From Armatimonadota bacterium (GTDB lineage: Bacteria; Armatimonadota; Zipacnadia; Zipacnadales; FEN-943): a DNA stretch of 33,046 bases. Position 1 is the stretch's first letter, and every line of letters starts with the position of its first letter. Shown in pieces: positions 1 to 33,046 of the stretch. Both the position numbers and the translations under genes were made by a program. The stretch is taken from assembly GCA_003170595.1 (NCBI GenBank), contig PMZA01000125.1:1-33046 (forward strand). Direction: 5' to 3'. The notes under the pieces are model-generated. The model was not told where the DNA came from. It made no database searches and saw only the letters and a list, made by a program, of their open reading frames with translations.

Positions 1-87
1 GAGGTACGCCGAAGAGGAAGGTGAGAGGACAGGAGGCTCAAGTTTCTCCCGGTTCGGCCAATAAGACTGGTGGAAGGGGGCAGGACG

Positions 88-1365
88 ATGTCGCGGCGGT
101 CATCGGATGCTTCTGGCCAGGACCGCGGCCCGGGGGAAAACCCGGGGCGCGCAGCTACGTCGGCGAGCACAAGTCCCCTGCTCGAGGCGGTCGCTTGCAC
201 CGTCACAGGCATGGGCGGGCTGGAAGCCTCGTTTTCCGACCTCGCACGATGTCTCACCGAACGGCTGGGCGTGGATGCCGTCCTTCTCGTGCGATGGCAT
301 GCTCAGACCGAGACCGTCTTCATCGCGGATGCCAGCGGGCCGGCTAGCGCGCTGGTGGGCAAGGCCGTCTCGCGGGCGGCGACGGTGACCGAGCTTGCCG
401 AGGGCCAGCTGTCGGCGGCCGTGTACACCAACACCAACGTCGCTTTCGACACCTTCTACCATTTGCTGGGGACCGTCGGGCTGCGGTCGGCCGCGGGCGT
501 GAAGGTGTCGGGTGATGAGGGCGAGGCGGTGCTGCTGTGGGTGGCCAGCCGCGGCGAGATGGGGCCGGCGCAGGTCGAGAACCTGACCGTGCTAGGCGAG
601 GCCCTCGGCGGGATGGCGAGGTCCGGGGATGGCTGCCCAGGCCTGGGCCTGAGCGTATCGGGCGTGCTGACCGCCGAGCAGGAACAGCTTCTCGCCCTGG
701 GCAACCTCGCGCGGTCGGCCGGGCATGAGATCAACAATGCGCTGGCGGCGATGCTCGGGCAGTCGCAGCTTCTGCTCGAGGAACTGCACGACGACCCGCG
801 CGGCGAGCGCGTGCGCGTGATCATGAACCGCTGCGCCTCGCTGATGACCATGGCGCGAACGCTCGAGGAGTACGGAGCGGTGAAGGTGCTCGAACCGGTC
901 GAGCCCGTGGACCTGGCGGTGCTGGCGCTCGAAGCGGTGGCGACCACGCGGGCGGTGTGGGGCGCGCAGGCCATCTCGCGGGGCCTGGAGATAGCCCTGG
1001 AGCTTGAGGCGGACGAGCCGGTGGTGGTCCTGGCGGCGCCGGCGGCGCTGAAACGGGCGCTGGTGCACCTCATCTTCAACGCCATCCAGGCTCTCGATGA
1101 AACCGGCGGGACGATCCTCGTGCGGGTGGCGAAAGATGGCGATGAGGCCCGCTGCGAGATCGTCGACAACGGCTGCGGGATGACGCCGGAGGTTCTGCGG
1201 ATGGCGCGGCAGCCCTTCTTCACCACGCGGCCGGGGTCGTGCAAAGGTCTGGGGCTGAGCCTGGCAGAGTCAATCCTGCGCCAGCATGGGGGCGACCTGC
1301 AGATCCGGTCGGCGCCCGGCTGCGGGACGAGCATCACGCTCTACCTGCCCCTCGGGCGGGTGTGA
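88..1365 (+). CDS. Soluble sensor histidine kinase with N-terminal GAF-like region
   Basis: A cytoplasmic two-component sensor kinase of 425 aa with no transmembrane segment. Residues about 35-185 look like a GAF-type sensor domain; this is inferred from length and hydrophobic pattern only. The dimerisation/phosphoacceptor helix has the H-box SAGHEINN with the phosphorylatable His at residue 213. The ATPase domain follows, with N-box FNAIQAL, G1 box DNGCGM and G2 box GLGLSLAESIL. ATG at 88 is chosen because GGAAGGGG lies about 8 nt upstream; an in-frame GTG at 70 overlaps that site and is less likely. No response regulator gene is adjacent, so the partner is unknown. A strong hairpin follows the stop codon. 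Kinase assignment is firm; the signal sensed cannot be read from the sequence. Confidence 0.9.
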   Translation: MSRRSSDASGQDRGPGENPGRAATSASTSPLLEAVACTVTGMGGLEASFSDLARCLTERLGVDAVLLVRWHAQTETVFIADASGPASALVGKAVSRAATVTELAEGQLSAAVYTNTNVAFDTFYHLLGTVGLRSAAGVKVSGDEGEAVLLWVASRGEMGPAQVENLTVLGEALGGMARSGDGCPGLGLSVSGVLTAEQEQLLALGNLARSAGHEINNALAAMLGQSQLLLEELHDDPRGERVRVIMNRCASLMTMARTLEEYGAVKVLEPVEPVDLAVLALEAVATTRAVWGAQAISRGLEIALELEADEPVVVLAAPAALKRALVHLIFNAIQALDETGGTILVRVAKDGDEARCEIVDNGCGMTPEVLRMARQPFFTTRPGSCKGLGLSLAESILRQHGGDLQIRSAPGCGTSITLYLPLGRV

Positions 1366-1384
1366 GGATCGCACCGAAAACCTG

Positions 1385-1415
1385 CGGCGGCCGCCTCGGG
1401 TTGAGGCGGCCGCCG
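1385..1415. terminator. Strong GC hairpin between convergent genes
   Basis: A perfect 13-bp inverted repeat (CGGCGGCCGCCTC and its complement) encloses a 5-nt loop, between the end of the histidine kinase gene and the end of the convergent small secreted-protein gene. There is no clear T-run, so it is either a bidirectional terminator of the U-poor kind or an mRNA 3'-end stabiliser. Confidence 0.5.
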
Positions 1416-1464
1416 ATAGCTTCCATCAGGCCCACAAGCCAGTAACCGCGCGCTGCGGCTAGTC

Positions 1465-1872
1465 CTATTTCTCAGCCGGCGGCGCCGGGGTCAGATTGAT
1501 GATGACCGGTCCGTAGGTCTGCTGCTCGGTGACCGCCTTGACATTCATCTTGTAGACGAGTGGGGTGTCGGTGCCGAAGGAGAGCCTGGGCGTCGCCACG
1601 CGGAAGTGGAAGGAGCCATCCTGATTGGTGCGATGGCGAATGCCCGGGATCTTGCGGAGAAGATCGCCGGTCGACTGGTCGTAGACCTCAGTGACGATGA
1701 TGACCAGGGATCCGGCCGGGGCCGTGCCGATGACCTCGGTGGCGGGGCCGACCTGTGCGCCCTCCACCGGATCGGTGACCGTGATCTCATTTTCGGCGAC
1801 GGCAACTCTTGCCGCCAGGAAACACCCCAACCCCACGACTACCGCTACCGCTAAAACCGTTGACGTTCTCAT
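1465..1872 (-). CDS. Small secreted protein with Ig-like/Gmad2-like beta domain
   Basis: A 135-aa exported protein. The N-terminus is a Sec signal peptide: MRTS, a hydrophobic stretch with LAVAVVVGLGCFLAARVAVA, then likely cleavage after AVA. The mature part is one beta-rich domain beginning ITVTDPVEGAQVGPATEVIG, which resembles bacterial Ig-like modules of the Gmad2 type on a cell-surface or secreted protein. It ends with a short PPAEK tail. The ATG at 1872 has a G-run 6 nt upstream; an in-frame ATG at 1878 abuts that run and is unlikely. It appears to be a single-gene unit. Export is well supported; the fold is a guess from sequence style and the function is unknown. Confidence 0.7.
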   Translation of the reverse strand: MRTSTVLAVAVVVGLGCFLAARVAVAENEITVTDPVEGAQVGPATEVIGTAPAGSLVIIVTEVYDQSTGDLLRKIPGIRHRTNQDGSFHFRVATPRLSFGTDTPLVYKMNVKAVTEQQTYGPVIINLTPAPPAEK

Positions 1873-1948
1873 GTACATCCCCCCGATGCCTCTTTGAGGC
1901 TGCCTATTGTCGAGTGGAGCGTCCTACCGGACCTCCACCCACGAGAAC

Positions 1949-1954
1949 ATTATA
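1949..1954 (-). promoter_or_regulatory. Possible -10 box for the small secreted protein gene
   Basis: On the minus strand TATAAT stands about 75 nt upstream of the ATG at 1872, in an otherwise GC-rich stretch. No good -35 hexamer is seen at 16-18 bp, so this is only a candidate promoter. Confidence 0.35.
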
Positions 1955-2030
1955 CCCGAAGGCCGCCAAAACGTTGGCCATTACTGACAGAAAGCGGAAG
2001 ACGTCTTGGGCTCATGGCGGGGAGCTTGTA

Positions 2031-2179
2031 GGAGGGGCCGCATCAGCAACCGTGAGCGGAGCGCACGGTCGCGAATCCGGCCCTGTCTTCACCCCGTCGG
2101 AGAAAGCGGGCCGGATTCGCGATGACGCGCGGCGACGCTTCGCGTCGCTGGGGCGCGTCATCTCTGATTCGGCCCCTCC
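2031..2179. repeat. Fold-back repeat, GGAGGGGCCG family (full copy)
   Basis: The outer arms are GGAGGGGCCG(C)ATCAG at 2031 and its approximate complement ending CGGCCCCTCC at 2179. The inner arms are GCGAATCCGGCCC (2071-2083) and its exact complement (2108-2120). A half copy lies at 11279-11331. The element occupies most of the 350-bp gap between the small secreted-protein gene and the thioredoxin-like gene. No coding capacity was seen. Confidence 0.75.
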
Positions 2180-2223
2180 GAGAAGCCAAGCCCCTTCGGC
2201 CCCTCCGAAAGACCTCGAACAGA

Positions 2224-3108
2224 CTACTTCGCGGCGGCGTGCTTGGTCTTGTGGGCTTCGGTGAGGGCGGCGAAGACGGCCTTCTGGAGGTTGCTCGCCC
2301 ACATGCGCGCGACGGCCTCAGTAGTGGCGGCCGGGCCGAGGTCCAGGGCGTCGTCGGAGGTGGGGCTCAGGATATGGACCTCGCCGCCATAGACGCCCCA
2401 ACCATCCGGACCCTTCGCCGGCGTCACATCAGAAGGCGAGATGGGCCCGGCTGTCCACTTCTCGACGGCCTTCGTCGCCGCGGATGCACGGGCGGCAGGG
2501 GAGAGACCGCCCTCCTTGCCCTCGAGGGTCGCGATGAGGCGCTGGCCCAGGAAGAACTTCGCTCCCTCGGCGCGAGGGTGCAGGTCGACCTTGACCGGCT
2601 GGGTGAGCTGCTGGACTTCTTCGTCACTGGCCTCGCGGAGAGTGCCGGCGTCGAGGGCCTTGAAGGCGGCCTTCAGGTCGGGATGCTCCCAGAGGAGGCC
2701 GGGCGGCATCTGAAAGACGACCGTCTTGTTGTCGCCTTCCACCGGGAACGTGACGGCGTTCTTGCCGTTGAACTGGATCGTCATGCAGTGGAGGCCGGCG
2801 AGGCGCCACTTATCGGCGCCCTCGGGGGTGCCGAAGTCGGTGACGCTGACATCGATCTTGCCGGCGTACTGCGTGGCGAGTTGCTTGAGGAGATCGACCG
2901 TCGCCTGCTGGCAGCCAGAGCTGACATTTATCCAGGCGTCGACGCGGTTGGTCGCCGCGGCGGTCTTGCCGGGGGCGGCCTGCGTCGCAGCCGGGGACGA
3001 AGCCTGATCGCCCGAGGCGGGCGGAGCCGCGGCTTCCTTGCAGCCGTCGCCGGCGAGAAGGAGCATCGCCAGCACAACGAGAGCGCCTGCCCGAGCGATG
3101 CTGCTCAT
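2224..3108 (-). CDS. Exported thioredoxin-like protein linked to an FtsX-type ABC transporter
   Basis: A 294-aa exported protein. The N-terminal hydrophobic segment ends LLLAGDGC, so Cys23 may be lipidated, although D at -2 makes the lipobox non-standard. A low-complexity Ala/Pro/Ser linker follows to about residue 52. Residues 55-125 have a thioredoxin-like order: strand VDAWINV, then SSGCQ at the start of a helix (a single Cys, not CxxC), strand IDVSVTDFG, then LHCMTIQFNG with a second Cys. The rest is unassigned. The ATG overlaps the ATPase stop codon by 4 nt (ATGA), so the genes are translationally coupled as the third gene of the operon. ABC/FtsX units with thioredoxin-like partners are known near bacterial iron-uptake systems (Campylobacter p19, E. 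coli Fet); no iron permease is present here. Export is firm and the fold moderately supported. Confidence 0.7.
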   Translation of the reverse strand: MSSIARAGALVVLAMLLLAGDGCKEAAAPPASGDQASSPAATQAAPGKTAAATNRVDAWINVSSGCQQATVDLLKQLATQYAGKIDVSVTDFGTPEGADKWRLAGLHCMTIQFNGKNAVTFPVEGDNKTVVFQMPPGLLWEHPDLKAAFKALDAGTLREASDEEVQQLTQPVKVDLHPRAEGAKFFLGQRLIATLEGKEGGLSPAARASAATKAVEKWTAGPISPSDVTPAKGPDGWGVYGGEVHILSPTSDDALDLGPAATTEAVARMWASNLQKAVFAALTEAHKTKHAAAK

Positions 3109-3821
3109 GCCTGCCCATCCTCCAGTTGGCCCTCGCGGATCTTGATCAGGCGCGGCATCTGGGCCATGGCATTCGCGTCATGGCTGGCGACGAGGACCGT
3201 GCGGCCGTCGCGATTGATCTGGCGGAGAAGGTCGACGATGCGGGCGGCGTTCTCGGGGTCGAGTTCACCGGTCGGCTCATCGGCGAGGATGATGTGCGGA
3301 TCATTGACCATCGCGCGGGCGACGGCGGTGCGCTGCTGCTCGCCACCGCTGAGTTCACCGGGGAGATGCTGAGCGCGGTGGGTGATGTTGCACTCCTCGA
3401 GCGACATCTCGACGCGCGAACGCTTCTCGTCGTCGGGCATCTGCATGGGGACGAGGGGGAGCATGACGTTCTCGTAGACCGTCAGCGCCGGGATGAGGCG
3501 GGCGTCCTGGAAGACGAAGCCAACCTTCTCGCGGCGATAGAGGGCGAGGCTGTCGGCGGAGAGCTTGGAGATGTCGGTCGCCTCGACGACGACGCGGCCC
3601 TCGGTGGGGCGGTCGAGGCCGCCGATGAGGTTGAGCAGCGTCGACTTGCCGGAGCCCGAGGGCCCCATGAGGCCGACGATCTCGCCGCGGGCGACAGTCA
3701 AGGTCACGCCCTGGAGGGCGTGGACGGCGCCGTCGGTGCGGGAGTAGATCTTCGACAACTCATGAACCTGGATGTACGACGGATCGTGGTCGTCAGATGA
3801 GCGTGAAGGCGCGTCGGACAT
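3105..3821 (-). CDS. ABC transporter ATP-binding protein, MacB/LolD type
   Basis: A 238-aa ATPase that would power the adjacent FtsX-like permease from the cytoplasmic side. All motifs are intact: Walker A GPSGSGKS at 53-60, Q-loop Gln105 in VFQD, signature LSGGEQQR at 157-164, Walker B IILADEP with the Glu of DEPTGEL, and His214 in the H-loop ASHD. The length and the DEPTGELD spacing are typical of the MacB/LolD/FtsE subfamily. It is the middle gene of a minus-strand operon, 7 nt after the permease stop codon and overlapping the next gene by 4 nt. MacB-type units usually do mechanical work on periplasmic substrates rather than classical transmembrane transport. The substrate is unknown. Confidence 0.93.
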   Translation of the reverse strand: MSDAPSRSSDDHDPSYIQVHELSKIYSRTDGAVHALQGVTLTVARGEIVGLMGPSGSGKSTLLNLIGGLDRPTEGRVVVEATDISKLSADSLALYRREKVGFVFQDARLIPALTVYENVMLPLVPMQMPDDEKRSRVEMSLEECNITHRAQHLPGELSGGEQQRTAVARAMVNDPHIILADEPTGELDPENAARIVDLLRQINRDGRTVLVASHDANAMAQMPRLIKIREGQLEDGQA

Positions 3822-3828
3822 GGTGTGC

Positions 3829-5079
3829 TTAGATCCTCCGTAGAGCTTCGGCCGGGGGCAGCTTGCCTGCCCGGTGAGCGGCAGCGGCGCCGGCGACGGT
3901 GCCGATAAGCAAGGCGGCCAGCAGGCCGAGGGCGAAGACGCCGACGGACGGCGAGGTGTCCAGCGGCAAGGTCAGAGGCGGCGGCGTGCTGGAGCACGGC
4001 GGGTAGGATGCGAGGGCCGAGGGGAGCTTGAGGGTGGCGAGGTGACCGTAGGTCCACCCGATCCCCCACCCAATAAAGCAGCCGATCACACCTCCGATGA
4101 GGCCGGCGAAGGCAGCCTCATACATGAACATCCGACCCACCTCGCCATCGCGCCAACCGATGGCTTTCATGAGACCGACCTCGCCGAGACGCTCGGCGAC
4201 GGACTCGAGGGCGTGGCGAGTGAGGAGGAGCAGGACGAAGATGATGACGACGGCTGAGACCGCGAGCATGGACTTGCGGGTGACCGAGGCGAGGGCGGCG
4301 GTGCCGGACTCGACGCTGTACTTGGTCGTGACGGCGGCCTTGGCCGGGATGAGCTGGGTGGCGAGGGCGGCGACTTCATCGGCCCGCGAGCCATCCTTGA
4401 GGGCGACGAAGAGGGTGCTGATGACCTTGCCCTGGCCGAGCATTTCCTGGGCTGTGGTGAGGGGGACGAAGGCCTCGGCGCCACTGATGCGGGCGGCGCC
4501 GCTGAGGTCGACGATGCCGACGACGTCGAACATCCAGTTGGGGCCGATGTGGATGCGGTCGCCGTTCTTGATCTTGTTCTTCTCGGCGTAGTCGGCCGTG
4601 ACCATCACCTGATAGTCATCGGAAGGGGAGAGGTAGCGCCCCGCCTTGACCGCACAGCACTTGGAGGAGGACTTGCCCTCTTCCTTGCGCGGGCTGATGC
4701 GGACCGGGCCGATGGTCTTCTTGGCGGGGTCGATGCCGGCGATGACCGTCGGGTGACCCTTGTAGAAGGCCCACAGCTCGAGGACGCTGGAGACCTCTTC
4801 GACGGCGGTGTTCGCAGCGAGCTTATCGCCGATGCCCTGATCGAAACCGGCGAGGTCCTTGGGAAGCTTGACCTCGGAGAAGGGGCACGGCTCGACGCGT
4901 CGCTGAAGGACCATGTCGGCGCCGGCGGCGTTGAGGGCGCCTTCGACGCCCTTACTGACGGCGCGCGAGATCGACAGAACGCCGACCAGCAGTGCCACGG
5001 AGAAGAGGATGCCGGCAATGGCCAGAGTGGCCTTGGTGCGCCGGCGCCAGAAGCTTTTCCACGCGTATCCCCAGAGCAT
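3829..5079 (-). CDS. FtsX/MacB-like ABC permease
   Basis: An inner-membrane permease of 416 aa in the four-helix FtsX architecture. Helix 1 is at about residues 17-38 (ATLAIAGILFSVALLVGVLS). A large periplasmic domain (40-270) carries Cys in EPCPF and a CC pair in SSSKCCAV. Helices 2-4 fill the C-terminal third. The family hallmark ERLGEVGLMKAIGW precedes helix 3, and PAEALRRI ends the protein. The start is set at MLWGYAWKSFWRRR, which gives the short basic N-terminus typical of the family; an in-frame ATG at 5124 would add 15 residues unlike family members. It is the first gene of the operon with the ATPase and thioredoxin-like genes. The periplasmic cysteines could be redox or metal partners of that protein (inference). 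Confidence 0.88.
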   Translation of the reverse strand: MLWGYAWKSFWRRRTKATLAIAGILFSVALLVGVLSISRAVSKGVEGALNAAGADMVLQRRVEPCPFSEVKLPKDLAGFDQGIGDKLAANTAVEEVSSVLELWAFYKGHPTVIAGIDPAKKTIGPVRISPRKEEGKSSSKCCAVKAGRYLSPSDDYQVMVTADYAEKNKIKNGDRIHIGPNWMFDVVGIVDLSGAARISGAEAFVPLTTAQEMLGQGKVISTLFVALKDGSRADEVAALATQLIPAKAAVTTKYSVESGTAALASVTRKSMLAVSAVVIIFVLLLLTRHALESVAERLGEVGLMKAIGWRDGEVGRMFMYEAAFAGLIGGVIGCFIGWGIGWTYGHLATLKLPSALASYPPCSSTPPPLTLPLDTSPSVGVFALGLLAALLIGTVAGAAAAHRAGKLPPAEALRRI

Positions 5080-5201
5080 TCGGTGGCCGTCACTCCCTGT
5101 GCAATAGGTATCATCCGACCGCACCCACGCGCGGCCGCGGAGAATCGCAGCTATCCGGAAAGTCTAACGCCCGGGAGGCCCCTCCCGGTTCCTGCGAGCG
5201 G

Positions 5202-5969
5202 CTAGGCCGCCTGACCCGTCAGCGCGAGGAAGCAGGCGCGGAAGTAGCGGAGTACGCGGTCGGGGTCGGAGCTGTCCTGAATCTCCGCGAGGCAGGGACG
5301 ATCGTAGCCGATCGCCGAGAGGCGGTCGAAGAGCTCGCGGTAGGGATAGGGCTCGTGGAAGTCGTGAAGATGGACGGCGAGCAGGCGATCCTTGAGCAGG
5401 TCGAAGCCGGGCGCGAGTTGGCCGTCGATGAGGTCGGTGGGGAAGTTGCAGTTCCAGCAGGCGCCGACGATGGAGCTGTCCACGTAGCTGAGGATGGTGG
5501 CGATGTGGCGCGGATCGGCGGTGACGGGGCCGTGGACCTCGAGCCATAGCTCGACGTCGTTGGCCCGGGCGGCCGGAGCGAGGGCGGATAGGACCTCGCC
5601 GATCTGGCGGAGGGTGTCCTCGGGAGGGATGCCGTCGGGCATGCCGTTGGGGCGGACCTTCACGCCGACGGCGCCGAGGTCGCGGGCGAGGGTGATCCAC
5701 TTGAGCGCCTCGGTCATGTTGCGCTCGACCTCGGCGGGGTCGGGGGAGTGAAACTCGCAGGTGCTGCCGAGGCCCCAGAGATTGACGCGTGAGGCGGCGA
5801 AGCGATCGCGAACGGCGGTGCGGGCGGCGGCATCGAGGGCTAGCTCGACGCCGTGGGCATGGGTCGTGCGCAGTTCCACGCAGTCGTAGCCCAGCGCCTC
5901 GGAGCGCTCGAGGAGAGTGTCGAGGGACCAATCGAAGGCGATGTTGTAGGTTACGATGCCGAGTTTCAT
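5202..5969 (-). CDS. Sugar-phosphate isomerase/epimerase (xylose isomerase-like TIM barrel)
   Basis: A 255-aa cytoplasmic TIM-barrel enzyme of the AP-endonuclease-2/xylose-isomerase-like superfamily. It begins MKLGIVTYNIAFDW (first barrel strand). The likely metal-binding residues sit at strand ends: Glu in LWLEVHG, the region around NCNFP, His in AVHLHDFHE and Glu in CLAEIQD. These enzymes isomerise or epimerise sugars such as inosose or ketohexoses; the substrate cannot be told from sequence. ATG at 5969 is chosen because GGGAGG lies 7 nt upstream. An upstream in-frame ATG (6080) would add a sequence without family resemblance. It stands alone on the minus strand, about 120 nt from the ABC operon and next to the repeat-rich island. 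Confidence 0.85.
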   Translation of the reverse strand: MKLGIVTYNIAFDWSLDTLLERSEALGYDCVELRTTHAHGVELALDAAARTAVRDRFAASRVNLWGLGSTCEFHSPDPAEVERNMTEALKWITLARDLGAVGVKVRPNGMPDGIPPEDTLRQIGEVLSALAPAARANDVELWLEVHGPVTADPRHIATILSYVDSSIVGACWNCNFPTDLIDGQLAPGFDLLKDRLLAVHLHDFHEPYPYRELFDRLSAIGYDRPCLAEIQDSSDPDRVLRYFRACFLALTGQAA

Positions 5970-6107
5970 CTCAGAGCCTCCCAGGGGCACGCAGGGGCGT
6001 GTTCGCCCATGGCGACCCGGTTCCTGCATGTGCGGTGGACCGATTCGGCTCTCTGCTGCCTCGGCGGCGACCGCTCGCACGCGCTACGCCGCTCGGGGTG
6101 CACTCTG

Positions 6108-6151
6108 ACATGATCCATCTAAGGATCATATGATCCTTAGATGGATCATGT
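6108..6151. repeat. 44-bp perfect palindrome made of two abutting operator-like sites
   Basis: The sequence is perfectly self-complementary over 44 bp with its centre at 6129/6130 and no loop. It resolves into two tandem copies of ATGATCC-N6-GGATCAT, at 6110-6129 and 6130-6149. The linkers are ATCTAA and TTAGAT. It is part of the series of related sites leading to the nucleotidyltransferase gene. Confidence 0.9.
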
Positions 6152-6198
6152 TCCGGATTGCAGCAGCGTCATCGCGGCCGATCCTGACTGTATCAATA

Positions 6199-6216
6199 AT
6201 GGGTCATATGACCCAT
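6199..6216. repeat. 18-bp palindrome related to the 44-bp one
   Basis: ATGGGTCATATGACCCAT is a perfect palindrome sharing the core GGRTCATATGAYCC with the site 78 bp upstream. The half-site ATGACCC at 6208 is followed by ATCTAC and GGATAGG, a decayed version of the N6-spaced site. Confidence 0.85.
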
Positions 6217-6284
6217 CTACGGATAGGCGCAGGCTCCGCATGTCTCTATATTTCTGGGAAATTAGCGGCATGAGAGCTCCGCAC

Positions 6285-6304
6285 ATGACCCATTATTGGT
6301 TCTG
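6285..6304. repeat. Degenerate operator-like site
   Basis: ATGACCC-ATTATT-GGTTCTG has an intact left half-site and a decayed right half. Residues 6285-6298 are the exact inverse complement of 6194-6207. It lies 77 bp after the half-site at 6208. Confidence 0.6.
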
Positions 6305-6360
6305 CAGTCACTGCACCGGACAGCTACTTTCGGGGAACGGAGGCGCCCTGCGATGAAGAT

Positions 6361-6386
6361 GGAATGATCCTACAATGGATCATTCC
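6361..6386. promoter_or_regulatory. Operator-like inverted repeat next to a promoter
   Basis: Ten-bp arms GGAATGATCC and GGATCATTCC are separated by TACAAT, giving ATGATCC-N6-GGATCAT exactly as in the upstream palindrome, 79 bp after the previous site. It ends 4 bp before a -35-like hexamer, where a bound protein would hinder RNA polymerase. Confidence 0.65.
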
Positions 6387-6390
6387 TCGC

Positions 6391-6420
6391 TTGCAATTAG
6401 ATAGTCTGGTGGGGTATCAT
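6391..6420 (+). promoter_or_regulatory. Sigma-70-type promoter candidate for the wHTH-nucleotidyltransferase gene
   Basis: TTGCAA (6391-6396), an 18-bp spacer and TATCAT (6415-6420). The predicted transcript starts near 6427 with a leader of about 55 nt before the ATG at 6483. The adjoining inverted repeat suggests repression. Confidence 0.5.
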
Positions 6421-6482
6421 CGCGGTCGTTGGGCATCTTGTGCCCAACGGAGACCAACACTATCCGTCTGGGAGCCGACGCC

Positions 6483-7115
6483 ATGTGGCTGCGCAACCCT
6501 GTTGACGAGGTCCTATCGTCTCGTGCAAAAACCTCCGCGTTGCGAGTGGTCTGTCAGTCGCCAATACCCCTGACCGGGAGAGAGATCGGCCGGCGGGCGT
6601 CCATACCTCAGGCATCGGCAGCGCGTGCCCTTGCTGAGCTGGCGCGTTCGGGTATCGTCGTCGAGACTATACAGGGGCGTGCAAAGACGTACGAGCTGAT
6701 CGATACGCAGGCCCCGGTTGTCCGCGAGATCCGGGGTCTGTTCGGCGCCGAGGTGACTCGGCTAGACGAGGTGCTCGGACGGCTTGCCTACGATGTGACC
6801 GGCCTCGTGTCCATAGTGCTTTTCGGGAGCCAGGCACGCGGCGACGCGACCGCCGGAAGCGACGCGGACATGCTCTTCATCGTTGAGAGGCGTAGCGAAG
6901 AGATCGAGCAACGCATCCAGGAGAACGGCGCGAGGGTCGCCGGCCGGTATGCGGTATGGGTCTCACCGCAAAGCGCCGATCTCCAGGAGATCGCGCAGTG
7001 GGACCACGACGGTCTGGTGTTCTGGCGGAACGTCCGGCAGGAAGGCGTCGTCCTGTGGGGTGAATCATGGTCGAACGTCGAGGGTCGGCTGGACTTCATG
7101 CTGGTAGCAGACTGA
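6483..7115 (+). CDS. Winged-helix/minimal nucleotidyltransferase fusion protein
   Basis: A 210-aa protein with two parts. Residues 8-75 form a winged-helix DNA-binding domain: TGREIGRRASIPQASAARAL is the recognition region and GRAKTYEL the wing. Residues 80-205 are a minimal nucleotidyltransferase (MNT) with VLFGSQARG at 112-120 and SDAD, giving Gly115-Ser116 and the metal-binding Asp127/Asp129. The usual third acidic residue is not evident (YAVWVSP where VDLVV-type sequence is expected). The ATG at 6483 has GGGAG 8 nt upstream; an earlier in-frame ATG at 6429 lies at about the predicted transcription start. The next gene, HEPN-like, starts inside it by 49 nt. MNT proteins neutralise HEPN toxins by AMPylation, so an autoregulating antitoxin is the natural reading, but this is unproven. 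Confidence 0.82.
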   Translation: MWLRNPVDEVLSSRAKTSALRVVCQSPIPLTGREIGRRASIPQASAARALAELARSGIVVETIQGRAKTYELIDTQAPVVREIRGLFGAEVTRLDEVLGRLAYDVTGLVSIVLFGSQARGDATAGSDADMLFIVERRSEEIEQRIQENGARVAGRYAVWVSPQSADLQEIAQWDHDGLVFWRNVRQEGVVLWGESWSNVEGRLDFMLVAD

Positions 7116-7489
7116 CCCGGGCGAAGGAGTTCTGGACGACGGCCACGGACGCCCACGAGCGTGGATGGACGAGCGTCGCAGTGAGCAACGCCGCCCTGGC
7201 AGTCATCAACGCTAATGACGCCCTCTGCCTGGCTCTGCTGGGCAGATCGGCCACCAGCGAGACGCACGCTCAGGCGGCCGACTGGCTTCAGGAAGCGGCA
7301 AGGCGCGCGGGCCTGGAGGAAGCCGGTGCGGAACAGGCTCGGCACTTTCGTGCCGTCGTGGGCCCAAAGAATGAGGCCCAGTATGGTCGCGCCGAAACGA
7401 CCAACGATGCTGCCGACCGGATCATGAAGCAAGCAAAGCGGTTCATCGACTGGGTCGATGAGGTGCTGAGGTCTCGAGGCGCAGGGTAG
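7067..7489 (+). CDS. HEPN-like small helical protein, partner of the nucleotidyltransferase
   Basis: A 140-aa all-helical protein overlapping the upstream gene by 49 nt in another frame, so expression is coupled. The helix pattern and the block NAALAVINANDALCLALLGR followed by TSETHAQAADWL fit the HEPN superfamily. Arg60 and His67 form an R-x6-H pair at the place of the HEPN RNase motif. The Tyr two residues after the His, which canonical MNT antitoxins AMPylate in RX4HXY toxins, is absent (HAQ). It may be a toxin RNase of a divergent subclass or an inactive nucleic-acid/nucleotide-binding partner. ATG at 7067 follows GGGGTGA closely; no later ATG in frame precedes the domain. GC content is lower than in the flanking genes, which suggests acquisition by transfer. 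Confidence 0.72.
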   Translation: MVERRGSAGLHAGSRLTRAKEFWTTATDAHERGWTSVAVSNAALAVINANDALCLALLGRSATSETHAQAADWLQEAARRAGLEEAGAEQARHFRAVVGPKNEAQYGRAETTNDAADRIMKQAKRFIDWVDEVLRSRGAG

Positions 7490-7675
7490 CTTGCCGGTCG
7501 CCGTCAGTTTCTGGCCACGCTGGAGATTTGGGAAAGGAGGTTACATTTCTGCGAGGGGTGGGTAATATCAATTCGGAACGTGGGGTTGGAGCAATTCGAG
7601 TTTGTCGTAAGTCGACCGGAAGTGCAACCAGCGGGTGCCCGAGTTTCGCCTCCCAAACAGGCGCCCGCCAGTAAA

Positions 7676-7712
7676 CAGGAGCAGCCAGCGCCCGGGCTGC
7701 TCCTGCCTTTTT
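7676..7712 (+). terminator. Intrinsic terminator downstream of the HEPN-like gene
   Basis: An 11-bp perfect stem (CAGGAGCAGCC and its complement, 7676-7686/7695-7705) with an 8-nt loop, followed by CCTTTTTC. It ends plus-strand transcripts about 190 nt beyond the HEPN-like gene. Nothing else was recognised in the gap 7490-7844. Confidence 0.75.
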
Positions 7713-7844
7713 CTCGAGTTAGTGTAGCTCTGTCGTCGTCGGGAGCCGCGGGAAAAGCCGGGCCGGGTAGGGAACCCGCCACACAAACCGCGGCACCCTA
7801 CTCGGCCCCTCCACAAGCCAAGCCTGCCGCCCATCAAGCCGCGA

Positions 7845-8183
7845 TCAGAGGACTTCTTCGCCCGACTCGCCCGTGCGAATCCGGAAGGCGTTCTCCATCG
7901 GCATCACGAAAACTTTGCCGTCGCCGGCCTGACCCGTGCGGGCGGCTTCCATCAGAATATCGACAGCCTTCTGCACGTGCTCGTCGGCCAGGGCCAGATC
8001 GATGCGCACCTTCGGCAGCAGCCGCACTTCGTAGGCCGAGCCGCGGAAGTGGTGCAGCTGGCCGCCCTGCTTGCCGTACCCGTGCACGTCGGTGACCGTC
8101 ATACCAACAATGCCGGCGGCCGTGAGCGCGTCGATGATCTCCTTGAGCTTCACGGTCCTCGTTATGCAAGTCACCAACTTCAT
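7845..8183 (-). CDS. PII signal transduction protein (GlnB/GlnK family), orphan
   Basis: A 112-aa protein, exactly the family length, that aligns residue for residue with E. coli GlnB. PII trimers sense ATP/ADP and 2-oxoglutarate and control nitrogen enzymes or transporters. Gln39 and the uridylylation-site Tyr51 (FRGSAY) are kept, but the T-loop reads GYGKQGGQLHHFRGSAY, with Gly for Lys40 and Phe for Tyr46. The C-terminal signature TGQAGDGKVFVMPM and the RIRTGE end are normal. Start: ATG at 8183 with AGGTGA 5 nt upstream; ATGs at 8186 and 8204 would spoil the family length. No amtB, glnA or uridylyltransferase gene is nearby, so its target is not shown by context. Confidence 0.93.
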   Translation of the reverse strand: MKLVTCITRTVKLKEIIDALTAAGIVGMTVTDVHGYGKQGGQLHHFRGSAYEVRLLPKVRIDLALADEHVQKAVDILMEAARTGQAGDGKVFVMPMENAFRIRTGESGEEVL

Positions 8184-8386
8184 CATCTTCACCTCAGCAG
8201 GCACAGTTTTTACAGGCTACCAGCGGCGTGTTTCCGCTCCGTTTCGCCGAACCCTTCGCCGCGGCAGCCTGACCGGCGTCCCGCCGTGGAACCCCCGAAC
8301 GCCGCCGCGACGTCCAATCTTCGAAGGCTGCGGGCTGGACTCCGGCGCGGCCTCGGTATAGACTATGCGGTGTGGGGTGGATCCTG

Positions 8387-8698
8387 ATGCGGCATACTCG
8401 CCGATCTTCCGGTAAGAGGATTTCGCTGGCGCTGCTCGTTCTCCTTGTCATCGCGACAAGCGTGTTAGTTCTTGCCACGGCGGTCGCCCAGCCTCCCCCG
8501 CCTTTCCTCGGCCCCGAGGATCTGGATGGCAACGGCACGCTCGATGGCAGGGACTTCGCCCTCTTCGACGCCGCCTTCATCGCCTACCGCGACACCGGCG
8601 TCATCATCAACGCCAACGCGGATTTCAACAACGACGGCCGCATCGATTACTACGACGCGATGCTCATGGTCGAAGCCTACATCGCGACCCACAAGTAA
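8387..8698 (+). CDS. Small secreted dockerin-like protein
   Basis: A 103-aa exported protein. A basic start (MRHTRRSSGKR) and a long hydrophobic core ending ATAVAQ form a signal peptide or membrane anchor. After a Pro-rich stretch come two calcium-binding loops of dockerin type I/EF-hand style, DLDGNGTLDGRDF and DFNNDGRIDYYDA, spaced about 43 residues apart rather than the usual 20-25. Dockerins bind cohesins or stabilise surface proteins through Ca2+. No cohesin gene is in the window, so it could equally be a stand-alone Ca2+-binding surface protein. The ATG at 8387 follows GGGGTGG by about 6 nt; the GTG at 8372 is the alternative. Confidence 0.75.
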   Translation: MRHTRRSSGKRISLALLVLLVIATSVLVLATAVAQPPPPFLGPEDLDGNGTLDGRDFALFDAAFIAYRDTGVIINANADFNNDGRIDYYDAMLMVEAYIATHK

Positions 8699-8757
8699 TC
8701 CAGCGATAGCGGCTCTCGCGGAACAACCGCGCGGGCTGTAGAGGGCCCAACCCCGTT

Positions 8758-8902
8758 TGTCATCCTGAGGAAGCGGCCGTCCTTGCCGCGACCGAAGGAT
8801 CTTCTTTCCTCGCCCGTCTCCCTGCGACTCACTGGGTGGACCACACCGTACAAAAGGAGATCCTTCGTCGGCGACACAGACCGTCGCCTCCTCAGGATGA
8901 CA
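8758..8902. repeat. Fold-back repeat, TGTCATCCTGAGG family, copy 1
   Basis: A 145-bp element with a perfect 13-bp terminal inverted repeat TGTCATCCTGAGG/CCTCAGGATGACA and internal inverted arms around GAAGGATCTTCTTT and GGAGATCCTTCG. It has no ORF of its own and lies in the 390-bp gap 8699-9090. Other copies are at 12735, 27507 and 32903. Confidence 0.85.
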
Positions 8903-8945
8903 GCCCGTCAGGGAGACGTCAGCAGTTTACTTAGTGCGCGTCCAT

Positions 8946-8971
8946 AAGGGTGCGACTACGGTTCTTCGATG
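8946..8971. repeat. Short repeat shared with the 24138 element
   Basis: AAGGGTGCGACTAC, three variable bases, then TCTTCGATG. The same arrangement occurs at 24150-24175, where it is one arm of a fold-back element; here only the single arm remains. The rest of the gap up to 9090 shows nothing recognisable. Confidence 0.6.
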
Positions 8972-9090
8972 GTCCCAGTTCTTGCGGGCGTTCCCCTTCT
9001 TTGATCCGAAAACCTCGTCGTAGCCCCAAGGTCTTTCCCCTCCGGCACGGGGATTGCTGTTACCCGGCCAAACCTTCCTCCAAGGATGGG

Positions 9091-9378
9091 ATGGCCGTGA
9101 CCGCTGATGCAATGGTGAACCTCCTGGCCGCCGCCGCTCTGCTGTTCGCGACGATGGCGCATTACGATGCGATCTGCGACCTGCCGGGGGTGGGGCTGGA
9201 CTTCGCGCTGACGGCGGTGCTGCTGGCGGCGGCGACCTTCGTCCGGGCACTGATCCCCGACCCGATAGCCCACACGGCCGCGGGCATATTGCTGCTGTGC
9301 GCGCAGGCGACCGCGGCGGTGGCCGGCTGGCACATCTATCGCCACGCCCATGAGGAGCCCGCCCATGAATCTGCTTGA
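9091..9378 (+). CDS. Small membrane protein coupled to the hybrid kinase
   Basis: A 95-aa hydrophobic protein with about three predicted transmembrane segments (LLAAAALLFATMAHY, LDFALTAVLLAAATFVRAL and HTAAGILLLCAQATAAVAG), ending in a His/Glu-rich tail (HIYRHAHEEPAHESA). Not recognised as a known family. The ATG at 9091 is preceded by AAGGA; the reading frame is open further upstream but that part is not protein-like. Its 3' end overlaps the start of the membrane hybrid histidine kinase by 14 nt, implying joint expression and perhaps a sensory-accessory role (inference). Confidence 0.6.
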   Translation: MAVTADAMVNLLAAAALLFATMAHYDAICDLPGVGLDFALTAVLLAAATFVRALIPDPIAHTAAGILLLCAQATAAVAGWHIYRHAHEEPAHESA

Positions 9379-11242
9379 ACTCGCCCGAATCCTCTGCTGC
9401 GCCGTTGGGATCATCCCTCTGCTCTTCGGCACCTTTTCGCGCACGCACCGCATACCCGGGCCGGCCGCACCTCTGGCGGCGGCGCTGTTCCTGTGGGGTC
9501 TGCGAGCCTATGCCAACCTCATCGATCCCGCTAACACGAGGGGTCTCATATCGGTGACGGATCGGTTCTGCGACTTCACGCCGGTGCTGCTGATCATGAC
9601 CCTCTACGGCTACATGTATGAGGCCGCGTTGTGGCGTACCAGGCAGACCAAGCGTCAACTGGCGGCAGCGCTACGGGCGCTGCCGGCCGTCATCGCCGGG
9701 ATAGGGGCGACGGGGCATGTGACCTTCTGCAACCGCCCGCGGGAGATGGCCCGCATCGTCGGCATCGATGAGGACAAGACGTTGGCTCGCGCCGAACGGT
9801 CGACGCTGTGGTGGCAGACTGACGGCGATGACTGGGACGATATGGTCATGAGCACCGCCTCCAGTGGTGCTCCCGCCGACTGCGCGTGCGACATGGCCGC
9901 GCTGCTGGGGTTGACCCCCTGGCCGCCGCCGGCGACAGCGAGCGTGGAGCTTGCACGAGGTCAGGAGTTGGCCGACGGCCGCGCCTGGATCGTTGTCGCC
10001 TCGCCGGTGAGCAGCCCGCTGTCGGATGGGTCGGTTGCGATCGTGTGCGCCCTCGACATCACCGAGCTGAACCGCTTGCGCAGGCAGGTGCGCCAGCTTG
10101 AGAAATCCGAAGCCGTCGGCGCGCTAGCGGCCGGCGTCGCTCACGAATTGAACAATCAAGTGATGGCTATTTTGTGTCACGCCGATCAGGTCAGCGCGGC
10201 GAAACGTGAGGGGCTGGGCCTCGACGCCGAGGCCGACGCGGACTTCGAGCGCCACACGGAAAGCATCCGCCAGGCGGCCGAGAGGGTGCAGCGCATGCTC
10301 CAACACCTGGTGAAGCTGGCCTCGCCGGTTACCGATGGGCCGCGGGTGGAGATGGATGCCGAGCAGCTTGTCCGCGACGCGGTCCACCTCTTCCGGCCGT
10401 CACTGCCGCCGGGCGTGCGACTGGCCATCGAGATCGAGGACGACCTGCCGACGATCCAGGCCGACGCGGATGGCGTGCACCAGGTCGTGCTCAACCTGCT
10501 GCTCAACGCGCGCGATGCTCTGGGGGAGGCCGGTCGCATCTGCGTGCGCGTGGAGCAGACCAGCCGGCCGATGCCCGGGCCGTCCACCTATCGCGCCCTG
10601 GGCGAGGATGCTCACTGCCTGGTCATCGAGGTCTCCGACGATGGGCCGGGCATGGTCGCGAGTGTTGCCCAACGGGTCTTCGATCCGTTCTTCTCGACCA
10701 AGACCGCGTCAGCGGGATCGGGCCTCGGGCTGTCCGTCTCCTACGGCATCATCCGCGCCCACGGCGGCGACATCGCCGTCGACACCTCGCCGGGCGGCGG
10801 AACGCGGTTCACCGTCTACCTGCCCGTCGAGGCCATCGAGCCGCTGGAGGCCGCGGAGTGCCCGCTGCCGGTGGGCGGGCGGCCAGTCATCCTCGTGGTC
10901 GATGACGAGCGGGCGCTGATCGAGGTCATGGCGTCGTCGTTGACGCTGCACGGGTTCGAGGTGCTGACGGCGATGTCGGGGGCCGAGGCTGCCTACCTGG
11001 CGCAGACGGCGCCGAGGATCGATGCGATGCTCGTCGACCTGATGCTGCCCGACACCGAGGGCTTGCAGTTGCTCGACAACCTCAGCGTCTTACACCCGCA
11101 CGCGTCGGCGGTGATCCTGACCGGGTACTCGAGCCCCTTCACGCACGCGGAGGCTGCGCGGCGGGGGGTGCGGGTGCTGAGCAAGCCAGTGCGGATGGAG
11201 GAACTGCTCAACGCGCTGGACCGGGTGGCGAACGCGGCGTAA
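9365..11242 (+). CDS. Membrane hybrid histidine kinase with C-terminal receiver domain
   Basis: A 625-aa hybrid sensor kinase. Three N-terminal membrane segments (about 5-25, 34-50 and 70-90) are followed by a PAS-like region (95-235). The HisKA domain has GVAHELNN with phosphoacceptor His260. The catalytic domain shows N-box NLLLNARDAL, G1 DDGPGM, the F-box DPFFSTK and GSGLGLSVSYGII. A receiver domain begins VILVVDDE and carries phosphoacceptor Asp558 in LVDLMLPD and the conserved Lys in LSKPVR. There is no output or HPt domain, so phosphate must go to another protein. ATG at 9365 has GAGGAG about 8 nt upstream, and the gene overlaps the small membrane protein gene. The signal is unknown. 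Confidence 0.92.
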   Translation: MNLLELARILCCAVGIIPLLFGTFSRTHRIPGPAAPLAAALFLWGLRAYANLIDPANTRGLISVTDRFCDFTPVLLIMTLYGYMYEAALWRTRQTKRQLAAALRALPAVIAGIGATGHVTFCNRPREMARIVGIDEDKTLARAERSTLWWQTDGDDWDDMVMSTASSGAPADCACDMAALLGLTPWPPPATASVELARGQELADGRAWIVVASPVSSPLSDGSVAIVCALDITELNRLRRQVRQLEKSEAVGALAAGVAHELNNQVMAILCHADQVSAAKREGLGLDAEADADFERHTESIRQAAERVQRMLQHLVKLASPVTDGPRVEMDAEQLVRDAVHLFRPSLPPGVRLAIEIEDDLPTIQADADGVHQVVLNLLLNARDALGEAGRICVRVEQTSRPMPGPSTYRALGEDAHCLVIEVSDDGPGMVASVAQRVFDPFFSTKTASAGSGLGLSVSYGIIRAHGGDIAVDTSPGGGTRFTVYLPVEAIEPLEAAECPLPVGGRPVILVVDDERALIEVMASSLTLHGFEVLTAMSGAEAAYLAQTAPRIDAMLVDLMLPDTEGLQLLDNLSVLHPHASAVILTGYSSPFTHAEAARRGVRVLSKPVRMEELLNALDRVANAA

Positions 11243-11278
11243 GGCAAAGGCAGATGGTCGATGGCATCGACGGTTTTC

Positions 11279-11331
11279 GGAGGGGCCGAATCAGCGGACG
11301 AACGCGTAGCGGTCGTCCGCGAATCCGGCCC
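11279..11331. repeat. Half copy of the GGAGGGGCCG repeat
   Basis: Starts GGAGGGGCCGAATCAG and ends GCGAATCCGGCCC, matching the left half of the element at 2031-2179. It lies between the convergent hybrid-kinase and ceramidase-like genes and may act as a 3'-end hairpin (a short internal inverted repeat is visible). Confidence 0.7.
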
Positions 11332-11337
11332 GCTTTT

Positions 11338-12657
11338 CTAGAATAGCCCGCCCACCAGTTCCTTCGTCGCGCCCAGGATCATCCGCTCGCAGTCCGGCTT
11401 CAGCATTGTCGGCAGCGCGATTTTGTACGCCACGTCCACCTCGTACCCGCCCTCCGCGAAAGCCGCTTCCGTCGGCACGTACCCGACGTAGCCATTCGTG
11501 TACGCCGTCACCGCCGTCGGCGTCGCAGGCGATGCATCGCCCACGTTGATCGCGTACTGCGAGAAGACCTCGCCCGGCAGGCCCACGATCGCCCCGCCGC
11601 CGATGCGCAGCGCCTGCACGTAGTACGGCGTGGTCATCCCGGTCATGCCCTCCTTCGCCAGTTCCACCAGCCTCCGCCCCCAGGCAACCCATCCCTTGTA
11701 CCATTCCTTCTCCAGGTACATCGCCGCGGCCTCATGCTCGGCGTAGTAGGCCTCCATCTCCGCCGCGATCTTCTCCGCCTCCTCGACACCCGGCGGATCC
11801 TGCAGAGGCAGGTCGAGCACCTTCCCCGCATGACCGAGCGCCACATCGCCGCTCTTCTCAGCCTGTGCCGCACCCTTGATCGCCGCGCCCGCCACCGTCT
11901 TCCCATGCCGCTCAGCGATGTCGAAAGTCCCGCGCGCGTTGGGGTTCAGATCCCCGCAGCAACCCTGCGCATAGAGCGCCGTCGCCTCAGGCTCGGCCGC
12001 CTCGACAACGCGCTGCGCATACCCCGGCCAGTCCCCCGATATCAGCAGGTTATCGCCGCCCAGAACGACCGCGTGGCACGCATGGGTGAACCATCGCGCC
12101 AGGGGCCGGCCCTCCGCCGTGTCCACCGCCAGCACGTCCTCCCACGGCGTCACCGTCCCGCGCGGGTTATAGCCGAGGACGACGCCCTGGTCGGTCCGCT
12201 GCCGCCGGTTATTGTGGATCTGCACGCTCTCCCGCCGCCAGCCGCACACCGTCGGCTGCGCCGCCTTCGCCGCGGCAATACCCACTGCCGCCAGCTTCGC
12301 CTCGGTCGCCGCCATGTAATCCTCATCGACCGCGCCCAGGAATCTGATGCACGGCGTCACCGGCCCTGAGTGCGTGTGGCTGCAGGTGACCATCACCGCG
12401 TCCGCCGACACTCCTGCCCCGGCCGCGACCTTCTCCCTTATCTCTGTTGCCTGCTGGTGGTTGAGGCCGATGAGGTCCGCCGTGATGAGGACGATGCCGC
12501 CGCCCTCCGCGTCGCCATCGCCCAGATATACCGCCTTCGCCATCAGGTCGTCATGCACGCCCGTCGACGGCCCCGGCCGTGCCGCGAAGCCGCACTGATC
12601 CACGCCCACCGGCGGGGTGATGTTCTCTCGCGCCGTTCCGGCAAGAAACTGTCCCAT
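11338..12657 (-). CDS. Neutral/alkaline ceramidase-like protein
   Basis: A 439-aa protein of the neutral/alkaline non-lysosomal ceramidase N-terminal family, Zn-dependent amidohydrolases. The start FLAGTARENITPPVGV and the block VTCSHTHSGP (His94, His96), then WFTHACHAVVLG (His192, His195) and LISGDWPG, match the conserved metal and substrate regions. It is shorter than true ceramidases (about 650 aa), lacks their C-terminal Ig-like domain and has no signal peptide. Many bacterial homologues of this size have no proven substrate, so ceramide hydrolysis should not be assumed. ATG at 12657 follows AGGAGAG by about 7 nt. Monocistronic on the minus strand; no sphingolipid gene is nearby. Confidence 0.85.
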   Translation of the reverse strand: MGQFLAGTARENITPPVGVDQCGFAARPGPSTGVHDDLMAKAVYLGDGDAEGGGIVLITADLIGLNHQQATEIREKVAAGAGVSADAVMVTCSHTHSGPVTPCIRFLGAVDEDYMAATEAKLAAVGIAAAKAAQPTVCGWRRESVQIHNNRRQRTDQGVVLGYNPRGTVTPWEDVLAVDTAEGRPLARWFTHACHAVVLGGDNLLISGDWPGYAQRVVEAAEPEATALYAQGCCGDLNPNARGTFDIAERHGKTVAGAAIKGAAQAEKSGDVALGHAGKVLDLPLQDPPGVEEAEKIAAEMEAYYAEHEAAAMYLEKEWYKGWVAWGRRLVELAKEGMTGMTTPYYVQALRIGGGAIVGLPGEVFSQYAINVGDASPATPTAVTAYTNGYVGYVPTEAAFAEGGYEVDVAYKIALPTMLKPDCERMILGATKELVGGLF

Positions 12658-12734
12658 GGGCTCACTCTCCTGGAAGGCCTAGGCCCGCCGAAATGATGCG
12701 TCGCTGACTGCCCCCGACCTCCGCCCGCCAGGCT

Positions 12735-12888
12735 TGTCATCCTGAGGGAGCGACGTCCTTGCTCGCGACCGAAGGATCTCCTTTTGGCTTGTTGGCCCCT
12801 CAGCGATTGTCTCCCACTTTCGACAAAAGGAGATCCTTCGGTCGGCGAAAACTGCCTCCCGGCGATGCTACGCATCGCAAGGATGACA
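12735..12888. repeat. Fold-back repeat, TGTCATCCTGAGG family, copy 2
   Basis: Left end TGTCATCCTGAGG at 12735, right end AAGGATGACA at 12888 (imperfect). Inside is a perfect 21-bp inverted repeat pair at 12766-12786 and 12824-12844, built around CCGAAGGATCTCCTTTTG. It fills much of the 320-bp gap 12658-12979, which otherwise holds no recognisable feature. Confidence 0.85.
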
Positions 12889-12979
12889 CCCTTGAGCGCA
12901 GCGGTGGCAGGTTACTGGGCTCTTGGCCTTCAGCCTCACGTGGCCTGACGCCGCGGATTCTGATAGGCTTTCGCCCGTC

Positions 12980-14005
12980 ATGCGCGTTGACCTTTTCGAC
13001 TACGACCTGCCCGACGACCTCATCGCCCAGGAGCCGCCCCCCGAGCGGACGGCCTCGCGCATGATGGTCCTCGACCGCGCGGCCCACGCCCTCGACCACC
13101 GCCGCTTCACCGACCTGCCTGCCTACCTTCGCCCCGGCGACTGCCTGGTCCTCAACGATACGCGCGTCATCGCGGCCCGGCTTCACGGCAAGCGGGTCAG
13201 TGGGGGACAGGTGGAGATCCTCCTCCTCCGCCCGCGCGAACCGCTCCTCTGGCAGGCGCTCGCGAAGCCGGCCAAGCGCGTCCGAGTAGGGGAGATGCTC
13301 GATTTCGGCACGGGACTGCGCGCTACAGTGACCTTAGCGGGCGATGAGGGCCTCCGCGAGCTGCTTTTCGACGCCGATGAACCCCTCGAAGATGCCCTTT
13401 CACGCCTCGGTGAGCCCCCTTTGCCGCCCTATGTGCGCCGAAAACCGGCCCCGGCCGACCGCGAGAGGTACCAAACGGTCTACGCCCGCAGCAGCGGAGC
13501 CGTCGCCGCCCCGACCGCCGGTCTCCACTTCGACGCGCCCATGCTCGCCCGCCTGCAGGCCGAGGGCGTCGCCATCGTCTTCCTCACCCTCCACGTCGGC
13601 CTCGGCACCTTCCGCCCGGTCGCCGTCCAGGAGGCCGAGGATCATGTCATGCACGCCGAGCCGTATCATGTATCACCGGAAGCCGCTGAAGCTGTGAATC
13701 TTGCCCGCTCATCCGGTGGCAGAATCGTGGCCGTCGGCACCACCGTCGCCCGCACCCTCGAGACCGTCGCCGATTCAGCCGGAAGGATCCATGCCGCCGA
13801 GGGCGAGACCGACATCTTCATCACCCCCGGCTACCGATTCCGCGCCGTGGACGCCCTCCTGACCAACTTCCACCTGCCCCGCAGCACCCTCCTGATGATG
13901 GTCAGCGCCTTCGCCGGGCGCGAGTTCATACTCGACGCCTACCGCCGGGCCATCGCCGAGCGCTACCGGTTCTTTAGTTATGGCGACTGCATGCTGATTC
14001 TCTGA
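12980..14005 (+). CDS. queA: S-adenosylmethionine:tRNA ribosyltransferase-isomerase
   Basis: Transfers and isomerises the ribose of S-adenosylmethionine onto preQ1-modified tRNA, giving epoxyqueuosine in queuosine synthesis. The 341 aa match the family length. Diagnostic blocks are present: FDYDLPDDLIAQEP and the following RTASRMMVLDR at the N-terminus, LVLNDTRVIAARL, LPPYVRR, the GAVAAPTAGLHF signature, LTLHVGLGTFRPV, and NFHLPRSTLLMMVSAF near the end. ATG at 12980 is chosen because it opens the conserved N-terminus directly; the reading frame extends upstream without family similarity, and the ribosome binding site is weak. No tgt or other queuosine gene is next to it. Confidence 0.96.
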   Translation: MRVDLFDYDLPDDLIAQEPPPERTASRMMVLDRAAHALDHRRFTDLPAYLRPGDCLVLNDTRVIAARLHGKRVSGGQVEILLLRPREPLLWQALAKPAKRVRVGEMLDFGTGLRATVTLAGDEGLRELLFDADEPLEDALSRLGEPPLPPYVRRKPAPADRERYQTVYARSSGAVAAPTAGLHFDAPMLARLQAEGVAIVFLTLHVGLGTFRPVAVQEAEDHVMHAEPYHVSPEAAEAVNLARSSGGRIVAVGTTVARTLETVADSAGRIHAAEGETDIFITPGYRFRAVDALLTNFHLPRSTLLMMVSAFAGREFILDAYRRAIAERYRFFSYGDCMLIL

Positions 14006-14057
14006 GCCCTCGCCGCCCTGTTAAGGGATTGTTACGCGTTATTTACGTGGCGCGTCC

Positions 14058-14087
14058 TTGATTCTCAGGCGCCGATTCAGTTATATT
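14058..14087 (+). promoter_or_regulatory. Sigma-70-type promoter for the PEP-CTERM gene
   Basis: TTGATT (14058-14063), an 18-bp spacer and TATATT (14082-14087), in a locally AT-richer stretch. The leader to the TTG start at 14142 would be about 48 nt. Confidence 0.55.
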
Positions 14088-14141
14088 CATACTGCTATCC
14101 GGGCGGTGCGGTAGGTCTGGCCTTACCGGGAGGCTTTACCC

Positions 14142-15050
14142 TTGCGACGTAACGTAACCGTTTTGGTGCTGTGCTTAGCGCTTGTCATCATCTCCTCAGC
14201 CCTCTTCGCCGACAGCTTCGTGCTCACGGGCAACTATCTCAAGGTCGGCGTCAGCAACTCCGGCGCCTTGATCAATGACGATGCTTCCGTCGGCATCCAG
14301 TACGACCCCACCGGCGGTGGCAGCTTCGGCGCTTTCGACTACCTCACCCCTGGCATTCCCTGCGAGTATTGGTCCATCGGCATCGATTACGGTGCCGATC
14401 CCTCCGTGTCGTCCGGCAATGCGACTCTTTTCTCGGACTTCGGACTCACGAACGGCAACCCGCTCAACATGGTCACCACTAACACGAGCGTCGGCTCGAC
14501 GCTATCCGCCAAGAGCGTGGGGACCTGGGATGCCTTCGACATCGGTGTCACTCAAGACCTCTGGTTCGACGCGAACGAATCCACCATCCACTTCCACACG
14601 GCCATCACCAACAACAACCTCGACAGCCTGCTACTTGGCGCCTTCGCTCGCGGCGCCGACCCCGACCAGGACTCCTACATCTCCGGCCCCCAGACCAACA
14701 ACTCCATCCCCGCCGCCAACGAGGTCATGGCCGTCGGCCCGTCCAGCGGTTACTCGATCACACTCATCGACGACCAGGGCCAGGGCGGCGTCCCCTCCAT
14801 CCATGCGCAATGGACATCCGACAACCCCGACCCCTTCTTCTTCTACAACACCCCGCCCAACGACGGCAATGGCGACAACTCCATCAACATGGCGTGGGGC
14901 GGCACCATCGATGCTGGCCAGACGGTCGATATCTACTATAGCTACGAACTCGGCGGTCCGAAGAACCCCAGCGTCCCTGAGCCCTGCACCATGAGTCTCC
15001 TCGGGCTCTCGCTCTGTGGTCTCCTCGGCCTTCGCCGCCGGCGCAAGTAG
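14142..15050 (+). CDS. PEP-CTERM sorted surface/extracellular protein
   Basis: A 302-aa exported protein. The N-terminal signal peptide runs RRNVTVLVLCLALVIISSA and ends near ALFA. The mature part is Asn/Gly/Ser-rich and beta-like, starting FVLTGNYLKVGVSNSGA. The C-terminus is a sorting signal: VPEP, then a hydrophobic span (CTMSLLGLSLCGLLGL), then RRRRK. PEP-CTERM proteins are cleaved and sorted by exosortase, often for exopolysaccharide-rich surfaces; no exosortase is in this window. The start is TTG at 14142 with GGGAGG 8 nt upstream; no ATG is available before the signal peptide. A strong hairpin follows the stop codon. The bulk domain was not recognised. Confidence 0.9.
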   Translation: MRRNVTVLVLCLALVIISSALFADSFVLTGNYLKVGVSNSGALINDDASVGIQYDPTGGGSFGAFDYLTPGIPCEYWSIGIDYGADPSVSSGNATLFSDFGLTNGNPLNMVTTNTSVGSTLSAKSVGTWDAFDIGVTQDLWFDANESTIHFHTAITNNNLDSLLLGAFARGADPDQDSYISGPQTNNSIPAANEVMAVGPSSGYSITLIDDQGQGGVPSIHAQWTSDNPDPFFFYNTPPNDGNGDNSINMAWGGTIDAGQTVDIYYSYELGGPKNPSVPEPCTMSLLGLSLCGLLGLRRRRK

Positions 15051-15075
15051 TTCCCGAATTGTTACCGGAAACAAC

Positions 15076-15107
15076 AAGCGTCCGCCCGAATCCTCGGGCG
15101 GACGCTT
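15076..15107. terminator. Bidirectional-type terminator hairpin
   Basis: A perfect 14-bp stem (AAGCGTCCGCCCGA and its complement) with a 4-nt loop, between the convergent PEP-CTERM and H-X9-DG genes. Only a short T-run follows on the plus strand (GCTTTGC). Confidence 0.65.
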
Positions 15108-15128
15108 CGCTTTGCCTCACTGTCTCGA

Positions 15129-16079
15129 CTACTTGATCGGCCGCTTCAGGGCCTCGCGCGCCTCATTGACGCTGATCCATTTCGCGTGCCCATCCGCATA
15201 GCCCACGACTAACCCGCCGTCATGAACGCCCTCAGGAGGCACATCGTCCCAGGTCCCAACAGGGTCGGCACCCTTCGCCTTCGCCTCAAACACCAGGATC
15301 GTCTCCGCCGGTTTCGCGATGTCGGCGATGTGAGCCTGGAGCAGCGCCTTGTTGAAGGCGTACCCGACCTTCGTCTCCGGTCGCGACGGGCAGATCATGA
15401 CCTGGGTGTTCTTCAGATACGGCTGCAGGTCGTCCGCCCACGTCGGGCCCGGGAAAACCTCGTCGTGATCCTGCGCATACATCAGAAACCCCAGGCAGAT
15501 CTGCTTGATGTTGCTCGTGCATGACGCCTGCATGGCCTGGTCGCGCGCCTTGGCCATCATCGGCGCCATGGCCAGGGCATTGAGCTTCATCGCCGGCCTC
15601 TTCCTGTAGGTCAGTTGCCCCAGCACCTTCATGTTCGCCAGGTCGATCTTGTAGACCGTGCCGCGGTCGATGATGAGGAGGGTGTTGTCGGCGGGGTTAA
15701 TGCTGAACTGCGGGGGAGGCTGCTGGCCCTTCATCATCTGCGAGAAGAACAGCATGCCCATGGCGTCCCCGCCCCCGCCGCCCCCTTGCGCCATCATCAG
15801 CAGCGGCAGCATCGAACCCATGTCATCGTCCGGCGAGGCTGACATCATCGCCATCATGACGGCGGTCTTCTCGTCCATCCCCATAGCCTCATACTGCTGC
15901 ACCTGAGCCGCCAGGTCCCCGCCTTCGGCCGTGGCAGGCGTCACCACGTCCACACCCCCCGCCGGTGGAGCAGGAGCAGGGGCCGCCGCCGCAGGCTGCG
16001 CCAGACACGCGCGCATGGGGACGAGTACCGCGAAGGCCAACAACGACAAAGCCACGACCGGCGTTATGTGACGCCGCAT
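15129..16079 (-). CDS. Secreted protein with C-terminal H-X9-DG domain
   Basis: A 316-aa exported protein. Signal peptide MRRHITPVVALSLLAFAVLVPMRACLAQ; then Ala/Pro-rich and Met/Gly-rich low-complexity stretches (about 25-130). A short repeat-like segment follows (NTLLIIDRGTVYKIDLANMKVLGQ), similar to one blade of a beta-propeller. The last 140 residues carry CTSNIKQICLGFLMYAQDHD and the H-X9-DG motif in VHDGGLVVGYADGHAKW, typical of the prepilin-associated proteins abundant in Planctomycetota, Armatimonadota and Verrucomicrobiota. Unlike those, it has a Sec signal and no prepilin cleavage site. ATG at 16079 has GGAGG 7 nt upstream. Last gene of the SPFH operon, 34 nt after the SPFH gene. Confidence 0.82.
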   Translation of the reverse strand: MRRHITPVVALSLLAFAVLVPMRACLAQPAAAAPAPAPPAGGVDVVTPATAEGGDLAAQVQQYEAMGMDEKTAVMMAMMSASPDDDMGSMLPLLMMAQGGGGGGDAMGMLFFSQMMKGQQPPPQFSINPADNTLLIIDRGTVYKIDLANMKVLGQLTYRKRPAMKLNALAMAPMMAKARDQAMQASCTSNIKQICLGFLMYAQDHDEVFPGPTWADDLQPYLKNTQVMICPSRPETKVGYAFNKALLQAHIADIAKPAETILVFEAKAKGADPVGTWDDVPPEGVHDGGLVVGYADGHAKWISVNEAREALKRPIK

Positions 16080-16113
16080 CCTGACCACCTCCGGTACATC
16101 GAGAAGCCTGTCT

Positions 16114-17226
16114 TTACGACAGCTTCTTACCGCACTTCGGGCAGAAACCGGCTCCGGCGGGCAGTTCCGTGCCGCAGTCGGGGCACTTAGCAGGCTCCGG
16201 GGCAGCCGGAACCGCCGTCCCGCACTTGGGGCAGAACTTCGCGCCATCAGGCAGCGGTCCTCCGCAGCTTGCGCAGAACGCGCCTGCCGCGGCAGCAGCA
16301 CCACCGGCCGCGGCCGCACCTCCGGCGGCAGCGCCTGCATCCGCAGGCTTGCTGCCCATCGCATCCACCACAGCCTTCGCCATCGCCGCGCCCATCGCGA
16401 GCCCGCCGCCTATCCCCACGCCAGCCGCGGCCGCGCCACCTGCCTCGCCCACGCCTCCGGTGCCGCCGGCGCCACCCCCTGTAGCCATGTCGCCGATGGC
16501 CTTAGCCGCGCGGTACTGGAGGAATCTCGCCTGGTCGCCCACGGCCTCCATGGACGTCCGCTCATCCATCATCCGCTGGACTTCCTCGGGCGGGGTGACG
16601 GCCTCGATGACGAAGTCGATCATCTCCATCCCGTAGCGCCCGAAGTCCTCCTGCAGCTTCGCCTTCGCCGCCGCCGCGATCTGCTCGTACAGCTTCGGCA
16701 GGTTGAGCAGCGTGTCGAGGACCTGCCCCAGCGTGTCATTGAGCCGCGAGACGATGAAGCTGCGCAGCCAATCCTCGACCTGCGTCTGCAGGTAGAGATG
16801 CTCGGTGCCCACGACGTTGTTGACGAAGAGCTGCGGGTCAGCGATGCGCATGGTGTAGAGCCCGTGCGCCGCCAGCCGCACCATCGCCAGCTCGCTGTCG
16901 CGGAAGACGATGGGCGTCGCGGTCCCCCACTTGAGGTCCGTGAAGGTCCGCATGTTCACGAAGTAGACCTCGGACTGGAAGGGGGTCTCGCCGCCGAAGA
17001 CCATGTTCACGATCCGGCCGAGGATCGGCAGGTTCAGCGTGGACAGAGTATGGCGCCCCGGCTGGAACACATCGAGGGCCTTGCCGTCGCGGAAGAACAC
17101 CGCCGTCTGGCTCTCGCGCACCACTAGCTGCGAGCCCATCCGGATGTCGCCCGACCCTTCCTCCGGCCAGCGGTGAACGATCTCCTGACCGGTTTCATCC
17201 CGCCACTCGAGAACTTGCAGGCCCAT
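16114..17226 (-). CDS. SPFH-domain protein with C-terminal zinc ribbons (YdjI type)
   Basis: A 370-aa protein in the style of Bacillus YdjI and other 'virion core-like' SPFH proteins. Residues 30-250 are an SPFH/band-7-like domain with LVVRESQTAVFFRDGKALDV at its start. A Gly/Ala-rich linker (about 250-315) follows. Two or three zinc-ribbon modules end the protein: CASCGGPLPDGAKFCPKCG, then CPDCGTELPAGAGFCPKCG. There is no transmembrane helix; such proteins attach to membranes and, in B. subtilis, YdjI works with a PspA-type protein under membrane stress. Here its operon partners are a coiled-coil protein, an unknown protein and a secreted H-X9-DG protein. ATG at 17226 has GGAGGT 7 nt upstream. 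Family firm; function inferred. Confidence 0.9.
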   Translation of the reverse strand: MGLQVLEWRDETGQEIVHRWPEEGSGDIRMGSQLVVRESQTAVFFRDGKALDVFQPGRHTLSTLNLPILGRIVNMVFGGETPFQSEVYFVNMRTFTDLKWGTATPIVFRDSELAMVRLAAHGLYTMRIADPQLFVNNVVGTEHLYLQTQVEDWLRSFIVSRLNDTLGQVLDTLLNLPKLYEQIAAAAKAKLQEDFGRYGMEMIDFVIEAVTPPEEVQRMMDERTSMEAVGDQARFLQYRAAKAIGDMATGGGAGGTGGVGEAGGAAAAGVGIGGGLAMGAAMAKAVVDAMGSKPADAGAAAGGAAAAGGAAAAAGAFCASCGGPLPDGAKFCPKCGTAVPAAPEPAKCPDCGTELPAGAGFCPKCGKKLS

Positions 17227-17244
17227 TTGTCCTACCTCCGCTGC

Positions 17245-17733
17245 TCAGACGCCGCTGCTGATCTTAGCCTCCGGCGCCGGCCTTTCCTCCGGCGTGGCCG
17301 CTCTCGCCTGGAACTCCACCCATCGCCGGTTGCTCACGAACACCACTGCCCGCCAGCCGTCGCCCAGCTCATACTCGAGCAGACGGCCGCGGTCGAAGGA
17401 CAGCGCCGCGCCCTGGTGATTGGCCTCATACACAGCGTCGCCAAAGTACACGAGCTTGCCCTCGCCATGTTCGACGGGCGGCAGGGCCGCCAGGTATTCC
17501 TGGTCGCTCGGATGCCGGCCGGGCTCACACATGCCTTCCCAGTCGCCGCCGTGGGAGACCTCGTAGGTCTCACCGCGGGTCATCGCGATGCGCGGATTGT
17601 CGAGGCCATCGGTCGATCGCAGATCGCACAGTCGCCATCCGAACTCCGCCGCCGATATCGTCATGCATGCCTCTAGAAGATACCCCTTCCCTTGCCAAAA
17701 CACAGGCTGACCGATTTTCAGCGCGCAGGTCAT
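17245..17733 (-). CDS. Unknown protein of the SPFH operon (faintly DUF4178-like)
   Basis: A 162-aa soluble protein, not firmly recognised. It is Trp/Tyr-rich and beta-like, with LKIGQPVFWQGKGYLLEACM near the start and LLEYELGDGWRAVVFVSNRR near the end. That pattern recalls DUF4178-type domains, which occur next to membrane-stress and SPFH genes in many bacteria, but the match is weak. No signal peptide and no membrane segment. ATG at 17733 is preceded by GAGGT 6-7 nt away. The gene sits 11 nt after the coiled-coil gene and 18 nt before the SPFH gene, so it is clearly part of that operon. Confidence 0.65.
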   Translation of the reverse strand: MTCALKIGQPVFWQGKGYLLEACMTISAAEFGWRLCDLRSTDGLDNPRIAMTRGETYEVSHGGDWEGMCEPGRHPSDQEYLAALPPVEHGEGKLVYFGDAVYEANHQGAALSFDRGRLLEYELGDGWRAVVFVSNRRWVEFQARAATPEERPAPEAKISSGV

Positions 17734-17745
17734 TGCTATACCTCG

Positions 17746-18264
17746 CTACTGGCTCGGTGGGAGCCCGGCAATCGCGTCGGAGCGGCCTTCAATCTTGCCG
17801 CCCAGGTCAGTTATTGCGGCATCGAGGGCGGCTACCGCCGCCTCGAAGCCCGCCTCATCCGCGGCCGTCACCGCGGCCACTTTCTCACTCAGGGCCGTAA
17901 GGGCGTCTTGCAGGGACAGGTCGTATTGGTAGAGTTTGTCCAACTCGGGCTCGTTGAAGGCGGGCTTTTCCAGCCAGCCGGTGTAGCCATAGTCGGCGTA
18001 GTGGAGCTTGTCGCGCTCCTTGGTCAACTGCCCGAGGCAACGGTCGAGGGCGCCCACCTGAGCCACCTTGCCCGCGTGGCTGAGGTCGGCCTCGGTGCGC
18101 TGGAGCTTGGTCCGCTCACCGTCAATCAGACTTACGAGGTGGTCCCGCAGAAGCTTATCTGCCTGACGCCTTTCTTCGCGCTCTCGATATCCCTTGAAGC
18201 CGGGGAGGAGATCGAGCAGGCGGCGGCGTCCGGTCTGGCCGGCCTGACCCTGAGGATCAGCCAT
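17746..18264 (-). CDS. Coiled-coil protein of the SPFH operon
   Basis: A 172-aa helical, charged protein, first gene of the four-gene SPFH operon. The N-terminal part LLDLLPGFKGYREREERRQA is followed by long amphipathic helices with heptad-like spacing (about 30-90 and 115-165). It has no membrane segment. The segment 'PGFKGYREREERRQADK' is, to my memory, shared by unnamed proteins encoded beside SPFH genes in other phyla, but I cannot check this. A peripheral membrane or scaffold role like that of PspA-family partners of YdjI is possible; it is not itself recognisably PspA. ATG at 18264 has GGAGGG 8 nt upstream. Confidence 0.72.
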   Translation of the reverse strand: MADPQGQAGQTGRRRLLDLLPGFKGYREREERRQADKLLRDHLVSLIDGERTKLQRTEADLSHAGKVAQVGALDRCLGQLTKERDKLHYADYGYTGWLEKPAFNEPELDKLYQYDLSLQDALTALSEKVAAVTAADEAGFEAAVAALDAAITDLGGKIEGRSDAIAGLPPSQ

Positions 18265-18401
18265 GAATCCTTCCCTCCGATTTGCTGGGACCCGAATCCC
18301 TAGGCCCGAACGATGATGGCGGGAACAGTCCTTGCGGCCACGGTATCCCTGCCGGCTCAGGGAGTTTCTGTGACTTCGAGCTGCGACCCCTTCGGATTCT
18401 A

Positions 18402-18430
18402 TTGGTCACCGCTCGCCGCACGTATATAAT
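18402..18430 (+). promoter_or_regulatory. Sigma-70-type promoter for the VWA/DUF4159 operon
   Basis: TTGGTC (18402-18407), a 17-bp spacer and a consensus TATAAT (18425-18430). The leader would be about 20 nt to the ATG at 18456, just enough for the GAGGTG ribosome site. Confidence 0.65.
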
Positions 18431-18455
18431 GCACCTTGCTAGCGAGGTGCGCCAC

Positions 18456-20555
18456 ATGTTTCTTGGAAAGCTGGGGATGAGTTTCCTCGTGCTAATATTG
18501 GGCGGAGCGGCTGTGTGGTTCGGGCTGCGCCGTCTAGGCGATCTTGCGCCCCAACGACGCGCTGGCCTGGCAGCCTTCCGGGGCCTCACCGTCGTCCTCG
18601 TCGCCGCCGCGGTCTTCAACCCCGAGTGGATGCTCACCTCGACGGCCTCACGCCTCGCGCCGGTGATCGTCGTCGGCGATCATAGCGCGAGCATGGATCT
18701 CCCGGACATGGACCGCGGCTCCACCCGTCGCAGCTCCGTCGAGGCGAAGGTCCTCGTCAAGGACGGTCTCCTCGATCGCCTCGCCTCCAGGCGCCGCGTT
18801 GAGGCCTACGGCTTCGCCGCTCAGCTTCTGCCCCTCGCCGGCAGGGCCCTCCCGGCCGCCGTCGACAAGACCGACCTGCGCGTGGCCCTCCGCCAGCTTC
18901 ACGCGGAGGCCTCCCGTGCCGGCGCGCAGGCCATCGTCCTCCTCACCGATGGCGTCGACACCGAGGGCCTCACCGCCGCCGAGGCCGCCCGGCTCGCGAA
19001 GGGACTCCCGCCCATCTTCGCCGTCCAGCTAGGCGGCCGCGCGCCTCTCTTCAACCGCGCGATCCTGGGCCTCCGCGCTCCGAAGCAGGCGCCCGCGGGC
19101 AAGAACTTCGACTGCACCGTCTCCGCGTCCTCGCCTACCGAAGCCGGCACGTCCCTCGACCTCACCTGGGCCGCCTCCGATGGCCAGCATGGCGACGTCG
19201 CCCTCAAGCTCGGCGCCGACGGCACCGGCGCGGTGACCTTTCCCATCGCCGCCGGCCGTCCCAGCAAGCTCCGGGTCATCGTCGGCTTCGGCGTCAAACA
19301 GGGCGAGTACTCCGCCGAGGACAACGTCCGCGCCGCCATGGTGGACATCGTCGCTGGCGACCGCCACCTCGTCTATCTCGACTCCGCGCCGCGTCCCGAA
19401 CTCGCCTCCCTCCGCCGCCTCCTCGATCGCCTCACGGAGGTCAAGCTCAGCCTCGGCGTCCGTAAGGCCACCGGCGAATGGTCGCAGGAGCTGCCCGCCC
19501 TCAAGCCGATCGACAAGCCCTGGATGATCGACAGCTTCCTCGCCGCCACCATCTACATGCTCGGGGATCTCAACGCCGACACGATGACGAGGTCGTCGTG
19601 GGATGGCCTGGATCGCCGCGTCGCCGGGGGAGAGGCAGGGCTCATCGTCCTCGGCGGCCCTGAGTCGGTGAAGACTCCCAACCGCCTCCGCGACCGCCTG
19701 CCCGCCGACATCACTGCCTATCAGCAGCGGGCCGTGTCGATCGCCGCGCCGCCCGGCTCCTCTCCACTCTACGATCCTGGTATCCGCTGGTCGGAGCTGC
19801 CCACGCTCGCCGGGGTCAACACCCTCGGCCCGCTCACCCAGGGCGCCATCGTCGCCCTGCGCGCGACCGACGGCTCGCCTCTCATCGTTCTGCGCGACGA
19901 TGCGATACGCTCGGCCGTCGTCGCCACCGACTCTCTCGGCCGCCTCGCCTTCAGCTCCTCAGCCAACGACGCCAGCCGCGAGGCCTACAACCATATCTGG
20001 CTGAAGCTTCTGGCGTGGATGCTGCGACCGCGCCCGCCGCGACCGATCACGCTCATGTGCGACCACCTCATCGCCCTGGCCGGCGAGCCGATCAGCATCG
20101 AGGGCGACGCCACCGCCGCGGTCGACTCGGCGACCCTCGAGTTCGCCGGGCCCACACCCGCGCAGCGGCCCATGGAGCGGCGCGGCCCCGGCCTCTTCCG
20201 CGTCGACCTGCCCGGCCTGCCCGCGGGACGCTACGCCCTGCTCGCGAGAGCCAAAGCTGCCGGCGGCGCCGAGCTTGGGCAGGACCGGCTGCGCATCGAC
20301 GTCGTCGCGCAGAGCCGCGAGTGGCGCCATCCCGCCCCCAACGCGCCCATGCTCCAGGCCATCGCCGGCGCCACCGGGGGCAAGGTCCTCGCCTGGGATG
20401 ACGTCGACCGCGTGCCTGAGTACCTCCCGACCGCCGTCCAACCCGAGGTCGCCACCCACCGCTTCGCCCCGGCGCGGGGTATCCTTGCGGCGATGCTGCT
20501 TCTCGCGCTGCTCATGGGCGACTGGATCGTCCGCCGCCGCTGGGGTCTCCTATGA
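18456..20555 (+). CDS. Membrane-anchored VWA-domain protein with glutamine-amidotransferase-like region
   Basis: A 699-aa membrane protein. Two N-terminal helices (LGMSFLVLILGGAAVWFGL and FRGLTVVLVAAAVF) precede a von Willebrand A domain. Its metal site is intact: DHSAS (Asp75, Ser77, Ser79) and LLTDGVD (Asp165). A beta-sandwich-like region follows, then at about 360-530 a segment like the class I amidotransferase-type domain of large VWA proteins (SFLAATIYMLGDLNADTM, GLIVLGGPESV). A final helix (GILAAMLLLALLMGDWIV) ends in basic residues. The start is ATG 18456 with GAGGTG 6 nt upstream and a promoter just before; upstream ATGs at 18429 and 18282 fall in or before the promoter. The downstream DUF4159 gene overlaps by 4 nt. 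Such pairs occur in BatA/MoxR-like gene neighbourhoods; function unknown. Confidence 0.85.
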   Translation: MFLGKLGMSFLVLILGGAAVWFGLRRLGDLAPQRRAGLAAFRGLTVVLVAAAVFNPEWMLTSTASRLAPVIVVGDHSASMDLPDMDRGSTRRSSVEAKVLVKDGLLDRLASRRRVEAYGFAAQLLPLAGRALPAAVDKTDLRVALRQLHAEASRAGAQAIVLLTDGVDTEGLTAAEAARLAKGLPPIFAVQLGGRAPLFNRAILGLRAPKQAPAGKNFDCTVSASSPTEAGTSLDLTWAASDGQHGDVALKLGADGTGAVTFPIAAGRPSKLRVIVGFGVKQGEYSAEDNVRAAMVDIVAGDRHLVYLDSAPRPELASLRRLLDRLTEVKLSLGVRKATGEWSQELPALKPIDKPWMIDSFLAATIYMLGDLNADTMTRSSWDGLDRRVAGGEAGLIVLGGPESVKTPNRLRDRLPADITAYQQRAVSIAAPPGSSPLYDPGIRWSELPTLAGVNTLGPLTQGAIVALRATDGSPLIVLRDDAIRSAVVATDSLGRLAFSSSANDASREAYNHIWLKLLAWMLRPRPPRPITLMCDHLIALAGEPISIEGDATAAVDSATLEFAGPTPAQRPMERRGPGLFRVDLPGLPAGRYALLARAKAAGGAELGQDRLRIDVVAQSREWRHPAPNAPMLQAIAGATGGKVLAWDDVDRVPEYLPTAVQPEVATHRFAPARGILAAMLLLALLMGDWIVRRRWGLL

Positions 20556-21238
20556 GTCTCCGTCCGCGCGGCGTTGGAGTGAACGCTCGTTCACTCGCCA
20601 CATATGCCGTGCTGATGCTGGCCCTACTGCCCCACGCCTCAGCCGGTCAGGTGAAGGCCGCGCGGCTCAAGTACGGTGGCGGCGGCGACTGGTATGCCAA
20701 CCCGACCTCCGTCCCGCGCCTTCTCGCCGAGGTCCGCAAGCGCACGACCATCGACATCGCGCCCGAGCCCGATATCGTCGAAGCCTCCTCCCCGCGGCTC
20801 TACGACTACGCGATCCTCTTCGTCACGGGTCACGGCAATATCGTCTTCACTCCCGCCGAGCGCCGCAACCTCCGCGCCTACCTCGACGCTGGGGGCTTCC
20901 TCCATGTGGATGACAACTACGGCCTCGACGAGTTCTTCCGCCCCGAGGTCAAGCAGCTCTTCCCCGGACGCCCGCTCGTCGAGCTACCCTTTTCGCACGC
21001 GATCTATCATTCGTTCTACGCCTTCCCCGGCGGGCTGCCCAAGATTCACGAGCATCACGGCGGCCCGCCCCACGGCTACGCGATCGTCCACGAGGGCCGC
21101 GTGGAGATGTTCTATTCCTACAACACCGACCTCAGCGACGGCTGGGAGGCACCCGACGTCCACAAGGACCCGGCCGACGTCCGCGAACAAGCCTTCAAGA
21201 TGGGCGTCAATATAGTCGTCTACGCCCTTACACACTGA
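20552..21238 (+). CDS. Exported DUF4159 protein
   Basis: A 228-aa protein matching DUF4159. A signal peptide or anchor (ARSLATYAVLMLALLPHASAG) is followed by the domain. Conserved blocks are LKYGGGGDWYANP, YDYAILFVTGHGNIVFTPAE, LRAYLDAGGFLHVDDNYGLD, LPFSHAIYHSFYAFPGGLPK and YSYNTDLSDGWE, a Rossmann-like amidotransferase-related fold. The ATG overlaps the stop codon of the VWA gene (ATGA), so they are coupled and probably act together at the membrane. DUF4159 proteins are usually encoded near MoxR ATPase/DUF58/VWA genes; here MoxR and DUF58 are missing. Biochemical role unknown. Confidence 0.88.
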   Translation: MSLRPRGVGVNARSLATYAVLMLALLPHASAGQVKAARLKYGGGGDWYANPTSVPRLLAEVRKRTTIDIAPEPDIVEASSPRLYDYAILFVTGHGNIVFTPAERRNLRAYLDAGGFLHVDDNYGLDEFFRPEVKQLFPGRPLVELPFSHAIYHSFYAFPGGLPKIHEHHGGPPHGYAIVHEGRVEMFYSYNTDLSDGWEAPDVHKDPADVREQAFKMGVNIVVYALTH

Positions 21239-21307
21239 TCCGCAGCCCTTCCACCTCGCGACATAAGGAGTACAATAGCTGCGGTGTATCGGTTACGCAG
21301 GCCTGAG

Positions 21308-21415
21308 GGAGGGCGTGACCATGACCGTTAGCCGGGCTGCCGCTTGCCTGATGCTTTGCCTCACGACCTTCTGCGTGAGAGCCGACGTCCTGCTCACGCC
21401 CCATCCCCGCGGGCT
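21308..21415 (+). repeat. 108-nt direct repeat, copy A (5' end of first paralogue)
   Basis: Identical base for base to 22704-22811. It covers the ribosome binding site, start codon, signal peptide and first mature residues. The tandem paralogues are much more diverged downstream. Confidence 0.95.
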
Positions 21416-22670
21416 GATTGATGTCGCCTTTTCCGACGGCCTCAAGACCGAGCTTTCCCCCGGCGTTCAGGGGCAGGGGTGGGCCGATACCGACTGCTTC
21501 GGCGCCTTCATGCTCGCCGGCAGCGGCGCCGACCTTTTCCACGACGGCCAGACTATCCGCCTGCCCATCCCTTACACCGACCACAAGGTCCTCGACTGCT
21601 TCGGCCAGTTCAAGCCCGACGACAAGGATCCGAAGGCAATTCACTTCCTCTACCGCTTCACGGCTCCCGAGGCGACCTCGATCTACTCGGCCCGGGTGCA
21701 GCTTCGGATGCTCGCGAAGGACTGGGGAGGGGCGGCGCTGGCCGCGATCAACGGCGCGGGCTGCGCCCCGGCCCTCAGCGTTAAGCCCTACGACATGCGC
21801 CCCTTCAACGCTCAGGCGGGCGGCCTCATCGTCGCCGCGGGCACTCCCCACGAGGTGCGCATGGAACTCGACGCGCCCCACTGGATGTGCGTCAATGATG
21901 AGCGCACCTGGGGTGGTGGCGGCTGGGGCGATTCCTTCAGCATCGACCTCTACGCCCTGGTCGCCGATGGAGGCACGCCCGTCACCGCCGGTCAGGTGAT
22001 GGAGATCGCCGGCACGTTCCACTTCGCCGAGCCGGTAGAGGTTTTCGAACCTCAGCCCATCGTCGCGAAGGTCTCGGATGCGACCGGTTGGAAGGCGGCG
22101 CTCGGCCTCGGCGTGGCCGACGTGTTCGGCAAGGAACTCGGCCTCGCCCCATCCATGCGCATGGGGGTCGCCGACGATGCGCCCGGCGTGATCGAGTACA
22201 CGGGCCAGATCCTCGACGAGCCGAGCAAGAAGCCGCAGTTCGACGTTGTCCGCCGTGTCACAGTGGCCGACGACAAGTCGGAGATGCTGGTCTCGCAGCA
22301 GCTCACCGCCCTCGGCGTCCTCCGGATCCAGGGCGTGTACTCGCAGGTGAGGCTGCCTCGGCCCCAGTTCGACGGGTGCAAAGCCATCTTCCTCAACCAG
22401 GGCCAGCCGTCGGTGGTCCTGCGTGACTATACGAGGCCCACGTCGGCCATCGCCCGCGCCGCTGCCCCGAGCGTGCGCATTGACTCCACCGGCGGGCCGC
22501 TCCTCACGGTCACCTGCAAGACGGCGACGTACTGGGAGATGCGCGTGCAGCCCGACGCCTTCGTCCTGTGCGCGAGCTTCTTCGAGCCGATTCTCTTCGT
22601 GGACATGTCCCGGCCTGTGCCGAAAGCGACGACCCTGCGCGAGGACCTCACGATTCACTGGGGAAAGTAG
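21321..22670 (+). CDS. Secreted protein, tandem paralogue 1 (unknown family)
   Basis: A 449-aa exported protein of no recognised family. Signal peptide MTVSRAAACLMLCLTTFCVRA, then the mature start DVLLTPHPRGLIDVAFSDG. The body alternates short beta-like segments, for example IHFLYRFTAPEATSIYSARV and FNAQAGGLIVAAGTPHEVRM; it ends LREDLTIHWGK. Several Cys are present but few are shared with the paralogue. A beta-sandwich or mutarotase-like carbohydrate-handling fold is possible but unproven. ATG at 21321 has GAGGGAGG 8 nt upstream; an in-frame GTG two codons earlier is too close to it. It shares about half its residues (my estimate by eye) with the next gene, 46 nt downstream, likely in one operon. 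Confidence 0.82.
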   Translation: MTVSRAAACLMLCLTTFCVRADVLLTPHPRGLIDVAFSDGLKTELSPGVQGQGWADTDCFGAFMLAGSGADLFHDGQTIRLPIPYTDHKVLDCFGQFKPDDKDPKAIHFLYRFTAPEATSIYSARVQLRMLAKDWGGAALAAINGAGCAPALSVKPYDMRPFNAQAGGLIVAAGTPHEVRMELDAPHWMCVNDERTWGGGGWGDSFSIDLYALVADGGTPVTAGQVMEIAGTFHFAEPVEVFEPQPIVAKVSDATGWKAALGLGVADVFGKELGLAPSMRMGVADDAPGVIEYTGQILDEPSKKPQFDVVRRVTVADDKSEMLVSQQLTALGVLRIQGVYSQVRLPRPQFDGCKAIFLNQGQPSVVLRDYTRPTSAIARAAAPSVRIDSTGGPLLTVTCKTATYWEMRVQPDAFVLCASFFEPILFVDMSRPVPKATTLREDLTIHWGK

Positions 22671-22703
22671 CGATTTCGTAGTTAGCGGCTGCGTCTGGGT
22701 AAA

Positions 22704-22811
22704 GGAGGGCGTGACCATGACCGTTAGCCGGGCTGCCGCTTGCCTGATGCTTTGCCTCACGACCTTCTGCGTGAGAGCCGACGTCCTGCTCACGCCCCAT
22801 CCCCGCGGGCT
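22704..22811 (+). repeat. 108-nt direct repeat, copy B (5' end of second paralogue)
   Basis: Identical to 21308-21415, offset 1396 bp. The two copies could recombine to delete one gene and leave a single chimera. Confidence 0.95.
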
Positions 22812-24105
22812 AATCGATGTCACCTTCTCCGACGGCCTCACGGCCGACCTGTCTCCCTTCGTCCACGGCCCGAAGTGGATGGGCTCCTGGTGCCTGCATG
22901 GTTTCATGGTGAGCGGCACTGGTGCCGACCTCTTCCGCGACGGCCAGACCATACTCCTGCCCGTCCGCGATACCGACCGCAAGACCCTCGAGGCCTATGG
23001 GCAGCTCAAGGTCGACGAGAAGGATCCGAAGGCCCTCCATTTCCTCTACCGCTTCACCGCGCCCGAGGCCACGCGGCTCAACTCCGCGGAAGTGCAGCTT
23101 CGGCTGCCGGTGGCGGGATGGGCCGGCCAGCCACTGGCCGCCATCGAGGGACCCGACTGCGCCGGGTCGCTCAGCAAGGAGCCGCCCAACCCCGGCTACC
23201 TCCTTAACGGCCAGGCCCGCGGGGTGCTCCTCGGCGTGGGCACGCCCCATGAGGTGTGGATCGAGCTGGACGCGCCTCACTGGTGCCTGGTGAACGACGA
23301 GCGCGCCTGGAACAAGCGGAACGACTACTACACCGTGCAGCTTGCCGCCCTGGTGGCGGGCGAGGGCACCGTTCTGGACGCCGGCCAGAAGGTTGAGATC
23401 ACCGGGACCCTCCACTTCGCCGAGCCGATCAAGATCGCCGAGCTGCCGCCCATCGTCCCGCAGCTCAAGGACGCCGCCGGCTGGAAGGCGGCGGTGAAGG
23501 CCCTCGGCCTTGGCATCGAAGACGCCGCAGGTGCGCAGGTCGTGGGCATCAGCATGGTCAACGAGACCGCGGGCGGGGATATGAACTTCGAGCCGCCCCT
23601 CCAGATGCGCGGCGCCGAGGACGAGCCCGGCGCGGTCGACGTCACCGGACAGATCTTCGGCGATCCGGACCACAAGACGCGCCTGAGCGTCGTCAGGCGG
23701 ATCACGGTGCCGGGGGAGAGGGAGATGCAGGTATCCGAGCAGGTCACCGCCGCGGGCGCGATCGAGACGCGAGGAGTGGATACGCAGCTCAAGCTCCCCC
23801 GCCCGCTCTTCGACGGCTGCACGGTCACCTTCCTCAACCAGGGGCGGCCATCGGTGGTGCTGCGCGACTATGGCCGCAAGACGCAGGGCTTCGCGCGGGC
23901 CCTTGCGCCGGGCATCCGCATCGACGCGGGTGGCAAGACGCTCTTTACGCTGACCTGCAAGCCCGACACCTGCTGGGATGTGTGGATGACGCCCGATGCC
24001 TTCTACATCTTCGCCGGCCTCCTCGACCCCCTGGCCGCCATGCCTCTCACCCTTCCCAACGCGACCACCCTCCACCAGGACCTGACGATTCATTGGGGCG
24101 AGTAG
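22717..24105 (+). CDS. Secreted protein, tandem paralogue 2 (unknown family)
   Basis: A 462-aa paralogue of the preceding gene, with the same signal peptide and mature start (DVLLTPHPRGLIDVTFSDG) and the same C-terminal LHQDLTIHWGE. Shared landmarks are FLYRFTAPEAT, GTPHEVWIELDAPHW, FDGCTVTFLNQGRPSVVLRD and the late LTCK. It is longer mainly because of an extra segment near GISMVNETAGGDMNF. ATG at 22717 has GGAGG about 8 nt upstream; the frame is open far upstream through the end of paralogue 1, but that part is not translated in the family. The function is unknown; a secreted or periplasmic beta-rich protein. Confidence 0.82.
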   Translation: MTVSRAAACLMLCLTTFCVRADVLLTPHPRGLIDVTFSDGLTADLSPFVHGPKWMGSWCLHGFMVSGTGADLFRDGQTILLPVRDTDRKTLEAYGQLKVDEKDPKALHFLYRFTAPEATRLNSAEVQLRLPVAGWAGQPLAAIEGPDCAGSLSKEPPNPGYLLNGQARGVLLGVGTPHEVWIELDAPHWCLVNDERAWNKRNDYYTVQLAALVAGEGTVLDAGQKVEITGTLHFAEPIKIAELPPIVPQLKDAAGWKAAVKALGLGIEDAAGAQVVGISMVNETAGGDMNFEPPLQMRGAEDEPGAVDVTGQIFGDPDHKTRLSVVRRITVPGEREMQVSEQVTAAGAIETRGVDTQLKLPRPLFDGCTVTFLNQGRPSVVLRDYGRKTQGFARALAPGIRIDAGGKTLFTLTCKPDTCWDVWMTPDAFYIFAGLLDPLAAMPLTLPNATTLHQDLTIHWGE

Positions 24106-24137
24106 TTCGCAGATGGAAAGGCCTACCACCGGCCCAC

Positions 24138-24248
24138 AGCCGCACCCTGAAGGGTGCGACTACTGCTCTTCGATGCCCATCGATTATTGAGGGGCCGCCC
24201 TTCTGCGGATCGTGTCGCCTACGTAGTCGCAGGCTTCAGACTGCGGCT
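24138..24248. repeat. Fold-back element with GTAGTCGCA arms
   Basis: Left arm 24138-24163 (AGCCGCACCCTGAAGGGTGC then GACTAC) and right arm 24223-24248 (GTAGTCGCAGGCTTCAGACT then GCGGCT) are imperfect inverse complements, and each arm itself forms a hairpin. It fills the gap between the second paralogue and the reductase gene. A single arm occurs at 8946. Confidence 0.75.
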
Positions 24249-24297
24249 GCGGCTGCGTGGTGGGCCTTTCCTCGTCGTGGTATTATCTCCCCGTCTC

Positions 24298-25155
24298 ATG
24301 GTCGAAGCAGTGGTCACAGGCAGCGCGGGCATGCTCGGCCAGGCGCTCATGGCTTGCGTCCCGGACGGCATCAACGCCCGGGGCGTGACCCGTGCCGACG
24401 GCGATCTTGCCTCACCCGCGGGCGTAGCCTCGGCGATCGAGGCCCACTCACCGGCGCTGGTGATTCACTGCGCGGCCTATACCGATGTCGATGGCTGCGA
24501 GCGCGATCCGGCCCGCGCCTGGCGTGAGAATGCCGTGGCCACGCGGTTCATCGCCGACGCCTGCCGCCGTACCGGCGCGCGTCTCATATTCGTATCGACG
24601 GACTACGTCTTCGATGGCGTGGAGCCCCGGCCCCACGTCGAGGACGAAGCGCCGTGCCCGATCAATGCTTACGGCGAGTCCAAGCTCGCTGGCGAACAGG
24701 CTGTCGCGGCCGTCGCCGATCATCTGACAATTCGCATCCAGTGGGTCTATGGCCCGGGCCGGCGCAACTTCGTCTCAGCGGTTTACGACCGCGCCGTCCG
24801 GGGCGAACCCCTGCGGGTGGTAGCCAATCAGTGGGGCTGCCCGACCTATACGCCGCACGCCGCGCCGCTCATCTGGCGCGCTGCCGTGTCGCCCTGGTCG
24901 GGGACGGTTCATCTGGCTGGCGCAGGGATTGCATCATGGGTGGACGTGGCCCGGGAGGCTCTCGCCGCGGCGGAGATCGACCGCGACGTGGAGCCCCTGG
25001 ACCTTGACGAATGGCCGTCACCGGCGCGCAAGCCGCGGTTCTCGGCTATGGCCCTGAATCGTTGGGCAGCGCTCGCCGGGGAGTATCCGCCCGAGTGGCA
25101 ATCGGGGGTTCGAGCTTACGTGCATGACCATCTTCTGACGGAGGCTGGGGGATGA
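24298..25155 (+). CDS. dTDP-4-dehydrorhamnose reductase-like NAD(P)-dependent sugar dehydrogenase
   Basis: A 285-aa extended short-chain dehydrogenase of the RmlD family, which reduces dTDP-4-keto-L-rhamnose to dTDP-L-rhamnose. The nucleotide-binding loop is VTGSAGMLG (Gly8, Gly11, Gly14), followed by IHCAAYTDVDGCE, FVSTDYVFDG, and the catalytic Tyr125-x3-Lys129 in NAYGESKLAGEQAV. The family pattern VYGPGRRNFV and YTPHAAPLIW completes it. ATG at 24298 opens directly with the Rossmann strand; the open frame extends upstream through a repeat and is not family-like. No other rhamnose genes (rmlA, B, C) are here, so a different keto-sugar substrate is possible. The next gene overlaps by 4 nt. Confidence 0.9.
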   Translation: MVEAVVTGSAGMLGQALMACVPDGINARGVTRADGDLASPAGVASAIEAHSPALVIHCAAYTDVDGCERDPARAWRENAVATRFIADACRRTGARLIFVSTDYVFDGVEPRPHVEDEAPCPINAYGESKLAGEQAVAAVADHLTIRIQWVYGPGRRNFVSAVYDRAVRGEPLRVVANQWGCPTYTPHAAPLIWRAAVSPWSGTVHLAGAGIASWVDVAREALAAAEIDRDVEPLDLDEWPSPARKPRFSAMALNRWAALAGEYPPEWQSGVRAYVHDHLLTEAGG

Positions 25156-26192
25156 TGGCTAAGGGGCTGAACGGGAACGAGATTGCGCGCGCGCGCGCGC
25201 CAGTGCGCATCGACCTGGCTGGTGGATGGACCGACGTCCCGCCATACAGCACGGAGCAAGGCGGCGCCGTGGTTAACGCCGCCCTCACGCGCTACGCCTA
25301 CGCGACCCTCCGGCCTCTTCCGCCGGGTCATTACGAACTTATCTCGGCCGACTATGACGTGTATTTCCAGGCGGAGGACATCCGCGATCTCGAGTACGAC
25401 GGCAACGTCGACCTCGTGAAGGCAGCCATCCGCCGCCGGGGCCTCGAGACCGGCGCCCAGATAACCACCCGCTCCGAGGCGCCGCCCGGTTCGGGCACGG
25501 GATCATCAGCCGCCATGGGCGTCGCCCTGGTCGGCCTTCTCGACTACATCGCGGGCGGCAACATGGCGCCTTCCGAGGTCGCCGAGATGGCCCATCTTCT
25601 CGAGTCCGACGAGCTTCACATCGGCGGTGGCCGCCAGGATCAGTACGCCGCCGCCCACGGCGGCCTCAACTTCATGCGCTTTCGCGACAGCGTCGTCGAT
25701 GTCGAGCCCCTCGAGGTCTGTGAGGATTTCGTCCGCGAGATGGAGAAGCACATCCTCCTTATCTATACGGGCAACTCGCGTCTCTCGGGCAACATCGTCG
25801 ACCGCGTCATGGGAGCCTATTCCGCCGGCGACCCCGAGGTCACCGAAGCTCTCGCCAACCTTCGCGCCGCCGCCTCGGAGATGCGCTCGGCCATCGAGGC
25901 GCAGGACCTCCGCCTCATGGGCGAGGTCATGAACTTCAACTGGGCGAACCAGAAGCGCCTCTACGATGAGATGACCACTCTCAAAATCGAGGCCCTGATC
26001 GCCGCCATGAGCGAGGTCGGCCTGCTCGGGGTCAAGGCTTCAGGCGCCGGTGGGGGAGGGTGCATCATCGCCCTGGCCCAGCCCGACCGCGAGCACCTTG
26101 TCGTCCGCGCCGCCGAAGACTTGGGCGGCCAGGTCATCAGTTTCAAGTTCGACACCAGCGGCCTCTGCCGTTGGTGCGCCGCCAATATCTAG
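25152..26192 (+). CDS. GHMP-family sugar kinase (heptose/fucose kinase type)
   Basis: A 346-aa cytoplasmic kinase of the GHMP superfamily that phosphorylates a sugar at C1 or a similar position. The N-terminal motif RIDLAGGWTDVPPYSTEQGG is typical of HddA-like and L-fucokinase-like enzymes. The phosphate loop is PPGSGTGSSAAMG. Further along come HIGGGRQDQYAAAHGGLNFM and the C-terminal GVKASGAGGGGCII. ATG at 25152 is chosen because GGAGG lies 7 nt upstream and it overlaps the reductase stop codon (ATGA). A (GC)8 dinucleotide tract at 25185-25200 encodes ARARA near the start. Together with the reductase it suggests activation of a nucleotide sugar for the envelope; the exact sugar is unknown. 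Confidence 0.9.
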   Translation: MMAKGLNGNEIARARAPVRIDLAGGWTDVPPYSTEQGGAVVNAALTRYAYATLRPLPPGHYELISADYDVYFQAEDIRDLEYDGNVDLVKAAIRRRGLETGAQITTRSEAPPGSGTGSSAAMGVALVGLLDYIAGGNMAPSEVAEMAHLLESDELHIGGGRQDQYAAAHGGLNFMRFRDSVVDVEPLEVCEDFVREMEKHILLIYTGNSRLSGNIVDRVMGAYSAGDPEVTEALANLRAAASEMRSAIEAQDLRLMGEVMNFNWANQKRLYDEMTTLKIEALIAAMSEVGLLGVKASGAGGGGCIIALAQPDREHLVVRAAEDLGGQVISFKFDTSGLCRWCAANI

Positions 26193-26231
26193 TGGCGCAA
26201 ATCTAGCTCTGCTTGTCTCGGAGGATAATTG

Positions 26232-27488
26232 ATGAACTACGATGTCACCGACCTGACCCTTGCCGACGCTGGCCTGCTCCGCATCGAGTGGGCTGAGCAG
26301 CAGATGCCCGTCCTGCGCCAGATCCGCGAGCGCTTCGCGGCCGAGAAGCCCCTCGCGGGCCATCGCATCGCCGCCTGCCTCCACGTCACCACAGAGACGG
26401 CCAACCTCATCCGCACCCTCACCGCCGGTGGCGCCCACGTCCGCCTCTGCGCGAGCAATCCCCTCAGCACCCAGGACGACTGCGCCGCCGCCATGGTCCA
26501 GCACCTCGGCGAGGAGGTCTACGCCATCCACGGCGAGGATCGCGACTCGTACTACAAGCACATCAACGCCGTCCTCGACTTCGCGCCTACCATCACCATC
26601 GACGACGGCGCCGACCTCATCAACACCCTCCACACTGACCGCCAGGACCTCATCGCCGGTATCCGCGCGGGCATGGAAGAGACGACCACCGGCGTCATCC
26701 GCCTGCGCGCCATGGCCGCCGCCGGCGCCCTCCGGTACCCGGTCATCGCCGTCAACGACGCCATGACCAAGCACCTCTTCGACAACCGCTATGGCACCGG
26801 TCAGAGCACCATCGACGGCATCCTCCGCGCCACCAACATCCTCATCGCCGGACGCGTCTTCGTCGTCGCGGGGTATGGCATGTGCGGCAGGGGCGTAGCC
26901 AGCCGCGCTCGCGGCATGGGCGCCAAGGTCCTCGTCTGCGAGGTCGACGCCCTCCGCGCCCTCGAGGCCACCATGGACGGCTTCGACGTCATGCCCATGG
27001 GCCAGGCCGCCTCCCTCGGCGACATCTTCGTCACCGTCACCGGCGACACGAGCATCCTCCGCCCCGAGCACTTCGCCGTGATGAAGGACGGCGCGGTCCT
27101 CGCCAACTCCGGCCACTTCGACGTCGAGGTGGACGTCCGCGGCCTCGCCGCCATGACCACCGCCATCCGCCGCATCCGCGCGGCCTGCGACGAATACCTG
27201 CTCACCGACGGCCGCCGCCTTTACCTTCTCGGCGAGGGCCGCCTGGTGAATCTTGCCGCCGCCGAGGGGCATCCGGCAGCGGTCATGGACATGAGCTTCG
27301 CCAACCAGGCGCTCTGCTCCGAGTGGGTCGCGACGATGAAGGAGCCGCTCTCGCTCGGCGTGCACAACGTGCCGACGGCGCTCGACGAGGATGTCGCGCG
27401 GCTGAAGCTCGCGGCGATGGGCGTCGCCATCGACACCCTAACGCCCGAGCAGTCGAAGTACCTGTCCGCCTGGGAACAAGGCACCTAG
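26232..27488 (+). CDS. ahcY: S-adenosylhomocysteine hydrolase, short form
   Basis: Splits S-adenosyl-L-homocysteine into adenosine and homocysteine, keeping methyl transfer running. 418 aa. Conserved substrate residues are visible: [11 protein letters not shown] (His51), [14 protein letters not shown], Glu150 in EETTTGV, and [19 protein letters not shown] (Lys180, Asp184). The NAD loop is [11 protein letters not shown] (Gly214, 216, 219) and [10 protein letters not shown] follows. It lacks the roughly 40-residue insert and the KPDHYRY tail of the common bacterial/eukaryotic form and ends [16 protein letters not shown], as in archaeal and Thermotoga-type enzymes. ATG at 26232 has GGAGG 7 nt upstream; a TTG just before is not needed. 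It follows the GHMP kinase by 39 nt, possibly in the same operon. Confidence 0.95.
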
Positions 27489-27506
27489 CTGCACACGCAC
27501 CACCTC

Positions 27507-27641
27507 GTCATCCTGAGAGCGACGCTTTCTGTCGCCGAAGGATCTAGTTTTCGCTGGTCATCGCCCTGCCACTGAGAGGGGCGAATCGTTGGCGAAAACT
27601 ATCTCCTTCGGTCGGCAGAAACCCCCTTCCTCAGGATGACA
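27507..27641. repeat. Fold-back repeat, TGTCATCCTGAGG family, copy 3
   Basis: Left end CGTCATCCTGAGAGCGACG at 27506-27524, right end CCTCAGGATGACA ending at 27641. Inner arms GCCGAAGGATCTAGTTTTCG and CGAAAACTATCTCCTTCGG differ from copies 1 and 2 by a few bases changed on both sides, so pairing is largely kept. It lies between the S-adenosylhomocysteine hydrolase and glycosyltransferase genes. Confidence 0.8.
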
Positions 27642-27711
27642 GTCTTGAGGGTCGGGGGGCTGTTGAGACCGGCCCGTTCTTCGGCTATCCGTCGGAGGCT
27701 TTCGCAAACCC

Positions 27712-29499
27712 ATGTCGCTTGAACTCCTGCTGCGCGCGGGCCTTTGGGCTGCTCTCGGCGCCGCCGTCTACGGCCTGATCCTCGCCGTCCCCGCCGTGGG
27801 CCGAATGGCGGCCGGCGGCCGCGTGTTCCGTGCCGACCGCCGTGGCCAGGCCCTCGCCGTTGGGCTCATGCTCGCCGCCCTTCAGTGCGGCGGCGACGTC
27901 GGCTTCGACCGCCCCACCCTCATCCTCGCGCTCATCCTCTTCGTCTGGGCTTTCGCCCTCCGCCTCACCGACCTCGTCGAGCGTCTCCGCATCCTCAGGC
28001 CGCTCGCCGTCGCCGTCCTCCTTCTGCTCTGGGCGCTGTTCATCACCGAGCCGCCGCTCGCCAGCCTGAAGGTCCCCTTCGCGGCTGAGGTTGCGGCGCT
28101 GGGCCTTGTCGGCTGGGTCGTATCGTGGGTATGGCTCGTGCTCTTCGGCTCACTCTTCGCCCGCGCGGGCACGACCGTCGGCGTCGCCCCCGGTCTGTCG
28201 ATCATCTCGGGCGTCACGTTCCTTATCATTGGCGCCCTCCGCCCCGATCTCATGCCGCCGCACGGCTTCGCCTTCGCCGCCGCCCTCACGGGCGCCGGCC
28301 TCGGCCTCGCACCACTGGAGCGCTACCTCTTCCACCGCTCGTCCACGGCGGGCGCGTATGCCGTCGGTGTCGCCGTCGGATGGGTGGCCGCCGCGTGCCT
28401 GGTGAAGAACACGGCCCTCCTCGCCCTCCTCCTGCCGCTGCTGGTTTTGGGCATGCCTCTCTTCGCCGCCGTCGCACCGGCCGCCGCCCAGCGCCGCCGC
28501 CGGATCATCGAGCGCCCCGGCCATCTGCATGAGGTCCTCCTCTCGCAGGGCTACTCGTCGCGCCAGGTTTCGGGCGTCGAGCTTGTGGGTGCCAGCTATC
28601 TCGCCCTCCTCGCCGTGCTCCTGGTGACGATCGTTGAGGCCAACTGGGCGATCAAGCTCGCCGTCGTCGTGGTATGGGTCCTCGCCGGCCTCCTCCTCGG
28701 CTACGTGGCCGTCCGCCTCCTCCCCCGCGCCGTCGCCCATCACGGTCCGGCCGAGCTTCGCATCTTTGGCCTTCGCCTCCACGCCCTGACCATGGCTGAG
28801 GCGATGGAGCTTGCCCGCGGCTGGCTGCGCTCGGGCGAGCCGCACTACATCGTCACCTGCGACGCCTCGGGCCTCGTCCGCGCCCGCGAGGATGAGGAGT
28901 TTCGCCAGATCGTCAACCACGCCGACCTCGTCACTGCCGACGGCGCAGGGGTGGTCCTCGCGGCCAAGCTTCTCGGCCTACCCGTCGAGGTCCGCGTCTC
29001 TGGCTGCGACATGGTCGAGAATCTCTGCCGCCTTGCCGCCGAGGAGGGTCAGTCGGTCTTCTTCCTCGGCGCCGAGCCCGGCGTGGCCGAGGAGGCCGCT
29101 GCCCGCATCGCCGAGCGCACCCCCGGCCTTCAGGTCGCCGGCGTCCGCGATGGTTACTTCAAGCCCGACGAGGAGCCTGCCGTCGTCGCCAAGATCGCGG
29201 CCCTCTGCCCGGGCGTGCTTTTCGTCGCCCTGGGGCAGCCGCGCCAGGAGCGTTTCCTCCGCGATCATCTCGCCCAGATCGGCGCCCGCGTGGCCATCGG
29301 CATCGGCGGCAGCCTCGACGTCCTCCCCGGCCGCAAGCGCCGCGCGCCCGTGTGGATGCAGCGCACCGGCCTCGAGTGGGCCTACCGCGTGTGCAAGGAA
29401 CCGACCCGCCTGCCCCGCCTGAAGGCTCTGCCCAGGGTCGTCTTCATGGCCTTCGGCGAGCTTCTGCGCGGCCCATCCGCGCCTGATGATGAGGAGTGA
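27712..29499 (+). CDS. Fusion of degenerate WecA/TagO-like membrane domain with WecG/TagA/CpsF glycosyltransferase
   Basis: A 595-aa two-part protein. Residues 1-340 are polytopic membrane sequence (about 10 helices) that follows the WecA/MraY-family order, including PGHLHEVLLSQGYSSRQ (His271), which matches the family's HLHHRLL..G.S.RQ loop. The catalytic acids are gone: TD for the DD pair, FARAGTTVGVA where NLIDGLDGL is expected, and HRSSTAGA where GDAGS is expected. Residues 347-580 are a complete GT26 domain: TCDASGLVRARED, LVTADGAGVV (likely base Asp410), VRVSGCDMVE, FLGAEPGVAE, GQPRQERF and GIGGSLDVLPGRKRRAP. GT26 enzymes add ManNAc(A)-type sugars to undecaprenyl-linked GlcNAc made by WecA/TagO. 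ATG at 27712 gives a normal hydrophobic start. The role of the membrane half as anchor or lipid-substrate holder is inferred. Confidence 0.88.
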   Translation: MSLELLLRAGLWAALGAAVYGLILAVPAVGRMAAGGRVFRADRRGQALAVGLMLAALQCGGDVGFDRPTLILALILFVWAFALRLTDLVERLRILRPLAVAVLLLLWALFITEPPLASLKVPFAAEVAALGLVGWVVSWVWLVLFGSLFARAGTTVGVAPGLSIISGVTFLIIGALRPDLMPPHGFAFAAALTGAGLGLAPLERYLFHRSSTAGAYAVGVAVGWVAAACLVKNTALLALLLPLLVLGMPLFAAVAPAAAQRRRRIIERPGHLHEVLLSQGYSSRQVSGVELVGASYLALLAVLLVTIVEANWAIKLAVVVVWVLAGLLLGYVAVRLLPRAVAHHGPAELRIFGLRLHALTMAEAMELARGWLRSGEPHYIVTCDASGLVRAREDEEFRQIVNHADLVTADGAGVVLAAKLLGLPVEVRVSGCDMVENLCRLAAEEGQSVFFLGAEPGVAEEAAARIAERTPGLQVAGVRDGYFKPDEEPAVVAKIAALCPGVLFVALGQPRQERFLRDHLAQIGARVAIGIGGSLDVLPGRKRRAPVWMQRTGLEWAYRVCKEPTRLPRLKALPRVVFMAFGELLRGPSAPDDEE

Positions 29500-29505
29500 C
29501 CAACC

Positions 29506-30438
29506 ATAGCCCAGCAAGTTCTGATTGTCGGCAGCATGGCTCTCGACACGATCGAGACCCCCTTCGGCCGTCGCGATGACGCCGTCGGCGGAGCAGGCAC
29601 CTACGCCGGCCTGGCGGCATCCATCCTCGCGCCGGTCCGCCTCGTCGGCGTCGTGGGCGACGACTTCCCGCGCGCGGCGATGGACGACCTCGCCTCCCGC
29701 GGCGTCGATCTCGCCGGCGTCGAGACCATCCCGGGTGGCAAGTCCTTCCGCTGGGGCGGCGTCTATCGCTTCGACATGAACACCCGCGACACGCTCTTCA
29801 CCGAGCTGAACGTCTTCGCGGACTTCAACCCCCAGATCCCGGCCGATTGGCGCGAGACGCCCTTCGTGTTCCTCGCGAACATCCAGCCCCAGCTCCAGCT
29901 TTCCGTCCTCGACCAGGTCGCCGGCGCGCTTTTCGTCGTCGCCGACACGATGAACTTCTGGATCGAGGGCGAGCGCGAGGCCCTCGACGCCCTCCTCGCC
30001 CGCATCGATCTGCTGGTCATCAACGATGCCGAACTTCGCCAGCTTTCCGGCGAGCACAACCTCGCCCTCGGCGCGCGGAAGGTCCTGGCGATGGGCCCGC
30101 GCTTCCTCGTCGTGAAGAAGGGCGAGTACGGCGCGGCGCTGGTGTGGGAGGGCGGGCATTTCACGCTCCCGGCCCTGCCGCTGCCCGACGTTGTGGACCC
30201 CACGGGCGCGGGCGACAGCTTCGCCGGCGGCCTCATCGGCATGTTGGCGTGGCTCGACGACACGGGTGAGGACGCCCTGCGGGCGGCGTTGGCAGCGGGC
30301 ACGGCCACGGCGTCGCTATGCGTGCAGGATTTCGGGGTCGAGGCGTTGAAGAGGCTGACGACGGCGGAGGTCTGCGACCGCTACGAGGCGCTGCGGGCGA
30401 TGACCCTTTTCCCGCCCTGCCCGCTCATCGAATCCTGA
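29506..30438 (+). CDS. PfkB-family sugar/nucleoside kinase with apparent ATA start
   Basis: A 310-aa ribokinase-family kinase. The first strand VLIVGSMALDTIETPFG is the usual PfkB opening. Other marks: DAVGGAGTYAGLAAS (substrate/Gly-rich), VGDDFPRAAMDDL, VINDAELRQLSGE, FLVVKKGEYGAAL and the ATP/catalytic motif DPTGAGDSFAGG with the base Asp. The upstream stop codon in this frame is at 29497, and between it and the first ATG (29536) no ATG, GTG or TTG exists. ATG 29536 would cut off the first strand. ATA at 29506 stands 9 nt after GAGGAG, exactly where a start codon is expected, so initiation at ATA, a point mutation or a sequence error is likely. It follows the glycosyltransferase gene directly, probably in the same operon. 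Confidence 0.8.
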   Translation: MAQQVLIVGSMALDTIETPFGRRDDAVGGAGTYAGLAASILAPVRLVGVVGDDFPRAAMDDLASRGVDLAGVETIPGGKSFRWGGVYRFDMNTRDTLFTELNVFADFNPQIPADWRETPFVFLANIQPQLQLSVLDQVAGALFVVADTMNFWIEGEREALDALLARIDLLVINDAELRQLSGEHNLALGARKVLAMGPRFLVVKKGEYGAALVWEGGHFTLPALPLPDVVDPTGAGDSFAGGLIGMLAWLDDTGEDALRAALAAGTATASLCVQDFGVEALKRLTTAEVCDRYEALRAMTLFPPCPLIES

Positions 30439-30469
30439 ACGTGCGCGATGGGGTCGCCGCTTGCTGTAG

Positions 30470-30489
30470 GGCGGGCATTCATGCCCGCC
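30470..30489. repeat. Short palindrome GGCGGGCAT-TC-ATGCCCGCC
   Basis: A 20-bp hairpin preceded by CTGTAGG, lying just after the first PfkB gene. It is one of three CTGTAG-flanked hairpins within 180 bp, in the 300-bp gap 30439-30742. Confidence 0.75.
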
Positions 30490-30514
30490 GTGTTAGGCAC
30501 GACTTCCCCGGCCG

Positions 30515-30640
30515 CTGTAGCCGCGGCCTTGCAGGCCGCGGGGGTGGGACGGGGTGGCCTTGTTTTTCGTGGGGCGTGCGCTGAAAGATAGGAGCGGCCA
30601 CAGCACGCCACCCCCGCGGGCTAGAAGCCCGCGGCTACAG
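30515..30640. repeat. Fold-back element with CTGTAGCCGCGG termini
   Basis: Left arm CTGTAGCCGCGG then a hairpin (CGCGGCC-TTGCA-GGCCGCG) and GGGGTGG; the right arm mirrors it: CCACCCC, hairpin CCGCGGG-CTAGAAG-CCCGCGG, CTACAG. The intervening 60 bp has no recognisable gene. Arms differ slightly in the loops, which suggests separate copies of one hairpin unit in inverted orientation. Confidence 0.8.
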
Positions 30641-30742
30641 GTTTCCGGCTGGCCTCGCATCGCCGCGCGCTGCCGTTCGGCGAGTCGAGAAAGTCACCGC
30701 GGACCCATCGGGCAGCAGACCTTGTCGGGAGGAACCACATCC

Positions 30743-31747
30743 ATGCCACACGTCATCGCCTTAGGTGAAGCACTCATCGATTTCGTTAGCCTCGAGAAGG
30801 GTGTCACTCTCGAGCAGTCGCCCGGCTTCGAGAAAGCCGCCGGTGGCGCTCCGGCCAACGTTGCCGCGGGCGTCGCCATCATGGGCACCTCCGCCGGTTT
30901 CGTCGGCAAGGTCGGCGACGACTTCTGCGGACGTTTCATCAAGGAGGTCCTCTTCGACGCAGGCGTCGACCTCACCAACTTCGTCCTCGACCCCGGTCAC
31001 CACACCCAGCTCGCCTTCGTCACCGTCCTCGCCGACGGCAGCCCCGACTTCACCTTCTATGTCCCCGAGGCCGCCGATACCCAGCTCGGCATCGGCGATC
31101 TCAACGCCGAGTACATCGCCTCCGCCGACATCTTCCACTTCGGCTCCATCAGCCTCATCAACGAGCCCATCCGCCTCGCCACCTTCCGCGCCATCGAAAT
31201 CGCCGCCGACGCGGGATGCCTCATCAGCTACGATCCCAACCTCCGCCCGCCCCTGTGGCCCGACCTCGAGACCGCCCGTCGCGAGATAACCGCCGCCATC
31301 GAGCTGTGCGACGTGATGAAGCTCTCCGAGAACGAACTTCAGTTCATCACCGGCGAGTCCGACCTCGCGACGGGTGCCGCGCAGATCCTCGCCAAGGGCC
31401 CCGAACTCGTCGCGGTCACTGTCGGCGCCGAGGGTTGCTATTACATGAACGGCCAGACGCAGGGCATGCTCAAGGGCTTCACGGTCCCTGTCGAGGAGAC
31501 CACCGGCTGCGGGGATGCCTTCGTCGCGGGCATGCTCGTCAAGCTTTTCGAACTGATGAAAGATGGCCGCGAACCCGGCGACCTGGAGGACGAAGAACTC
31601 ATCCCGGCGCTGTCCTTCGCCAACGCGGCCGGAGCCTTGACAGCCACTGGCAAAGGGGCTATACCTTCGCTGCCTCCGAGGGACGAGGTCGAGGAATTCC
31701 TCCGCGACCGCCTGCCAGAATACTTCGGCGAAGAAGATCCCGACTAG
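30743..31747 (+). CDS. PfkB-family carbohydrate kinase (fructokinase-like)
   Basis: A 334-aa ribokinase/fructokinase-family enzyme. Start MPHVIALGEALIDFVSLEKG is the typical PfkB N-terminus; AAGGAPANVAAGVAIMG is signature 1. VGKVGDDFCGRFIKEVL and SYDPNLRPPLWPD, typical of fructokinases, follow, then KLSENELQFITGE and the catalytic TTGCGDAFVAGML near residues 255-267. ATG at 30743 has GGGAGGAA 8 nt upstream; the open frame extends back through the repeat region, which is not coding. With the class II aldolase immediately downstream it could supply a fructose/tagatose-type sugar phosphate; the substrate is inferred only. A second PfkB kinase lies upstream and is clearly diverged. Confidence 0.92.
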   Translation: MPHVIALGEALIDFVSLEKGVTLEQSPGFEKAAGGAPANVAAGVAIMGTSAGFVGKVGDDFCGRFIKEVLFDAGVDLTNFVLDPGHHTQLAFVTVLADGSPDFTFYVPEAADTQLGIGDLNAEYIASADIFHFGSISLINEPIRLATFRAIEIAADAGCLISYDPNLRPPLWPDLETARREITAAIELCDVMKLSENELQFITGESDLATGAAQILAKGPELVAVTVGAEGCYYMNGQTQGMLKGFTVPVEETTGCGDAFVAGMLVKLFELMKDGREPGDLEDEELIPALSFANAAGALTATGKGAIPSLPPRDEVEEFLRDRLPEYFGEEDPD

Positions 31748-31821
31748 CGCACCGTAGGGCGCAGTAGCGCATCGTTTGCCGAAGGGCAACCATCAACCGA
31801 CATGAAGAGGGGTGTACCTGT

Positions 31822-32808
31822 ATGCCGTTGGTAACCAGCAATGAAGTCCTCAAGCCCGCCCTCGACGGGCACTACGCTGTCGGCGCCTTCAACGCCAACA
31901 ACCTCGAAAGCGTGCAGGCCACGATCGAAGCTTGTCAGGAGCACGAGTCTCCGGTCATCCTCCAGGTCAGCCAGGGCGCCATCGGTTACGCCGGCCTCGA
32001 GGAAGCGTCCGCCATCGTCCGCATCGTCGCTGAGAAGTCGCGCATCCCGGTGGTCCTCCACCTCGATCACGGCACCAGCTACGAACAGAATGTCCAGTGC
32101 CTCCGCGCCGGCTTCACCTCGCTCATGTACGACGGCGCCAAGGAACCCTACGAGGTCAACTGCAAGACCAGCGCGGAGATCGTTCGCATGGCCCACGCCG
32201 TCGGCCTCCAGCTTGAGTGCGAACTCGGCATCATCCCCAAGATCGAGGACTTCCTCACCTCCGACAGCCTCATCCCCCTCGTCGAGGGCAAGACCGACGA
32301 CGTCTGCAGCCTCATGGACCCGAGCCAGTGCTCGAAGCTCCATTCCCAGTTCACCGACCCCGACCAGGCCAAGGATTTCTGGATGAAGACCGGTTGCGAC
32401 AGCATGGCCGTCTCCATCGGCGCGATCCACGGCATGCCCGCCAAGGGCGCTCACCTCGACTTCGCCCGCATCCAGGCGATCATGGACCTCATCTCGATCC
32501 CCCTGGTGCTCCACGGCTCCTCGGGCATCGCGATGGAAGACGTCAAGCGCGCGTGCGAGATGGGCGTGTGCAAGGTCAACGTGGCGACCGCTCTCAGCCA
32601 GGCCTTCGTGCAGGGGATGTGCGTGGTCCTGAAAGATAAGCCGAACGAGAAGGACTTCCGCAAGGTCCTCGGGCCGGCCAAGGAATACATCAAGCGCGAG
32701 ATCGAGAAGTACCTGCCGATCTTCGGGTGCGAGGGCAAGGCTTACACGGCGGGTTGGTCGCCGACGGGGCCGGTTGCTCCCAAGATCACGAAAGAATCGG
32801 TTGAATAG
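31822..32808 (+). CDS. Class II fructose/tagatose-bisphosphate aldolase family protein
   Basis: A 328-aa Zn-dependent class II aldolase. Family marks: MPLVTSNEVLKPALDGHYAV, then GAFNANNLESVQA; VVLHLDHG with base Asp82 and Zn-ligand His83; Glu134 in LECELG; Zn ligands His203 in GAIHGM and His231 in LVLHGSSG; KVNVATAL for the phosphate site. An insert of roughly 30 residues around 143-175 between the ELG loop and the DPDQA helix is longer than in the E. coli-type tagatose-bisphosphate enzymes. ATG at 31822 has GAGGGG about 9 nt upstream. It follows the fructokinase-like gene by 75 nt, suggesting a two-gene sugar-phosphate unit. Exact sugar specificity cannot be set from sequence. A clear terminator follows. 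Confidence 0.92.
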   Translation: MPLVTSNEVLKPALDGHYAVGAFNANNLESVQATIEACQEHESPVILQVSQGAIGYAGLEEASAIVRIVAEKSRIPVVLHLDHGTSYEQNVQCLRAGFTSLMYDGAKEPYEVNCKTSAEIVRMAHAVGLQLECELGIIPKIEDFLTSDSLIPLVEGKTDDVCSLMDPSQCSKLHSQFTDPDQAKDFWMKTGCDSMAVSIGAIHGMPAKGAHLDFARIQAIMDLISIPLVLHGSSGIAMEDVKRACEMGVCKVNVATALSQAFVQGMCVVLKDKPNEKDFRKVLGPAKEYIKREIEKYLPIFGCEGKAYTAGWSPTGPVAPKITKESVE

Positions 32809-32831
32809 TAATCACCGCGGCCGGCAAAAGC

Positions 32832-32868
32832 AGCGGGGGCCTCTCTTCGAGGCCCCCGCTCGTCTTTT
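32832..32868 (+). terminator. Intrinsic terminator after the aldolase gene
   Basis: A perfect 12-bp stem AGCGGGGGCCTC/GAGGCCCCCGCT with a 5-nt loop (TCTTC), followed by CGTCTTTTGT. It starts 24 nt after the aldolase stop codon. Confidence 0.85.
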
Positions 32869-32902
32869 GTGCTATCGAATTTCCACTGCGCCCCGCAACG
32901 TT

Positions 32903-33046
32903 TGTCATCCTGAGAGCGACGTCTTGGGTCGCCGCAGGATCTCCTTTTGGCTCTGCCTCGCCGCCTACCACCTGTCGCTCGCGTCGGATGCGTCCCGTCG
33001 GCGAGCTCTCTGCGACGCGGCCGCAGCCGCCGTAGGCGGCGTGGGG
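32903..33046. repeat. Fold-back repeat, TGTCATCCTGAGG family, copy 4 (right end not seen)
   Basis: Left arm TGTCATCCTGAGAGCGACG followed by GCAGGATCTCCTTTTGGC. The matching right arm had not appeared by the window edge, so the copy is either cut by the window or incomplete. The end of the window shows no coding region I can support. Confidence 0.6.

Follow-up and report, generated by a model that had tools for sequence, protein, structure and literature searches.

Little is settled about the way in which glycosyltransferases locate very long polyprenyl lipids and keep hold of them within the membrane. One gene in the window (the whole stretch of 33,046 nucleotides analysed here) raises a form of this question: what is the use of joining a TagA-type glycosyltransferase to a membrane domain that resembles TagO/WecA and has lost the residues for its own chemistry? 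The gene occupies one uninterrupted frame of 595 amino acids, from the ATG at 27712 to the stop at 29499.

26229..27488, + strand: S-adenosylhomocysteine hydrolase (AHCY), upstream neighbour, conserved across the phylum
27712..29499, + strand: fusion gene, pseudo-PNPT membrane domain and TagA/WecG glycosyltransferase, 595 aa
29536..30438, + strand: PfkB-family kinase, downstream neighbour, conserved across the phylum

A frameshift or assembly artefact behind the fusion is excluded, because 57 sequences of the sampled set, in as many genomes, carry the same fusion. The components are known families and their combination appears to be new. Elsewhere in the window, the ORF at 14142-15050 ends in a C-terminal PEP-CTERM sorting motif (Pfam E 7e-5), and a long ORF without a Pfam match (18282-20555) lies directly upstream of a DUF4159 gene (20552-21238).

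The membrane half adopts the PNPT fold in structural models.

27712..28749, + strand: N-terminal membrane domain of PNPT fold that lacks the catalytic set (residues 1-346; 11 transmembrane helices; AF2, Foldseek)

Its helices TM1 to TM6 (residues 3-33, 44-63, 67-88, 90-110, 133-152 and 158-176) and TM7 to TM11 (183-206, 213-230, 235-260, 283-306 and 312-336) come in the PNPT order, with a beta hairpin separating TM4 from TM5. When the N-terminal half was modelled alone with AF2 (residues 1-348, pLDDT 88.9, pTM 0.88) and searched with Foldseek, the first 34 PDB matches were all MraY, then DPAGT1, with a sharp drop in score afterwards. The model matches MraY with TM-scores of 0.54-0.69 over about 330 columns, and no other fold matched convincingly. 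The earlier note had proposed that this domain follows the WecA order, and the fold match and the order of the 11 helices bear this out.

The evidence from sequence searches depends on relatives. The window N-half scored no Pfam or NCBIfam family in a single-sequence search, so the PF00953 search suggested by the earlier note is empty for the window protein itself. This family was found in the N-halves of 4 of 26 relatives (best 4e-7), and TIGR02380 WecA in 2 of 26; since relatives match PNPT families, the empty search is no evidence against PNPT. Furthermore, the window N-half matches the WecA/TagO-like paralogue of its own genome (E 7.7e-6), and a profile of the fusion family reaches PNPT enzymes of Actinomycetota, Bacillota, Kiritimatiellota and Rokubacteria (E 1e-16 to 1e-35). 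The N-half profile found no match among PDB sequences, and the fold search was needed to link the domain to MraY and DPAGT1.

The motifs that carry PNPT catalysis are broken. They were counted in one alignment of 55 fusion N-domains and 21 TagO/WecA-type enzymes, which places them in the window protein as follows.

27967..27972, + strand: remnant of the DD pair, residues 86-87, T-D (LTD)
28147..28194, + strand: loop C position of NxxNxxDGxDG (the uridine pocket in MraY), reading GSLFARAGTTVGVAPG with neither Asp
28339..28368, + strand: loop D position of GDxG (an Mg ligand in MraY), reading SSTAGAYAVG without the Asp
28513..28554, + strand: loop E, RPGHLHEVLLSQGY, the HxHH loop with its third His replaced by Glu

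The claim that the DD, DGLDG and GDAGS motifs are all replaced holds for the first Asp of the pair, for DGxDG (which reads TTVGVA) and for GDxG (which reads STAG); the second Asp of the pair, D87, is kept. Across the fusions, the first Asp of the DD pair is gone in nearly all and the second is present in 37 of 55. Both DGxDG aspartates occur together in none of the 55, and the GDxG Asp is absent in almost all. A lone Asp stands at one DGxDG/GDxG position in three sequences (L060, L064 and L068). The HxHH loop reads HLHE in the window protein and retains two of its three histidines; across the family, the third is Glu or Asp in 48/55 and the second is present in 45/55. No homologue has the full set of aspartates, and the single sequence with a whole DD pair (L063) has lost the other two aspartate motifs. 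Inactivation confined to the lineage of the window was therefore rejected, the catalytic set being broken in 55/55. The predicted N-domain is a PNPT homologue by fold, and we do not class it as a PNPT enzyme because the DD pair reads TD and there is no Asp at DGxDG or GDxG.

Information content per region was used to compare what the dead domains and the active enzymes have kept; the sets held 25 dead and 16 active representatives, and each was made non-redundant below 45% identity. In active enzymes, conservation relative to the mean of the set is highest in loops C and D. By site-permutation p-values that are nominal (11 regions, picked after a first look, with sites treated as independent), the dead set has lost relative conservation in the DD region (p 0.009), loop C (p 0.0002) and loop D (p<0.0002), and has gained it in the GxxKNTA motif and TM9 (both p<0.0002), TM10 (p 0.004), the periplasmic hairpin (p 0.010) and TM8 (p 0.048). 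Loop E is above average in both sets and no more conserved in the dead than in the active one, and the change in TM5, which walls the groove on one side, is not significant.

28396..28416, + strand: GxxKNTA motif (K232), strongest relative conservation gain in the dead clade
28420..28485, + strand: TM9 with conserved P242 and P249 (alignment; PMC6606608)

K232 is present in 54/55 fusions and in 19/21 active TagO-type enzymes. It is one of the near-invariant residues of the N-domain, with W141, G219, P242, P249 and G280, in a domain whose mean identity among the 25 representatives is 29%. Against its nearest relative, the window protein is 53% identical in the N-domain and 77% in TagA, indicating that the N-domain evolves faster. 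In MraY, loops C and D are the uridine and Mg sites (PMC6606608, PMC5039524), and the proposed groove for C55-P is built mainly by TM5 and TM9b (PMC6606608). Abandonment of the nucleotide-sugar site with retention of the lipid side would be expected to give this conservation pattern. K232 and the periplasmic hairpin lie on the opposite membrane face, and conservation there may reflect folding or contacts with partners.

The second half of the protein is a TagA.

28750..29469, + strand: TagA/WecG (GT26) domain, residues 347-586, with PF03808 at 28921-29418
28939..28941, + strand: Asp410, equivalent to the catalytic base Asp65 of Thermoanaerobacter italicus TagA (gapless alignment; role from PMC6493773)
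29347..29469, + strand: C-terminal appendage, residues 546-586, with R559, R566 and R569 (alignment to T. italicus TagA; PMC6493773)

Residues 404-569 match PF03808 (WecG/TagA/CpsF) with E 5e-61 over profile positions 1-166 of 168. Modelled as part of the whole protein (AF2, 28 sequences, pLDDT 86.4, pTM 0.80), the C-terminal half has the GT-E fold and aligns with crystal structures of TagA at TM-scores of 0.93-0.95 (target-normalised). Residues 349-577 align with residues 4-232 of T. italicus TagA (7mpk) without a gap (phmmer), so the active-site residues map one to one. Thr37, Asp65, Arg83, Tyr137, Gln167 and Glu168 are kept as T382, D410, R428, Y482, Q512 and E513, and the appendage arginines Arg214, Arg221 and Arg224 as R559, R566 and R569; Asn39 is replaced by D384. 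The roles of these active-site and appendage residues in T. italicus TagA are given in PMC6493773. With the mapped residues retained, the TagA part looks active, and the intact motifs ascribed to it by the earlier note are indeed there. Loop charges fit a cytosolic position of TagA after TM11.

The source of the window belongs to Armatimonadota, as do all named relatives with the fusion (Zipacnadia, WS1, Abditibacteriales and others), and N-half matches occur in 50 of the 61 relatives searched. PF03808 is present in 192 of 201 sampled Armatimonadota genomes, with frames of both ~600 aa (fused) and ~250-300 aa (stand-alone). Both forms occupy the same slot: in many families the order is AHCY, TagA alone and PfkB, and elsewhere the fusion stands between AHCY and PfkB. 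This AHCY-TagA-PfkB order is widespread in the phylum (window 26229-30438 and loci L108, L113, L117-L119, L124 and L126). We know of nothing that would tie the recycling of S-adenosylhomocysteine functionally to TagA.

In a tree with 32 other PNPTs, the pseudo-PNPTs fall into one clade (SH-aLRT 100), beside active TagO/WecA-type enzymes, and several separate origins of the dead domain were thus rejected. On free TagA trees the fusion label requires 2-3 changes; the AU test does not reject fused TagA as a single clade (p 0.43). One early gain of the fusion with a few losses is the simplest history on these unrooted trees. In the genome of the window, which is 84.5% complete, the fusion is the only PF03808 gene detected. 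The same genome encodes two separate PNPTs with catalytic motifs, a WecA/TagO-like protein with all motifs (C386) and an MraY-like protein (C410), so that the fusion does coexist with an apparently active WecA.

Two further sets of PNPT sequences were noted. Another genome of the class has, a short way upstream of its fusion gene, a separate stand-alone PNPT-like ORF with the degenerate motifs AHH, NDLSG and SRGG (L144, G041:C62:38500-40200). The WecA/TagO-like proteins L046, L049, L050, L051 and L140 (from G056, G060, G052, G057 and G046) form a clade (SH-aLRT 98) with intact DD, DGxDG and HxHH, in which MGT replaces MGD and NxxN has become KxxD, the two changes co-occurring in 5/5. Together these could represent a rearranged metal site.

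Outside Armatimonadota, a family-profile search of 300 Bacillota and 297 Actinomycetota genomes found many TagA and no PNPT-TagA fusion among the matches listed; scoring was limited to a few top candidates in each genome under a strict E-value, and rare fusions may have gone unseen. Other phyla were covered by a contig pattern scan only. Long-frame TagA proteins outside Armatimonadota were considered as PNPT fusions and rejected, as 0 of the 20 loci opened had a PNPT. Several other TagA architectures were seen by eye. An actinomycetotal TagA (L175, G729) follows a multi-helix protein resembling a flippase-type membrane protein, and the TagA proteins L071 (G180) and L072 (G173) carry a C-terminal extension of ~230 aa resembling two STAS-type domains.

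We propose that a gene of the TagO/WecA type was joined in frame ahead of a resident TagA early in the history of Armatimonadota, and that its product then lost its chemistry and became a non-catalytic module of 11 helices. The last of these, TM11, would deliver TagA to the cytosolic face of the membrane. The first lipid, C55-PP-HexNAc, would most likely come from a separate PNPT with intact motifs. The groove of the pseudo-PNPT (TM5, TM8, TM9 and loop E) may keep or position the polyprenyl chain, and the tethered TagA would then add the second sugar, independently of the reversible membrane binding of ordinary TagA; lipid binding, presentation and the identity of the sugar are conjectural parts of this scheme. 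We favour, with a confidence close to even, a pseudo-PNPT that is a non-catalytic module both holding TagA at the membrane and holding or positioning its lipid substrate. Its lipid-holding part is preferred because the nucleotide and Mg loops have decayed and the TM8/TM9/loop E side is retained. The lipid-substrate holder of the earlier note is thereby plausible and in part borne out: the fold, the broken aspartate motifs, the intact TagA and the separate PNPT genes are supported by computation, and the holder role itself is suggested by the conservation pattern. Counting against it are TM5 and loop E, which have not gained conservation, the conserved K232 and periplasmic hairpin on the opposite membrane face, the fast evolution of the N-domain and the many Armatimonadota that manage with a stand-alone TagA. 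More broadly, we put forward tentatively, at slightly under an even chance, that in the many families of this phylum the PNPT pseudoenzyme serves as a covalent polyprenyl-lipid receptor that presents the first lipid intermediate to TagA.

The decayed PNPT could instead merely keep TagA at the membrane, with its lipid groove unused. TagA needs the membrane for activity (PMC6493773), it is placed on the cytosolic side after TM11, and the rapid change of the N-domain would suit so simple a role. However, an 11-helix fold with near-invariant residues, maintained at a mean identity of 29%, exceeds what an anchor needs, and the membrane-binding C-terminal appendage of TagA is itself intact; we regard a plain anchor as unlikely. 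Somewhat more doubtful still is a docking subunit, in which the dead domain dimerises with the active TagO/WecA-type enzyme of the genome and brings TagA to the source of its substrate. MraY dimerises and C55-P stabilises the dimer (PMC9046198), PNPT genes above the Pfam cut-off occur in 60 of the 61 genomes searched, and other families include inactive paralogues that form pairs with active ones, such as the AdoMetDC prozyme (PMC5201418), but the active PNPT gene is not adjacent to the fusion in the window genome. It is very improbable that the N-domain retains phosphosugar-transferase activity through a rearranged catalytic site: the retained second Asp and the acidic residue of loop E mean that some polar residues persist at the old catalytic site, but nothing conserved stands in for the missing Mg ligand and the two missing DGxDG acids, and loops C and D lack the high conservation seen in active enzymes. 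Anchoring, docking and lipid positioning can overlap.

If the lipid-holding module is the right reading, the fusion ties step two of a lipid-linked glycan pathway to a retired version of the enzyme that performs step one. The phylum offers a natural experiment for telling lipid recognition apart from catalysis, with the chemistry lost, the groove side kept and the second-step enzyme attached. In the literature searched we found no description of a PNPT pseudoenzyme, which the N-domain appears to be, or of a PNPT-TagA fusion.

The N-domain shares with TagO, WecA and MraY (PF00953) the fold, helix count, loop order, K-motif, proline-kinked TM9 and the HxH of loop E, and differs from them in the loss of the Mg-binding and catalytic acids, a shorter first cytosolic loop and the fused TagA. 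With TagA/TarA (GT26, WecG/TagA/CpsF) the fusion has the catalytic domain, active-site residues and C-terminal arginine appendage in common. Unlike T. italicus TagA, it bears an 11-TM domain in front and is predicted to be an integral membrane protein, whereas the ordinary TagA is peripheral and is activated once its C-terminal appendage meets the membrane (PMC6493773). The stand-alone TagA of Armatimonadota occupies the same slot and belongs to the same TagA subfamily, but has no PNPT domain. A further parallel is found in Actinomycetota (L156-L159) and Bacillota (L162-L164), where TagA likewise follows an envelope-polymer protein; here the partner looks, by eye, like a CsaB-type pyruvyl transferase rather than a membrane PNPT. 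These fusions fit the link between TagA-made lipids and pyruvylated wall polymers (PMC6030368).
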